The notes under the pieces are model-generated. The model was not told the DNA's origin and did no database searches. It saw only the letters and a list, made by a program, of their open reading frames with translations. Made by a program: the position numbers and the translations under genes. This document shows, piece after piece, positions 1 through 55,749 of a DNA stretch of 55,749 nucleotides; within the stretch, counting starts at the first letter, position 1, and each line of letters begins with the position of its first letter. Source of the DNA: SAR202 cluster bacterium (GTDB lineage Bacteria; Chloroflexota; Dehalococcoidia; Lucifugimonadales; GCA-2712585); the NCBI GenBank assembly GCA_016872285.1, contig VGZZ01000012.1, forward strand, positions 1 through 55,749. Reading direction: 5' to 3'.

Positions 1-303
1 GGGGGGGGGGTGGGGAGGGGAGGGTAGGGGAGTGAGAGGAGATAAATCTCTAGTGGTAGGTGGCATTGATAAAGCATCGTGGGTTCCAGGGTTTCACCCT
101 CTCTTCCTTCGACCAGGCTCAGGACGGCGTCTGTTCTCCCCCATCAAGGGGGAGAAGGTAAAAAGAAAAGCTGGCTGTGATAGGTGTCATTTGGCATGAA
201 CCAAATTAACTAGCAGCCGCCATCATTAGAGAGAAGGAATTTTCTTGGTGGCGGTCAGCCTAACTATTCACAGCAAACCTTAATTCGAGCCAATTAGGCA
301 CCG
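1..303. other. Non-coding start of window, G-rich tract and repeat copy
   Basis: There is no gene here. The first 40 bases are a nearly pure G/A tract. Positions 61-167 hold a copy of the interspersed hairpin repeat family, and 235-258 resembles the tail of the copy near 8755-8780 (AAGGAATTT then TTGGTG). The downstream gene is on the minus strand and ends at 304. Confidence 0.6.
61..167 (+). repeat. Interspersed hairpin repeat, copy A
   Basis: It starts GGCATTGATAAAG, then has GGGTTTCACCCTC and ends in the hairpin TTCTCCCCCATCAAGGGGGAGAA. A CCTTCGACCAGGCTCAGGAC module (105-124) sits inside it. Similar units recur near 8.7, 10.7, 12.3, 22.8, 24.4, 28.8 and 30.2 kb, all in this orientation. 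Confidence 0.8.
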
Positions 304-855
304 TTAGGGCAGGGGCTTGGGCAGGAAGTAGCGTTTGTTATCTACGATTAGGGGCTGGCCGGCCAGGATGCGCTGGTAGAGCCTGGATGTAATCGTTAGG
401 TCTTGCTCGTTGTATTCCAGGAGTCGGTGCTTCTGTTTAGCAAAGACTCCTTCGTTTTGAGTATGGTCCCAGGGGATTTTAGATATGCCTAGGGTCTCGC
501 TACATAGCGTATCTAGCTTCACGCGGAAGCCGGCGAGGTATTGGAACTTGGCCATGATATCGTAGTGCTTCTTCATCTTGGGCGCGGAGCCGAGGAACTT
601 TTTGAAATAGACGTCCAGAACGGCGAAGTCGAAGCGTGTGCCATTGAAGGTGACGATGGTGCCTGAGTACGAGTTAAGGAAGTCGGCCAGGTTGCCGAGG
701 TCTTGCTTATTGCATTCGTAGGGGACGTACCTCACCTGGTCCATGGTGCCTGTCACCAGGAGCATGAAGTCCGCCGGGTTGTAGTTGTCAAAGTCGCCGC
801 GGCAGGTCTCGATGTCCAACACACAGAAGTTACTGGCAGCTACGCTCTGACCCAT
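304..855 (-). CDS. PolB-type 3'-5' exonuclease-like (DnaQ/RNase H fold) protein
   Basis: The 183-residue protein has the DEDD exonuclease pattern. Exo I is D14-I-E16, Exo II is in TFNGTRFD (residues 69-76, acidic D76), and Exo III is near YNEQD (148-152). This matches the stand-alone exonuclease domains related to the proofreading domain of family B polymerases (RNase_H_2/YprB-like), which remove nucleotides from 3' ends using two metal ions. It has no polymerase or helicase domain, so the substrate is unknown. The ATG at 855 has AAGGAAAG just upstream. It is transcribed divergently from recG. The fold assignment is fairly secure; the cellular role is not. Confidence 0.72.
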   Translation of the reverse strand: MGQSVAASNFCVLDIETCRGDFDNYNPADFMLLVTGTMDQVRYVPYECNKQDLGNLADFLNSYSGTIVTFNGTRFDFAVLDVYFKKFLGSAPKMKKHYDIMAKFQYLAGFRVKLDTLCSETLGISKIPWDHTQNEGVFAKQKHRLLEYNEQDLTITSRLYQRILAGQPLIVDNKRYFLPKPLP

Positions 856-1037
856 GGCACTTTCCTTCCTAGTCGGCTGGTGAATTAGCTAAGAGCAGTC
901 TGGAATTTTAAAGGCTTGAATGGGTAGATGCTAGATTACAAGCATGGATGCAGAGCAAGGACTGGTGTGGAAGAGACGATGAAAGAGGGCTGTAGAGGTG
1001 GTGAGGGAGGGGCAGCCTGTCGTGCTAAACTTTAGGC

Positions 1038-3752
1038 ATGGCCACAAGGCAAGGGCCGCCGGCGGTGGAGACGTTCAAGAAGATCCTCCAGTTGGAGGAG
1101 AAGCGAGGCTTTGACAATAAGGCGGTGGCGGGGGGGTTGGACCGGTTTTTGGAGCGGAATCGTGAGGAATTAGTGGAAGGTTTAGATCCTTCGACTGCGT
1201 CCGGGTACGGACTCCGCTCAGGACTCGCTACGCTCGGTCCCCATCCCGTCGACCCAAGGGCGCTGCTGTCGGAGGGGTACGGGGGGATGGAGGTGGGGCG
1301 GAGGAGGGAGTGGGTGGGGCTGTGGTTGGGGATGATGGGGGAGGCCCCCACCGCATCCCCGACCCCCCTCTCTAACTCTCCCCCTCAAGGGGGGAGAGGA
1401 CCAAAGGGGCAGTCAGAGAGGGGTGTAGGCAAATTAGCGAGGCCAACCCCTACTCCGGAAATGGGAGAGGACTGGATTCCAGCTTCCGCTGGAATGACCC
1501 TTCGACCAGGCTCAGGGCAGGCCCTGGGGAAGGGCGAGGAGACCTCGCCCCTACAAAGGGCCAAGAGGCCTGGAAAATCACCGAAGCGACCTGGGCGAAG
1601 GCCGGCAGGCGGGGGGACGACGTTGCCGGTGGAGTCGCCGGTGACGAAGCTGTCAAGGGTGGAGGCGAGGACGGCGGCGAGGCTGGAACGGTTGGGCGTG
1701 TCGACGATTAAGGACTTGCTTTATTTATTTCCGCGTCGTCATAAAGACTATTCGAACACGATAAAAATCGCGGAGATGACGCCAGGGCAGGAAGCTACGA
1801 TAAAAGCCACAGTATGGGAAGCGCGGGCGATTCGATTGGGGCAACAGGGGCGGCTTCAGGCTACCGAGGCGACAGTCGGCGACGAGACGGGGAATCTGAG
1901 GGTGACGTGGTACGGGCAGCCCTACATAGCCAGGACGCTAAGGAGTGGAGAGCAGATAGGCCTAAGCGGGAGGCTGGATATTTTTGGCGGGGAACGAGTG
2001 TTAAAGTCGCCGGACTATGAACTGGTGCGTGATGGAATTGAGATGATACACGCGGGCCGACTGGTGCCGGTGTACCCGCTGACGGAGGGGCTGTCTGCGA
2101 GGCAGATGCGGCGGCTGGTGTGGCAGGCGGTGGAGAGGTGGTCGCCGGCCTTGCAGGACTTCCTGCCGCCGGACGTGCGAGAGCGGCAGGGGCTGCGGGA
2201 CTTGCCGACGGCGGTGACGCAGGCGCACTTCCCGGACGATATGGAATCGTATGAAGAGGCGAGGAGGCGGCTGGCCTTCGACGAGCTGTTCCTGCTGCAA
2301 CTGGCGGTGCAGCTTAGGCGTCAGAACTGGCAGAAGGGGACCAAGGGTATACCCATTAGACCCGACGGGAAGGTCATCGCCAGCTTTATCAGCCATCTGC
2401 CCTTCAGCCTGACCAACGCGCAGAAGCGGTGCCTGGAGGAGGCGTTGGGGGACATGGCGCGGGGCACGCCGTCGATGAGCCGACTGCTGCAGGGCGAGGT
2501 GGGGAGCGGGAAGACGGTGGTGGCGCTGACGGCGCTGCTGGCGTCGGTGGCGTGCGGGTACCAGGGGTCCATCATGGCGCCGACGGAGATACTGGCGGAG
2601 CAGCATTTCCAGACCGTGTCAAAGCTCATGCGAAACATGGCGAGGCCGACGCAGGAGGAGAACCTGATCACCGCGTACCTGGAACCACACTCGCAGCCCC
2701 TATCGGTAGCGCTGGTGACGGGCAGCACCAAGAAGTCGATAAAACGGGAGATAAAAGAGCGGGCGGCGGAGGGGAAGCTGGACATTATCATCGGCACCCA
2801 CGCGCTGATACAGGAAGAGATGTCGATGCCCAACCTGGCGCTGGCGGTGGTGGACGAACAGCACCGGTTCGGGGTTATGCAGAGGGCGGCGCTGCGTGGC
2901 AAAGGCGAAACGACGCCCCACCTGCTGGTGATGTCGGCGACGCCGATACCACGGACGCTGGCGCTGACGCTGTACGGCGACCTGGACATATCGACGATAG
3001 ATGAGCTGCCGCCGGGTCGGCAGAGGATAGGGACTCGATGGGTTTCGCCGGACAAGCGGGCGGCGGCATATAGCTTTGTGCGGGAGCAGGCGCAGGCGGG
3101 CCGGCAGGCCTTCGTGATATGCCCGCTCATCGAAGAGTCGGAGGCGGTGGAGGCCAAGGCGGCGACGGCGGAGTACAAACGGCTTAGCACAGAGGTGTTC
3201 CCGGACCTGCGGCTGGGACTGCTGCACGGGCGGATGCCGTCGAAAGAGAAGGAGCGGGTCATGGGGCAGTTCTATGGGCGGGAATTGGACATACTGGTAT
3301 CCACGCCGGTGGTGGAGGTAGGCATCGACGTGCCTAACGCCACGGTGATGATGGTGGAGGCGGCGGACAGGTTTGGGCTGGCGCAGCTGCACCAATTCAG
3401 GGGCCGGGTAGGCCGCGGCGAGCATCGGAGCTACTGCCTGCTGCTATCGGACGCGCCGTCGGACGGGGCGAGGGAGCGGCTTTCGGCCATTGAGCAGATC
3501 CACGACGGGTTCCGGCTGGCGGAGGTGGACTTGCAGCTTCGAGGGCCGGGGGATATTTTCGGGACACGGCAGAGCGGGCTGCCGAATTTGAGGATGACGC
3601 GACTGAGCGACCAGCGGCTGCTGACGACGGCGCGGGAGGAGGCGTCGAGGCTGCTGGAGAAGGACCCGGGGCTGTCGAAGAAAGAGCATAGGGCGCTGAA
3701 GAAGGAGGTAGCGGGTCGGTTCCAAGGGGAGGTGACAGGAGAGGTGGGGTAA
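1038..3752 (+). CDS. recG: ATP-dependent DNA helicase RecG, with repeat-derived linker
   Basis: RecG reverses stalled replication forks and branch-migrates Holliday junctions. The 904-residue protein has an N-terminal helical part, an OB-fold wedge domain (about residues 200-370), and the two helicase lobes with Walker A GSGKT (K492), the RecG box DEQHRFG (606-612) and motif VI QFRGRVGRG. It is longer than typical RecG proteins (about 680-820). The excess lies between the N-terminal part and the wedge domain: residues about 51-67 and 107-174 are encoded by sequences that match intergenic repeats elsewhere in the window. The core helicase motifs are intact, so it is probably functional. It reads toward a histidine kinase after about 100 bp. 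Confidence 0.93.
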   Translation: MATRQGPPAVETFKKILQLEEKRGFDNKAVAGGLDRFLERNREELVEGLDPSTASGYGLRSGLATLGPHPVDPRALLSEGYGGMEVGRRREWVGLWLGMMGEAPTASPTPLSNSPPQGGRGPKGQSERGVGKLARPTPTPEMGEDWIPASAGMTLRPGSGQALGKGEETSPLQRAKRPGKSPKRPGRRPAGGGTTLPVESPVTKLSRVEARTAARLERLGVSTIKDLLYLFPRRHKDYSNTIKIAEMTPGQEATIKATVWEARAIRLGQQGRLQATEATVGDETGNLRVTWYGQPYIARTLRSGEQIGLSGRLDIFGGERVLKSPDYELVRDGIEMIHAGRLVPVYPLTEGLSARQMRRLVWQAVERWSPALQDFLPPDVRERQGLRDLPTAVTQAHFPDDMESYEEARRRLAFDELFLLQLAVQLRRQNWQKGTKGIPIRPDGKVIASFISHLPFSLTNAQKRCLEEALGDMARGTPSMSRLLQGEVGSGKTVVALTALLASVACGYQGSIMAPTEILAEQHFQTVSKLMRNMARPTQEENLITAYLEPHSQPLSVALVTGSTKKSIKREIKERAAEGKLDIIIGTHALIQEEMSMPNLALAVVDEQHRFGVMQRAALRGKGETTPHLLVMSATPIPRTLALTLYGDLDISTIDELPPGRQRIGTRWVSPDKRAAAYSFVREQAQAGRQAFVICPLIEESEAVEAKAATAEYKRLSTEVFPDLRLGLLHGRMPSKEKERVMGQFYGRELDILVSTPVVEVGIDVPNATVMMVEAADRFGLAQLHQFRGRVGRGEHRSYCLLLSDAPSDGARERLSAIEQIHDGFRLAEVDLQLRGPGDIFGTRQSGLPNLRMTRLSDQRLLTTAREEASRLLEKDPGLSKKEHRALKKEVAGRFQGEVTGEVG
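1188..1240 (+). repeat. Repeat-like insert inside recG (first)
   Basis: CCTTCGACTGCGTCCGG followed by GACTCCGCTCAGGACTCG has the make-up of the CTTCGAC...CTCAGGA/CTCAGAATGACA intergenic elements at 105-124, 10861-10893, 21461-21480 and 42395-42432. It is read in frame as part of the RecG N-terminal region. Confidence 0.6.
1358..1560 (+). repeat. Composite repeat insert inside recG (second)
   Basis: Several intergenic modules follow one another inside the coding sequence. CTCTCCCCCTCAAGGGGGGAGAG (about 1375-1400) lies between outer arms CCCCTCTCT and AGAGAGGGG. Then come the palindrome TTCCAGCTTCCGCTGGAA, the CCTTCGACCAGGCTCAGG module (1498-1516), and GGGCGAGG-AGA-CCTCGCCCCTACA (1532-1555). 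The last unit also occurs between genes at 14108, 25204 and 30268. The block stays open in the recG frame. Confidence 0.8.
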
Positions 3753-3859
3753 ACAGGTACGTCCCACGACCGCCGGACTATTAAAAACCTCTAAAATCAG
3801 GGCCGGGCCGTGAGATATTCGTGAGATACCTGTGGTAATACCCTGGCGGTTAAAGCTAT

Positions 3860-5101
3860 ATGAGCGCGCAAAGAGAAGTCCGTCTCCCAGACGCCGCCGT
3901 AGTTTCCGGGACGGCTGAAGCCGAAAGGGCGCAGGGCGGGGGAGTGATGGGAGGGATGCGCCGATTCGGAACCTTCATGGTCGGCCCGCGGTACAGGCCT
4001 GTGCATCTCGCCATCATCACTTTCGCGCTGCTGCTGCATCTGGCGACCCACTACGCGACGTACCTGGACACCACACGCTCCCTGGTCAGCGGCCTTCCTT
4101 ACTTCAGACTCCATATACTGCATGAGATGGAGTTCCTGCTAATCATTGTTTATGCGGGGGTAGTGTTTGGGGTCAAGGGAGGTCTGATAGCGGTGGGCAT
4201 ATCCGCCGTCACATCCATCCCGTTCTTGTTTCAGGCGGACATCATTGGGTACCGGGCTGCGCCGGGGGAGATGCGGGATTCCGCGCTTCAGCTATCGGTC
4301 ATGCTGCTGATGGGCGTCTTGATGGTGGGACTGCTGGAGGCGGATAGGAAGCGTCGACAGGCGGTCAGCACGGCGCGGGAGATGGAGGAGTTGGACAAGC
4401 TGAAGACCAACTTCCTGAGCATGGCGTCGCACGAATTGAGAACGCCGATATCTAGCATATTCGGCTTCGCCGACCTGCTGGAGACCTCCAACCCGTCGGA
4501 GCAGGACAGGAAGAAGTGGGTGCAGTGGATAAAGAGCGAAAGCAAACGGCTGGTGAGCATCATAAACGAGCTGCTGGATGTGTCCCGATTGGAGTCTGGA
4601 ATGCTGCAACTGGAGATGGGGCCGGTGCAGGTCAAGAAAGTGGCAGAGGAGGCGGCGCTGGCGTCCGGGGTTTCCAACAGCGGGCATAGCTTTCTGATGG
4701 AGATGCCGAGCGCGCTGCCCTCAACGCATTCCGACTACGACCATTTGAAGCAGGTGCTGATTAATCTGCTGAGCAACGCGGTCAAGTACAGCCCGAAGGG
4801 AACGACGATTGTGGCCGGGGCGGTGCATGACACGGAAGGCAAGCGGGTGGTGATGTGGGTGCGGGACCAGGGTATGGGCATAAGCGAGGAGGACCAAAAG
4901 CAACTGTTCACCACGTTCCATCGGATACGCAGGCCGGAGACGGAGGACGTGGTAGGCACGGGGCTGGGGCTGTATATAGTGAAGAGCCTGGTGGAGGCGA
5001 TGGGCGGGGAGGTGTGGGTGAAGAGCGCTTTGGGGCAGGGGTCGACGTTTTATGTGTCGATGCCGGTGGGGGAAGGGGAGAGGGTGGAGGCAAAGGTTTA
5101 G
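3860..5101 (+). CDS. Membrane-bound sensor histidine kinase
   Basis: This is a 413-residue two-component sensor kinase. Three or four hydrophobic segments in roughly residues 45-165 form a membrane-embedded input region without a large extracellular loop. Then come the H-box SHELRTP (phospho-acceptor His at about residue 191), N-box NLLSNAVKYSP, G1 DQGMGI, F-box and G2 GTGLGLYI, so the catalytic ATPase domain is complete. An alternative start at 3947 (MGGMRRFG) has a stronger GGGGGAG ribosome site and would remove 29 non-hydrophobic residues. No response regulator gene is next to it, so it is an orphan kinase here. The stimulus cannot be read from the sequence. Confidence 0.88.
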   Translation: MSAQREVRLPDAAVVSGTAEAERAQGGGVMGGMRRFGTFMVGPRYRPVHLAIITFALLLHLATHYATYLDTTRSLVSGLPYFRLHILHEMEFLLIIVYAGVVFGVKGGLIAVGISAVTSIPFLFQADIIGYRAAPGEMRDSALQLSVMLLMGVLMVGLLEADRKRRQAVSTAREMEELDKLKTNFLSMASHELRTPISSIFGFADLLETSNPSEQDRKKWVQWIKSESKRLVSIINELLDVSRLESGMLQLEMGPVQVKKVAEEAALASGVSNSGHSFLMEMPSALPSTHSDYDHLKQVLINLLSNAVKYSPKGTTIVAGAVHDTEGKRVVMWVRDQGMGISEEDQKQLFTTFHRIRRPETEDVVGTGLGLYIVKSLVEAMGGEVWVKSALGQGSTFYVSMPVGEGERVEAKV

Positions 5102-5224
5102 GCGACTAACTGTCTCGGCTGGCTTTAGCGGTCTTTCTTCGTTGTTTCGCCCTGGCTGTGGCTATCGGTTTTTGATGCGTGGTAACATACTCTTTTAATC
5201 CAAATTCCATCATGTGTGTTTGCC

Positions 5225-6901
5225 ATGCCTTCATTAGCTAAGGACATCATCGCTGAGAAGATTGAGAAAGCCCTGGAGCAGGCCAAGGGGCAGGGGTTGC
5301 TGCCGTTGGAGACTATACCTGAGGTGACGGTGGAGCGGCCGGCCAAGCCGGAACACGGGGACTTTGCCACCAACGTGCCCATGCGGCTGGCGAGGGCCAC
5401 CCGAATCGCGCCGCTGGAAATCGCGAAGACGCTGGCGAGGGTTATAACAGCGGACGAGATTATCGAGAAGGCGACGGCGGCGCCGCCCGGGTTTATCAAC
5501 TTCACACTGAAGGAGTCGTGGCTGCAGGAGCAGGTGGAGGCGATTCGGAAGGCGGGGCAGAAATACGGCGCGATGAAGGCGGCCAAGCCGCAGAAGGTAA
5601 TGATTGAATTTGTCAGCGTGAACCCTACGGGGCCGGTGCACGTGGGGCACACTCGGGGGGCGGTGCTGGGGAGCGCCCTGGCGTCGGTGCTGGGGGCGGC
5701 GGGGCACCGGGTCACGCGCGAGTATTACGTCAACGACGCCGGCACCCAGATGGAGCTTTTTTATGGGTCGGTGCTGGCGAGGTATTTGCAGGCGCTAGGG
5801 CGGGAGGCGGAGCTGCCGGCGGGGGGCTACCAGGGCGAGTACATTAGCGAGCTGGCGAGGGAGATACTATCGGAGGAGGGGGAGAGGTTCGCGCCGATGG
5901 AGCGGGGGCAGGCGCTGAAGGAGATGGGGGACATCGCGCGGGAGAAGATGGTGGCACACATACGGGAGGACCTGCTGAAGCTGGGAGTGGAATTTCACCA
6001 TTGGTTCAGCGAGCATACTCTATACGACACCAAAGAGTACGACGAGGCCATCGGCCTGCTGAAAGAGAAGGGGCACCTGGCGCAGCGGGAGGGGGCGCTG
6101 TGGTTCGCGTCGTCGGCGTTAGGGGAGGATAAGGACAACGTGGTGGTGCGGTCCAGCGGCGCGCCGACCTATTTCGCGTCGGACATCGCCTATCATCACA
6201 ACAAATTCATCAAACGGGACTTCGACCGGGTCATAAACATCTGGGGGGCCGACCACCAGGGCCACGTGAGCCGCTTAAAGGCGGCGGTGGGGGCGCTGGG
6301 AGTGGAGCCTTCGAGGCTGGAAGTCATCATCGCGCAGATGGTGACGCTGAAGCGGGGGGACCAGGTGGTGAAGGCGTCGAAAAGGGCAGGGGAGTTTGTG
6401 ACGCTGCGGGAGCTGGTGGAAGAGGTGGGGCCGGACGCGTGCCGCTATTTCTTCCTGGCGAGGGCGCCGAATACGCAGATGGACTTTGACCTGGAACTGG
6501 CTAAAAAAGAGTCGTCAGAGAACCCGGTGTACTACGTGCAGTACGCCCACGCACGAATCGCGGGGATACTGCGGAGCGCTAAGGAGCGGGGGCTGGAGTG
6601 GTCGGCGGGGGACGTGTCGCTGCTGAAGGACACGAACGAGCTGGCGCTGATTCGCAAGATGCTGGAACTGCCGGAGCTGGTGGAGCGGGCGGCGAGCAAG
6701 CTGGAGCCGCACCACCTGCCTCACTACGCGCTGGAACTGGCCACCGCTTTCCACTGGTTCTACGAGAACTGCCGCGTGCTGAGCAGCGACCCCAAGGACA
6801 CGCCGATAAGCCTGGCGAGGCTGAAGCTGGTGGAGGCGTGCAAGGTGGCGCTGGGTAGGACACTGGGGCTGATGGGGATGAGGGCGCCGGAGCGGATGTA
6901 G
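5225..6901 (+). CDS. argS: Arginine--tRNA ligase
   Basis: This class I synthetase charges tRNA-Arg. The ATG at 5225 (MPSLAKDIIAEK) fits family N-termini; the in-frame GTG at 5216 is an alternative, and neither has a clear Shine-Dalgarno. It has an N-terminal Add-1-type domain (PEHGDFATNVPM), the HIGH-type signature HVGH (about residues 139-142), the ArgS motif YYVNDAGTQ, a KMSKS-loop counterpart KASKR (about 383-387) in the usual VTLRELVEEVG context, and a DALR anticodon-binding C-terminus ending with the typical LGLMGMRAPERM. The KMSKS loop is naturally variable in ArgS, so the Ala is not alarming. The length of about 558 residues is normal. Confidence 0.95.
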   Translation: MPSLAKDIIAEKIEKALEQAKGQGLLPLETIPEVTVERPAKPEHGDFATNVPMRLARATRIAPLEIAKTLARVITADEIIEKATAAPPGFINFTLKESWLQEQVEAIRKAGQKYGAMKAAKPQKVMIEFVSVNPTGPVHVGHTRGAVLGSALASVLGAAGHRVTREYYVNDAGTQMELFYGSVLARYLQALGREAELPAGGYQGEYISELAREILSEEGERFAPMERGQALKEMGDIAREKMVAHIREDLLKLGVEFHHWFSEHTLYDTKEYDEAIGLLKEKGHLAQREGALWFASSALGEDKDNVVVRSSGAPTYFASDIAYHHNKFIKRDFDRVINIWGADHQGHVSRLKAAVGALGVEPSRLEVIIAQMVTLKRGDQVVKASKRAGEFVTLRELVEEVGPDACRYFFLARAPNTQMDFDLELAKKESSENPVYYVQYAHARIAGILRSAKERGLEWSAGDVSLLKDTNELALIRKMLELPELVERAASKLEPHHLPHYALELATAFHWFYENCRVLSSDPKDTPISLARLKLVEACKVALGRTLGLMGMRAPERM

Positions 6902-6921
6902 GGGCGGCAGGAGTGGGCCCC

Positions 6922-6950
6922 TTGACAATGTATATACAAATGTATATACT
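6922..6950 (+). promoter_or_regulatory. Sigma-70 promoter and direct-repeat operator of brnTA
   Basis: TTGACA (6922-6927) and TATACT (6945-6950) are separated by exactly 17 bp. The spacer and -10 contain two copies of AATGTATATAC (6927-6937 and 6939-6949), 12 bp apart. The first belongs to the perfect palindrome TGTATATACA. BrnA-type ribbon-helix-helix antitoxins usually bind such short repeated operators, so autorepression is likely. The predicted start point (about 6957) leaves only a few bases before the brnT ATG at 6962. Confidence 0.8.
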
Positions 6951-6961
6951 AAGCGCGTCCC

Positions 6962-7228
6962 ATGGAATTTGAGTGGGACGAGAACAAGAACCAGGCGAAC
7001 AAGATAAAGCATGGCCTGGACTTTAGAGAAGCCATTGGGGTCTTTGAGCACCCAGGCTTAATCCAGAGAGAGACCAAACACGGTTATGGAGAAGAGAGGT
7101 TTTCCATTATAGGGACAGCGAATGGCAGAGCGTTGTTTGTGGTGTACACCATTCGTGGGAGCGTCTATCGAATTATTTCTGCAAGGAGGGCAAGCCGCGA
7201 TGAACGAAGAGCGTATAGTCAGATATAA
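6962..7228 (+). CDS. brnT: BrnT family toxin (DUF497)
   Basis: This 88-residue protein has the DUF497/BrnT signatures: N-terminal FEWDENKNQANKIKHGLDF, a central RFSIIGTANGRALFVVYT strand pair and the C-terminal RIISARRAS. BrnT toxins are small RelE-fold ribonucleases that inhibit translation and are neutralised by BrnA. It is the first gene of a toxin-antitoxin pair; its end overlaps the antitoxin start by 29 nt, implying translational coupling. There is no Shine-Dalgarno and the predicted leader is nearly absent, so translation may be leaderless. Length and gene order are typical. Confidence 0.88.
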   Translation: MEFEWDENKNQANKIKHGLDFREAIGVFEHPGLIQRETKHGYGEERFSIIGTANGRALFVVYTIRGSVYRIISARRASRDERRAYSQI

Positions 7229-7580
7229 AGCTGGACAGGTACCCAAAGGCGATACCGACTGGGCCCGTATTGATGCAATGACTGACGAGGAGATTGAGGC
7301 TAACGCCTTGTCGGACCCGGACGCGCAGCCTACGGACGAGGAGTTCTGGAGGGATGCCGTGCTCTGGATACCAGGGAAAAAGACGCCGGTTCAGCTTCGG
7401 CTGGACCCGGACGTGCTGCTGTGGTTCAAAAGCCAGGGGCCGCGGTACCAGACTCGCATCAACGCGGTACTGCGCTCTTACATGACAGCCACAGAGATTA
7501 AGATGGCTAGGGAGAGCAAAGCGGAGTACAAGGCGGAAACCAAAGGCACAAAGGGGAAGAAGAGGGGAACCAAGAAATAG
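7200..7580 (+). CDS. brnA: BrnA family antitoxin
   Basis: The ATG at 7200 follows AAGGAGG (7182-7188) inside the toxin gene; upstream in-frame starts are unlikely. The 126-residue protein has the acidic central segment and the BrnA_antitoxin motif PVQLRLDPDVLLWFKSQGPR followed by YQTRINAVLRSYM. This forms the ribbon-helix-helix that dimerises and binds the operator. The Lys-rich tail (TKGTKGKKRGTKK) is longer than usual. It should neutralise BrnT and repress the promoter at 6922-6950. trpS follows 42 bp downstream and may receive read-through. Confidence 0.87.
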   Translation: MNEERIVRYKAGQVPKGDTDWARIDAMTDEEIEANALSDPDAQPTDEEFWRDAVLWIPGKKTPVQLRLDPDVLLWFKSQGPRYQTRINAVLRSYMTATEIKMARESKAEYKAETKGTKGKKRGTKK

Positions 7581-7622
7581 CCTATACTGGTGGGCTGTTG
7601 GATTGCAGAGGAGAGGCGTTAA

Positions 7623-8630
7623 ATGACAATGAGCAAGAAGAAGGGCCGGATTTTTTCCGGCATGCGGCCCACGGGGCGGCTGCACCTGGGGAACTACCTG
7701 GGGGCGCTTAAGAACTGGGTGGACCTTCAGGACGAGTACGAGTGCATATACAGCGCCGTGGATATACATGCCTTGACCACCCTGGAGTCGGCGCAGGAAG
7801 CCAGGGAGATAAAGGGCAACATTCGCGAGATGGTGCTGGACTGGCTGGCGGCGGGCGTCGACCCGAATCGCAGCATTATTTTCGTACAGTCGCACGTGCC
7901 GGAGGTTATGACGCTGCACACGCTGTTGAGCATGGTGACGCCCCTCGGGTGGCTGCTGCGGGTGCCCACCTTCAAAGAGAAGGTGCAGCAGATGCATGAG
8001 ACCGACGAGACGGTCAACTACGGGCTGGTGGGCTATCCGGTGCTACAGACCGCCGACATTGTGCTGTACAAAGGCGACACAGTGCCTGTAGGCAAGGACC
8101 AGATACCGCACCTGGAGCTGGCACGGGAGATAGTGCGCCGGTTCAACAATATGTTCGGCGAGACGTTCCCGGAGCCGCAGGCCAAGCTCACGGAATCGCC
8201 GGTGATTGTGGGGTTGGACGGGCAGGCAAAGATGAGCAAAAGCCTGAACAACCACATCGAGCTGTCGGCGACGCCGGAGGAGACTCGAAAGCGGATTATG
8301 ACGGCGGTGACGGACCCGCAGAGGACGCATCGCAGCATCCCGGGACGCCCTGAGGTATGCAACGTGTATGCGCTGCACAAGATCTTCACGGCGATGAACC
8401 TGGAGACCATCTATCGAGAGTGCAGCACGGCGGCGCGAGGATGCGTCGACTGCAAGAAGGAGCTGGCGGAGAGCATCAATCGGTACCTGGCGCCGTTGAG
8501 GGAGCGACGGCAGGAGTACATGGCGAAGCCAGGGCTGGTGGATGAGATCCTAGTGGAAGGTGGGAAGAAGGCGAGGAAGCTGGCCCAGGCGACCATTGAG
8601 GAAGTGAAGACGAAGATGGGGCTGGCCTAG
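7623..8630 (+). CDS. trpS: Tryptophan--tRNA ligase
   Basis: This class I aminoacyl-tRNA synthetase forms Trp-tRNA. The 335-residue protein shows the HIGH-like motif GRLHLGNYLG near residue 20, the TrpS segment YPVLQTADIVLY, and the KMSKS loop AKMSKSLNN (about residues 200-208). The C-terminus is the usual helical anticodon-binding region. The length matches bacterial TrpS. The ATG follows GAGGAGAGG, and MTM could use either of two close ATGs. No T-box leader (no TGGNACCGCG-like box) is visible in the short upstream spacer. Confidence 0.96.
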   Translation: MTMSKKKGRIFSGMRPTGRLHLGNYLGALKNWVDLQDEYECIYSAVDIHALTTLESAQEAREIKGNIREMVLDWLAAGVDPNRSIIFVQSHVPEVMTLHTLLSMVTPLGWLLRVPTFKEKVQQMHETDETVNYGLVGYPVLQTADIVLYKGDTVPVGKDQIPHLELAREIVRRFNNMFGETFPEPQAKLTESPVIVGLDGQAKMSKSLNNHIELSATPEETRKRIMTAVTDPQRTHRSIPGRPEVCNVYALHKIFTAMNLETIYRECSTAARGCVDCKKELAESINRYLAPLRERRQEYMAKPGLVDEILVEGGKKARKLAQATIEEVKTKMGLA

Positions 8631-8704
8631 GGATGAATTGTGTCAATAGTCACAACACGTTTATGGGATTAAACAACAGTGATAAGTGGATCTGATCCCC
8701 TTGC

Positions 8705-8778
8705 CGTGGTGCTAGGGTTTCACCCTCAACCTGCGCCTTCTCCCATCAAGGGAGAAGGAATTTCCTTGGTGACGGTCA
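8705..8778 (+). repeat. Interspersed hairpin repeat, copy B
   Basis: GGTGCTAGGGTTTCACCCTC is followed by CTTCTCCCATCAAGGGAGAAG and then GGAATTTCCTTGGTGACGG. It lies in the 190-bp spacer between trpS and the inositol-phosphatase gene and has the same orientation as the other copies. Confidence 0.8.
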
Positions 8779-8824
8779 TGTCTGTAAACCCCTTTATCCC
8801 TCGACTAGCACAAGGCATTTAGGA

Positions 8825-9649
8825 ATGAACGGATTCATGGACTTCGGTGTGCCTCCATCTAAGAGCGGGCGTTCGGCACTGGAAATAGCCATCGATGCGG
8901 CCAAGGCGGCGGGGTCGATTACGCGGGCCAGGGTGAGAGATGTACTAGAGGTGTCGTTCAAGGGGCGGGGCAACCCGGTGACGGACGTGGACAAGGCGGC
9001 GGAGAAGGCGGCGCTGTCGATACTGCGGCGGGAGTACCCGGAGTTTGGAATCCAGGCGGAGGAGTCGCCGAGGGTGGACTCATCGACGCCGTATCGATGG
9101 ATAGTGGACCCCCTGGACGGCACTCGAAACTACGTGGTGGGCATTCCTCACTTCTGCACTGCCGTGGCTTTGGCGAGGGGCGATGATGTGCTGGCGGCGG
9201 CCACCTACGACCCGCTGAAGGAGGAGTTATTTCAATCGGTGAAGGGCGGAGGGGCTTTTCTCAATGGGCGGCGGCTACGAGTCACGGCCAAGAAGTCCTT
9301 AGAAGACTGTGTCGTCGGGTTTGACATGGGGTATTCGGACGAGCGTGCGCGGCAGGGTCTGGAGCTGGTGCGGCACCTGTGGCCGGGGTTTCAGAGCCTG
9401 CGGCTGATGGGGTCGGCGGCGCTGGGGATGGCGTACGCGGCCTGCGGCCGGATGGACGTATATTTTCACCACCGGCTGGCGCCATGGGACGTGGCCGGCG
9501 GGCTGCTGCTGGTGCGGGAGGCGGGCGGTGTGGCCCTGGACCGCTACGGCAAGCCCGCGACGCCAGACAGCGAGAGCGTGGTGGCGTCGAGCGGGGGCGT
9601 GGTGGAGGGGTTTATGGCGGCGACGGAGGGGCTGGACTGGCGGCGGTAG
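8825..9649 (+). CDS. Inositol monophosphatase family phosphatase
   Basis: This 274-residue Mg-dependent phosphatase belongs to the SuhB/IMPase/HisN superfamily. Metal ligands are visible in AEE (E79/E80) and DPLDGT (residues 95-100), and the C-terminal WDVAGG supplies the third-site Asp. An N-terminal SFKGRGNPVTDVDKAAE segment is also typical. Possible substrates include myo-inositol-1-phosphate, histidinol phosphate, fructose-1,6-bisphosphate and 3'-phosphoadenosine-5'-phosphate; the sequence does not decide between them. An internal ATG at 8837 has better spacing to AGGA than the first ATG. It stands alone between repeat-containing spacers. Confidence 0.87.
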   Translation: MNGFMDFGVPPSKSGRSALEIAIDAAKAAGSITRARVRDVLEVSFKGRGNPVTDVDKAAEKAALSILRREYPEFGIQAEESPRVDSSTPYRWIVDPLDGTRNYVVGIPHFCTAVALARGDDVLAAATYDPLKEELFQSVKGGGAFLNGRRLRVTAKKSLEDCVVGFDMGYSDERARQGLELVRHLWPGFQSLRLMGSAALGMAYAACGRMDVYFHHRLAPWDVAGGLLLVREAGGVALDRYGKPATPDSESVVASSGGVVEGFMAATEGLDWRR

Positions 9650-9732
9650 TCCGAGCGTTTGCCCTGGGATTTTGTTGCGCCTATACTTGGCGCTAAATCG
9701 CCGGGCCGCCGGAGAGCGGATAGGAGGACTCC

Positions 9733-10668
9733 ATGACAACAACGCAGCAGAATACTGCCAAGAAGACGATTTATGAGAAGAAGGGGCACATTGCCTATTT
9801 AACTATCAACTACCCTGAGAAGGCTAATATTATGTCCAACCAGGTCATACAGGAGATGGGTGAGGCCTATAAGGACTTCTGGATGGACCGGGACATGCGG
9901 GTGATGATATTAACCTCGGTGGGGGAGCGACACTTTTCGGGGGGGCACCACATCCAGCCGCCGCCGCAGGGGCAGACGGTGGCCGACGTGCGCCACCAGC
10001 GGGGCGACCAGGTGGTTTGGCCGCCGCCAGGGTCGGTGAACGGGAGGAAGCCTTCCATAGACCCGGACAGCGGGCACGACTTTCCGAAGATATACAAGCC
10101 GGTTATCGCGGCGGTCAACGGCATTGCCGCCGGCGCGGGGCTGTACACGCTGCTAACGACGACGGACATACGCGTGGCCTGCGCGGAACACGGACGGTTC
10201 TACTACGCGCTGCTGTCGAATCGAGGCGGCATTGGGAGCGGGCCTCTGCCCACACGGATCATGAAGCAGCTTAACTACGTTCACGCGATGAAGTTCCTGC
10301 TGATGGACGAGCCCATCGACGCGCAGGAGGCGGTGCGCATCGGCCTTATCAACGAGGCGGTGCCTCACGGGCAACTGATGACACGCTGCGAGCAGATAGC
10401 GGAGAGAATAGCGTCGCTGCCGCCGGTGTCGGTGCGGTTTTTGAAGGAGTTCTTGATCCGATCGCAGGACCTGAGCGTTGACCAGGCATGGCATTTGCAA
10501 TTCATGTACCACCATCTGGCGAACATGCACTCGGGGGACAGCGACGATTCGACGAACGCGTTCCTGGAGAAGCGTGGCCGGACGGTGAGGGGTGAGATGC
10601 GGGACTGCGACAAGCACGCCCACAGCAAGCTGGTGGAGGGCTATTTGCCGTACGACCCGTTTGGTTAG
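9733..10668 (+). CDS. Enoyl-CoA hydratase/isomerase family protein
   Basis: A strong AGGAGG precedes the ATG. The 311-residue protein has the crotonase fold: GERHFSGGHH corresponds to the first oxyanion-hole strand and AAVNGIAAGAGLYTLLTTTDIRVA to the second. The catalytic glutamates of classical enoyl-CoA hydratase (GGxLE and a second Glu) are not obvious: the positions read GAGLY and NRGGIGSG. It may therefore catalyse a different crotonase reaction (isomerase, hydrolase or C-C lyase). It carries an insertion rich in Pro/Gln around residues 75-100 and a C-terminal extension. The adjacent CoA-transferase gene suggests acyl-CoA metabolism. Confidence 0.82.
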   Translation: MTTTQQNTAKKTIYEKKGHIAYLTINYPEKANIMSNQVIQEMGEAYKDFWMDRDMRVMILTSVGERHFSGGHHIQPPPQGQTVADVRHQRGDQVVWPPPGSVNGRKPSIDPDSGHDFPKIYKPVIAAVNGIAAGAGLYTLLTTTDIRVACAEHGRFYYALLSNRGGIGSGPLPTRIMKQLNYVHAMKFLLMDEPIDAQEAVRIGLINEAVPHGQLMTRCEQIAERIASLPPVSVRFLKEFLIRSQDLSVDQAWHLQFMYHHLANMHSGDSDDSTNAFLEKRGRTVRGEMRDCDKHAHSKLVEGYLPYDPFG

Positions 10669-10718
10669 GGAACGGGAGAATCCCCTTACCAACCCCCAAG
10701 GGGAAACTAGAGGAGAGT

Positions 10719-10800
10719 AGTCTAGCCTGACGGACGGAGCGTAGTGCCAGTGTTTCACCCTCTCTTCTATTCTCCCCCATCAAGGGGGAGAAAGTAGGGA
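10719..10800 (+). repeat. Interspersed hairpin repeat, copy C
   Basis: It reads GCCTGACGGACGGAGCGTAG, GTGTTTCACCCTC and then the hairpin TTCTCCCCCATCAAGGGGGAGAA. The following 10850-10893 segment (AGATTCTTCGGC ... CTTCGCTCAGAATGACA) is a second type of intergenic element, also present at 42385-42432 and 42488-42526. Confidence 0.8.
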
Positions 10801-10912
10801 AGGTGGCAAGATGCGGTCTTGAATAGAGAAGGCGAGGTAGCAGACAGAACAGATTCTTCGGCTAGGTCGGAGTACCGACTTCGCTCAGAATGACAAGTCG
10901 CGGGAGGCTGAT

Positions 10913-12286
10913 ATGGCTGGCAAGAATGGAGGGCCGCTGGCAGGGATTCGGGTTATTGATTGCACGACGGTGAACGCCATGCCGACGGCTATGTATTGCA
11001 TGGGCGACATGGGGGCCGAGGTTATCAAGGTGGAGGCCCACACCCGATTGCGGACGGAGGGGCTGGGGCCGTTCCCGGACGGGGCGCCGGGGGAGAAGTG
11101 GTGGAACCGGGACGGGGGGTTCCAGCGGCTGAATCGAAGCAAGCTGGGGATAACGCTGAACCTGAAGTCGGCAGAGGCCATCGACACGTTCAAGCGGCTG
11201 GTGGCGGTCAGCGACATTGTGGCCGAGAACAACCGGCCGGGGGTGATGGAGAGGCTAGGGCTGGGGTACGAAGAGCTTCGGAAGATAAATCCCAGCCTCA
11301 TTTATTTCTCGTTTTCGGGGTTTGGGCAGACGGGGCCGTGGCGGGACTACCAGGGCATCGGGCGGATGTTTGAGCTGACGGCGGGGGTGAGCCAGTTCAC
11401 GGGCTACCCGGACGAAAGCCCTCGAAGAGTGGGGTCGGCGTGGTTCGACCCGCCGAATGGGTGGACGGTGGTGTTTGCGCTGCTGTCGGCGCTGCACAAC
11501 AGGGAGCGGACGGGGAAGGGGCAGTACATGGACCACGCGATGTACCAGATGGCGGTGTCGACGCTGGGGGATGCGATTCTGGACTGGGAGGTGAACGGTC
11601 GGAACGGGCGGATGATGGGTAACACGCACCCTTACCTGGCGCCCCACGGGGCGTACCCGTGCAAGGGGGACGACAGGTGGGTTGTGATTACGGCGGAGGA
11701 CGACGCGCAGTGGGAGGCGCTGGTGGCGGCGATGGGGTCACCGGTGTGGGCGGGGGAGGAGAGGTTTGGCGACGGGTTGAGTCGATGGAAGAATCGCGAG
11801 GCGCTGGATAAGAACATATCGGCGTGGACGAGGAAGCACAGCGCTGAGGGATTGATGTCGTTGCTGCAGGAGGCGGGGGTGCCTGCGGGAGTGGCGCAGA
11901 ACGCGCGGGACACGATGCTGGACCCGCAGATGAGGGAGCGGGGGTTCTTTGAGGTGGTGGAGCACGCCAAGCATTTGAACATTGGGCCTCGGCATTACGG
12001 CGGGCAGCCGTGGAAGATGTCGAAGTCGAGGACGTATATACGGAGGCCAGCGCCGGACCTGGGGCAGGATAACGAGTATGTGTTGGGAGAGATCTTGGGG
12101 ATGAGTGAGGCGGAGGTGACGAAGTTGTATGAGCTGGGGGCGATTGGGAGGGAGCCGGAGCCGCCGCCGAAGCCGAAGGCGAATCGAAGCCAGGAGGAGT
12201 TGAGGAGGCAGTACGAGAAGAGTGTGGAGGAGGGGTCGCTGGCGGGGTACGATGGGGATTTTAAGGGGAGGCTGGGACTGGAGTGA
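10913..12286 (+). CDS. CaiB/BaiF family (class III) CoA-transferase
   Basis: This 457-residue protein moves CoA between acyl groups by the class III mechanism (as in formyl-CoA and carnitine CoA-transferases). Family landmarks are GIRVIDCTTVNAMPTAMYCMGDMGAEVIKVE at the N-terminus, NRSKLGITLNLKS, IVAENNRPGVMERLGLGYEEL and LIYFSFSGFGQTGP. The substrate is unknown, and I cannot place the nucleophilic Asp with certainty. The C-terminal 60 residues are charged and Pro-rich (EPPPKPKAN) and extend beyond the usual domain. A GGGAGG ribosome site precedes the ATG. A second CoA-transferase lies 0.6 kb downstream. Confidence 0.92.
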   Translation: MAGKNGGPLAGIRVIDCTTVNAMPTAMYCMGDMGAEVIKVEAHTRLRTEGLGPFPDGAPGEKWWNRDGGFQRLNRSKLGITLNLKSAEAIDTFKRLVAVSDIVAENNRPGVMERLGLGYEELRKINPSLIYFSFSGFGQTGPWRDYQGIGRMFELTAGVSQFTGYPDESPRRVGSAWFDPPNGWTVVFALLSALHNRERTGKGQYMDHAMYQMAVSTLGDAILDWEVNGRNGRMMGNTHPYLAPHGAYPCKGDDRWVVITAEDDAQWEALVAAMGSPVWAGEERFGDGLSRWKNREALDKNISAWTRKHSAEGLMSLLQEAGVPAGVAQNARDTMLDPQMRERGFFEVVEHAKHLNIGPRHYGGQPWKMSKSRTYIRRPAPDLGQDNEYVLGEILGMSEAEVTKLYELGAIGREPEPPPKPKANRSQEELRRQYEKSVEEGSLAGYDGDFKGRLGLE

Positions 12287-12327
12287 GGGGGAGGGGGAAG
12301 AGGCCTGAGGGGAGGCCACGGGAGGTG

Positions 12328-12412
12328 TGGTTTAGCCTGGCGGACGGAACGTGGTGCTAGGGTTTCACCCTCACCTTAGTCCTCTCCCATCAAGGGAGAG
12401 GAAAGAAGAAGG
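12328..12412 (+). repeat. Interspersed hairpin repeat, copy D
   Basis: It reads TAGCCTGGCGGACGGAACGT, then GGTGCTAGGGTTTCACCCTC and the hairpin CTCTCCCATCAAGGGAGAG. It is in the same orientation as all other copies and occupies the spacer between the first CoA-transferase and the DUF559 gene. Confidence 0.85.
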
Positions 12413-12488
12413 CAGGGCAAGAGTGGTCTGTATTTTGGGTATCGCGGCCTTAACTCCTCTGGCAGCGAATAAAGTGCAAGGGAAGTAG

Positions 12489-12878
12489 ATGAGTAGCTCA
12501 AGGGCGCAAGTATTAAGAAAGCGACCCACAGATGCTGAGAGCAAATTGTGGGCAGCTTTACGTGAACTTCGTCTGGTGGGTTTCAAGTTCCGGCGCCAAG
12601 AGTCCATCGGTAGCTACGTATGCGATTTTGTATGCTTCTCGAAGAAATTGATTGTAGAGGTTGATGGTAGTCAACACGCTGACAATGTCATCGCTGACCA
12701 AAAGAGGACTGAATGGTTGGAAAGCCAAGGGTTCAGGGTGCTGCGGTTTTGGAATAACCAAGTGGTAGATGATATAGAGACGGTGATTGAGGCGATTGCT
12801 AATGCGTTAAATGGAGTAGATTACCCGCTGGCCTTTACACGGAAGACCAGGAAAGACCAAAGGAGGAGCGATTCTTAG
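12489..12878 (+). CDS. DUF559 domain (Vsr/restriction-endonuclease-like) protein
   Basis: The 129-residue protein matches the DUF559 family: AESKLWAALRELRLVGFKFRRQESIGSYVCDFVCFSKKLIVEVDGSQH followed by GFRVLRFWNNQV. The family has the PD-(D/E)xK fold related to very-short-patch-repair endonuclease; the putative catalytic residues are in YVCDFVC and IVEVDGSQH. No biological role is established. GGAAG lies just before the ATG. The gene ends 1 bp before the next CoA-transferase, whose ribosome site AAAGGAGGAG lies within its last codons, so the two are likely co-translated. Its base composition is less GC-rich than its neighbours, which suggests acquisition. Confidence 0.85.
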   Translation: MSSSRAQVLRKRPTDAESKLWAALRELRLVGFKFRRQESIGSYVCDFVCFSKKLIVEVDGSQHADNVIADQKRTEWLESQGFRVLRFWNNQVVDDIETVIEAIANALNGVDYPLAFTRKTRKDQRRSDS

Positions 12879-12879
12879 C

Positions 12880-14103
12880 ATGGCAGAGGGAGCGTTGAAA
12901 GCGTTAACGGTGCTGGACTTGAGCGGGCATATTGCGGGGCCGTTTGCGGCAAAGCTGATGGGGGATTATGGGGCGGACGTGGTTAAAGTCGAGGCGCCGG
13001 GAGTGGGTGATGTGTCTAGGAGGATGGGGCCGTTTTATGAGGACGACCCGCACCCGGAGAAAAGCCTGCTGTTTTTCTACCTCAACTGTAATAAAAGAGG
13101 CGTCACGCTGAATTTAGAGTCGTCAGCGGGGCGTCGGTTATTTAGGGAGATGGTGAAGAAGGCCGACGCTGTGATTGAGGACTTTCGGCCGGGGTATCTG
13201 GAAGGGCTGGGCCTGGGGTTCGAGGAGTTGGAGGCGATCAACCCTAACCTGGTGATGACGTCGGTGACGCCGTTTGGGCAGAAGGGGCCGTACAGCCAGT
13301 ACAAGGGGAGCCACCTGGTGTACGAGGCTATGGGCGGGATTATGTACACCAGCGGGGCGTATTCCAGGGAGCCGCTGGCCCACGGGCACCCGCAGAGCCT
13401 GTACATCGGCGGGATAACGGCGGCGTACACAACATTGGGGGCGCTGTGGGCGAGGAGGTGGGAGGGCGGGCAGCACGTCGACGTGTCGCTGCGAGAGGTG
13501 GCGGCGGCGCACCATGGCGGGGCGACGTCGAGGTACGCGTACGCGGGGGTTATCGAGCGTCGCGCGCCGAAGAACGAGCTGGGAAGCCCCAAGGGCGGGC
13601 CGCACATGGAGGGGATACCGCCGGTGAAGGACGGGTACGTGGGGGCGACGTTCCAGCGGGGGTCGGCGACGCGCGCGCCGCTGTCGGAGTGGCTGAAGCT
13701 TATGGAGAGCGACGAGGAGGCGGACCCGAGTTTCCAGTCGCCAGAGTTCCAGGGGAAGATACCGCAGCACGTGGACGACCAGGTGCTTCGAGTGCTGAAG
13801 AACTGGAAGAAGTACGACTATTTCAACAAGGTGGCGGGGTCAAGCTGGGTGGCGGCGGTGGTGCAGACCAGCGAGGACTTGTACAAGAGCGAGCATTTGA
13901 AGGAGCGGGGGTATTTTGCCGAGATTGAGCACCCTGTGATGGGGAAGCTGAGGATTCCAGGGGAGATCTATCGGATGCCGGAGTCGCCGTACAGCCTGCG
14001 CCGGCCGGCGCCGCTGCTGGGGGAGCATAACGGGGAGGTTTTTGGGGAGTTGGGGTATGGGAGGGAGGAGTTGGTGGTGCTGCGTCAGCAGGGGGCGATT
14101 TAG
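12880..14103 (+). CDS. CaiB/BaiF family (class III) CoA-transferase
   Basis: This is a 407-residue paralogue of the transferase at 10.9 kb. It has the N-terminal LTVLDLSGHIAGPFAAKLMGDYGADVVKVE, NCNKRGVTLNLES, FRPGYLEGLGLGFEELEAINPNLVMTSVTPFGQKGPY and a large C-terminal domain ending in SLRRPAPLLGEHNGEVFGEL, all typical of the family. Its N-terminus is more canonical than that of the upstream paralogue. The substrate is not deducible. It is preceded directly by the DUF559 gene, with the Shine-Dalgarno inside that gene. CoA-transferases of this type are unusually numerous in Dehalococcoidia/SAR202 genomes, in keeping with the suggested host. Confidence 0.93.
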   Translation: MAEGALKALTVLDLSGHIAGPFAAKLMGDYGADVVKVEAPGVGDVSRRMGPFYEDDPHPEKSLLFFYLNCNKRGVTLNLESSAGRRLFREMVKKADAVIEDFRPGYLEGLGLGFEELEAINPNLVMTSVTPFGQKGPYSQYKGSHLVYEAMGGIMYTSGAYSREPLAHGHPQSLYIGGITAAYTTLGALWARRWEGGQHVDVSLREVAAAHHGGATSRYAYAGVIERRAPKNELGSPKGGPHMEGIPPVKDGYVGATFQRGSATRAPLSEWLKLMESDEEADPSFQSPEFQGKIPQHVDDQVLRVLKNWKKYDYFNKVAGSSWVAAVVQTSEDLYKSEHLKERGYFAEIEHPVMGKLRIPGEIYRMPESPYSLRRPAPLLGEHNGEVFGELGYGREELVVLRQQGAI

Positions 14104-14107
14104 AGGA

Positions 14108-14130
14108 GGGCGAGGTGACCTCGCCCCTAC
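14108..14130 (+). repeat. GGGCGAGG/CCTCGCCC hairpin module
   Basis: GGGCGAGG-TGA-CCTCGCCCCTAC is the same short inverted repeat found at 1532-1555 (inside recG), 25204-25226 and, partly, 30268-30287. All copies end in CCCCTAC on the plus strand. Confidence 0.75.
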
Positions 14131-14137
14131 ATTGAAA

Positions 14138-15034
14138 ATGATAGGTTGGACTGCACGTCGCATCCTGGGAACATTGGTAGTGTTGGGACTAGCCGCCGCG
14201 CGCGCTGATGGCTCAACGCGGGTACCGTTGCAGACACCGACAGCCTCGCTGATACCGGCGGCGACGCCATCGCCGACAGCTATGGCTACATACACCTCGC
14301 CGTCCACACCAGCCAACACCTCGCGTCCTACATCGTCGCCGACGCATACGCTGACACCAACTTTCACACCAAGGCCGTCGCCCACAGCCACCCGCACGCC
14401 GACGCCTACGGCTACACCCACACCCCAGCCTAAGAAGGAGGTTTTTCCGGAGGTGTGGTCGTTAAATGATTTTGATAGGACAAGTTATGAGTTCAAGGCC
14501 AACTGTTTCGGCGAGTACAGCAAGCTGGAGGAGTGTTTGCTTTGGGAGGTGACTAGGGTGGTGGTAAGGTCGCCAGAGGGGAGGGAGTTTGAGCTGGCGA
14601 AGGATTTCAACGTCAACTCGTATTCGGGAGAGGTTACACGTCGGTGGGTACTTTACGGCCCGAAGGACGGGGGCTTGCCCGTGGCTGGAAAGTACACTTT
14701 CGCTTATTACATCGGCGAGAGGGTGGCGCTGCGGCAGGAGGTACAGTACGAGCCGAAGACGGTGGACTTTCCGAAGGATGTGAAGTGGCGTCGGGAGGGG
14801 AAGGACTTGGTAGTGTCGTGGACGGCGCCGGCGAAGGTGGACGACACGATGTGGTACAAGGTGCTGGTGTTCCCCCGCGACAGGCCGGTGATAAGCAACA
14901 TTTTCAAGTGGGACGCGACGGAGGCGCGGTTGCCGAGCTTGCCGCTGGAGGAGGGAGAGGAGGCTAGTTTAAACGTGACGCTTTATTTTAGAGGGGGAGC
15001 GGCCAGCAGCGAACACCAGAGGATTGTGTGGTAG
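14138..15034 (+). CDS. Secreted protein with Pro/Thr-rich linker
   Basis: The likely start is ATG 14138 (MIGWTARRILGTLVV), which gives a short basic N-region and a hydrophobic signal segment; longer reading has no signal and runs through the previous gene. The next 70 or so residues are low-complexity Thr/Pro/Ser (TPTPTATPTPQP), a typical flexible cell-wall or linker region. The C-terminal 200 residues form an unrecognised domain containing Trp-rich beta-strand-like sequence (ELAKDFNVNSYSGEV, KYTFAYYIGERVAL, VVSWTAPAKVDDTMWYKVLVF), somewhat like an immunoglobulin or FN3 fold. Function is unknown. A similar TPTPT linker occurs in the lysozyme-like protein at 17.2 kb. Confidence 0.75.
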   Translation: MIGWTARRILGTLVVLGLAAARADGSTRVPLQTPTASLIPAATPSPTAMATYTSPSTPANTSRPTSSPTHTLTPTFTPRPSPTATRTPTPTATPTPQPKKEVFPEVWSLNDFDRTSYEFKANCFGEYSKLEECLLWEVTRVVVRSPEGREFELAKDFNVNSYSGEVTRRWVLYGPKDGGLPVAGKYTFAYYIGERVALRQEVQYEPKTVDFPKDVKWRREGKDLVVSWTAPAKVDDTMWYKVLVFPRDRPVISNIFKWDATEARLPSLPLEEGEEASLNVTLYFRGGAASSEHQRIVW

Positions 15035-15039
15035 GCGTC

Positions 15040-16611
15040 CTACCCCACAATCCCATTCTGTAGGGCGAAGATGACGGCGGAGGTGCGGGAGGTGATGTCT
15101 AGCTTGCCGTAGATGTTTTCCAGGTGTCGCTCTACGGTCTTGGGGCTGATGACCAGGGAGTCTGCAATCTGGCGGTTGCGCATGCCCTGAGCCAGGGCGC
15201 GGAGGACTTCGATTTCGCGGTCAGAGAGGCTACCCAAGCGCTGGTCTCGAAACACAGGCCTGGCAGGCGCGGGCGCGCCTTGGAGGTGGCCGGCGAGGCC
15301 TTCATAGCAGAGGGGGTCGAGCTGGGTGGCGACGGAGGCTTTCATCTGGCGGAGGGCGGCTTCGGGGTCTACGGGATTGCCGTGATTATGGGTGGAGATG
15401 GCGAAGGCGTCGGCGGTGGCGAGGATGCGCTGGTGGAGGGTGGTCTGCGCGGCGCGGAGCTGGCGATGGAAGCCTCGGCCGTCCACCCACTCGTGGTGAG
15501 CAGCGGCGTCGGCGCCGAGGTCTCGCAAGGGCGCGACGTTGGAGAGGATGCGCTCGGTGTAGTAGGCGTGGAGGCGGATACGCTCGCGCTCGTCGGTGGA
15601 GAACTTGTCCTGCTTTTCCATGGCGCTGCAAGGGACGGTGACCTTGCCCAGGTCGTGGACCAGGGCGGCGCGTTGCAGGCGGGTGATGTCGGTATCAGGC
15701 AGGCGAAGCTGTTTGGCGATACCGACGGCGGCGTCGGCTACGGCCTTGGAGTGGCCCCAGGTGAAGGGGGACTTCATGTCGATGAAGTCGGCCAGGACTT
15801 CACAGGTGTTATCAAGGTGGGCGTCGGTGACGGCGTCGTAGGGGGAGTCGGGGGCGAGGGCGAGGACGGCGGCCTGGGCGGATTCCATTTCCAAGGCTGA
15901 CCAGAAGTCCGGGCGCTGGCTGGCCTGGATAAAGGCGTCGACGACATCGGGGTCGAAGTCGCGGGTGCGGCGGTCGCGGGCGATGGTGGTGGCAGCGGAC
16001 GGGCCGCCGGTGCGGTGGGCGACCTCCATCACCTGGGCGAGGTGGAGGACGCGGGAGGCGACTGGGGTCTGATCGCCTTTGAGATGGTAGGCCATGCCCC
16101 TGCCGTTCCACTGCTCCCAGAGATAACGAACGGTATTTTCGATGTTCTGAGAAAAGCCCAGCCTTCGAGCTAGCATAGCTCCGGTCTCGCAGGCGCTGGC
16201 GGAGAGGTCTCGCATGAACTCCGAGCCGGTGACAAAGAAGGTGAGGAACTTGGCCGCTCGCTGGGGGAGGGACTCGTCGGAGGCGATGTGCCCCATAAGC
16301 CAGCGCGACATATCGATCATCTTGCCACGGTCTAGCAGGTGGAAGTTCTGGCGGGCGGTGACCTCGTCGCCACCGAACTTGGCGGCAAAACTTGCCGCGC
16401 AGGCGGTTCAACCGGCGTCTTTAAGGAGGCCGCCGTAGTAAACGGCGACGCGGTCGTCGTGGGGCAGGGCGAGGGCGTGGACGATCTGGGTGGCGATCCA
16501 GACAGTCTTGAGGCCGTGCTCCATGGGCTGGCCCATATTGAGGTCGGCGGCCAGGGAAAGGGAGCAGAGGAGCTCCGAATAGCTTCCTTTAGTCTGTTTT
16601 GTCTCGCTCAC
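15040..16611 (-). CDS. HD-GYP/LuxR-type regulator, predicted selenoprotein (in-frame TGA)
   Basis: Reading TGA at 16410-16408 as selenocysteine gives one 523-residue protein from GTG 16611 (ribosome site TAGGAG) to 15040, with no frame change. Residues 1-230 resemble an HD-GYP-like module (AADLNMGQPMEHG, YYGGLLKDAG-U68-TACAASF, WEQWNGRG). Residues about 285-430 form a second HD-GYP module with HSKAVADAA, HDLGK (H319/D320) and HHEWVDGRGF. The last 65 residues are a LuxR helix-turn-helix (LSDREIEVLRALAQG, SPKTVERHLENIY). Relatives, as I recall the family, have Cys at the U68 position (GC in a YYxxLLxxxGCTA context). The internal ATG at 16320 has no ribosome site. It probably couples a nucleotide or redox signal to transcription. 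The alternative is a nonsense mutation. Confidence 0.75.
16382..16398 (-). promoter_or_regulatory. Putative bacterial SECIS hairpin, HD-GYP/LuxR gene
   Basis: On the minus strand, GCGGCAA (16398-16392), loop GTT (16391-16389) and TTGCCGC (16388-16382) form a perfect 7-bp stem. The loop begins 17 nt after the TGA at 16410-16408 and its first base is G. Both spacing and loop fit the usual description of bacterial SECIS elements. Confidence 0.65.
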
Positions 16612-16832
16612 ACAGGGGTCTCCTAACCTGGAAGCGTTGTCGCCAATTATAGTCAAGGGCGATTTGGCTGCCAACGGCAGCCCGAAATGGGTAATTTACC
16701 CGATGCTTACAGCTTTGGATGGTCTCACAATTTGCCCAACACATTGGCGGTCTGGCTTACGGGAAGGGGGTGAGAGTTGGTGGTCTATGGGTTGAGCCTG
16801 CATAGTCACAATCATGAGACAAGGAGCCAGAG

Positions 16833-17141
16833 ATGAAAAAACTAATATTAGTCCTTACCCTCGTCGGGGCCATGGTGGCGCTTTTTGCCGTGCCGGTGTC
16901 GGCGCATGTGCATGTGGTGTCGAACCCCCACCACTCGCAACAACTGGCGAACGGTCAGAATCACCCCGGGTTTGTGGGGAACGTATCGTGCGAAGGTATA
17001 GCCGAGCCGGCGAATGCGGGGCCGGCGGGCTATGGGCTGGAAACGGCGCACCACGGGCCGGACTCAGGTGATCCTGGCAAGGACGACGGGTGTTACGAAA
17101 GGGACGCGCCGCCTGATGACCAGAATCCGGCCATAGACTAA
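16833..17141 (+). CDS. Small secreted His-rich protein
   Basis: The 102-residue product has a clear signal peptide (MKKLILVLTLVGAMVALFAVPVSA, cleavage after VSA) and a good ribosome site (AAGGAG). The mature protein begins HVHVVSNPHHSQQ and has a cluster of His in its first 25 residues, two Cys, and an acidic Asp/Pro-rich tail. Such a composition suggests extracellular metal binding, but I recognise no family. The gene stands alone and is followed by a strong hairpin terminator 20 bp downstream. It has neither homologues nor partners that I can identify nearby. Confidence 0.75.
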   Translation: MKKLILVLTLVGAMVALFAVPVSAHVHVVSNPHHSQQLANGQNHPGFVGNVSCEGIAEPANAGPAGYGLETAHHGPDSGDPGKDDGCYERDAPPDDQNPAID

Positions 17142-17161
17142 AAAGGTTGGCACCAGGCTTG

Positions 17162-17189
17162 AAAAGGAGGCCATGCTGGCCTCCTTTTT
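17162..17189. terminator. Bidirectional rho-independent terminator
   Basis: AAAAGGAGGCCA, a short loop and TGGCCTCCTTTTT form a 12-bp stem with T runs on both strands. It lies between the convergent 16.8-kb and 17.2-kb genes and can serve both. Confidence 0.85.
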
Positions 17190-17205
17190 ACATTTCGGGG
17201 GCTGG

Positions 17206-18060
17206 TCAGGGAAGGGATGGCTGGCCGTTCCAGGCGCCGTCCTGGGCTTCGACGGCGGGCCTGAACTGGCGGGCGTGGGCGTCGTAGCGGGCCACGTAGA
17301 CGTCGGCGTCCGGGTTGTAGATGGCGTGCATGCCTTTGTTCCAGTGGAAAGCGACGGCGCGAAGGGCCTCGGTGTCGTCGAGGGCGTAGACCTTTTTGAA
17401 GAGTTGGAAGGCGGGAACAGCGAAGCCGGTGGAGAAGCGGTCCAGGTTCTGGGCGGGGCTTTGCCAGGAGTCCAGGCGCGAGACGCGGGTCATTTGAATC
17501 CAGTTCCCATGCTGCTGGAAGTTCATAGCCAGGGCGTAGGGCTGGTTAGAGTTATCAGGAGAGTTGAGCCACATGGGGTAAGGCTCGCCGCTGTACCAGG
17601 GGTCGCGCAGGCCGGCCAGCCCTTTAGCCCCGTCGTCGTTGGAGGGATTGCAGCCGGACTCTATGTCGATGATGGAGTAGTAGAACCATCGCGGCAGGTT
17701 GTATTTGGCGACGGCGCTCCTAACCGCGGCATCGACGGAGGCGGAACACTGGGCGGGCCGGAAGCTCCCGGTGGGCGTGGCGGTGGCAGCGGGAGGGCGG
17801 GTGGGAGTAGGAGTGGCGGTGGGCGTCAGGGTAGGGGTAGGCGTGGGTTTTGGGGTGGGGGTGGCAACGGCGACGTGGGCGGGTGTAGGAGTAGAGGGAG
17901 CGAAGATGGGAGACCGGGTGGGCGTCGGCGTGTCGGCGAAGGGGATGCGGGTGATGACGGGCCGGGGGGTGTTGGTGGGCGTGGATGTAGCCAGGGGCCA
18001 GTTGAGGTGAGTGGTTGACTGGCAGGCCAAGGCTAGGGTCGCGGCAAGGGCGGCCGCCAA
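17206..18060 (-). CDS. Secreted lysozyme/transglycosylase-like protein with TPT linker
   Basis: The N-terminus is a hydrophobic signal (LAAALAATLALACQS). The exact start is uncertain: only a TTG at 18060 is available, and the frame is open upstream to a TGA at about 18149, so a non-standard upstream start is possible. A Cys right after the signal hints at a lipoprotein, although the lipobox is poor. Residues 25-98 are a Thr/Pro repeat linker (TPTPTLTPTATPTPT). The C-terminal domain contains YYSIIDIESGCNPSNDDGAKGLAGL, resembling the SLT/goose-lysozyme active-site region with catalytic E134, and AFHWNKG further on. It probably acts on peptidoglycan in the envelope; the family assignment is moderate. 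Confidence 0.7.
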   Translation of the reverse strand: MAAALAATLALACQSTTHLNWPLATSTPTNTPRPVITRIPFADTPTPTRSPIFAPSTPTPAHVAVATPTPKPTPTPTLTPTATPTPTRPPAATATPTGSFRPAQCSASVDAAVRSAVAKYNLPRWFYYSIIDIESGCNPSNDDGAKGLAGLRDPWYSGEPYPMWLNSPDNSNQPYALAMNFQQHGNWIQMTRVSRLDSWQSPAQNLDRFSTGFAVPAFQLFKKVYALDDTEALRAVAFHWNKGMHAIYNPDADVYVARYDAHARQFRPAVEAQDGAWNGQPSLP

Positions 18061-18290
18061 GAGGACTGCCCTTTTCGAGAGCAGCGTTAAGCTCGTTAAG
18101 CTAAGGATGCGGCGGACTGGAGATATTAAGCTAAAAGCAGTTGTAGGTCATTACTTACCATTAGGTCGGTTTCTCGAGACCTTGGCAATGGACGAGCGGA
18201 CGAAATCGGCGGCGCGGGAGTTAGTACGAAGGGATGTGGCAGGAGTGGCATTCTCAACAGGGCGAACAGAAAGCCTCATCATTAGCAAAT

Positions 18291-18321
18291 AAGAAGGGCC
18301 GGCTTTTCGCCGGCCCTTCTT
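18291..18321. terminator. Rho-independent terminator of the HYR/PxKF gene
   Basis: AAGAAGGGCCGGC, loop TTTTC and GCCGGCCCTTCTT form a perfect 13-bp stem. It lies 20 bp beyond the stop codon of the minus-strand gene that ends at 18342. Confidence 0.85.
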
Positions 18322-18341
18322 GGTCTATGATACTGCGCGGG

Positions 18342-20072
18342 TTAGGGTTTGAGGGTGACAGTGACACTGCGGGTAGTGCCGTCGTCAAGGGTTATGGTGA
18401 TGGTAAGGGAGCCGGCGGCGATGCCCTTGGTGCTGAGGTTAAAGATGTACTGGCCAGCGGAGGCGTCGTAGCGGGCGGCGCCCAGGGACGGGCCGCCGTT
18501 AACGGAGACGGAGGCGACGGCGGTGCCGATGGAGATGCCGGCAGCGTTGGTGAGCTTGAACTTAACCGGAATGGTGGAACCAGCCTTGAAGGTCTGGACA
18601 GGGGCTGAAATGGGCTGGAGGAAACCGCTGAAGGCGTAGACCACTGAGTAGCTGACGGCCTTGCTGGCAGAGTTGCCGGCCTTGTCGCTGCAGCCGACGG
18701 AATAGGTGAAGGCGCCGACGCCATTGGCATTGCCGCCAGAGGTGGAGGCGGAGGAGGTTGCGACGCCGGAAGTAGCGTCAGTGCAGGTGTAGGAGGCGGT
18801 GGGCACGGCGCCGAGGGTATAAGTGGCGCCGTTGGAGACGCCGCTAATTGTGATGACAGGCGGCGTGACGTCGTAGAAGATGTGAAAGAAGGAGTTGGCC
18901 GTGTTGCCCGCTTTATCAGTGCAGGACCCCGGCACCGAGGCTGGGCTGCCATCGGGCCCGGAGTAGGTGGTGGAGGAGCAGGAATCGATGCCGGAGGTGG
19001 CGTCGGAGCCGGTAAAGGAGATGCCTACGGAGTGGTTGTACCAGCCATTATGGTTGGGAGCGCGGCTGGCGACGCCGGAGACGCCGGTGGGAGCGGTAGC
19101 GTCGTACATGAAGCCGTAGGAGACAGAACCAACGTTGCCGGAGGTATCAGTGCAGCTAGCGGAGACGGAGGCTGCGGAGCCGTCGGGGCCGGTGTAGTCG
19201 AAGTCGGGGTCGCAGGAGGCTACACCGACCAAGTCGACGCTGGAGACTGTGAAATGAACGCTGTGGTTATACCAACCGTTGTGGTCAGGGCCACGGTCGG
19301 GCGTTAGGGTAACAGTAGGTGGCGTGGTGTCCACGACATGGAGAGTGAAGGAACCGTTGGACGAGTTGCCCGAGGCGTCGGTGGCGGTGCAGTCAACGGT
19401 GGTGTCGCCTAGGGGGAAGACGGAACCGGAGGGCGGGTTACAGTCAACGACGGGTGACGGGTCGGCGTTGTCTGAGGCGGTGACGGAGTAGGAGACGGCA
19501 GCACCTGCGGGCCCTGTGGCCTCAACGACGACGTCGGCGGGCAGGTCCAACACGGGAGGGGTGATGTCCAGAACGGTGAGGTTGATCACCAGGGCAGGAG
19601 CGCCCGTGAGACAGTCACTGACAGGCCTACCCCTATTATCCGGCTGGCAGGAAGAGCTTGAGGCCCTCCACTTGACAGTGTACGAGTGCAAGCCCACAGT
19701 CATGGGAGCGGTAAAAGAGATATTGGAGACGCCGGAGAACTGATTGGAGCCGCTGCCCCAGTTAGCAGGCACGTTCAGGGCGACGTTGGAGACGCTATAA
19801 GGGGCGGGGATAGTGGTCTGGCCGCCATCGGCGTCAACAAAGGTTACCGAGCTTCCTGGAACAAGGTGTTTGCTGCCTTGCAAGTTGACGACAATGCGGC
19901 CACTTGTGTTGACCGCAGCGCCTTGAGGCGCGGAAACGTTAACGATGTTTTGGTTACCTGGACTAGCCAAGTCGTTGTCGACGAGCTGCTGGTCGGCGGC
20001 AACGAGGGCAGGAATGGCGGCGAGGAGGAGGATGAAGACGATGGAGGTGAGGAGCTTCAGCCTGCGGGACAT
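18342..20072 (-). CDS. Secreted HYR/Ig-like repeat protein with C-terminal PxKF domain
   Basis: The ATG at 20072 follows AAGGAGGG and starts a signal peptide (MSRRLKLLTSIVFILLLAAIPALVAA). The 576-residue product is all beta-type. It has an N-terminal unknown region, a HYR domain (ITPPVLDLPADVVVEATGP ... NPPSGSVFPLGDTTVDCTATDASGN), two or three related modules starting HNGWYNHSV and ending in paired-Cys GxSCTDxxGN motifs, and a C-terminal domain with the IPVKFKL (PxKF) signature. Such proteins are surface-exposed adhesion or structural modules. Paired cysteines imply disulphides outside the cell. It has its own promoter and terminator and is monocistronic. Confidence 0.85.
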   Translation of the reverse strand: MSRRLKLLTSIVFILLLAAIPALVAADQQLVDNDLASPGNQNIVNVSAPQGAAVNTSGRIVVNLQGSKHLVPGSSVTFVDADGGQTTIPAPYSVSNVALNVPANWGSGSNQFSGVSNISFTAPMTVGLHSYTVKWRASSSSCQPDNRGRPVSDCLTGAPALVINLTVLDITPPVLDLPADVVVEATGPAGAAVSYSVTASDNADPSPVVDCNPPSGSVFPLGDTTVDCTATDASGNSSNGSFTLHVVDTTPPTVTLTPDRGPDHNGWYNHSVHFTVSSVDLVGVASCDPDFDYTGPDGSAASVSASCTDTSGNVGSVSYGFMYDATAPTGVSGVASRAPNHNGWYNHSVGISFTGSDATSGIDSCSSTTYSGPDGSPASVPGSCTDKAGNTANSFFHIFYDVTPPVITISGVSNGATYTLGAVPTASYTCTDATSGVATSSASTSGGNANGVGAFTYSVGCSDKAGNSASKAVSYSVVYAFSGFLQPISAPVQTFKAGSTIPVKFKLTNAAGISIGTAVASVSVNGGPSLGAARYDASAGQYIFNLSTKGIAAGSLTITITLDDGTTRSVTVTLKP

Positions 20073-20107
20073 GTTTCCCTCCTTATTTATTAGGTACGCA
20101 AAGTGAG

Positions 20108-20136
20108 AATATAAAATTTGCACACCGAATACACAA
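20108..20136 (-). promoter_or_regulatory. Promoter of the HYR/PxKF gene
   Basis: On the minus strand TTGTGT (20136-20131) and TATATT (20113-20108) are 17 bp apart, about 36-41 bp upstream of the ATG at 20072. The surrounding AT-rich block stands out in this GC-rich sequence. Confidence 0.55.
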
Positions 20137-20241
20137 AATTATCTAATGAGGTGGGGGACGCCACTATGGGAAGAACACGTGAATCTTCTGGGTGCCACCA
20201 CCCATTACAAGGCCTAAAAAGATAAAGGGGTAGAACCGAGG

Positions 20242-20943
20242 CTACAGGTGGAAAAGGATGGGCTGAACCTGGACACCGTGCTCGTGGTCAAGAGTGATAT
20301 GGGCAACCGACGGCGCGGTAGATTCGGAGGGGGAGCCGGGGTAGAAGGCGGGGGCGCGGCCCCGGGTGAGGTCCCGGAAGATGTGGACGTGGCCGAGGGC
20401 GATGTAGTCGCAGTCCGCATCGGCGAGCTCGCGATAGGTGATGGGGGAGGAGCGGCCTTCCAGGTACTTATCATCGGCGGCGAGGCCGTGGGCCATGGCG
20501 ACGAACCAGCCGTGGCCGTTTCGGGGCGGGAGGCCGCCGAGGGGTCGGAAGTCGGGGGTATGGTCGGCGACGGGCTTGCCCCATATGTGGAGGCCGAGGT
20601 CAGGGAAATGGACGGTCTGGCCCTGGGGGTGGCGGAGGATGGTGGTGTTGGGCGGAAGGGGGACAGGGGCGGCCCCGGGAGCGGTGAGGAGGGTGTCATG
20701 ATTGCCGGGGAGGAGGATGACGGGCCGGTGGAGGGCGCGAAGGGCCTCGAGGGCGTAGGCGACTTCGTCGGCGGGGGCGCGGGAGGAGTCGAAGAGGTCG
20801 CCGGCGATGAGGAGGGCGTGGGCGCTGGTGTCGCGGACGGCCTGGAGGACGGCGTCGAAGCCGCGGCGGGACTCCTCGGGGCGTTCGCTGCCGATGTGAA
20901 TGTCGGACGTGTGGATTAGGGTGAGTTTAGGGCGTGGCTGCAT
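20242..20943 (-). CDS. SbcD/Mre11-type metallophosphoesterase
   Basis: This 233-residue calcineurin-like phosphoesterase has the dimetal motifs in order: HTSDIHIGS (D-x-H), LLIAGDLFDSS (GD), LLPGNHDTL (GNHD), MAHG and ALGHVHIF (GHxH). The pattern and the opening TLIHTSDIHIG resemble the DNA repair exonuclease SbcD/Mre11 group. It is much shorter than full SbcD (about 400 residues) and lacks its C-terminal capping domain, and no SbcC-like ATPase is next to it. It may be a stand-alone nuclease or a phosphodiesterase with another substrate. Confidence 0.82.
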   Translation of the reverse strand: MQPRPKLTLIHTSDIHIGSERPEESRRGFDAVLQAVRDTSAHALLIAGDLFDSSRAPADEVAYALEALRALHRPVILLPGNHDTLLTAPGAAPVPLPPNTTILRHPQGQTVHFPDLGLHIWGKPVADHTPDFRPLGGLPPRNGHGWFVAMAHGLAADDKYLEGRSSPITYRELADADCDYIALGHVHIFRDLTRGRAPAFYPGSPSESTAPSVAHITLDHEHGVQVQPILFHL

Positions 20944-21003
20944 GAACGCTGGCGTTATTATATCAGCCGCGACGCGGAGGAAAAGTTGAATAGGCCAGGG
21001 GGC

Positions 21004-21213
21004 CTAGGAAAGCTCTAAATGAATCACCATGTCGCCGGTGAGCCGGACGCTCACGCGCTTGCCCAGGAGGTTCCGGAGCTTGGCAATGGTGGCGACGCCG
21101 GCCGTTACGAGGAACCACCGACTGCTTAGTTCTCCCTCAAGATCCAGCAGGACTTCGTGCTCGCCTTGCATGAACATTCTCTTGTACTGGAGGAGTGTGC
21201 CCGTCACAACCAT
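21004..21213 (-). CDS. Small protein of unknown function
   Basis: This 69-residue frame begins at an ATG preceded by AGGTGAGGT and is not overlapped by another gene. The sequence (LLQYKRMFMQGEHEVLLDLEGELSSRWFLV, ending RVSVRLTGDMVIHLEL) alternates hydrophobic and charged residues like a small beta-rich domain. I recognise no family. It lies 60 bp upstream of the phosphoesterase gene on the same strand and could be co-transcribed with it. Confidence 0.5.
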   Translation of the reverse strand: MVVTGTLLQYKRMFMQGEHEVLLDLEGELSSRWFLVTAGVATIAKLRNLLGKRVSVRLTGDMVIHLELS

Positions 21214-21696
21214 GTCACCTCACCTAATCCCAAGAGTGAAAGACCGCTGGTATTGTGTCCACCTCCTGAAATGGTTATCAATAAATTTCTTTACGAATTA
21301 TGTAAATTTTTTGAGCGATTGTCGAGGGGGGATGATAATTTCGTGTCGGCGCCTTGGGCAGCGGGCCTTGTTTTAATCGAGACGCCCTCATCACCCTTAG
21401 TCCCTCTTCTCCCGACTACGGGAGAAGAGGGAAAGAAAATAAACCACCACAACCCCCTCCTTCGACATACTCAGGACAGCGTCTAACTCCCCATTCGGCC
21501 TGGAAGGCGAAGGGGGAGAACCAGGCGGGACACCCCAGGACACCAACAAAAAAGAGTGGGATCGGTTAGTCTAACGAAGTGCGGTCACACGTGGCGCGTC
21601 GGGGTCTTCAGATGGCTAGAGAGAGGACTTTTGGGTGCGGGTTGAAGGGGGAGAGGGGGTGTGCTATGTTGTCGCAAATTGAGGCGGGGGGAGCGT
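21214..21696. other. Non-coding spacer with hairpin
   Basis: I see no convincing gene. Positions 21268-21320 are unusually AT-rich. A perfect 14-bp inverted repeat, TCCCTCTTCTCCCG (21401-21414), loop ACTA, CGGGAGAAGAGGGA (21419-21432), is a diverged relative of the interspersed repeat. A CCTTCGACATACTCAGGACAG module follows at about 21459. Confidence 0.6.
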
Positions 21697-22749
21697 ATGG
21701 CAACGGCGAAGGAGCTGGCGTCGAAGAGAGTGGAGGTGGGCGGGCTGGATGAGGCTATGGAGCTGTATTACCAGCGAGGGTGGACCGACGGGCTGCCCGT
21801 GGTGCCGCCGACGGAAGAGAAGGTGCTGGCGTTCCTGGCGACGGTGGGGAAAGAGCCTTCGCATATTATCGCGGTGGAGCCGGTGAGGGGGCGGGTGGTG
21901 ACGGCGGAGAAGGTGGCGATTAACGCTGTGATGGCCGGATGCAAGGCCGAGTATTTTCCGGTGGTGTACGCGGCGGTGGAGGGGATGACGTCGGCAGAGT
22001 ACAGCCTACACGGGTCGTCGGCGAGCACGGGAGGGTCGGCGGTGCTATGCATCGTGAATGGGCCGATTAGAAAAAAGCTGGGGTTCCAGAGCGGGCACAA
22101 TTTGTTCGCCGGCGGACCGCAGCATCGCGCCAACGCGACGGTGGGCCGGGCGCTTCGACTATTTCTCGTCAACGTTTTGGAGAACCACCCTGGCGTGCTG
22201 GACCGATCGACGCTGGGACACGGCGGGAAGTACAGCTATTGCTTCGCCGAGGACGAGGAAGGGAGCGTGTGGGAGCCGCTGCACGTCGAGAAGGGGTTTT
22301 CGGCGTCGGACAGCACGGTGACGGTGGGCGCCAGCCAGTCGCCGATACAGGTGCAGCACCGAAGGCTAGGGAACATCGAGGGGCTGCTGGACGCCATGGC
22401 GCACTCGATGCTGGCGATTGGCCCGGGGCACAGCGAGATTTACGGTATCTTTCCGCCGGAGCACATGAAGGCGGTGAAGGAGGCGAAGTGGAGCAAGGCG
22501 CAGGTGCGGGAGTATTTGCACAGGAAGGCGCGGCTGACGGCGCAGCAGTGGGCGGACGCGAACCTGGACGAGGTGCCGCCGAAGGGGAAGGAGAGGGAGA
22601 TGGTGGGGGTGATGCGGTCGGTGGAGGGGATCCGGCTGGTGTCGGGCGGGGGCACGGGAGGCTCGTCGGCGGCGGTGATATCGAGGTGGAGCAAGGGTGC
22701 GACGGCGGCGTCGGTGACGAAGAAGATTGATGTCGGGCGTATAATGTGA
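21697..22749 (+). CDS. Conserved protein of unknown function, UGSC-gene neighbour
   Basis: The ATG at 21697 (MATAKELASKRVEVG) follows GGGGGGAG; the longer reading from 21661 is less likely. The 350-residue protein carries YYQRGWTDGLPVVPPTEEKV near the N-terminus, then HIIAVEPVRGRVVTAEKVAINAVMAGC and a Gly/Ser-rich LHGSSASTGGSAVLCIVNGP. I know no assigned function. It resembles conserved proteins that I recall being encoded beside UGSC-motif (seleno)proteins, and here the UGSC gene starts 263 bp downstream on the same strand. A joint role in a thiol or selenol reaction is inference. Cysteines are few and show no CxxC pair. Confidence 0.7.
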   Translation: MATAKELASKRVEVGGLDEAMELYYQRGWTDGLPVVPPTEEKVLAFLATVGKEPSHIIAVEPVRGRVVTAEKVAINAVMAGCKAEYFPVVYAAVEGMTSAEYSLHGSSASTGGSAVLCIVNGPIRKKLGFQSGHNLFAGGPQHRANATVGRALRLFLVNVLENHPGVLDRSTLGHGGKYSYCFAEDEEGSVWEPLHVEKGFSASDSTVTVGASQSPIQVQHRRLGNIEGLLDAMAHSMLAIGPGHSEIYGIFPPEHMKAVKEAKWSKAQVREYLHRKARLTAQQWADANLDEVPPKGKEREMVGVMRSVEGIRLVSGGGTGGSSAAVISRWSKGATAASVTKKIDVGRIM

Positions 22750-22770
22750 GGGATGGGCACGAGGGGAAAG

Positions 22771-22795
22771 GGCGGGTCTGAGACCCGCCTCTACA
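22771..22795 (+). repeat. GGCGGGTCT/AGACCCGCC hairpin module
   Basis: The perfect inverted repeat GGCGGGTCT-G-AGACCCGCC is followed by CTACA, a sequence variant of the GGGCGAGG/CCTCGCCCCTAC module. It sits in the spacer between the conserved neighbour and the UGSC gene and could also act as a terminator stem. Confidence 0.65.
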
Positions 22796-22819
22796 AGAGT
22801 GAACGTGCCGCAGGGTTAG

Positions 22820-22897
22820 GAGGCATTGATAAAGGGACGAGTCAGCAGGGTTTCACCCTCACCTTATATCCTCTCCCATCAAGGGAGAGGAAAGTTG
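22820..22897 (+). repeat. Interspersed hairpin repeat, copy E
   Basis: GGAGGCATTGATAAAG is followed by CAGGGTTTCACCCTCACC and CTCTCCCATCAAGGGAGAGG. It has the same orientation as the other copies. It separates the two genes of the UGSC locus, so an internal promoter may drive the second gene. Confidence 0.85.
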
Positions 22898-23012
22898 GAG
22901 TGAAGGCCGATTTTGGGGATACTCTACCGCACACTGAAGTACGCGGCATGGGTCCGAAAAGACGCGGCGATGGTTTCAATACGAGGTTGAGAATGAATGA
23001 AAGGGGGTTGAT

Positions 23013-23555
23013 ATGGTGGTAACGGCGAGTCGGTTGATGGTGTTGGACCCGACGGTGCAGGCGATGCCGGAGAGCACGGTGATGGCGCCTCGACCCAAGA
23101 GCCTGGACGGGATGACGGTGGGGCTTTTGGCGAACGGCAAGCGCAACTCGGACGAGATCCTGCGGAACGTGTATTCGTTGCTGCAGGACATGTATAACTT
23201 CAAGGGCACGGTAGAGCTGAACAAGCGGGACGTGTCGAGGCCGGCGCCCAAGCATATCATGGACGAGCTTTTGCAGAAGTGCGACATCGTCATAACGGCG
23301 ATAGGTGATTGAGGGTCTTGCTCGTCGTGCAGTGTGCACGACGCCATGACGGTGGAGAAGGCTGGGAAGCCGGCGGCGGCGATATGCACCGAGCCCTTTG
23401 TGCCCACGGGACGGGCCATGGCTAAGGTGCGAGGGCTGTCGGAGTACCCCTTCGCGGTGATACCCCACCCGGTGGGGACGCTGGAGGGGGAGGCGCTGAT
23501 GGCGCGGGCGAGGCAGGCGCTGCCGCAGGTATTGCAGATACTATTAGGAAAATAA
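23013..23555 (+). CDS. UGSC-motif selenoprotein
   Basis: The TGA at 23310-23312 is followed in the same frame by GGG TCT TGC, giving the diagnostic U-G-S-C motif (Sec100, Cys103) in the context VITAIGD-UGSCSSCSVHDA. Read through, the protein is 180 residues and ends at 23555. The UGSC family consists of small (seleno)proteins with a thioredoxin-independent U-x-x-C site, distantly related to glycine-reductase-type proteins; the precise reaction is not established. Residues before the motif (MTVGLLANGKRNSDEIL) and after it (EPFVPTGRAMAKVRGLSEYPFAVIPHPVG) are typical. A perfect hairpin follows the TGA. GAAAGGGGG precedes the ATG. Confidence 0.92.
23323..23343 (+). promoter_or_regulatory. SECIS hairpin of the UGSC gene
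   Basis: CGTCGTGC (23323-23330), loop AGTGT (23331-23335) and GCACGACG (23336-23343) form a perfect 8-bp stem starting 11 nt after the TGA. The loop lies 19-23 nt downstream and has G in its second position, as expected for a bacterial selenocysteine insertion element. Confidence 0.82.
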
Positions 23556-23633
23556 AATAGAGGTTTCGAGAGGCACTGAGGCGCGGGCAAGACAGAGCCG
23601 ATAGATCAGCTTCCACATTGTATAAATAGTTTG

Positions 23634-23680
23634 TGGTGGAGCGCTTGCCGCAGGTGTTACTGATTTTGTTGGGGAAGTAG
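23634..23680 (+). pseudogene. Remnant of a second UGSC gene 3' end
   Basis: The short stretch encodes ERLPQVLLILLGK then TAG, nearly repeating the intact gene's last residues ALPQVLQILLGK. No other part of a second copy is recognisable, so this is a decayed tandem duplication or the target-site scar of a rearrangement. Confidence 0.6.
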
Positions 23681-23700
23681 GAATTTTGAAGTAAGGATTT

Positions 23701-23731
23701 GAGGCGGCCCCGACTTTATCGGGGCCGCCTC
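23701..23731. promoter_or_regulatory. Strong 13-bp hairpin just upstream of the DUF433 gene
   Basis: GAGGCGGCCCCGA, loop CTTTA and TCGGGGCCGCCTC form a perfect stem 13 bp before the ATG at 23745. There is no T tract. It could terminate upstream transcription without U-run, protect the mRNA 5' end or regulate the gene. Confidence 0.6.
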
Positions 23732-23744
23732 ACCAGGAAACGTT

Positions 23745-23966
23745 ATGAAGGACGACATCAGGATAGAAGTCAACCCTAAGATTATGCTGGGGAAGCCGGT
23801 GGTGCGCGGGACTCGGATACCGGTAGAGCTTATCCTGCGCAAACTGAGCGAAGGGGCTACGGAGGCTGACCTGCTAAATGCTTACCCTCGGCTAAAACCA
23901 GAGGATATAAAGGCGGTGTGCTCCTTTGGAAGAATCGTATGGAATTTTGCCGTAGACGAAAACTAG
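23745..23966 (+). CDS. DUF433 family protein (VapB-like antitoxin type)
   Basis: This 73-residue protein matches DUF433: IEVNPKIMLGKPVVRGTRIPVELILRKLSEGATEADLLNAYPRLKPEDIKAV. Members contain a winged-helix-like DNA-binding domain and often accompany PIN-type (DUF5615) toxins. No toxin gene follows here, so it may be an orphan antitoxin or the survivor of a broken module. The last 15 residues (CSFGRIVWNFAVDEN) differ from the usual AALDYA-type helix. The start has an AGGA site. A terminator hairpin follows directly. Confidence 0.82.
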   Translation: MKDDIRIEVNPKIMLGKPVVRGTRIPVELILRKLSEGATEADLLNAYPRLKPEDIKAVCSFGRIVWNFAVDEN

Positions 23967-23993
23967 AGTGCCCTGAAACTTCGGGGCACTTTT
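23967..23993 (+). terminator. Rho-independent terminator after the DUF433 gene
   Basis: AGTGCCCTGA, loop AACT and TCGGGGCACT, followed by TTTT, begin directly after the TAG stop (23964-23966). The stem includes one G-T pair. Confidence 0.75.
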
Positions 23994-24189
23994 GGTTTAT
24001 GGTGGAGAACTAGTTCGGCTCTAGTTCAATTAAGTCCTTCAAAAAACGCCTTGCCGAAGGAACGTCAATGTTTTCTTCATAACCGGGATCAAATACCTTA
24101 CTTAAGTTACCCGTTAGTTGAGTTACACCTCTAGACCCGCGTCCAGCCCAGTGAAACTGGCGTCGGGTTGCACTCAATATAGTAGAATC

Positions 24190-24342
24190 AAAAATGGATA
24201 TGAGGCGGCGGGGGTGGACCTGCTGATTATGATGATGCAGACGGAGAGCGTGCCCCACGAGAAGGTCATGAAGTCGATTGAGCTGGTGGGGCGGGAGGTG
24301 ATGCCGAGGTTTGGGAAGAGGGCGAAGGCCGAGAAGGTATGA
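24190..24342 (+). pseudogene. 3' fragment of a luciferase-like monooxygenase gene
   Basis: The frame encodes GYEAAGVDLLIMMMQTESVPHEKVMKSIELVGREVMPRF, matching the C-terminal helix region of F420/FMN-dependent luciferase-like monooxygenases (LLM class). Nothing upstream (23967-24190) continues the TIM-barrel protein; that stretch is AT-richer and of different origin. The fragment probably marks a deletion or insertion junction. A complete LLM protein would need roughly 280 more residues. Confidence 0.65.
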
Positions 24343-24395
24343 CCTCTCATCCTTTGTCCTTTCTCAACAAGGGGGAAGGTAAAAGACCCTAGCGA

Positions 24396-24476
24396 CAGGC
24401 GGCATTGATAAAGTATCGTGCCTCTAGGGTTTCACCCTCACCTATATCCTCTCCCATCAAGGGAGAGGAAAGAAGA
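24396..24476 (+). repeat. Interspersed hairpin repeat, copy F
   Basis: GGCGGCATTGATAAAGTATC precedes CTAGGGTTTCACCCTCACC and the hairpin CTCTCCCATCAAGGGAGAG. Just upstream (24343-24380) lies a second, degraded CTTTCTCAACAAGGGGGAAGG unit, so two copies may be in tandem. Confidence 0.85.
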
Positions 24477-24537
24477 AAAATGACTCTGCACAGAACGTAA
24501 ACCTCAAGCCTTTCACCTCTGGGCCTAGGAGAGCACT

Positions 24538-25194
24538 ATGACACCTGAAGAAGCCGTTGCGTATTTGCAGGCATACCTGGAGAAGCCGACGGAACCGAAA
24601 TTGCCGGCGACGCGGGAGGGGGCCACGGTGGTGACGTGCGTCGACGGGCGGCTTAACCCGTACCTGGGGTCGTTTAGGTTTGTTATTCGCACGGCGGGGG
24701 CGGCGGCGGAGGCGGTGGAGGGAAGTGTGGGGTTCACCGGGGAGGCGTCGGGCTTTAGCGTGCTGGCGACCCATGGGGACTGCCTGGCGAACCGGGCGGG
24801 CATAGATTACCTGTCGGCCAGCCGGTCGGGGGCGAAGCCGTCGGGCAGCGCGGTGGCGCACCTGAACCGCAGCGACACCCGGGCGGTGCTGACAAACATT
24901 AACCACGAGTGGCGGCTGGACCGGCTGCCGGCGTCGGACGACCAACGGGCACTGGCCCGGCTGGGGATTAACTACGCGCGACGATGGACGGCGGGAAACC
25001 CCGGCGGCAAGCCTAGGGTGGGGCTGTTTATAGACCTGGCGTCGGTGGTGGCGCCGCAGCCTCGAGTGTGGGTGGTGAGCTATGACGGGATGGCGGGGGC
25101 GGAACTGGTGAGTTTTCTGCGCAGACGGGGGATGAGGGAGGAGACGGTGTCGCAGAACGTGCTGGTGCAAGAGCCGGTAGGAGTGAAGCGGTAG
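24538..25194 (+). CDS. Beta-carbonic-anhydrase-like protein
   Basis: This 218-residue protein has the zinc-site pattern of beta-class carbonic anhydrases: C34-V-D36-G-R38 (C-x-D-x-R), R51-T-A-G and H79-G-D-C82 (H-x-x-C), in the correct order and spacing. Beta-CAs reversibly hydrate CO2. The rest is divergent: the usual CGGI-type extension after HTGC is replaced by DCLANRAGIDYLSA, and about 100 residues follow with no clear match. It is perhaps a member of an uncharacterised CA-like family with the zinc ligands kept. The CTAGGAGAG ribosome site is good. hisS follows 112 bp downstream. Confidence 0.65.
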   Translation: MTPEEAVAYLQAYLEKPTEPKLPATREGATVVTCVDGRLNPYLGSFRFVIRTAGAAAEAVEGSVGFTGEASGFSVLATHGDCLANRAGIDYLSASRSGAKPSGSAVAHLNRSDTRAVLTNINHEWRLDRLPASDDQRALARLGINYARRWTAGNPGGKPRVGLFIDLASVVAPQPRVWVVSYDGMAGAELVSFLRRRGMREETVSQNVLVQEPVGVKR

Positions 25195-25203
25195 GGAGGA
25201 GAC

Positions 25204-25227
25204 GGGCGAGGCGACCTCGCCCCTACA
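25204..25227 (+). repeat. GGGCGAGG/CCTCGCCC hairpin module
   Basis: GGGCGAGG-CGA-CCTCGCCCCTACA between the CA-like gene and hisS is near-identical to the copies at 1532 and 14108, in the same orientation. Confidence 0.75.
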
Positions 25228-25305
25228 GCGGGAAAGAGGGGTTATTTCCTTTACACCACCCTTAGCCTTGGATATGCTACGCCTATTTCAGGAGGTCACG
25301 ATTTA

Positions 25306-26550
25306 GTGTTTAAGGCGGCGAGAGGGACCAAGGATATTTTGCCGGAGGAGCAGAAGTACTGGCGGTACGTGGAGCGGGTGGCGTCGACGCTGGCGCATCG
25401 AAGCGGGTTTAGAAGGCTGGACACGCCGGTGTTTGAGGATGCGGGGCTGTTCCAACGGTCGGTGGGGACCGGCACGGACATTATGGACAAGGAGGTGTAC
25501 CTGTTCGAGGACCGGGGCGGCGACAAGCTGACGCTGCGGCCCGAGGGGACGGCGCCGGTCTGCCGCGCATATTTGGAGCACGGGATGCACAGCCTGCCCC
25601 AGCCGGTGCGGCTGTACTACTTCTGCCCGGTGTTTCGATACGACAGGCCGCAGGCGGGTCGGTATAGACAGCACCACCAGTTCGGGGTGGAGGTGCTGGG
25701 GGACGGCGACGCGCTGGTGGACGCCGAGGTGGTGCAGCTGGCGTGGAGCCTGATGGCCAACCTGGGGCTAAAGGACGTGTCGCTGGTGGTCAACAGCATC
25801 GGCGACGCGCAGTGCAGGCCCGGGTATATCAAGGAATTGCAGGCGTATTATCGAGGGCATTTCGACAAGCTGTGCGGCGACTGCAAGGCGAGGCTGGAGA
25901 ACAACCCGCTGAGGCTGCTGGACTGCAAGAAACCGGCGTGCCAGCCGCTACAGGAGTCGGCGCCCAAGTCGTCGGAGCACTTGTGCGAGGCGTGCCGCGC
26001 GCACTGGGAGCAGTTCAAGGGGTACATGGCGGCGCTGGGGATATCGTACAGCGTCGACCATAAGCTGGTGCGTGGGCTGGACTATTACACGCGGACGGTG
26101 TTTGAGATTTTGCCGCCGGTGGAGGGGGCGCAGAGCACGCTTTTGGGCGGGGGCCGCTACGACGGGCTGATGGAGCAGTTGGACGGTCGTCCGACGCCGG
26201 GGGTGGGCTTCGCCACGGGGATGGAGCGGCTGATTCTGAACCTGCAACGGCAGGAGGTGGCGGTGCCCGATGAGGAGAAGCCGAAGTATATGCTGGCAGC
26301 GATGACGCCGGAGGCGGCCCAGGCGGGGGTGCGGCTGGCGGCGAGGATTCGAGAGCGGGGCGCGGGGGTAGTGATGGGAGGCCAAGGGCGGAGCATGCGG
26401 TCGCAGATGCGCAGCGCGAACTCGATGGGGGTGCCGTACGTGGTGATACTGGGGGAGGACGAGCTGAAGGCGGGGACGGTGACGGTTAAGGACATGGCGA
26501 GTGGGGAGCAACGGAAGGTGGGGGAGGGGGAGTTTTTGGGGGGCGTGTAG
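25306..26550 (+). CDS. hisS: Histidine--tRNA ligase
   Basis: This class II synthetase charges tRNA-His. The GTG at 25306 is chosen because AGGAGGT lies 9 bp upstream and MFKAARGTKDILPEEQ is the usual N-terminus. Motif 2 lies around LRPEGTAPVCRAYLEH ... YYFCPVFRYDRPQAGRYRQHHQFGVE, the HisA box is GLDYYTRTVFEI, and motif 3 is LGGGRYDGLMEQLDG ... GFATGMERL. The C-terminal anticodon-binding domain follows to residue 414. A four-Cys segment near residues 190-230 (LCGDCKARL ... CEAC) could bind zinc, which is not unusual in bacterial HisRS variants. No T-box leader is visible. Confidence 0.95.
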   Translation: MFKAARGTKDILPEEQKYWRYVERVASTLAHRSGFRRLDTPVFEDAGLFQRSVGTGTDIMDKEVYLFEDRGGDKLTLRPEGTAPVCRAYLEHGMHSLPQPVRLYYFCPVFRYDRPQAGRYRQHHQFGVEVLGDGDALVDAEVVQLAWSLMANLGLKDVSLVVNSIGDAQCRPGYIKELQAYYRGHFDKLCGDCKARLENNPLRLLDCKKPACQPLQESAPKSSEHLCEACRAHWEQFKGYMAALGISYSVDHKLVRGLDYYTRTVFEILPPVEGAQSTLLGGGRYDGLMEQLDGRPTPGVGFATGMERLILNLQRQEVAVPDEEKPKYMLAAMTPEAAQAGVRLAARIRERGAGVVMGGQGRSMRSQMRSANSMGVPYVVILGEDELKAGTVTVKDMASGEQRKVGEGEFLGGV

Positions 26551-26557
26551 GGGGAGA

Positions 26558-26968
26558 TCACGGAAGAGACACAATAGTTATCCCGTTGAGATGTTCATAA
26601 TGCCTTCTATTATTTGTCAGCAGCGTACAACCAAATCTTAACGCGCAGGCGGCTACCCAGGCATCGTTGTTTGACATCGCTCTGCCCTTTTGGTGGCTTT
26701 CTGCCCTTATAGACCCAAAGGCAACAGCCAAGTCCTTGTCATAGGGCAATACTACGTATGCTCTGAGCGCATTTTCTAATACCTCAATTTGCCCCTTACC
26801 CCAACGCCGTATCTTTGACCAGGCATATAACTCGCCAACCGTAATAAAAGATAGGCATCCGAATTTGCTGGTAAGATAAGTCAAATAGGGTTTAGACCGC
26901 GTATCACCCTTGTGAATGAATGAAAAAACACAAGTATCCAGCAATGCCCGCTCTGTTTGAAGGGCCAC
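26558..26968 (-). CDS. PIN domain protein (VapC-like ribonuclease)
   Basis: This 136-residue protein begins at a GTG (26968). PIN-domain features are LLDTCVFSF (D11), a middle acidic TVGELYAW, and MSNNDAWVAACALRFG with the third acidic residue, followed by LLTNNRRHYEHL and GITIVSLP. This fits VapC-type site-specific endoribonucleases and their relatives. Upstream by 11 bp on the same strand is a 107-residue protein that takes the usual position of an antitoxin but has no recognisable DNA-binding domain. Its coding sequence is distinctly AT-richer than hisS, suggesting recent acquisition. Confidence 0.82.
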   Translation of the reverse strand: MALQTERALLDTCVFSFIHKGDTRSKPYLTYLTSKFGCLSFITVGELYAWSKIRRWGKGQIEVLENALRAYVVLPYDKDLAVAFGSIRAESHQKGRAMSNNDAWVAACALRFGCTLLTNNRRHYEHLNGITIVSLP

Positions 26969-26979
26969 GCTAATTAGCC

Positions 26980-27303
26980 TTAAGAGTCCTTACGCCAATC
27001 CATGACAGCGCTTATGAAATCATCGATGTTCTCATTGGCAGGCCACCAGTAGGCAAGCTTATTCGTTTCCGTAATGGGTCGAACACCCTGCTCCTCAGCC
27101 AATTGGTCAAAGGATGCTGGCGACCAAAAGGTATCTGGGATTGCCTTATCCTCAACAATCCATCCAAAGTCAGCGTAGGCGGCTGTTCCTGTAGAACCAC
27201 CTGACACTGTGTATATTAGAAGCGCTTCCTCAACTATTTCCTGCTGCTGAAGACCACGTTTAACTCTTATCTCTTTGACATCGTATTCGTATAAGGTAAT
27301 CAT
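26980..27303 (-). CDS. Protein of unknown function upstream of the PIN gene
   Basis: The 107-residue product (start ATG 27303, GGGAG ribosome site) is acidic, with many aromatic residues: GWIVEDKAIPDTFWSPASFDQLAEEQ, LAYWWPANENIDDFISAVMDWRKDS. I recognise no domain. It sits between the DUF6941-like gene (8 bp away) and the PIN gene (11 bp away), all on the minus strand, so the three very likely form one operon. By position it could neutralise the PIN ribonuclease, but nothing in the sequence proves that. Confidence 0.65.
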   Translation of the reverse strand: MITLYEYDVKEIRVKRGLQQQEIVEEALLIYTVSGGSTGTAAYADFGWIVEDKAIPDTFWSPASFDQLAEEQGVRPITETNKLAYWWPANENIDDFISAVMDWRKDS

Positions 27304-27311
27304 AGCTTTTG

Positions 27312-27713
27312 TTACGCTCCCTGCTTTACTACTTGGAACTGAATTTTCTTTTTCTGGTCATCATCAACCAAGATCGTAAGCTCATAAGTGCCCGGATGAT
27401 CAAATTCCATCCGTTTGATTGATTTAACTAGGATTGCACCGAACTTTTGCCCTGATTCCCAAACTGGTGGGAGTTTGAGACTTATACCCTCTTCTCTTAC
27501 AAACTTGCCATTTGGATCTAAAAGTACAATCTTTACAGTTTTTTCGAGGCCCTTTTCGGAAGCGTCCGCTTCGAAACGAACCACCAGTTGTAATTCTGGG
27601 TGGGTCGCCGGAAAGGTCTGGGCGAAGATTTGGTTGAACGCCCCTAAAATGTTAAGCTTCCCTTGCTGCGAAATGTTCGCCGCATCCGCAAGTAGAGCTA
27701 AGGTAACTTCCAT
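27312..27713 (-). CDS. DUF6941-like protein
   Basis: This 133-residue protein has the pattern I associate with DUF6941: VTLALLADAANISQQGKLNILGAFNQI at the N-terminus, then HPELQLVVRFEADASEKG, VKIVLLDPNGKFV and GTYELTILVDDDQKKKIQFQV. It is a beta-sandwich-like small protein of unknown function. It is the first gene of the three-gene minus-strand unit with the unknown 107-residue protein and the PIN ribonuclease. Its GC content is low for the region. Confidence 0.65.
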   Translation of the reverse strand: MEVTLALLADAANISQQGKLNILGAFNQIFAQTFPATHPELQLVVRFEADASEKGLEKTVKIVLLDPNGKFVREEGISLKLPPVWESGQKFGAILVKSIKRMEFDHPGTYELTILVDDDQKKKIQFQVVKQGA

Positions 27714-27819
27714 TAAAATGGTCCAGAAAAAATGTCCGGTTATGCTTGACTACCCTACTTTACCATATAAATATCATACAACCGAGCGAATGATTGCCAA
27801 CGAATAGGAGGCTCCCCCC

Positions 27820-28740
27820 ATGACCACAAAACAGCGCATCCCAACAAAACAAGACGTCCTCTCCTACCTGCACGACCGCACCAACTGGGGGCGGTGGGGG
27901 AAGAAGGGGAGCGCGGGGGCGATGAACCTGATCACGCCCTCGAAGACCATGGCGGCGCTGAAGCTGCCCAAGAAGGGGCGGACGGTGTCGATGAGCAGGC
28001 CGTTTAACACCACGCCGTCGATGGAGAACGGGAGGCCGGCGCAGCATTACATGATGGTGCAGGACAGGCCGCCGGGTGGCGGCGCCTCTATGGACTTCTA
28101 CGGCATCTTCTACCACGGCCAGTCGACGACGCACATCGACGCGCTGTGTCACGTGTGGGACGAGCGGGGGATGTGGGACGGGAAGGACGCCAAGGAGGTG
28201 CTGAAGTTCGACGGGGCGAGGTACGGGTCGGTGGACGCGTGGAAGGAGGGGATTATCACTCGAGGGGTGCTGCTGGACGTGCCGCGGCATCGCAAGAAGC
28301 CGTATGTGACCATAGAGACGCCGGTGCACGGGTGGGAGCTGGAGGATATCGCCAGGGCGGAGGGGGTGAAGCTGGAGGCGGGGGACGCGGTGATGGTGTA
28401 CAGCGGCCGTGAGGCGTATGCCAAGGCCCACAATGGCTTGTGGGGAGGCGGGGTGGAGAGGCCGGGGCTGCACGCGTCGTGCCTGCCGTTTTTGCGGGAC
28501 AACGATGTTTCCATATTGGGGTGGGATATGATGGACCACCAGCCCAACGAGTACGGGCTGCCGTGGACGGTGCACGGGGCGATTTTTGCCTACGGGGTGG
28601 CGCTCCTGGACAACGCGCTGCTGGAGCCGCTGGCGAAGGTGTGCGCCGAGGAGAAGCGATGGGAGTTTTTGGTGACGATTAACCCGCTGTATGTGATTGG
28701 GGGGACGGGGTCGCCGGTGAACCCGATAGCTGTGTTTTAG
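27820..28740 (+). CDS. Cyclase family protein (kynurenine formamidase-like hydrolase)
   Basis: This 306-residue metal-dependent hydrolase belongs to the cyclase/kynurenine-formamidase family (PF04199). The metal-binding signature HIDALCH (H-x-D-A-x-x-H, residues about 107-113) is present, together with ARGVLLDV-type (TRGVLLDVPR) and an aspartate-rich DNDVSILGWD. An unusually long N-terminus (about 90 residues before the metal site) matches a group common in environmental Chloroflexi and actinobacteria. The substrate is probably a cyclic amide, ester or N-formyl compound; it is not deducible further. A perfect AGGAGG precedes the ATG. Confidence 0.85.
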   Translation: MTTKQRIPTKQDVLSYLHDRTNWGRWGKKGSAGAMNLITPSKTMAALKLPKKGRTVSMSRPFNTTPSMENGRPAQHYMMVQDRPPGGGASMDFYGIFYHGQSTTHIDALCHVWDERGMWDGKDAKEVLKFDGARYGSVDAWKEGIITRGVLLDVPRHRKKPYVTIETPVHGWELEDIARAEGVKLEAGDAVMVYSGREAYAKAHNGLWGGGVERPGLHASCLPFLRDNDVSILGWDMMDHQPNEYGLPWTVHGAIFAYGVALLDNALLEPLAKVCAEEKRWEFLVTINPLYVIGGTGSPVNPIAVF

Positions 28741-28779
28741 TGGGGAGGGATGAGAAGGATTCCAGGGAAGTTGGTGTAT

Positions 28780-28855
28780 ACCTGGCGGACGAATCGTGGA
28801 GCTAGTGCTTCACCCTCACCTTAAATCCTCTCCCATCAAGGGAGAGGAAAGAAAA
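28780..28855 (+). repeat. Interspersed hairpin repeat, copy G
   Basis: CCTGGCGGACGAATCGTGG, GCTAGTGCTTCACCCTCACC, then CTCTCCCATCAAGGGAGAG. It lies between convergent genes, still in the plus orientation. Confidence 0.85.
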
Positions 28856-28893
28856 GAGTGGGGCGACGCTGTTGCTGTTGGTCCTATCGTCGG

Positions 28894-29118
28894 CTAGTCC
28901 ACGCGGACGGCGACGTTGTTTTCCAGGTTGAGGGTGACGGGGAGGCCCAGATGGTCGCGGAGGTGGTCGAGGGTGATGACGCCGGCTTTGATGACGAAGG
29001 TCATGGGGAGGCCGGTGGTGTTGGCGCGGAGCAGGGCCTGGAGGTCGCCATGGTTACCAAAGGGTCGGCAGTCGAGGAGCGTTCCGCCCACCCTGACGGC
29101 TTGGATGGTCTCTTTCAT
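28894..29118 (-). CDS. Small protein of unknown function
   Basis: The ATG at 29118 follows GGGAGGTGGAGG, so this 74-residue reading (MKETIQAVRVGGTLLDC) is preferred over the longer frame from 29178. The sequence ends GVITLDHLRDHLGLPVTLNLENNVAVRVD. I recognise no family; it has the look of a small alpha/beta domain. It stands alone between the cyclase-family gene and the MOSC gene. Confidence 0.5.
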   Translation of the reverse strand: MKETIQAVRVGGTLLDCRPFGNHGDLQALLRANTTGLPMTFVIKAGVITLDHLRDHLGLPVTLNLENNVAVRVD

Positions 29119-29336
29119 ACCCCTCCACCTCCCTTGGATTAGCGGACCCACGAGGTCTGGTCTATGAGCGGTCAACAATTCTAGCGACCCTCTCGGTGAG
29201 CATCTACATTAATTAGAACGCATTTTAGCTTTTTCTGTCAGGCCCTAGACTGACAGAACTAGGCTGTTAGTTAAAAATTCTTCCTGAACAAAAAACGCAT
29301 GAAGCCAAAAGCGCGTCAATTAGATTTTTGCGGGAC

Positions 29337-30110
29337 TCAGGATGACAAAACTGAAACCTGGTCGCCGAGGGAGATTTTGCCAGGATGGTCAACGATGCCG
29401 TAGACGCCCATGTAAGCCTTAACGTCGGGTCGGTAGGAGAGGATCAGGCGCAGGGTGTCGAAGTCGCGGGCGCCGGAGTCGGGGTCGTGGGTGGTGATGG
29501 CACATCGGGGGTCACGCTTGACCATTCGCAGCACCAGGCTCTGGCCGATTTTTATAGTTTTGCCTATCCACGAGTCCTCCTCGTTGGGTATACAGCCATC
29601 GATGACCAGGTTGGGGCGGAAGCGGCGGGGGTCGGAAGGCATGGAGATAGAAGAGTCTTTGGCCCGAAGAACCAGCTCGTCCACCGAGGCCTGGGAGACC
29701 AGGGAGACGGGGAATTCGTCGTAGGACTGGCCGGGGTAGTCGGAGCGGACGAGAAGGACGGGATGGCGGAGGAAGTCGGAGAGGGCGGCGTTCCAATCGC
29801 CATCGACGAGGCGGCCACCTACCTGCCGGCCCCAGAAGGGGATGGCCACGGGGCCGCCGAGGTCTAGGGGGCCGTCTAGCGTATTGCCGGTGGGGAAATC
29901 GAGGTGGAGGCGCTCGGGGTCGAGGCGGTATTCGGCCTTGATTTGCACCATGTGTCCGATTTGCCGCTGGGTCATAAGCTGGCCCGAGGCGTCGATGATG
30001 AAGAAGCGGCGGTCCTCTAGGATGCCGGTGGGGGAGACGTGGACGATGGAGGCGCACTGGAGGGCGAGGGATTTGACGGGGGAGATGAAGATTTCTTTGA
30101 CGGTGGGCAT
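29337..30110 (-). CDS. MOSC domain protein
   Basis: This 257-residue protein has an N-terminal MOSC_N beta-barrel (VKEIFISPVKSLALQCASIVHVSPTGILEDRRFFIID) and a C-terminal MOSC domain (VSQASVDELVLRA, DPRRFRPNLVIDG, RMVKRDPRCAITTHDPDSGARD). The Cys in DPRCAITT is the usual molybdenum-coordinating or sulphur-carrying residue. MOSC proteins bind Mo-cofactor sulphide, and relatives such as YcbX and mARC reduce N-hydroxylated compounds. No reductase partner is adjacent. Length and motifs are normal. Confidence 0.88.
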   Translation of the reverse strand: MPTVKEIFISPVKSLALQCASIVHVSPTGILEDRRFFIIDASGQLMTQRQIGHMVQIKAEYRLDPERLHLDFPTGNTLDGPLDLGGPVAIPFWGRQVGGRLVDGDWNAALSDFLRHPVLLVRSDYPGQSYDEFPVSLVSQASVDELVLRAKDSSISMPSDPRRFRPNLVIDGCIPNEEDSWIGKTIKIGQSLVLRMVKRDPRCAITTHDPDSGARDFDTLRLILSYRPDVKAYMGVYGIVDHPGKISLGDQVSVLSS

Positions 30111-30187
30111 AGGAAGTAGTTTAGCGGAACTCCTTTATGTTGTCCTTCCTAGTGTAGACCGAGTAAGAGATAAGGGAAGTGTGGTTA

Positions 30188-30290
30188 TGCCTGACGGACG
30201 GGGCGTAGTGCTAGGGCTTCACCCTCACCTTAATCCTCTCCCATCAAGGGAGAGGAAAGGAGAAGGACAAGGCGACCTCGCCCCTACGGA
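30188..30290 (+). repeat. Interspersed hairpin repeat, copy H, plus CCTCGCCCCTAC module
   Basis: GCCTGACGGACGGGGCGTAG, GTGCTAGGGCTTCACCCTCACC in short form, then CTCTCCCATCAAGGGAGAG; directly after it lies AAGGCGACCTCGCCCCTAC (30268-30287). Both module types therefore occur side by side, as they do inside recG. Confidence 0.85.
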
Positions 30291-30306
30291 TAAATGACGA
30301 ACCTCG

Positions 30307-31317
30307 TTATAAAAGCTTCTCTAGTTCCAAAATGTTAGCGTCGTCTTGCTGGCGGCGGCCTTGTTCAACGTCTTTGACGAGGGCGATCATACGCTCGGTC
30401 AAAGGGGTAGGGATGCGGCACTGGCGGCCTTTTTCGACGAAGGGGCCGAGGACATAATCGACTTCGGTGGGGCGCTTGCGGACAGCGATGTCGCGCCAGG
30501 GGCCGGAGAAGACTTTGACGAAGGGCCGGTAGTGGTCGGCGTACTGTTGGAAGAGGGGGAGGGTGGCCTCGAAGTCGAGCTTAGCGAAGGCTGGCGGGTC
30601 GAAGGGGACTTCGGCGAAGGGCTCCAGCTTGATCCCGTCGGCCTGGCACACGGCGATGCCTTCTTTGAAGCAGGCATAGAGGATGCGCTGGACGCGCGGG
30701 TTGGCAAACATGGCGGGGACGGGGGATGTGCCCAGGGCGTTGCCGATGTAGAAGTAACCCCAGACCTGCTTGGACCACTTGTGGCCCATGATGTTGCCGG
30801 TGATGAAGGTCTCCTGGGCTTTTGAGAGGACTTTTTGCAGTTCGACGAGTCGGGGCGTGGTGCGGCCATCGAGTTCGCCTATCTGATAAGGGCCGTGGTT
30901 ACCATACTCGATGTGGCCGGGGGACTGGTAGTCGCCGCCCCACTGCACCAGGCAGCCGACGGTGCGCTGGGGGCCGATGAGTTTGGCGATGGTCTCCTCG
31001 TTGACACCGTTCTGAAAGCAGACCAGGGTGGACTTGGGGCCGAGGTGGGGCATGAGGGCGTTCATGGCGTCGAGGGTATGGAGGGACTTGACGCAAAGGA
31101 AGACGGTGTCGAGGGGGCCTTTTAGCTGATGGGGCTCGAGGGCTTTGGGGCGGACGCGGAACTCGCCGGCGAAACCGGTGACGCGAAGGCCGTCGGCGTT
31201 GATGCAGCGGACGTGGTCGGCGACCTTGTCCACGAGGGTGACGGGCTGGCCGGCTTTTTCCAGGAGGGCGCCGGTGAGGCCGCCGATGGCGCCGGCGCCG
31301 AAGATGGTAATTTGCAT
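30307..31317 (-). CDS. 2-dehydropantoate 2-reductase family protein
   Basis: This 336-residue NADP-dependent reductase has the N-terminal Rossmann motif IFGAGAIGGLTGALL, then VFLCVKSLHTLDAM and CFQNGVNEE (the Asn-Gly element of PanE/ApbA), and a C-terminal helical domain with MGHKWSKQVWGYFYIGNALGT supplying the catalytic Lys region. Classical PanE makes pantoate for coenzyme A synthesis, but many family members in environmental genomes have other 2-keto substrates, and no other pan gene is nearby. A 21-bp run of repeat-like sequence follows downstream. Confidence 0.82.
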   Translation of the reverse strand: MQITIFGAGAIGGLTGALLEKAGQPVTLVDKVADHVRCINADGLRVTGFAGEFRVRPKALEPHQLKGPLDTVFLCVKSLHTLDAMNALMPHLGPKSTLVCFQNGVNEETIAKLIGPQRTVGCLVQWGGDYQSPGHIEYGNHGPYQIGELDGRTTPRLVELQKVLSKAQETFITGNIMGHKWSKQVWGYFYIGNALGTSPVPAMFANPRVQRILYACFKEGIAVCQADGIKLEPFAEVPFDPPAFAKLDFEATLPLFQQYADHYRPFVKVFSGPWRDIAVRKRPTEVDYVLGPFVEKGRQCRIPTPLTERMIALVKDVEQGRRQQDDANILELEKLL

Positions 31318-31343
31318 TTTCTACCTTTCAATAAGCGCAAGGA

Positions 31344-31655
31344 TTAGCTATCAATCGCTCGTGCTGAGCTTGTCGAAGCATGAGACTTCGATAGCTCCAC
31401 GATCCTCTTCCAATCCCTTCGAATAAGAGCTTCCTTTTTAGCCCTAGACCAACCTTTGATTTGGAATTCTGCATCCAGAGCGTAAGACCTTGTAGCGAAC
31501 TCTTCTACAAAAACGAAACGTACAGGCCTTCGTCTCTTGGTGTACCCGCAAAAGAAGCCGCTTTGATGCTCGCCTATACGTTTATCCAGATTGTCGGCAT
31601 GCCCGGTGTAGTATGAGCCATCAGAGCATTTGAGCATATAGACGTAAAAAGCCAT
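31344..31655 (-). CDS. GIY-YIG nuclease superfamily protein with repeat-derived tail
   Basis: From ATG 31655 the product is 103 residues. FYVYMLKCSDGSYYTGHADNLDKRIGEH is the GIY-YIG core (YVY ... YTG) with the catalytic Arg after the second strand. Small single-domain relatives resemble the excinuclease UvrC catalytic domain and are of unknown role. The last residues, SHASTSSARAIDS, are encoded by the GTGCTGAGCTTGTCGAAGCATG-type genomic repeat, so the original stop has been replaced by read-through into the repeat. Another copy of that element lies at 31676-31700, just upstream, giving one on each side of the gene. Confidence 0.82.
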   Translation of the reverse strand: MAFYVYMLKCSDGSYYTGHADNLDKRIGEHQSGFFCGYTKRRRPVRFVFVEEFATRSYALDAEFQIKGWSRAKKEALIRRDWKRIVELSKSHASTSSARAIDS

Positions 31656-31735
31656 TGTGCTAGCTAGCAACCCTCGCCCTTCGACAAGCTCATGGTGAGC
31701 GACTTAATATCATCTCTTTTCTAATAGCGAGCTCC

Positions 31736-32869
31736 TTACAGCTTGTACAGCCGCAGGCAGTTGTCCCAGAGGATTTTGCGTTTGGACTCGTCCGAGATGG
31801 GCATATGCTTTAGGAAGTACTGGGTGGAGCCGGGGTACTTGGCGTCGGGGTGGGGGTAGTCGGTGGAGAAAACGAAGACGTCGTCACCGACGGCATCGAT
31901 GGCGTGCTTGGCGGGGGTCTCCTCGCATTCGACGGAGACGTAGGCCTGACGGAAGAAATACTCGCTGGGCTTCATGGACAACTCGGCGTGCTCGACCTTG
32001 CCGGCCCATTCCAGATGCTCGTCCAGCCGCCAGAGCCAGAAAGGGAGCCACGAGCCGTTGCCTTCCAGGAAGCCGACGCGCAGCTTGGGGTGGCGGTGGA
32101 GGACGCCGCCGAGGGTGAAGGCGGCCACAGCCTGCATCTGCTCGAGGGGATGGGAGACAGCATGCTTCAGGGCGTACTTGCCCCCGCGCTCCCAGCGGTC
32201 GTTGCCGGTGGTGGGCTGGTAGGAGTTCATGCCCTCGTGGAAACCCAGGGCTGTGTCCAGGGATTCGATTTCACTCCACAGGGGGTCGTACTTAGGGAGT
32301 TCCCAGTATTCGCCCTCGCGGACGGGGTTAGGGCGGAGGAATACGGCTTTGAAGCCCAGATCATTGACGGCGCGTCGAGCTTCTTTAATCGCCAGCGAGA
32401 CATCGTGGATGGGAAGCATGCCGGAGCCGAACATACGCTTAGGATCTCCGTCGCGGCAGAAATCGGCCAGCCAGTCGTTGTAAGCCCGGGCGATGGCGCT
32501 GGACAGCTTCGGCTCCAGGTCGGAGAAGGCGCTGGCGTAAAGACCGCGCGATGGGAAGAGAACGGTCTTGTCGATACCTTCTTTGTCCATAGCGCGGACC
32601 TGAGCAGTGGCGTCAAAGTTGCGCTCCAGGTCGTGGGTGTACTGAGGGAGGAGGTCTTTGTTGATTCGATTGGTCTGGGTGGTGATGCCGGTGCCGGTGT
32701 GGGGCGGGTTGTTGCGGTGGCCGAGGCGGACGCGAAGGTCCATAGGCCAGTCAGTAAGGCCGATGGGGGCGTGTTTCTTCATGGAGGCCGGCATGTACTT
32801 TTGCCACAGGTCGGCGGGCTCCAGGACGTGCATGTCGCTGTCGAAAACTTTAAAACCTTGTTTGGCCAC
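31736..32869 (-). CDS. Amidohydrolase family 2 protein
   Basis: The 377-residue TIM-barrel metal hydrolase belongs to the amidohydrolase-related (ACMSD-like) group: N-terminal FDSDMHVLEPADLW gives the D-x-H metal site, a middle GFHEGMNSY supplies a His, LEGNGSWLPFWLWRLDEHLEW is a family signature and VFSTDYPHPDAKYPGS contains the last metal-binding Asp. Related enzymes decarboxylate or hydrolyse aromatic or cyclic compounds (for example ACMS decarboxylase or resorcylate decarboxylase); the substrate is unknown here. The similar gene at 33.1-34.2 kb and a crotonase and an MFS transporter nearby point to catabolism of an organic compound. Confidence 0.87.
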   Translation of the reverse strand: MAKQGFKVFDSDMHVLEPADLWQKYMPASMKKHAPIGLTDWPMDLRVRLGHRNNPPHTGTGITTQTNRINKDLLPQYTHDLERNFDATAQVRAMDKEGIDKTVLFPSRGLYASAFSDLEPKLSSAIARAYNDWLADFCRDGDPKRMFGSGMLPIHDVSLAIKEARRAVNDLGFKAVFLRPNPVREGEYWELPKYDPLWSEIESLDTALGFHEGMNSYQPTTGNDRWERGGKYALKHAVSHPLEQMQAVAAFTLGGVLHRHPKLRVGFLEGNGSWLPFWLWRLDEHLEWAGKVEHAELSMKPSEYFFRQAYVSVECEETPAKHAIDAVGDDVFVFSTDYPHPDAKYPGSTQYFLKHMPISDESKRKILWDNCLRLYKL

Positions 32870-33081
32870 GATTGATACCTCTGGGAGACTTCATGGCAAT
32901 TATTCAACGGAGGGGCCAGCGAATGCAACCTGGGAAGAAGCGCTTATACGTTTAGCAAGGCAACACTGAGATGCCGCCGGGCAGCCAGGGCGTGAACGCA
33001 AAGCCAGTGTGCGGGGTGTGATTGCGCCGAACATGGGGGCCGATTGCCGCGTGTTGTCCGACCGGCCCGGTCGTCTCCCTT

Positions 33082-34182
33082 CTACTTCGGCGAAGGGAAC
33101 CTGTACAGCCTGGAGGCGTTGTCATAGACGATTTTGCGCTTCACCGACTCCGGATGGCCCTGGAAGATGCGGTCTATAACCTCCTGGGAATGGGGGAAGG
33201 TGCCTTCGTCGTGGGGGTAGTCGCTGCCCCAGAGGAGGGCGCCGTCGCCGATGTAATCCAGGGTGGCGAGGGCTACCTCGTCGTCGCCGAAGGTGACGTG
33301 GCCCTGGCGCTTGAAATACTCGCTGGGCTTCATGTCCAGCTTGGGCTGGATCCACATGTGCTTCCGGCCATACTGCTCGTCCATAGCGTAGAGGGTCCAG
33401 GCCAGCCAGCCACCGCCGCATTCCACGATGACGAAGTTGAGGTCAGGGTGGCGCTGGGGGATGCCGGCGGCGATGAGGCGGGTGACAGGCTCAATGCCTT
33501 CCGCCATGGAGGTGACCATGTAGGTGAGGAAGCCGCCGCTCTTTTCCTCGCCGGGGTTGTCGGGCAGGTGGTCGTTCTCGCCGGTGGTGAAGTGGAGGCT
33601 GAAGACCATGCCCGTGTCCTCCAGGACGTCCCATAGAGGCTCATAGACGGGGAGGTTGTAGGGCTGGTTCAGGACGCTGATGGGCGAACTGACGACTCGA
33701 AATCCCTTCTTAGCCAGCCGTCGCACCTCCTCGACGGCCTTGGACACGTCTTTGGTGGGGAGGATGGCGGCAGGGGCGAAGCGGTCCTGGTGAGCGCCAA
33801 AGATATCGAAGACCCAGTCGTTGTAGGCTTTGGCGGAGGCGAGCTGGAAATTGGCGTCGGGGGAGGCGGTAAGGGCCAGGAGGGAGTTGCAGTAGATGAC
33901 CTCGCCGGTGATGTTGTCGCGCTTCATGTCCTTGAGGCGGCGGGGAATGTCGCGTCCGCCGAAGGGGTCCTGGCGGAACTGGCGGTTGAGGTCGTCCTCG
34001 TTGATGTTGGCCTCGGCCAGGTCATAGCGGCGGGTCTTACGGCCCTCGGCGACGGAGTACTCGCCGCCGTTGATGGTCTCTTTGTGGGGCAAGCGGTGGC
34101 GATACTGGGCGGGGACGCGCTGCTGGTAGCTTTCGTCCTCGTCAACGTGGGAGTCGGCGGAGATAAACTTTACGGGGGCCAT
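33082..34182 (-). CDS. Amidohydrolase family 2 protein
   Basis: This is a 366-residue paralogue of the 31.7-kb enzyme. Metal sites are ISADSHVDED at the N-terminus (D-x-H), SLHFTTGEND in the middle, and LLWGSDYPHDEGTFPHS near the C-terminus. VIVECGGGWLAWTLYAMDEQYGRKH is the family signature helix. The 30-70 region (PHKETINGGEYSVAEG) is an insertion typical of a subset of these enzymes. The substrate is unknown. It is separated by 212 bp from the first amidohydrolase and 81 bp from the crotonase gene on the same strand, so the three may form one transcription unit. Confidence 0.87.
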   Translation of the reverse strand: MAPVKFISADSHVDEDESYQQRVPAQYRHRLPHKETINGGEYSVAEGRKTRRYDLAEANINEDDLNRQFRQDPFGGRDIPRRLKDMKRDNITGEVIYCNSLLALTASPDANFQLASAKAYNDWVFDIFGAHQDRFAPAAILPTKDVSKAVEEVRRLAKKGFRVVSSPISVLNQPYNLPVYEPLWDVLEDTGMVFSLHFTTGENDHLPDNPGEEKSGGFLTYMVTSMAEGIEPVTRLIAAGIPQRHPDLNFVIVECGGGWLAWTLYAMDEQYGRKHMWIQPKLDMKPSEYFKRQGHVTFGDDEVALATLDYIGDGALLWGSDYPHDEGTFPHSQEVIDRIFQGHPESVKRKIVYDNASRLYRFPSPK

Positions 34183-34263
34183 GGCGTGCCTCCTGGCGAG
34201 AGTAAGTTAAAAGGATTTGGGGAGATTTTAGCGCATTTTGGGGACGGATGGGATAGTAGGAAC

Positions 34264-35055
34264 CTAGAACCTCGGTTGCCGCCGCTCTTTGAAGGCCTGG
34301 ATGCCTTCGGCTGGGTCTGGGTGTGAGGAGAGGTAGTCGACGAAGCTTTCGATTTCTTGAACGACGCCGTCTTTCAAGGGCAGGTCGAGGCCGTGGTGGA
34401 CGGCGGTCTTGATGCGGCGAAGACTTTCGGCGCTTTTGGGGCGGAGCTGATCGAGGAGGGCCTGGAGTTCCGAGTCTAGCTTGTCGGCGGGGTCGGCGCG
34501 CAGGGCCAGGCCCCACCCGGCGGCCTCGGCGCCGGAGAGGCGGCGGCCAGTGAGCATCAGATCCATGGCGCGCTGGTAGCCGACCTTGCGAGGCAACCGC
34601 TGGGTGGCGCCGCCGCCGGGCATAAGGCCAAAGTTGGCGTGCTGGTCGCCCATCTGGGCGTCATCGGCGGCGAGGATGAGGTCGCAGGCCAGGGCCAGTT
34701 CGAGACCGCCGGCGAGGCAGAAGCCGTGGACGACGGCGATGACAGGAAGGGGAAGGGCTTCCAGACGGAAGAAGAGGCCGTTGAGCAATTCAATGAAGGG
34801 CTTAAGTTTTCTCGGCTCCTTCATGACTGATTCGACGTAGCGCAAGTCAGCGCCGGCGCAGAATGCGCGGCCTTCGCCTCGGATGATCAGGGCTTTGAGG
34901 CTGGGTGTGGCTTCGACTCGCGAGAGGGCATCGTGAAGCTCGCGGGCCATGGCGGGGTCCAGGGCGTTGAGGGCGTCGGGACGGGCGAGGGTGAGGGTGG
35001 CGACAGGGGCGGCGATAGATAGTTTTATGGTCTTGAAGCCGTCTTGAGTGTCCAT
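34264..35055 (-). CDS. Enoyl-CoA hydratase/isomerase (crotonase) family protein
   Basis: This 263-residue crotonase is canonical. IIRGEGRAFCAGADL is the first oxyanion-hole strand, VHGFCLAGGLELALACDLILAADDAQMGD the second with a catalytic Glu in GGLELA, and FGLMPGGGATQRLPRKVG follows as in most enoyl-CoA hydratases. The second catalytic Glu position reads Gly (LMPGGG), as in several isomerase or hydrolase subgroups. It is therefore better called a crotonase than a proven hydratase. It is the first gene of the minus-strand group leading into two amidohydrolases, and is divergent from the MFS gene with only 31 bp between start sites. Confidence 0.9.
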   Translation of the reverse strand: MDTQDGFKTIKLSIAAPVATLTLARPDALNALDPAMARELHDALSRVEATPSLKALIIRGEGRAFCAGADLRYVESVMKEPRKLKPFIELLNGLFFRLEALPLPVIAVVHGFCLAGGLELALACDLILAADDAQMGDQHANFGLMPGGGATQRLPRKVGYQRAMDLMLTGRRLSGAEAAGWGLALRADPADKLDSELQALLDQLRPKSAESLRRIKTAVHHGLDLPLKDGVVQEIESFVDYLSSHPDPAEGIQAFKERRQPRF

Positions 35056-35158
35056 AGCTCATCATGTTACAGCTTAAAACACGGGTTTGCAGGACAGGAT
35101 ACCCACGGAATATTGCGCCGCTGTCCATGGCGGGAGTAGGATGGCTTCTTGCAGAAAT

Positions 35159-36658
35159 ATGGGCCTACTAAGCACATATCGTGAAGTGATGGACACACCG
35201 ATGCGGCGGCAGGTGGTCGTCGCACTGAGCGCGGCGTACTTGCTGGTGCAGGTGTCCAGCTTCCCGGTGGCGCTGACGCTACCCAGCATTGCCGACCATT
35301 TCAACGTGAGCGTGACCACGGCGGCGTGGGTGATGATCGCCAACCTGCTGGTGCTGGGTAGCACGGTGTACCTGGCGGCCAAACTGGGCGACAGGTATGG
35401 GCACAAAGAAGCCTTCTTCATCGGCATTGTTATCATAACGCTGGCGGCGGCGGGGGCGGCGTTTTCGCAGAGCTTGGAGCAGTTAATCATTTGCAGGGCG
35501 TTGCAGGGCATCGGCGCGGCCTTCGCGACAGGAAACATCAACGCCATACTGGCGGGCACCTTCCCGTGGCAGCAGCGAGGGCGGGCCTTCGCCATGCCGG
35601 TGACGGCGGGCCAAGTCGGAGTTTTTTTGAGCCTCATCTTCTTTACCATCTTCCTGCAGTACATAAGCTGGCGGGCCGTCTTCATCACTTTTATTCCTCT
35701 TGGGATCATGGCTATCGCGGCGGGATTGCCGCTGCTGAAGCACAAAGACACGCGGCCTCAGTTAGCGCAGGTGCCGATTAATTTTGTGGGCGGGATACTG
35801 TTCATCGGCGCGATAGCCACGCTAATCCTGGCGAGCTCACACCTACACTCCGGCGAGGAATCGTTCACCAGCTCGGACGCAATAAGCTACCACATACCGA
35901 TGCACATACTGTTCGCGGGACTGCTGGCGGCGTTCATCGTGGCGGAATTAAAAATGAAGCAGTCCTTCCTTGATTTCCGGCAGTTTAAGAACAGCAACTT
36001 TTCGATGGCGCTGTTTTCGAACATCAGCTTCCACCTATCGATGCTGGCGATTATGACCCTGGTGCCCATTATGGTTCAGAAGGGATTTGCCAAGGACCCT
36101 ATCTTTATTATCTACGTGCTTCTGCCCCACGAGTGCGTGAACCTGTTCGTGCCGATGGTGGCGGGCTGGTACTACGACCGGCATCGCCCTCGACTGCTGC
36201 GTCCTATAGCCCTGTCGCTGATAGCTTTGGGCATAATTCTGGTGGGCATTGTGGGCCTGAGGGTGCCCTTCTGGTACGTACCGCTGCTGATACTGCCGGC
36301 GTCCCTGGGGACCGGGCTGTTCAACACCATCAACAACACGGCGATTATGAACTCGGTGTCAGCGGAGCAGCGGGGGTTCGCGTCGGGGATGATAGAGACG
36401 ACGCGGCACGTGGGGCATACCCTGGGCGCGACGATTGCGGCATCGGCCATGGCGCTGGCGACACCGGTGGCGCTGGACTTGCTGGAGCCGGGGGAGTCGA
36501 AGGGATATGTGCGGGACGGCATCCAGGCGGCGACGCTGGCGGTGGTATGGCTGATTATCGCCGGGGCGGTAGTGGCGTTTTACCACAAGGCTGCATTGCC
36601 GCTTAAGTCGGGAAGGGATGCGACGCCGCAGGCTCCGGCGTCGGGGGATGGGGGATAG
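35159..36658 (+). CDS. MFS transporter, DHA2-like (14-helix) family
   Basis: From ATG 35159 (MGLLSTYREVMDTPMRRQVV) the product is about 499 residues with some 14 hydrophobic segments. VMIANLLVLGSTVYLAAKLGDRYGHKEAF holds the MFS loop-2 motif (G-D-R-x-G-H/R). ICRALQGIGAAFATGNINAIL is the antiporter-type motif C region. This fits drug:H+ or small-solute exporters of the DHA2 type. Earlier in-frame ATGs at 35087 and 35141 are possible. It is divergent from the crotonase/amidohydrolase group and may export or import the compound these enzymes handle. Confidence 0.87.
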   Translation: MGLLSTYREVMDTPMRRQVVVALSAAYLLVQVSSFPVALTLPSIADHFNVSVTTAAWVMIANLLVLGSTVYLAAKLGDRYGHKEAFFIGIVIITLAAAGAAFSQSLEQLIICRALQGIGAAFATGNINAILAGTFPWQQRGRAFAMPVTAGQVGVFLSLIFFTIFLQYISWRAVFITFIPLGIMAIAAGLPLLKHKDTRPQLAQVPINFVGGILFIGAIATLILASSHLHSGEESFTSSDAISYHIPMHILFAGLLAAFIVAELKMKQSFLDFRQFKNSNFSMALFSNISFHLSMLAIMTLVPIMVQKGFAKDPIFIIYVLLPHECVNLFVPMVAGWYYDRHRPRLLRPIALSLIALGIILVGIVGLRVPFWYVPLLILPASLGTGLFNTINNTAIMNSVSAEQRGFASGMIETTRHVGHTLGATIAASAMALATPVALDLLEPGESKGYVRDGIQAATLAVVWLIIAGAVVAFYHKAALPLKSGRDATPQAPASGDGG

Positions 36659-36663
36659 AAATG

Positions 36664-36695
36664 AGAGAGGGCGCGGACTAAAGTCCGCGCCCTCT
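36664..36695. terminator. Convergent rho-independent terminator
   Basis: GAGAGGGCGCGGACT and AGTCCGCGCCCTCTC are perfect complements separated by AA. It sits between the MFS gene (stop 36658) and the minus-strand protease, whose last codons and stop (36678-36680) lie inside the stem. Confidence 0.78.
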
Positions 36696-38366
36696 CTTCG
36701 CGCAGAGTTGGAGAGGCCATTTGGCGATGCCGGTGATGGCAATCATGCCGGTGCCCCACTTGTTCACCCAGTCGACGGGGAGGTAGGCGTAGCCCAGGTC
36801 ACCCCAGCCGGTGCCCCAGGAGTTCTTCAGGATGAAGTACCCGCCGCCAGAGGCCTTGGGCGCGCCCGCCGGCAGCTTGCTGTTATCGATGTAGCCGGTG
36901 ATGCAGGCGCAGTGGCCACCATCGCTTTTAGTCTCGTTGGCGCTGTAGGCAACGTAGCCGCCGCTCTGGTTCCGGAAGGAGTCTGGGACGTTGAAGCAGA
37001 AGACGATGGGGACTCTATTGGCGAGGTATGCCTTGGCCGTGGATACCTCCTGGTCGTTGGAGAAGGGGTCCCAGATGACGTCGGCGGAGTTAATGCGGAA
37101 GCCGGAGGTCCCGGGGATGTCTGTGTCGTAGACACAGACTTCATACCTTTCGATGGTCTCGATGAGCTCGGTCACCGGCTCGCAGACCCACTCCTCGATA
37201 ATCTCGCTGATAATGCCGCCGATGATGGGTATCTTTTCTACCTCTTTTTCTACCCAGGAGCAGGACTCGGTCACCACCTCTTTAACGTGTTTGGTCTCCA
37301 CCTGGTAGCACTTAAGGGCGGCCTGGTGGTTGGTGTCTGAGCAGGCCTCGCCGTTGTAGCCGGAGCAGGAGTTGGTGTACCTGCGCTGGCTGTCGCTCTC
37401 GGTGCGGGACTGGGACTGGTTGTAGTCCCAGTCCCTCTCGAAGGGAAACTCGTAGGACTTGGTGAGGGCCTGGAGCAGGACGCTATAGGCGGCGTTGTAG
37501 CCGTCGCCGTACCAGTCGGGCGGGATAGGGAACCACTTGAGCTTTTCCTTCATGTACAGGTCCTGCTCGGACAGGTTGACCCAGCGGCTGTGCTTGACGG
37601 CGATGGCGCTTTCGACGGCGGCGATGATGCCAAAGGCGGTGCAGGTGCCGCGGTTGCCCTGGTCTCGAACGCAGGTGGTGTACCACTTGAGGGGCCACCA
37701 GCAGTTGGATAGGATGCCGCTGGCGTTGGCGTTGGTGCCGGGGGTCATGTCCGAGTCGCCGCCGAAGCCTGTGCCCTCTTCCTTGTCGCAGGAAGCGGGG
37801 TACTTGGCGGGCTTGAGAGTGAGACCTTTGAGGGCTGTTACCAATGAGAAAGAGGTATTGGCAAGGCTGATAACAGACTTGTTGGCCGCCAGAACGGTCC
37901 TGGCGGAGGCAGGTGAGGCCACGGCGGTCAGCTTGGACTTGTCCGCCACGGTTAGCTTCTGACCGGCGGTGATGCCCTGAAGGGAGGTAAAGAGCTTGCC
38001 CTGGTACTCCTTGGTGGCCAACTGTCGCCGCATGAGGACGGCGTCGCGGGCCAGGGAGTCGGGGTGGAGGAGCTTGACGGTGCGGACGCTGCCAGCGGCG
38101 GTCTTGAAACTTAGCTTGGGCGCTACGTAGTTCTTGGAGGGGCCGAAGGCCTCATAACGCTTCACGATTTCTGAATTGGCGGCGAAGAGCCTTTTGAATT
38201 CGCGGCTGGTGTTGGCCCGGGTCAGGGCGTTTTTGTCTATGCTGGACTTGATGGAGGCCGGGGTGATTATCCGGTTCTCGGGCTCTTTTACAAGGGCCTG
38301 GAAGTCCGACTTTTTCATCACGGGCAGTGAGGACCGACCGGTTATGGGCTTTAACTGGATTATCAT
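36678..38366 (-). CDS. Papain-like (C1A family) cysteine protease with large insertion
   Basis: Catalytic motifs of papain-like peptidases are all present: oxyanion Gln and nucleophile in DQGNRGTCTAF (C242), His in SDGGHCACITGY (H485) and Asn in LKNSWGTGWGDLGY (N515). The first 230 residues may serve as a pro-region. The Cys-to-His distance is 243 residues, far above the usual 130-160; the extra part (about residues 295-420) is Cys-rich and contains a hydrophobic IPIIGGIISEIIEEWV segment. The start at 38366 lacks an ideal ribosome site and no signal peptide is visible at this N-terminus, so secretion is unproven. Activity is likely intact, since all catalytic residues are present. Confidence 0.87.
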   Translation of the reverse strand: MIIQLKPITGRSSLPVMKKSDFQALVKEPENRIITPASIKSSIDKNALTRANTSREFKRLFAANSEIVKRYEAFGPSKNYVAPKLSFKTAAGSVRTVKLLHPDSLARDAVLMRRQLATKEYQGKLFTSLQGITAGQKLTVADKSKLTAVASPASARTVLAANKSVISLANTSFSLVTALKGLTLKPAKYPASCDKEEGTGFGGDSDMTPGTNANASGILSNCWWPLKWYTTCVRDQGNRGTCTAFGIIAAVESAIAVKHSRWVNLSEQDLYMKEKLKWFPIPPDWYGDGYNAAYSVLLQALTKSYEFPFERDWDYNQSQSRTESDSQRRYTNSCSGYNGEACSDTNHQAALKCYQVETKHVKEVVTESCSWVEKEVEKIPIIGGIISEIIEEWVCEPVTELIETIERYEVCVYDTDIPGTSGFRINSADVIWDPFSNDQEVSTAKAYLANRVPIVFCFNVPDSFRNQSGGYVAYSANETKSDGGHCACITGYIDNSKLPAGAPKASGGGYFILKNSWGTGWGDLGYAYLPVDWVNKWGTGMIAITGIAKWPLQLCAKRGRGL

Positions 38367-38621
38367 GGTTTGCTAATCTTTGTCGCATACTCCTTAAAGT
38401 AATCTTTGGCAATCCTGGTGACAGATGCTCTACCTCAATGCTCTCGGTGTGCTCACGTAGCTGTTTGGCTTTGAGGATTCCACCAAAGCGGCAGACCTTA
38501 CCTGAAGAAATTCCAATTAAGTAAGATAAGCTGAGGGTGGCTAGCGGAGCGACAGAGCATGGCGCAGGACGCGCTCAGGGCTAATATGGGTTCTCATCTA
38601 CCAGCAGCGATGTGAAGGATT

Positions 38622-39134
38622 CTAGGCGCTTTTGCCTTGGGCTTGCTGCTCCAATCGGCGGCGCTCACGGTTGGTGATGGAGGTAATGACCTCGTCCACG
38701 TGCATACGGCCTACGGGGCCGGAGGCGTAGAGGGTGCCGAAGAGCGTGCCGCCTCGCAGGACAAGGAACTCCATGGGCTGGGGGTAGTGGCCGTGGTGGT
38801 CGTCGGCCCACCAGGGGTCGAAATCGACAAGCTGGTCAGGCCTGACGCCGTAAGCGATGGGGAAGGTGAGGCCGTTGTCGCGGGCCATGGCCTCGGTGGA
38901 GGCCTTGTCATCCACTGTAGCAGCGACGACCTGCGCACCCAGGGCCTCCAGGTCTTTAAGCTTGGACTGGTAGGCGACTAACTGCCGCCGGCAGTAGCTT
39001 CACCAGTTGCCTCGGTAGAAGAGAAGGACGAGGTAGCGGCCTGTCATGTCGTCGGGGAGGGTGACGGCGCGGCCGTCGGTGAGGCTGAGGGAGAGGCGGG
39101 GCAGCTTGTCGCCCTGGGCGAGTTTTTGGGGCAT
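38622..39134 (-). CDS. Peroxiredoxin/thioredoxin-like selenoprotein (WUxxC)
   Basis: From ATG 39134 (ribosome site AGAGGTGG) the frame runs through a TGA at 39002-39000 to a stop at 38622, giving 170 residues. The TGA falls in VLLFYRGNW-U45-SYC48-RRQL, where relatives of the AhpC/TSA-like family (FYRGxWCPxCRxQL) have the reactive Cys. The site is thus U-x-x-C. These proteins reduce peroxides or act as thiol oxidoreductases in the cytoplasm or envelope. The rest of the domain (LEALGAQVVAATVDDKAS, FPIAYGV, PMEFLVLRGGTLF) is intact. Selenocysteine at this position is known in such proteins and raises reactivity. A hairpin follows the TGA. Confidence 0.9.
38978..38997 (-). promoter_or_regulatory. 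Putative SECIS hairpin of the peroxiredoxin-like gene
   Basis: On the minus strand CTACTGCC (38997-38990) pairs with GGCAGT, a bulged T and AG (38986-38978) around a GGC loop. The perfect inner stem is 6 bp. A bulged U resembles that of the fdhF element, but the loop lies only 11-13 nt after the TGA, closer than usual. Confidence 0.5.
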
Positions 39135-39210
39135 GGGCCACCTCTTGTGGGGTGGGTAAGGGGAGGATACAGGGATAGGATGGGAGAGGGCAAGTAGATT
39201 AAGGAATTTC

Positions 39211-40590
39211 CTATTTCCGTCTTAGCCTTGCCTTGGCAATCTCATGGTCATGGGCTAACTCTAGAAGCCTTTTACCTACGCCAGGAATACTTAAGTCAAC
39301 ATACCTGCAGCCGATTTCTTGAATAGACCAATAGCAGTCCCACAGACATTCAACCGCAAATGTGGTTGGAAAATCCTGATCTGAAGCAGCAAGGACTTTG
39401 GCAGCACGCCAGCGAGTCAACGAGTATGGAGTCTCAATAAAGCTAGTTATGGCCTCTGGATAGGGCGCACCTTTCGGTAGACGCGCTAACGATTCCAGGA
39501 TAGAGCCCTCTCGATACATCTGATGCTTTGGGTCAGAGTGCGCTATGCTCAAAGCTACACGGAGCATGGGCACATCTTTTAACTGGGCGTGCTGCTTCAA
39601 AATACGCTCACCTGCGACACGCATACGCCATGAACGAGAGGAGAACCATCCTCTTGCGTCCCGCAAGGTGTATCGGGCCGGCAGAGACTCCATATAATCA
39701 TATGCGGCATGCCTGTGAGCCGCGCGAGTGCGTGACCGAATAATGCTTACAGCCAGTGGAATAGCGACGGGATTATGTTGTCTCCCTAAAGCTCTGAGAG
39801 CAGTCGCAACCACTCTTTCCGAGGTACTCCCTAATGCCTGTTCAAGCAAAGCTGTATCTTCTGCACTTTTCCTAGCGCTTAATATTTGCCCAATAATGCG
39901 CCAACTGCCTGAAGGAGCAATTCCTAGCAGTTCCGAGGTTGACATACTCTCATGCGGCTCAGCATTCGTATGACGCTTATGACGTCGCCCCAACTTCTCA
40001 TAGGCCTCTCTAATATGGGGGTGTGTCTCCTTCCAAGTGTTCCACGGTTCAATGTCAAAATCATAACTATCTAGCCGTTGCAGGATATCTTCTACCGAGA
40101 ACCGCTGACAGATGATCTCAGCTAAGCTCAGTAGCTTCTTCTGCTCTAGCAGATCGCTAAGAATAAATAGCGCATCGTCCCACTGCGTGCCTGACTCCAC
40201 CTGGTTACGGAGTACAGCGAGGGCAAGTAGGTGGCCACGCTTTGCCATCTCACCTAACGTGTTGATGGCTATCCAACCTGAGTCCTCTTCCATTAAGCCA
40301 CTCAAGTACTCTCCTACGCATGTTACATCCATGCTGGTACGCAGCATTATTTCAGCATAGTATTCTTCGCGGTCCTCAATCTGGCGATCCCACTTTGGGT
40401 TGTACATAAGACAGTGCATCAATGCCTTGTGCACTTCCATGTAATCTGACTTCAACGCAAGCAGATAGCCAGCGCCGCGGCCGCGCTGAAGCATCCCCAG
40501 GAGCGTGTCTGGAGCGGCGAGTTCTACAGCGGTATCCGACATGAGTTGGATTCTAGCATATGCCTTACTTACCTCCGGTTTTAACTTCAC
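39211..40590 (-). CDS. HEAT-repeat-like protein of unknown function
   Basis: A GTG start at 40590 is preceded by GAGGAGG six bases upstream. The 459-residue product is all-helical with paired helices of 30-40 residues, for example VVATALRALGRQHNPVAIPLAVSIIRSRTRAAHRHAAYDYMESLP and SLTRWRAAKVLAASDQDFPTTFAVECLWD, typical of HEAT/armadillo-type scaffolds. No enzymatic motif is visible. Its base composition is notably lower in GC than that of the flanking genes, so it may have been acquired horizontally. It is monocistronic, with its own spacer to the selenoprotein gene. Confidence 0.65.
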   Translation of the reverse strand: MKLKPEVSKAYARIQLMSDTAVELAAPDTLLGMLQRGRGAGYLLALKSDYMEVHKALMHCLMYNPKWDRQIEDREEYYAEIMLRTSMDVTCVGEYLSGLMEEDSGWIAINTLGEMAKRGHLLALAVLRNQVESGTQWDDALFILSDLLEQKKLLSLAEIICQRFSVEDILQRLDSYDFDIEPWNTWKETHPHIREAYEKLGRRHKRHTNAEPHESMSTSELLGIAPSGSWRIIGQILSARKSAEDTALLEQALGSTSERVVATALRALGRQHNPVAIPLAVSIIRSRTRAAHRHAAYDYMESLPARYTLRDARGWFSSRSWRMRVAGERILKQHAQLKDVPMLRVALSIAHSDPKHQMYREGSILESLARLPKGAPYPEAITSFIETPYSLTRWRAAKVLAASDQDFPTTFAVECLWDCYWSIQEIGCRYVDLSIPGVGKRLLELAHDHEIAKARLRRK

Positions 40591-40676
40591 AAATCCTCCT
40601 CACAATCTTTGCAGACCCTTATTACCCCCGCTCTAAGGTTAGTTGGACGGTTTAATCTCACCTTAGGAGCGGAGTC

Positions 40677-41169
40677 ATGAAGAAGCGGTTGTTTGTAGCC
40701 CCGTTGCTGGTGCTGGCCCTGGGCGGGCTGGTGGTCGGGGGGGGTGGCCTTCGCCCAGGAGGGCAGTTCCGACAGCTCTACTACCACAGACTCGACTGCT
40801 GCCACCGAGACGCCCAGCTTCCCTGATCGAGTCGCCGGAATTCTCGGCCTCGATAAGGCAAAGGTGGAGTCGGCGTTCCAGCAGGCAGCGCAGGAGGCGG
40901 CGGATGAGGCGGTGAGGTCGAGGCTGGACGCGCTGGTAGAGCAGGGGACGCTGACCCAGGCGGAGGCGGATGAGATATACGAGTGGTATCAGTCTAGGCC
41001 TGAGGCGCTGTCGAAGATTGCGCCCTTCGGCGGCCCGATGTTTGGGATCGGAGGGCACATGGGGCGGGGGCACGGGCGCCACGGCGGGTTTGGACATTTC
41101 GGGTACAAGATTATGCCTGCGCCGGAGGCCGAGGAGACGCCTGCTCCGACGGCTACCACCTCCCTCTAG
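40677..41169 (+). CDS. Secreted Ala/Glu-rich protein with frameshift in a G8 run
   Basis: ATG 40677 (ribosome site AGGAGCGGAG) starts a textbook signal peptide, MKKRLFVAPLLVLALGGLVVG. At 40737-40744 there are eight consecutive G; the remaining protein (VAFAQEGSSDSSTTTDS ... to 41169) is in the frame that would follow seven G. With seven G the junction reads GGVAFAQEG, a perfect AxA-type cleavage site. The mature part is a helical domain (ILGLDKAKVESAFQQAAQEAADEAVRSRLDALVEQGTLTQAEADEIYEWYQ) with a Gly/His-rich patch (GIGGHMGRGHGRHGGFGH) and an acidic tail. It is reminiscent of small periplasmic sensor or chaperone-like proteins with metal-binding potential. The cause is a sequencing indel, decay or phase variation. 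Confidence 0.7.
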
Positions 41170-41189
41170 CCTCGCAGAGTCTCTACTGG

Positions 41190-41227
41190 GAAAAGTTCGG
41201 GGCCGCATAGACGGCCCCGAACTTTTC
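41190..41227. terminator. Strong rho-independent terminator
   Basis: GAAAAGTTCGGGGCCG (41190-41205), loop CATAGA and CGGCCCCGAACTTTTC (41212-41227) form a perfect 16-bp stem with flanking A and T runs. It ends the frameshifted secreted-protein gene. Confidence 0.85.
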
Positions 41228-41363
41228 GTTTCTACATCGCTGGGCCTACGAGCCAGCCTTTCTTGGCGTCAGCTTCGTCCCCATGGATGATGCCCCCATA
41301 GTCGGTTCAGATAGAGAATCGAGATATAGCAAAAACAGAAATCGCTGTGCGGGTGGAGGGGTT

Positions 41364-42233
41364 ATGGTATTCAAAAGGGGAGCAAGGCTTGACCCGTCGC
41401 AGGTGTCGGACAGACGGGGCGCGCGCGGTGGGATGGGCGGGATTCCGATGGTGCTGGGCGGCGGTGGCGGCATCGGCCTAATTGTCACGCTCATTTTGCT
41501 GCTGATGGGAGGGTTGAGCGGAGGACAGGGGTTTACGGGCGAGACCACGGACGGCACGGGGAGTGACCTGGCGGCGACATGCCAGACCGGCGAGGACGCG
41601 AATACTCGAGAGGACTGCCGGATTGTCGGCTTTGTAAACAGTATCCAGAGCCTATGGACGGAGGAGTTCAGCCAGCGCGGACGGCAGTACGCCCCCGCCA
41701 AGACCGTGCTTTTCACCGGGTCGACGCAGACGGGCTGCGGCGTCGGGTCGTCGCAGGTTGGGCCGTTCTACTGTCCCCTGGACAAGAGCGTGTACATCGA
41801 CCTGGGGTTTTTCGACGAACTGAAGAGTCGATTCGGCGCGCAGGGCGGGCCTTTCGCGCAGGCGTACGTGGTAGCCCACGAGTACGGCCACCATGTGCAG
41901 AACCTGTCGGGCACCCTGGACACGCGGGACAGGGACACGGGGCCGCAGAGCAGGGCGGTGCGGGTGGAGCTGCAGGCGGACTGCTTTGCGGGGGTGTGGG
42001 CGCATCACGCCTCGGCCACGGGATTCCTGGAGCCGCTTACGGAACGAGACATCGCCCAAAGCCTGGACGCGGCGGCGGCGGTGGGAGACGATCGAATACA
42101 GAAGGAGTTCCAGGGCAAAGTGAACCCGGAGAGCTGGACTCACGGGTCGTCAGCGCAGCGGCAGGGGTGGTTTAAGGCGGGGTATGAGAGCGGGAGTCGG
42201 AATTCGTGCGACACTTTCAGCGGCACGGTGTAG
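41364..42233 (+). CDS. Neutral zinc metallopeptidase (YpfJ family)
   Basis: The likely ATG is 41364 ([19 protein letters not shown]), after GGTGGAGGGG; the first in-frame ATG at 41283 is less favourable. The 289-residue protein has a cytosolic basic N-terminus, one transmembrane helix ([17 protein letters not shown]), and an extracytoplasmic domain with the zinc-binding HEYGHH (HExxH plus H) in [17 protein letters not shown]. Further on, [15 protein letters not shown] supplies the family Glu. The family (KPN_02809, YpfJ-type) is widespread; substrates are unknown. Its four Cys (TCQTGED, EDCRIVG, GCGVGS, FYCPLD) are consistent with a disulphide-stabilised fold outside the cell. Confidence 0.9.
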
Positions 42234-42578
42234 CTGGCTAGCTGCCCCAGGGTGATGGTAAGAGACCGCTTCGCAACTTTCCGCATTAGGATAATTGTGC
42301 CGGTTCTGAGACGCCGACAACACTTGTAGACGGTAGAAGGTGAGGGGTGTCAGCACGATGCCTAGCTCGGTCGCAGTCTAAACAGATTCCTCGACTACGT
42401 CCTTCCGAGTACAGGAGGACTACGCTCGAATGACAACTCGTTTTCATTGATAGAGATGAAGCTGGCGTGGGAGCAGTCGCGGCCATTAGATTCTTCTATC
42501 CGCCTCAGGCGGACTCAGAATGACAGGCGCAGACCTTTTCTATAAAATACGCCCCAGTTTTCATCCCACGGAGGATAC
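42234..42578. repeat. Non-coding spacer with intergenic repeat modules
   Basis: No gene is visible. Two units of the AGATTC...CTCAGAATGACA type element occur at 42385-42432 (AACAGATTCCTCGACTACG then CTACGCTCGAATGACA) and 42488-42526 (TTAGATTCTTCTATCCGC then GACTCAGAATGACA), matching the one at 10850-10893. Confidence 0.7.
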
Positions 42579-43538
42579 ATGAAGGCTGGAAGAATCGCCG
42601 GACCCCGGCGAATGGAGATTGTGGATGTTCCAGAGCCAACTCTTCGCATCGGCGAAGTGCTGGTGAAAGTCGAAAAGGTGTCTATATGCGGCAGCGACAT
42701 CCGGCCCTTCAGCACCGTCCTGCCGGAAGAGAAGTACCCTATGAGTCCGGGCCGGCCCATCCACGAATGCGCCGGCGTCGTCCAGGAGGCCTGGGCCGAC
42801 GGGTTTAATCCAGGCCAGCGCGTCATCGTATTTCCTTACGAGCAAGGCGGGCTGCGGGAGAAGGTGGTGGTGCCGCCCTCGGGGCTGGTGGCGGTGCCTG
42901 ACTACGGGTCACTGGACACGTGGATTATGTGCCAGCCCATGGGCACGGTGCTTTACTCGGTAAGCCGCGTCGGCAACGTGGTCGACAAGAACGTGCTGGT
43001 GCTGGGGCAGGGGGCCATCGGACTCAGTTTCACCAAGTTCCTCAGCGGCATGAACGCTCGAGAGCTTATCGTCGCGGACCTGGAGGAGTACCGGCTGAAG
43101 GTGTCGAGGAAGTTCGGCGCCACCCAGACGGTCAACGTCAGCAAGGAAAACATCTTCGAGGCGGTGAAGGACCTGACCCACGGCGAGGGGCCGGACGTGG
43201 TGGTGGAGGCGGCGGGGGAGCACGAGAGCGTGCGGCAGTCGATTGCCCTATGCAAGAAGTTCGGCACGGTGATATGGTTCGGCATGACGCACAACGAGTA
43301 CTTCGCCATCGACTTCCAGCAGATTCGCGACAAGGACCTGACCATGATCGGCACCTCCAGCGCAAGGGCGGGGACCATGCCGCAGTATGTGCGGCAGGTG
43401 GTGCGAATGGTGGAGCAGAAGAGGGTGGACCCAACGCCCATGATAACGCACAAGCTGAAGGTGGAAGAGGTGCAGAAGGCGCTGGAGATGTACGAAAAGC
43501 GCACGGATGGCGTCATAAAGGTGACGCTGGATATGTAG
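42579..43538 (+). CDS. Zinc-binding (MDR family) alcohol dehydrogenase-like protein
   Basis: GGAGG precedes the ATG. The 319-residue medium-chain dehydrogenase has the N-terminal catalytic domain (SICGSDIRPFS with the catalytic zinc Cys, GRPIHECAGVV with the His-Glu pair), the Rossmann nucleotide-binding VLVLGQGAIGLSFTKFL and VVEAAGEHES. The structural zinc lobe with four Cys is missing, which makes it shorter than yeast-type ADH. The likely reaction is NAD(P)-dependent oxidation of a polyol or similar alcohol; the substrate is unknown. It ends at a strong terminator and is transcribed alone. Confidence 0.87.
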   Translation: MKAGRIAGPRRMEIVDVPEPTLRIGEVLVKVEKVSICGSDIRPFSTVLPEEKYPMSPGRPIHECAGVVQEAWADGFNPGQRVIVFPYEQGGLREKVVVPPSGLVAVPDYGSLDTWIMCQPMGTVLYSVSRVGNVVDKNVLVLGQGAIGLSFTKFLSGMNARELIVADLEEYRLKVSRKFGATQTVNVSKENIFEAVKDLTHGEGPDVVVEAAGEHESVRQSIALCKKFGTVIWFGMTHNEYFAIDFQQIRDKDLTMIGTSSARAGTMPQYVRQVVRMVEQKRVDPTPMITHKLKVEEVQKALEMYEKRTDGVIKVTLDM

Positions 43539-43560
43539 GGTCAGGAAATAGGATAAATCA

Positions 43561-43591
43561 GGGCGGTCCGCCTTGGTGGACCGCCCTTTTT
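43561..43591 (+). terminator. Rho-independent terminator of the dehydrogenase gene
   Basis: GGGCGGTCCGCC, loop TT and GGTGGACCGCCC (one G-T pair) followed by TTTTT. Confidence 0.88.
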
Positions 43592-43757
43592 CATGTCAGC
43601 CAGTCAGCCTACGAGAACAGTAAGTAATCTTCATGTGAAGTATCGAAACCATGAAAGTCTGGTCGCAAAAGAATGGGTTAGTCCGAAAAGTACGGGCACA
43701 ATAGGTGGGCTAGCACTATGGACTGGTCTACAACTTACTCTTATCATTAAGGATGGT

Positions 43758-45974
43758 ATGCAGCAAGCTACGTCGGAAAACATAAAAGAACTGCTGGTCA
43801 AGATTAAGGGCTATCTGCCCCGAGATAAGGCCGACCAGGTGGAGGAAGCCTACAACTTCGCCTCCACGGCCCATAAGGGGCAGAAGCGGGTCTCGGGCGG
43901 GCCGTACGTAGAGCATCCCCTCAGCGCCGCCAGCTTTTTGGCCGACCTGCACCTGGACGCCACCACCCTGTCGGCAGCGCTGCTGCACGACGTTGTCGAG
44001 GACTGCGGCATCACCCAGGACGACTTGAAGACTAAGTTCGGACCGGACGTAGCCAAGCTCGTCGATGGCGTCACCAAGCTGACTCGGATGGAACTTACGG
44101 ACTGGACCGCGGAAGGGCAGGGCCAGGCGCAGGCCCAGGATACCGAGGATCGCCTCAAGGCCGAAACCCTTCGCAAGATGCTGGTGGCCATGGCGGAGGA
44201 TATCCGCGTGGTGCTAATCAAGCTGGCGGACCGGCTCCATAATATGCAGACCCTCAACGCCCTGAGGCCTGAGCGGCAGCGGGCTATAGCCCAGGAGACC
44301 CTGGACATCTACGCGCCGCTGGCAAATCGCCTGGGCATCTGGGAGATCAAGTGGCGGTTGGAGGACCTGGCCTTCAAGTGCCTGGACCCGGAGAAGTACG
44401 AGCAGATATCGCAGCTGGTGGCGGTCAAGCGGGAGGAGCGGGAGGCCTACGTGGCCGACGTCGAGAATGTTTTGAAGACTGAGTTGGAGAAGGTGGGGCT
44501 GAAGTCGGCCCAGGTGTCGGGCCGGCCAAAGCATATCTACAGCATCTATCAAAAGAGCCTGAAGTACGCCGGCATGGGCAAGCATATAACTGATATTTAC
44601 GACCTCTACGCCCTGCGGGTGCTCGTAAAGACAAAAGAGGAGTGCTATCACGCCCTGGGCGTGGTGCATAACATGTGGCGGCCTATGCCCGGCCAGTTTG
44701 ACGACTACATCGCCAGCCCAAAGGAGAACCTGTACCAGTCGCTGCACACCACAGTGATGTGCAAGAACGCGACGCCCCTGGAGGTGCAGATACGCACCGT
44801 GGAGATGCACCAGCTATCGGAGTACGGGGTGGCGGCCCACTGGCGGTACAAGGGTGGGTCCGGCGGCGACCTGAAGTTCGACGAGAAGATGACATGGCTC
44901 CGGCAGCTCCTGGAGTGGCAGCCGGACGTCAGCGGCACCGAGGAGTTCCTGGAATCGGTCAAGATGGACCTGTTCAAGGACCAGGTCTTTGTGTACACGC
45001 CCAAGGGCAAGATTATCGAGCTGCCGGCGGGGGCCACGCCCATTGATTTCGCCTATCGAATACATACCGAGCTGGGGCATCGGTGCATCGGCGCCAAGAT
45101 AAACGGGCGGCTGATGTCGCTGGACTACCAGCTTCAGAACGGCGACACCATTGAAATCCTGACGACCAAGGTGGCGCGAGGGCCTAGCCTGGACTGGCTG
45201 AACCCCAACCTGGGGTACATTCGAACAGCCAGCGCGCGGGGCGCCGTGCGGCAGTGGTTCCGCCGACAGCGCCGCGGCGACACTATCCAGATGGGACGAG
45301 AGCTGCTTCGCAAGGAAGCCAAGCGTCTGAACATGAAGGTGGACGAGGAAGAGCTGGCGTCGATTTTCAAGCAGCCCAACGCGGAGGAGTTCCTCATTGC
45401 CCTCGGCTCCGGCGAGATCACTATCAACCAGGTGCTGAACCGGCTGTCGGAGAAGGAGACCAAGGCCCAGCAGGAAGTGAAGCTGGACAAGGTCAAGGCG
45501 GTAAACCCCGGCTCCGGCATCACGGTGCTGGGCGTGGGCGACCTTTTGACCCGCCTGGCGCGGTGCTGCGGCCCTATCCCCGGCGACCACATTGTCGGCT
45601 TCATAACCCGTTCTCGGGGTGTAACGGTCCACAAGCGGGAGTGCCCCAGCATCCAGAACGAGGACGAGAAGGAACGCATTGTGGAGGTGGAGTGGGGCCA
45701 GGAGAAGCAGCTTTATCCGGTACGGCTGGAGATACAAGCTCGAAATCGAGTGGGGCTGCTGCGAGACATCACGACTCGGGTGTCGGAGGAGGGGGTGAAC
45801 ATCGCCGCCGCTACATCGGAGGACCATACGGACGGCACGGCGATAATATCGCTGACGCTGCACACCACGGGGATGGACCAACTGAGCCGGCTCTTCGCCA
45901 AGCTGGACAGCATACGTGGCGTCGTGAGCGCCAGCCGCATAGTGAGCAGCGCCGCGGCCGGCGGACGCTCGTAG
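43758..45974 (+). CDS. rel: Bifunctional (p)ppGpp synthetase/hydrolase Rel
   Basis: The ATG at 43758 (MQQATSENIKELLV) is chosen; the longer in-frame extension from 43593 starts inside the preceding terminator. The 738-residue protein has the HD hydrolase domain (HKGQKRVSGGPYVEHPLSAA, HDVVED with H77-D78), the RelA/SpoT synthetase domain (GRPKHIYSIYQKSL, DLYALRV, NLYQSLHTTV), a TGS domain (VFVYTPKGKIIELPAGATPIDFAYRIHTELGHRC), a helical/zinc-finger-like domain with LARCCGPIPGD and a C-terminal ACT domain (RVGLLRDITTRVSEEGVNI). The intact HD motif indicates both synthesis and breakdown of the alarmone. Length and order are those of typical single-copy Rel enzymes. Confidence 0.95.
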   Translation: MQQATSENIKELLVKIKGYLPRDKADQVEEAYNFASTAHKGQKRVSGGPYVEHPLSAASFLADLHLDATTLSAALLHDVVEDCGITQDDLKTKFGPDVAKLVDGVTKLTRMELTDWTAEGQGQAQAQDTEDRLKAETLRKMLVAMAEDIRVVLIKLADRLHNMQTLNALRPERQRAIAQETLDIYAPLANRLGIWEIKWRLEDLAFKCLDPEKYEQISQLVAVKREEREAYVADVENVLKTELEKVGLKSAQVSGRPKHIYSIYQKSLKYAGMGKHITDIYDLYALRVLVKTKEECYHALGVVHNMWRPMPGQFDDYIASPKENLYQSLHTTVMCKNATPLEVQIRTVEMHQLSEYGVAAHWRYKGGSGGDLKFDEKMTWLRQLLEWQPDVSGTEEFLESVKMDLFKDQVFVYTPKGKIIELPAGATPIDFAYRIHTELGHRCIGAKINGRLMSLDYQLQNGDTIEILTTKVARGPSLDWLNPNLGYIRTASARGAVRQWFRRQRRGDTIQMGRELLRKEAKRLNMKVDEEELASIFKQPNAEEFLIALGSGEITINQVLNRLSEKETKAQQEVKLDKVKAVNPGSGITVLGVGDLLTRLARCCGPIPGDHIVGFITRSRGVTVHKRECPSIQNEDEKERIVEVEWGQEKQLYPVRLEIQARNRVGLLRDITTRVSEEGVNIAAATSEDHTDGTAIISLTLHTTGMDQLSRLFAKLDSIRGVVSASRIVSSAAAGGRS

Positions 45975-46044
45975 CGCGATTTATCTGCTATAATAGCCAG
46001 CCGTTGAGCCAAATAAAGAATCCAAACGAGCAAGGGGAAAGTTA

Positions 46045-46311
46045 GTGCCTGCAGAAAAGTCGCATCGCGCATCATTGAGGAAGCAGACTCGCAACAAAAG
46101 CGTGCGCTCCGCCACCCGCAGCGCCATAGCCAAAGCCCGGCTGAGTGTTGAAGAAGATGAGGGCAAGACCAAGGGCGAGGAAAACAAGACGGCGGTGCTG
46201 GAAGCGGTGAAAACCCTGGACAGGGCTGCCCAAAAGGGTATTATCCACCCTAACAACGCAGCCCGCCGCAAGTCCAGGCTCATGAAGCAGTTGAAGGCCG
46301 GCAAGGCCTAG
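46045..46311 (+). CDS. rpsT: 30S ribosomal protein S20
   Basis: The 88-residue basic protein starts at a GTG after AAGGGGAAAG and has the S20 pattern: MPAEKSHRASLRKQTRNKSVRSATRSAIAKA ... AVKTLDRAAQKGIIHPNNAARRKSRLMKQL. S20 binds 16S rRNA early in assembly of the small subunit. The HPNNAARRKSRL signature is diagnostic. It sits 70 bp downstream of rel and may be partly co-transcribed with it, a plausible link between growth control and ribosome assembly, though there is no evidence beyond proximity. Confidence 0.96.
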   Translation: MPAEKSHRASLRKQTRNKSVRSATRSAIAKARLSVEEDEGKTKGEENKTAVLEAVKTLDRAAQKGIIHPNNAARRKSRLMKQLKAGKA

Positions 46312-46349
46312 ACCCGCCCTAAACGGCGCCAGTTCCTGCCAGCAACTCC

Positions 46350-46396
46350 TTGACAGCCTATTTTAGCTGTGCTACGTTGAGGCAGAACATCAGTTC
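46350..46396 (+). promoter_or_regulatory. lexA promoter with SOS box
   Basis: TTGACA (46350-46355) and TACGTT (46373-46378) are separated by exactly 17 bp. GAAC-ATCA-GTTC (46385-46396) is a perfect GAAC-N4-GTTC box of the Gram-positive LexA type, placed at the transcription start. It predicts autorepression of lexA. Confidence 0.87.
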
Positions 46397-46422
46397 ATAC
46401 CCACGGCTAGAGGCGAGCATAT

Positions 46423-47070
46423 ATGAAGACGCGCAAGAAGGTCTCTTCCAGACAGCAGCGGATGCTGGATTTCATTCGAGAGTTCATGGCTGAAACGGGC
46501 CGCCCGCCCACAGTCCGAGATATACAGAAAGCGTGCAACATAAGCTCAACGTCTGTGGTGGACTACAACCTGCGGCTGCTTCAACGTGACGGCCTCTTGA
46601 GGCGCCAGCCGGACGTGGCCCGGGGCATTGAGCTTCTGGACAGGGACGGGCGCTCCACCAGCATTATGCCGAGGATACCTGTGATGGGGTACATCGCGGC
46701 GGGGCAGCCTCTGCCCGGGCCGGCCAGCGACGGCTGGAACCAGGAGCCCCTGGAGGAAATAGAGGTACCCAGGTCCATGGTGCGAGGGCATAAAGAGATG
46801 TACGCGCTGCGAGTCCGCGGCACGTCCATGATCGACGCGTACATAGACGACGGCGACATGGTGATCATCGAGCCATCCAATGACATTCGCAACGGCGATA
46901 TGGTGGTGGCGTGGCTGAAGATGGAGCAGGAGGCCACCCTGAAGAAGATTTACAAGGAGGGCGACCAGGTGCGCCTGCAGCCCGCCAACAGCCAGATGAA
47001 GCCGATATACGCCATGGCTAACAACGTGGAGACGCGCGGAAAAGTGGTGGGTGTGCTGAGGGGAATGTAA
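46423..47070 (+). CDS. lexA: LexA repressor
   Basis: This 215-residue SOS repressor has an N-terminal winged helix (RQQRMLDFIREFMAETGRPPTVRDIQKAC, SSTSVVDYNLRLLQRDGLLRR) that binds SOS boxes, and a C-terminal S24 self-cleavage domain: cleavage site A93-G94 in GYIAAGQPLPG, nucleophile S135 in GTSMIDAYIDDGD, and base K174 in EATLKKIYKEG. RecA filaments on damaged DNA trigger autoproteolysis. All essential residues are present. Its promoter contains a perfect box, so it regulates itself. A terminator follows. Confidence 0.96.
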   Translation: MKTRKKVSSRQQRMLDFIREFMAETGRPPTVRDIQKACNISSTSVVDYNLRLLQRDGLLRRQPDVARGIELLDRDGRSTSIMPRIPVMGYIAAGQPLPGPASDGWNQEPLEEIEVPRSMVRGHKEMYALRVRGTSMIDAYIDDGDMVIIEPSNDIRNGDMVVAWLKMEQEATLKKIYKEGDQVRLQPANSQMKPIYAMANNVETRGKVVGVLRGM

Positions 47071-47093
47071 CCAAGAACACGAATTTTATTCAT

Positions 47094-47128
47094 AAGGCCC
47101 TCGAAACAATTCGAGGGCCTTATGTTTT
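47094..47128 (+). terminator. Rho-independent terminator of lexA
   Basis: AAGGCCCTCGAA (47094-47105), loop ACAA and TTCGAGGGCCTT (47110-47121), then ATGTTTTT. Confidence 0.9.
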
Positions 47129-47193
47129 TATAAGTTTGCGCTCGCCTAATCCCGCTTCTATAATGGCCCAAGACTGCACCACGGAGGACTGTC

Positions 47194-48396
47194 TTGGCGG
47201 ACACTAAAGCAATATCGGCTGCCAAAGAGCATTTTGGCAAGATTTTAGAGCAGCAACTGGCACGGGTGGAGAGGCTGAAGAAGGACGAGCCCTGGGCTGA
47301 CTTTTCCAAGATGAAGCCTATCAAAATCGGGATTATAGGCGGGGACGGCATCGGCCCCTTTATCAGCGCCGAGGCCCAGCGAATGCTGGAGTACCTGCTG
47401 CGCAAAGAGGTGGACCAGGGCAAGGTGGTCTTTAAGATCATCGAAGGGCTGACTATCGAGAACCGGGCGCGGCATATGAAATCGATACCGGACGACGTGC
47501 TGGAGCAGATGAAGGCCTGCCCTGTGACCCTGAAGGGGCCCACCCACACGCCGGAGAAGGGTGACGGGTGGCCGAACCTGGAGAGCGCCAACGTGTCCAT
47601 GCGCAAGGCCTTCGACTTATTCGCCAACGTGCGGCCGGTGCGTATGCCCCAGGAAAAAATCGACTGGACGTTCTATCGAGAGAACACCGAGGACCTGTAC
47701 GCCGTCGGCAGCCAAGGGCTGAACGTGACGGAGGACCTGGCTATCGATTTTAGGGTTATCACTACCCAGGGGTCGGAGCGGATCATCGACGCGGCTTTTG
47801 CCCATGCCAAGCGCAACGGCAAGACCAAGGTGACGGTGGTGACCAAGGCCAACGTGGTGAAGACCACCGACGGCAAGTTCCTGGATATCACGCGCAAGGT
47901 GGCGGAGCGATACCCCGGCATCACCTGGGACGCCTGGTACATCGACATAATGACGGCGAAGCTGCTGGACACGGCGCGTCGTCACGAGTTCCAGGTGCTG
48001 GCGATGCCTAACCTCTACGGCGACATTCTGACGGACGAGGCGGCGCAGATACAGGGGGGCGTCGGCACTGCGGGCAGCGCCAACATCGGCAAGCAGAACG
48101 CGATGTTCGAGGCCATTCACGGCAGCGCGCCACGCATGGTGCAGGAGGGCCGCGCCCAGTACGCCGACCCCAGCTCCATGATTCGCGCCAGCTCTATGAT
48201 GCTGGACCACATCGGCTTTCCCGCCCTGGCGGAGAAGTTGAACAAGGCTATGGACGTTTGCACGCAGTACGAAAAGAAGATAGTTATCACTGGCCGCAGC
48301 AACGGCGCGACGGCCAAGGAGTTCGGCGATTACGTTATGGCGACGGTGGAGGACTCGAAGTTGGAGAAGCGCTGGGAACAGTACGTTAAGAAGTAG
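47194..48396 (+). CDS. icd: Isocitrate/isopropylmalate dehydrogenase family protein (NAD-type IDH)
   Basis: The TTG start at 47194 follows CGGAGGAC. The 400-residue protein has GIIGGDGIGPFISAEA, the substrate-binding SANVSMRKAFDLFANVRPVR, YRENTEDLY, the Lys-containing VTVVTKANVVKTTDGKFLD, and the metal-binding Asp pair in NLYGDILTDEAAQIQGG. These belong to isocitrate dehydrogenases of the TCA cycle that are close to the isopropylmalate family; NAD specificity is plausible but not provable from what I can see. The malate dehydrogenase gene follows 95 bp downstream, so two TCA enzymes are adjacent. No leuCD genes are near, which argues against isopropylmalate. Confidence 0.9.
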   Translation: MADTKAISAAKEHFGKILEQQLARVERLKKDEPWADFSKMKPIKIGIIGGDGIGPFISAEAQRMLEYLLRKEVDQGKVVFKIIEGLTIENRARHMKSIPDDVLEQMKACPVTLKGPTHTPEKGDGWPNLESANVSMRKAFDLFANVRPVRMPQEKIDWTFYRENTEDLYAVGSQGLNVTEDLAIDFRVITTQGSERIIDAAFAHAKRNGKTKVTVVTKANVVKTTDGKFLDITRKVAERYPGITWDAWYIDIMTAKLLDTARRHEFQVLAMPNLYGDILTDEAAQIQGGVGTAGSANIGKQNAMFEAIHGSAPRMVQEGRAQYADPSSMIRASSMMLDHIGFPALAEKLNKAMDVCTQYEKKIVITGRSNGATAKEFGDYVMATVEDSKLEKRWEQYVKK

Positions 48397-48470
48397 ACGC
48401 ATATTAACGTTGGTAGCCTTCCGGGTTCCGAACTGCGAGCAAGGGTACCCTTAGCAACCGTGAAACATAA

Positions 48471-49436
<966 letters not shown>

Positions 49437-49453
49437 GTTAGTTTAGTACGTTC

Positions 49454-49496
49454 AGTCCGCTCACCCTGAGATTGCCGAATGGGTGAGCGGACTTTT
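49454..49496 (+). terminator. Rho-independent terminator of mdh
   Basis: AGTCCGCTCACCC (49454-49466) and GGGTGAGCGGACT (49481-49493) form a 13-bp stem, then TTTTGTTTTATAAT. The TATAAT (49501-49506) may be the -10 box of the next operon. Confidence 0.87.
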
Positions 49497-49540
49497 GTTT
49501 TATAATGGGCCGCATAGGGAGACAGGATATAAGGTGGGCC

Positions 49541-50257
49541 ATGGCTAAAGTAAAGCTCATAAACCGCTCCAAGATGCTGACTCGCATGAACGAAGCACTG
49601 GAGGTGGACTTTTCCAGGTCGGCGGTCATACAGATCGACATGCACAAGTTCCAGATGGATGCCGAGTACTCGACGTTTCCGCAGGACGTGGCGAATCGCA
49701 TACTGCCTGTGACGGCGGAGTTCCTGGACGAATGCCGCGACCTGGGGCTGCCGGTAATACACGTGATGGTTTACAAGCGAGACCTGGACAAGCGGGGGAA
49801 CCTTCGGACGGAGGCGGTGAATCGGACGGGCAAGGCGTACACGCCCTACGGCTTCCCCAAGAAGCCTAACTACGACACCGGCACCGCCGAGGGGGAGTTC
49901 GAATGGGACGTAATGCCAGTCCTGGGGCCAAAAGAAGGCGACTATGTCATCAATCAGAAGAAGCAGGAGACCACCAGCCTCCTCTCCACCGACCTGGAGC
50001 ATTTAATTCGAAGCCTGGATGTGGACACGTTTTTCGTCGTCGGCATCAATACCAACAACTGCGTGTCCAATTTCTGCTTCGACGCGTCGGACCGGATGTG
50101 GACGCCTATCCTCATCAGCGATTGCGTGGGATCGGTGCACGGGGAGGACTTGCACGAGTTCGCGCTGCAGAACATACCGAGGACACTGGGGTTCGCGATG
50201 TCGTCGGAGGAGGCGGTGGGGAAGATAAAGAGGGCGAAGAAGTCGGCCAAGGCTTAA
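49541..50257 (+). CDS. Isochorismatase-fold cysteine hydrolase
   Basis: ATG 49541 follows AAGGTGGG; earlier starts are inside the presumed promoter. The 238-residue protein has the catalytic triad of cysteine hydrolases: D33 in VIQIDMHKFQMD, K140/141 in YVINQKKQETTSL, and C174 in VVGINTNNCVSNFCFDASD. Members hydrolyse nicotinamide, biuret, N-carbamoyl compounds and other amides, or isochorismate. The substrate is not deducible. The longer N-terminus (IDMHKFQMD ... LDKRGNLRTEA) is common in environmental Chloroflexi. The stop is 2 nt from the start of a homologous but altered second gene, so they are co-translated. Confidence 0.85.
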   Translation: MAKVKLINRSKMLTRMNEALEVDFSRSAVIQIDMHKFQMDAEYSTFPQDVANRILPVTAEFLDECRDLGLPVIHVMVYKRDLDKRGNLRTEAVNRTGKAYTPYGFPKKPNYDTGTAEGEFEWDVMPVLGPKEGDYVINQKKQETTSLLSTDLEHLIRSLDVDTFFVVGINTNNCVSNFCFDASDRMWTPILISDCVGSVHGEDLHEFALQNIPRTLGFAMSSEEAVGKIKRAKKSAKA

Positions 50258-50259
50258 GT

Positions 50260-50967
50260 ATGGCTCAGAAAAAGGGTAACTCCGCTTATGTAGAAGTCAT
50301 CGACCGCAGCGACCTGCTGTCGTCGATGGAACGAGACCTACGCATCGAGTCGTCCAAGACGGCGGTGCTGACCATCGAGATGACGAAGCGGCGGCTGGGA
50401 GACGACGCGCCGCTGCCGCCGGGGGTGCGGGAGGGCCTGCTGACCAATACCGAGATTTTGCTGAAGCTGGCGCGGGGCAAGGGCATACCGGTCATCCACT
50501 GCATGTCGTCGCTGCGGGACGTGGAGGCGCGGGCGAGGTCGAGGATGCCGTTTGCGCGGGCGCTGGTGAAGAGCGGCGAGTCGCTGAGCCCCTACGGACC
50601 GGTACATGACGAGGTTATGTCAATCAGGGACGGTACCTTCAAGCCAGACCTGGTGGTGTCCAGGGCGAAGGACGATTACATCGTGCGGTCCAAGAAGGGG
50701 TTAAGCTGCTTCTACGCTACGGACCTTGAGTGGCTGCTGCGGCAGTTGAAGCGGGAGTGGGTGGTGCTGGCGGGGGTCAGCACCAACGCCGACGTGCTGG
50801 CTACAGCCTACGAGCTAACGAATCGAAACCTGGGCGCGATTACGATTAAGGACTGCGTCGCCAGCACCTACGGGGAGGACCTGCACGAGCTGGGGCTGCA
50901 ACAGCTAGCGCGATGCCAGGGATGGGTGATAGGGCTGGATGCGCTGGAGGGGAAGCTTAGGGGCTAG
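50260..50967 (+). CDS. Isochorismatase-fold protein lacking the catalytic Cys
   Basis: ATG 50260 lies 2 nt after the preceding stop. The 235-residue product is a paralogue of the upstream hydrolase: AVLTIEMTKRR corresponds to AVIQIDMHKFQ, DDYIVRSKKGLSCFYATDLEWLLRQL to DYVINQKKQETTSLLSTDLEHLIRSL, and VLAGVSTNADVLATAYELTN to VVGINTNNCVSNFCFDASD. At the nucleophile position it has D178 instead of Cys, and the catalytic Asp is E40, while the Lys region is kept. It is thus probably not an active cysteine hydrolase. It may form mixed oligomers with its neighbour or have a different chemistry. Confidence 0.8.
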   Translation: MAQKKGNSAYVEVIDRSDLLSSMERDLRIESSKTAVLTIEMTKRRLGDDAPLPPGVREGLLTNTEILLKLARGKGIPVIHCMSSLRDVEARARSRMPFARALVKSGESLSPYGPVHDEVMSIRDGTFKPDLVVSRAKDDYIVRSKKGLSCFYATDLEWLLRQLKREWVVLAGVSTNADVLATAYELTNRNLGAITIKDCVASTYGEDLHELGLQQLARCQGWVIGLDALEGKLRG

Positions 50968-51543
50968 GCCCTCCGCAGGGCCCGCCGCCGTATGGCTTGC
51001 AGCCAGCCCCTTCGGATGGTGCCGCTGCCCCATCTGACCACCAGCCAGTAGCGTTTGAACGCACGTTCGGCCTCCAGACTGGTGCAAAGCACGCGAGTCT
51101 CGGTGGCGACGCGGCAGCCATCGCCCTCAGCCCACACCCGGAAGTCCATGGCGGCCTTGGCGTAGCCGGGCTCGTCAAAGACCAAGAAATGTCCGGCGTC
51201 TGTGACCGGCACAGGCCCGCCCCCCGGCGACGCGCCAGAACTGCCCGATGGCCCCCAGAACGATTTCAGAGCCTTCCTTTTCACCCAAGACCACGAAACC
51301 CATCCGGGCCATCTGCTCAAGCATGGGACGGTTCGCCTCGGCGGGAGGGAGCTTGCCCGAAAGACGGGCGGGAAGGATGCGCAGGAACATCAAGGGACCG
51401 AAAAGCCGGATGTCCCTGGCGGTCACTGATTTGACGGCTTCATAGGCCGCGCGAGTTGACGATGGAATCCAGAGAGAATGGGACTCGCGGGCATGGAAGA
51501 CGGGTAGCAGCGTGTCGAGAAGGGCGGGGCTTTGGAGCGCCAT
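50964..51543 (-). pseudogene. Frameshifted conserved gene (SRPBCC-like or DUF2867-like)
   Basis: ATG 51543 (ribosome site AAGGAGGG) opens a frame with MALQSPALLDTLLPVFHARESHSLWIPS and MGFVVLGEKEGSEIVLGAIGQFWR, and a second frame, ending at 50964, continues GGPVPVTDAGHFLVFDEPGYAKAAMDFRV. Removing one base from the C6 run at 51220-51225 (G6 on the coding strand) joins them seamlessly as ...FWRVAGGGPVPVT.... The joined protein of about 190 residues looks like a lipid- or ligand-binding START-like (SRPBCC) domain or DUF2867. The cause is either a sequencing error or inactivation. Confidence 0.7.
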
Positions 51544-51569
51544 TACAACCCTCCTTGACTCAGGCTAGC

Positions 51570-53081
51570 CTACTGGCCGTCGGCGCCGGAGGAAGCTTTG
51601 GCAGGCCGTGCCGCGGACGCCTCAGCGGGCTGCTCCGCCTCCTTCGTCTGACCGCCTTTGGCAAAGGAGAGGAAGATAGACACGGCGGTGATGGCGCCCA
51701 TGCCCAGGTAGGTAATGCGCAAGCCGTCGGTGAAGGAGTGGAGGAGGGCATCGGAGGCGCCGCGCTCGACGCCCGCCAGGGTGGGCGGGTGGCCGTCGGC
51801 GGCCATGACCATGGTGACCACGGCGGTGGCGATGGCGATGCCGGTGACGTTGGCGGAGTTTCGCACCAGGTTGAGGAAGCCCGAGACGACGCCGTACTTG
51901 CTGCGCTCGACAGTGCTGATGACGGCGGTGTTGTTGGTGGAGTTGAAGGTGCCGGCGCCGGCGTTCATGATGATCATCCCTATCATCACGTGCCAGAGGC
52001 CGCTGGTGGGCGTGATGAAGGCCAGAATGAAGAGGCCGGAGGCGATCAGGGCGAGGCCGAGGATATTGAAGATGGTCCAGCCATAGCGGTCTGATAACCG
52101 GCCTCCCACGGGGCCCATGATGATGGTGCCCAGGGCGCTGGGGACCAGGATGAGGCCCATCTGCTGGGGGCTGTAGCCCAGGACGGCCTGGATGTAGAAG
52201 GGCGCGAGAAATCGTACGGACTGCATGGCGGCGAAGGTGATAAAGCTGGCGGTGACGCTCATGGAGAAAAGCCGCTTCTGGAAGAGCCGCACGTCCATCA
52301 TCGGCGATGGGGACTTGAGTTCCCGCCACACAAATGTCGCCAGCAGCGCCATCATGCCGACGGCAATACCTAGGGTGGAGAGAATTCCCCAATCAACACG
52401 ATGGCTGTTGGTCATGACCATGAGAAAGCCCACCAGGAAAGCGATGGAGAGGGCTGCCCCGGCCCAGTCGAAGGAGAACTTCTTGCGGTCGTCGGACAAC
52501 TGCTCCTTCAGGACAGGCTGAGCGACGGCGAAGGCCATAGCGGCGGCCACAGCGGTGGCGTAGAAGACACCCCTCCAGCCGAAGAGGTCCACCAGGAATC
52601 CGCCCACCGCAGGGCCGACAATAGCCCCCGCGCCTACAGCGCCCAGCTGTAAGCCCATGGCTTTGCCTCGCTCGTTGGCGGGGAAGACGGAGACGATCAT
52701 CGCCATGCCGGTGCTCTGGGTCATGGCTGCGCCTATGCCCATAACCACGCGGCTGAAGATGAGGATGGGGATGTTAGGCGAGACGGCGGAGATAAGGCCG
52801 CTGACGATAAAGACCAAGAGGCCGATCTGGTAAACGCGCTTTCGGCCCACCAGGTCGGAGAGGCGGCCCATGGGGAGGAGCAGGGCGCTGACGGTTAGGG
52901 CGAAGCCGATGGTTACCCACTGGACGGTGGGAAGGTCGGCGAGGAAGTGGTCGGAAATGCTGGGGAGGGCGACGTAGGAGGCGCCGGTGTCGGCGACAGA
53001 GACAAAGGTGCCCATGGCCACCGCGTAGAAGGCGACCCAATGGTAGGGCATGGACTTGATTCGGGCGGGCAGGCTTAACAT
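51570..53081 (-). CDS. MFS transporter, DHA2-like (14-helix) family
   Basis: This 503-residue transporter has about 14 hydrophobic segments. TIGFALTVSALLLPMGRLSDLVGRKRVY contains the motif-A loop (G-R-L-S-D-x-x-G-R-K), and RVVMGIGAAMTQSTGMAMIVSVFPANERGKAMGL the antiporter motif-C region. It fits the EmrB/QacA type of proton-coupled drug or solute exporters. It shares its pattern with the transporter at 35.2 kb. It is on the minus strand, divergent from the subtilase gene, and followed at 27 bp by the frameshifted gene. Confidence 0.9.
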   Translation of the reverse strand: MLSLPARIKSMPYHWVAFYAVAMGTFVSVADTGASYVALPSISDHFLADLPTVQWVTIGFALTVSALLLPMGRLSDLVGRKRVYQIGLLVFIVSGLISAVSPNIPILIFSRVVMGIGAAMTQSTGMAMIVSVFPANERGKAMGLQLGAVGAGAIVGPAVGGFLVDLFGWRGVFYATAVAAAMAFAVAQPVLKEQLSDDRKKFSFDWAGAALSIAFLVGFLMVMTNSHRVDWGILSTLGIAVGMMALLATFVWRELKSPSPMMDVRLFQKRLFSMSVTASFITFAAMQSVRFLAPFYIQAVLGYSPQQMGLILVPSALGTIIMGPVGGRLSDRYGWTIFNILGLALIASGLFILAFITPTSGLWHVMIGMIIMNAGAGTFNSTNNTAVISTVERSKYGVVSGFLNLVRNSANVTGIAIATAVVTMVMAADGHPPTLAGVERGASDALLHSFTDGLRITYLGMGAITAVSIFLSFAKGGQTKEAEQPAEASAARPAKASSGADGQ

Positions 53082-53123
53082 GACGGCTCAGGCACGGAGG
53101 TTAACGATACCACAAAAGGGGAT

Positions 53124-55637
53124 ATGTGTCAGAAAGCGCTCAAATTGGGGGTTTTAACAACATCCCCCCCACGCAAGGGGACAAGCCAGGCCGAAAATTC
53201 GTCCAAACGTGCTATTTATCTGCCTGGATTGCCCATTCATACTAATATGGATACTAGACTGGGTGTCCATAAAAAAGAAGGGCTGCCCGTAAGGATAGAC
53301 TACGCTTTGGAAAAAGTACGCAGCAGATTCCGCTGGCTCGGCTTTGCTTTTCTTCTCCTTATCTTTTCGGCAGCGCTGATAGGCCCCGTCTCCGCCCAGG
53401 ACCCCAGGCCCCCAAAGTCTACAGACCCGTCGCAGGACTCAGAAGAAGGGGTGGAGCTGCGCGACAGAGACCGCAATAAAATCCTGGATAACCTCGACAG
53501 GCGGCTGCAACGCGCCGGAGACGATGACGACTTAACCGTTATAGCCGTTCTTGATCGTCCTATCCCCGATGTGGATTTAGGCCGGCTCAAAGGAATGGGC
53601 GGAAACTTCCAGGTGGTCGCCACGTATCCCAGCATCAACGGCATAGCTATAAACATCAAGGCCAGATTTGTTCGCGGCCTGGCCCAACTGACTGAGATTG
53701 AGCAACTGGAGGACAACGCCACGGCCCGGGCCGTCATGGACACCGCCGCGGCATGGCACGGCGTGAATAACGCCAGGGCCGATTTCGGCGTCGATGGAAA
53801 CACCGATGGTTCCGCAGGCTACAGCGCCAACGACATGGTGGTGGCGGTAATCTACACGGGGATAGACACAGGCCACGTGGACTTAGACGGCGGCAAGGTG
53901 GTCTGCTGGCGCGATGAGATAAATGGCAGGCCGGCCCCTTATGACGACAACGGCCACGGCAGCCACGTAGCCGGCATGGTTGCCGGGGAGGGGCAGGGCA
54001 ACTCGGCATATACGGGCGTCGCGCCCGGGGCGGCGCTGGTGGGGATCAAGGTCTTGAATTCCGCAGGTTCAGGCTCGACAACGCAGGTGCTGAACGGCAT
54101 CCAGTGGGCCATAGACAATCGCGCGGCCTGCGGAATCGAAGCCATAAACTTGAGCCTTGGCATATCTGGAAACAGCGACGGCAACGACGCAACGTCTAGG
54201 ATGGTGAACTCGGCGGTGTCGGCCGGCCTGATATCCGTGGTGGCGGCCGGCAACGACGGCCCCAGGGCCAACACCGTCGGCAGCCCAGCGGCGGCGGCCA
54301 ACGCCATCACCGTAGGCTCCTCGGGCGACCCGGGCGAGGGGGGCTTTTTTCTATCATACTTCTCCAGCCGTGGGCCAACAGCCGACGGCCGCATAAAGCC
54401 CGACCTGGTGGCCCCCGGACACGGCATTACTTCCGTCAGAAGGGGCACCACTAACTCTTACATCACCTACAGCGGCACCAGCATGGCTACGCCTTTCACG
54501 GCGGGTGTTGTGGCGCTGATGCTTGACGCTAACTCTTCGCTATCGCCGGCCAGTGTAAAGTCAATCCTGAAATCGACGGCCCAGGACTGGGGTCCGGGCG
54601 GGGACGACAACGATTATGGCGCGGGCAGGCTGGACGCTTATGAGGCCGTGAGTGACGCAGCGGGCTTTTCGGCGGCGAGCGCGCCCGCGGTCCCGGTTCA
54701 CCAGCATATTTCCGACAACCTGCCGGGCACCGGCGCTTCCGATTTCCACGACATCAACGTTGTCGACGGCGGCTATCCCATTGGCATAACCATGATCATG
54801 CCGACCTGGAATTCCGTGGACTTTGACATCTACTTGCGCAATGAGGCTGGGACGCTGGTCGCCAAGTCGGACGGGACTACCCGACAGGAGACTATTGCCT
54901 ACAAGTCGCCGGCAGCCGGTCTTTATCGATTGGAGGTCCATTCGTATTCAGGTTCCGGCGCTTACTTCGTCGATATCAGCGCCGGCTCCGCGCCGCCGCC
55001 TCCGCCCGATACCGAGGCTCCAGCCGCGCCCACTGTTCTAACCGTGACTGTGCCGGTGAGCAACGGCGACAGGCTTGACCTGGACTGGGCGGATAATGGC
55101 GAGGGTGATCTGGCCGGCTACAACGTCTATCGCTCTAATTCCAGCGGCGGCCCATACACCAAGGTGAACGTACCGCTGGTGACGGGATCGTCATACACCA
55201 ACACAGGGCTGACCAGCGGCGGCACGTACTACTACGTGGTTACCGCCGTCGATACCTCCGGCAACGAGTCGGGCAACTCCAATGAGGCCAGCGGGACAAC
55301 GCAGAACAACCTGGCCCCAGGAGCGCCTTCCAGCCTGGGCGCCGCGCCGGGGAACCAGCAGATAGCGCTGGACTGGGCGGATAACGGCGACGCCGATCTG
55401 TCGGGCTACGACGTGTACCGGTCCGAGATTGACGGAGGGCCCTATACCAAGATAAACCCTGCCTTAGTCACCGTCTCTGAATACACCGACATGGGGCTGA
55501 CCAACGGCACGACTTACTACTACGTGGTGAAGGCGGTGGACACGGCGGGAAATGAGTCCGCCAATTCAAGCCAGGCCAGCGGCACACCCAACGAAATAGT
55601 GACCCCTCCGACAGTCCTATACCGTGTGACCTCATAA
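53124..55637 (+). CDS. Subtilisin-like (S8) serine protease with FN3 domains, catalytic Asp altered
   Basis: The start is uncertain; 53247 (MDTRLGVHKKEG) is the closest ATG to the secretion signal FRWLGFAFLLLIFSAALIGPVSAQ. The protein then has a propeptide-like region, an S8 catalytic domain (His in NGHGSHVAGMVAG, Asn in VVAAGNDGP, Ser in YSGTSMATPFTAGVVALM), a pre-peptidase C-terminal domain (DFDIYLRNEAGTLVAKSD) and two fibronectin-III modules with LDLDWADNGEGDLAGYNVYRS repeats. The catalytic Asp of the DTG motif is replaced by Tyr: the codon at 53853-53855 is TAC, giving VIYTGID instead of VIDTGID. It is extracellular and may be inactive, or the base may be a read error. Confidence 0.85.
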   Translation: MCQKALKLGVLTTSPPRKGTSQAENSSKRAIYLPGLPIHTNMDTRLGVHKKEGLPVRIDYALEKVRSRFRWLGFAFLLLIFSAALIGPVSAQDPRPPKSTDPSQDSEEGVELRDRDRNKILDNLDRRLQRAGDDDDLTVIAVLDRPIPDVDLGRLKGMGGNFQVVATYPSINGIAINIKARFVRGLAQLTEIEQLEDNATARAVMDTAAAWHGVNNARADFGVDGNTDGSAGYSANDMVVAVIYTGIDTGHVDLDGGKVVCWRDEINGRPAPYDDNGHGSHVAGMVAGEGQGNSAYTGVAPGAALVGIKVLNSAGSGSTTQVLNGIQWAIDNRAACGIEAINLSLGISGNSDGNDATSRMVNSAVSAGLISVVAAGNDGPRANTVGSPAAAANAITVGSSGDPGEGGFFLSYFSSRGPTADGRIKPDLVAPGHGITSVRRGTTNSYITYSGTSMATPFTAGVVALMLDANSSLSPASVKSILKSTAQDWGPGGDDNDYGAGRLDAYEAVSDAAGFSAASAPAVPVHQHISDNLPGTGASDFHDINVVDGGYPIGITMIMPTWNSVDFDIYLRNEAGTLVAKSDGTTRQETIAYKSPAAGLYRLEVHSYSGSGAYFVDISAGSAPPPPPDTEAPAAPTVLTVTVPVSNGDRLDLDWADNGEGDLAGYNVYRSNSSGGPYTKVNVPLVTGSSYTNTGLTSGGTYYYVVTAVDTSGNESGNSNEASGTTQNNLAPGAPSSLGAAPGNQQIALDWADNGDADLSGYDVYRSEIDGGPYTKINPALVTVSEYTDMGLTNGTTYYYVVKAVDTAGNESANSSQASGTPNEIVTPPTVLYRVTS

Positions 55638-55749
55638 ACAATGGTTACCGAAAGATTTTTGTTGCCTCAGAATTACGGTTACCTTTCCCCGACCATGATA
55701 AGGGACTACCTGGCCTAGCTGCGAGCTTTAGAAGCTTCTCGGTCTCTTG
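55638..55749. other. Window end, no gene recognised
   Basis: Nothing I can identify is encoded on either strand; the 112 bases after the subtilase stop hold no clear terminator or tRNA. Confidence 0.5.

Follow-up and report, generated by a model that had tools for sequence, protein, structure and literature searches.

The window analyzed here is a stretch of 55,749 nucleotides from a SAR202 cluster bacterium, taken as a whole. On its minus strand, at positions 15040 to 16611, lies a gene for a regulator of 523 residues that combines an HD-like, an HD-GYP, and a LuxR (GerE) domain. The reading frame begins at GTG 16611, with a Shine-Dalgarno-like AGGAG 8 nucleotides upstream (16620 to 16624, minus strand), and it ends at TAG 15040. 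The sole stop between these two points is a TGA at 16410 to 16408 (minus strand), which is in frame and forms codon 68, with 67 codons upstream and 455 downstream. It falls on the invariant cysteine column of the family, and we propose that it encodes selenocysteine (Sec68). The gene shows neither scattered stops nor frame damage, and the original prediction of a single in-frame TGA in an otherwise continuous regulator held.

Pfam assigned HD_5, which has HD-GYP character, to residues 271 to 433 (15313 to 15801, minus strand) and a GerE/LuxR helix-turn-helix to residues 461 to 516 (15064 to 15231, minus strand; PF00196, 3.6e-20), the latter matching in structure the DNA-binding domains of LiaR (Z 13.7). 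The HD-GYP domain keeps its metal-ligand set (H287, H319-D320, K323, H348, and H372-H373), and its HHExxDGxGYP region reads HHEWVDGRGFHRQL, with GFH in place of GYP; most relatives have GYH. Profile comparison of residues 10 to 258 with residues 259 to 447 gave a match at 98.4% probability (E 4e-15), showing that the front part of the protein is a second, degenerate HD domain (residues ~12 to 250; 15862 to 16578, minus strand). LLKDAGU in the front domain aligns with LVHDLGK in the C-terminal HD-GYP domain, and Sec68 therefore occupies the position of the HDxGK lysine. The original assignment as an HD-GYP/LuxR regulator held with one refinement, namely that the Sec residue lies outside the HD-GYP catalytic domain, in the degenerate HD domain ahead of it.

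The predicted structure of the protein is confident (pLDDT 88.7, pTM 0.87). By far the best match to a solved structure was V-cGAP3, a 3'3'-cGAMP phosphodiesterase from Vibrio cholerae (PDB 5z7c), over residues 11 to 444 (E 2.5e-67, Z 27.5, 31% identity). The match is co-extensive and covers both HD domains. V-cGAP3 has the family's cysteine at the Sec68 column (LLKDAGCSSNAA), in place of Sec. It differs further in that its GYP is intact where the window protein has GFH and in that no LuxR match was found in its 463-residue chain. Sequence and predicted fold show a V-cGAP3-like cyclic-dinucleotide phosphodiesterase with two HD domains and a LuxR-type DNA-binding domain in addition; that it hydrolyzes such a substrate is inferred.

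The homologs came from ~1,200 genomes within the phylum, with plasmids as a further source. Among 84 distinct homolog contexts, column 68 was cysteine in 73 and TGA in 2, with methionine in 6 and serine, isoleucine, and valine in 1 each; the Met, Ser, Ile, and Val sequences belong with the remoter matches, at ~24 to 30% identity. In a 28-sequence alignment with Sec written as Cys, column 68 is one of 8 invariant columns. The second TGA, at exactly this column, occurs on contig 47 of G025, a genome from another family of the same order, in a gene whose product is 37 to 38% identical. No TGA member beyond these two was found in the ~1,200 genomes of the phylum, and a related-locus search of a set of genome contigs returned matches to the LuxR domain alone. 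The tree places the window protein as sister to a cysteine protein from genome G554 (48% identity, support 100/99) and the G025 protein on a different branch. The supported branches force two label changes, which could be two steps from Cys to Sec or one gain and one loss; we take the G025 TGA to be independent of that in the window. That a TGA should fall on an invariant cysteine column, and do so again in an independent relative, is far beyond chance. As with other HD-GYP/LuxR cysteine homologs of the phylum, the G554 protein has the three-domain architecture and the column of the window protein, but its codon is TGC rather than TGA and no equivalent hairpin is present. The G025 Sec protein has 445 residues and no DNA-binding domain, so Sec accompanies the HD/HD-GYP part and not the LuxR part.

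A separate observation concerns the HDxGK lysine column (residue 323 of the window protein, 15643 to 15645), which is L, I, M, or R in most of the cysteine homologs of the phylum. The lysine is kept in the window, G025, and G554 proteins, and in all three the HD-GYP metal-ligand set that includes it is intact. This retention hints at enzymatic activity in the Sec forms and their sister, an inference from sequence.

One alternative is that the TGA is a nonsense mutation or a MAG assembly error, in which case we would be looking at a pseudogene or at an ordinary cysteine codon. In its favor, TGC to TGA is one substitution, and single in-frame stops do occur in other homologs, each a TAG, at columns 490 (in the gene's own paralog), 344, and 138. 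Against it, both TGA codons fall on the one invariant cysteine column, in different families and each with the same hairpin, and if stops arose at random, the chance of striking that column would be about 1 in 523 per TGA case. The remainder of the window gene is intact, and the flanks are conserved on both sides. We regard this explanation as very unlikely. The single TAG stops, at columns unrelated to that of the TGA, likely represent stray nonsense, unlike the TGA cases.

The paralog, from the same genome as the window (L051, 1974 to 3539 of G000 contig 17), has cysteine at the Sec column and its single TAG in the helix-turn-helix; since no PylS is present in the genome, gene decay or an assembly error is the probable explanation. 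The TAG codons at columns 344 and 138 belong to L056 (G034 contig 2) and L134 (G923 contig 20), which have one each. Pyrrolysine was considered for these single TAG stops and rejected, as no PylS above the cut-off was found in G000, G034, G923, or G025.

A second alternative holds that the UGA terminates translation and that the functional product is a shorter protein, made from an internal ATG at 16320 (426 residues) or from another internal start. Internal start codons are indeed present in both TGA genes. A restart of this kind, however, would drop the best-conserved stretch of the front domain, the invariant column included. No Shine-Dalgarno-like motif is visible upstream of ATG 16320, as had been claimed at the outset, compared with the AGGAG at the true start. 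Residues 12 to 67, upstream of the TGA, are as well conserved as the domains downstream of it, showing 59% to the G554 protein versus 43 to 48% for the middle domains. Internal restart is thus very improbable.

Downstream of the TGA, at 16382 to 16398 (minus strand), is a bSECIS-like hairpin, GCGGCAA-GUU-UUGCCGC, with a 7-bp stem (-9.6 kcal/mol). There are 16 nucleotides between the UGA and the loop, which has G first and comprises nucleotides 17 to 19 after the UGA. The hairpin of the G025 gene likewise has a 7-bp stem, a spacing of 16 nucleotides, and a loop with G first (-9.3 kcal/mol). Both genes share GCGGCA-RGUYU-UGCCGC in identical register, and both hairpins satisfy the bacterial SECIS model printed in PMC13188914. 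The hairpin is nonetheless supporting rather than deciding evidence, and weak alone, because some recodings, sense-codon homologs, and other TGA triplets pass as well. When each of the two peptides was recoded synonymously, 10% (window) and 22% (G025) of the recodings gave an equally stable SECIS-like hairpin, 4 of 41 sense-codon homologs (one Cys, three Met) passed the hairpin test, and some SECIS-like hairpin follows 105 of the 1,388 TGA triplets in the window. The nearest cysteine homolog (L083) failed the test.

The genome to which the window belongs encodes tRNA-Sec (76 bits), SelB (365 bits), SelA (557 bits), and SelD (376 bits), and its SelD carries an in-frame TGA of its own, followed by a SECIS-like hairpin. 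The tRNA-Sec, SelA, and a TGA-bearing SelD are present in G025 as well. No SelB above the cut-off was found in the G025 assembly, which is 91% complete; a missing contig or a divergent SelB could possibly account for this. A third alternative is that UGA specifies some other residue, whether Trp or Gly by a general reassignment of the codon, or is read through unspecifically. Nothing was found in its favor, and it can be all but excluded: a homologous gene in the window's genome (L052, G000) uses TGA as its normal stop, cysteine is the residue found at the column elsewhere, and a complete Sec system is present.

Two other genes in the window have in-frame TGA codons. One, at 23013 to 23555 (plus strand), encodes a UGSC-family protein (NF041046, 145 bits against a cut-off of 125) and has its TGA at 23310 to 23312, with a strong SECIS-like hairpin after it (-13.3). 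The other, at 38622 to 39134 (minus strand), encodes a peroxiredoxin-like protein with its TGA at 39002 to 39000, in a UxxC motif (GNWUSYCRR), and with a SECIS-like hairpin (-8.9). Like the regulator, both belong to the same genome and combine an in-frame TGA with such a hairpin, but they are predicted selenoproteins of kinds already known and are not regulators.

On this evidence, UGA codon 68 is very likely read as selenocysteine and the gene encodes a selenoprotein. The case is shown computationally, without biochemical proof and without data on expression, on the protein, or on its selenium. The organism would insert Sec at the codon with its own SelB/tRNA-Sec system, aided by the hairpin directly downstream. 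The case has its limits, in that there are only two TGA members, the hairpin is not significant alone, and SelB is lacking from what was found in G025. The selenocysteine reading in the original prediction is supported, and every one of its checks that was run came out in favor: Cys and TGA exchange at this column between conserved flanks, and selA, selB, selC, and selD were all found in the window's genome. Its perfect 7-bp hairpin with a G-leading loop was confirmed, although as sole evidence it would be weak, and the two further window genes it had cited for UGA as Sec are both real.

The neighborhoods of these genes differ in content. The window gene is surrounded by genes for CoA-transferases, a DUF559 protein, secreted proteins, and a metallophosphoesterase; redox genes are not among these neighbors, and they give no hint of the targets of the regulator. 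The nearest cysteine homolog (L166, 3822 to 9207 of G554 contig 39) is flanked by a Pyr_redox_2 protein, a divergent 1-Cys peroxiredoxin, and a rhodanese, which together form a thiol/sulfur redox neighborhood. Within the short flanks examined, a peroxiredoxin gene beside a homolog was found at G554 only. In G025 (L167, 3912 to 7328 of contig 47), the Sec HD-GYP gene is preceded on its own strand by genes for a GGDEF diguanylate cyclase and for a T2SSE-type ATPase.

Sec68 is part of a UxxC motif, U68-T-A-C71 (16399 to 16410, minus strand), and the nearest cysteine relatives of the window protein have a CxxC there, CSAC in G554 and CTAC in G913 and G893. Since the cysteine at +3 is missing in G025 and in most of the cysteine homologs, the UxxC/CxxC pair is not general. 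In the mechanism that we propose, Sec68 and Cys71 would form a redox pair in the degenerate front HD domain, which would serve as a sensor, its Sec/Cys reacting with oxidants or with sulfur species. Oxidation of the pair to a selenenylsulfide, or of Sec alone, would change the front domain, and the changed domain may in turn alter HD-GYP phosphodiesterase activity, DNA binding, or both, giving a fast redox switch. We put this forward as the most likely action of Sec68, but only tentatively, as the balance still lies slightly against it; the "redox-sensitive switch of transcription" of the original prediction remains an inference. Because the G025 protein has neither a DNA-binding domain nor the +3 cysteine, what the two Sec proteins have in common is an HD-GYP enzyme with a proposed Sec in its front HD domain, and only in the window protein would a direct effect on transcription be expected.

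The main competing view accepts Sec insertion but not a redox sensor of transcription. Sec68 would instead be a structural or catalytic residue of the phosphodiesterase, contacting a metal or ligand in the front HD domain, or would confer resistance to over-oxidation. Several points favor such a role: the cysteine column is invariant even without a +3 cysteine, V-cGAP3 keeps the cysteine though its chain shows no LuxR match, the G025 Sec protein also lacks a helix-turn-helix and stands behind a GGDEF gene, and the Sec aligns with the HDxGK lysine. Against it, the window protein's closest relatives carry a CxxC, which fits redox sensing, as does the placement of the G554 copy among peroxiredoxin, rhodanese, and Pyr_redox_2 genes. 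This view could as easily be right as wrong. A bolder form of the redox switch would have the redox state of the UxxC pair in a repurposed HD domain directly couple the oxidative state to second-messenger breakdown and to transcription within a single polypeptide, a proposal that falls somewhat short of being probable. The same caution applies when this coupling is taken jointly with a new selenoprotein family, that of a Sec-containing, DNA-binding cyclic-dinucleotide phosphodiesterase.

Most of the selenoproteins known so far from bacteria are redox enzymes or thiol proteins. Among the 119 prokaryotic selenoprotein families catalogued in 2026 (PMC13188914), there is no regulator with an HD-GYP or HD domain and none of the LuxR or another helix-turn-helix type, the functionally nearest family being an FmdB-like putative regulatory protein. 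The catalogued families share with the window gene an in-frame UGA, a bSECIS-like hairpin, Cys homologs, the UxxC motif, and the Sec machinery. No HD-GYP, HD-domain, or LuxR selenoprotein was found in the deep-Sep paper, and no HD-GYP, LuxR, or DNA-binding selenoprotein in the literature searched, from whose coverage most subscription papers were absent. Within that catalogue and literature, the earlier claim that a Sec-containing, DNA-binding HD-GYP regulator would be new held. By computation, and pending biochemical proof, the gene likely represents a new selenoprotein family and the first selenium-containing regulator of its kind found on record.

Read with the standard genetic code, such a gene is truncated at the UGA, and regulators of this kind are therefore easily overlooked. 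The finding points to the invariant and unexplained cysteine of HD-GYP regulators, found family-wide and also in the solved V-cGAP3, as functionally important. If the reading is true, the presence of Sec in a second-messenger phosphodiesterase with a transcription-factor domain would extend the use of selenium to signaling and gene control.
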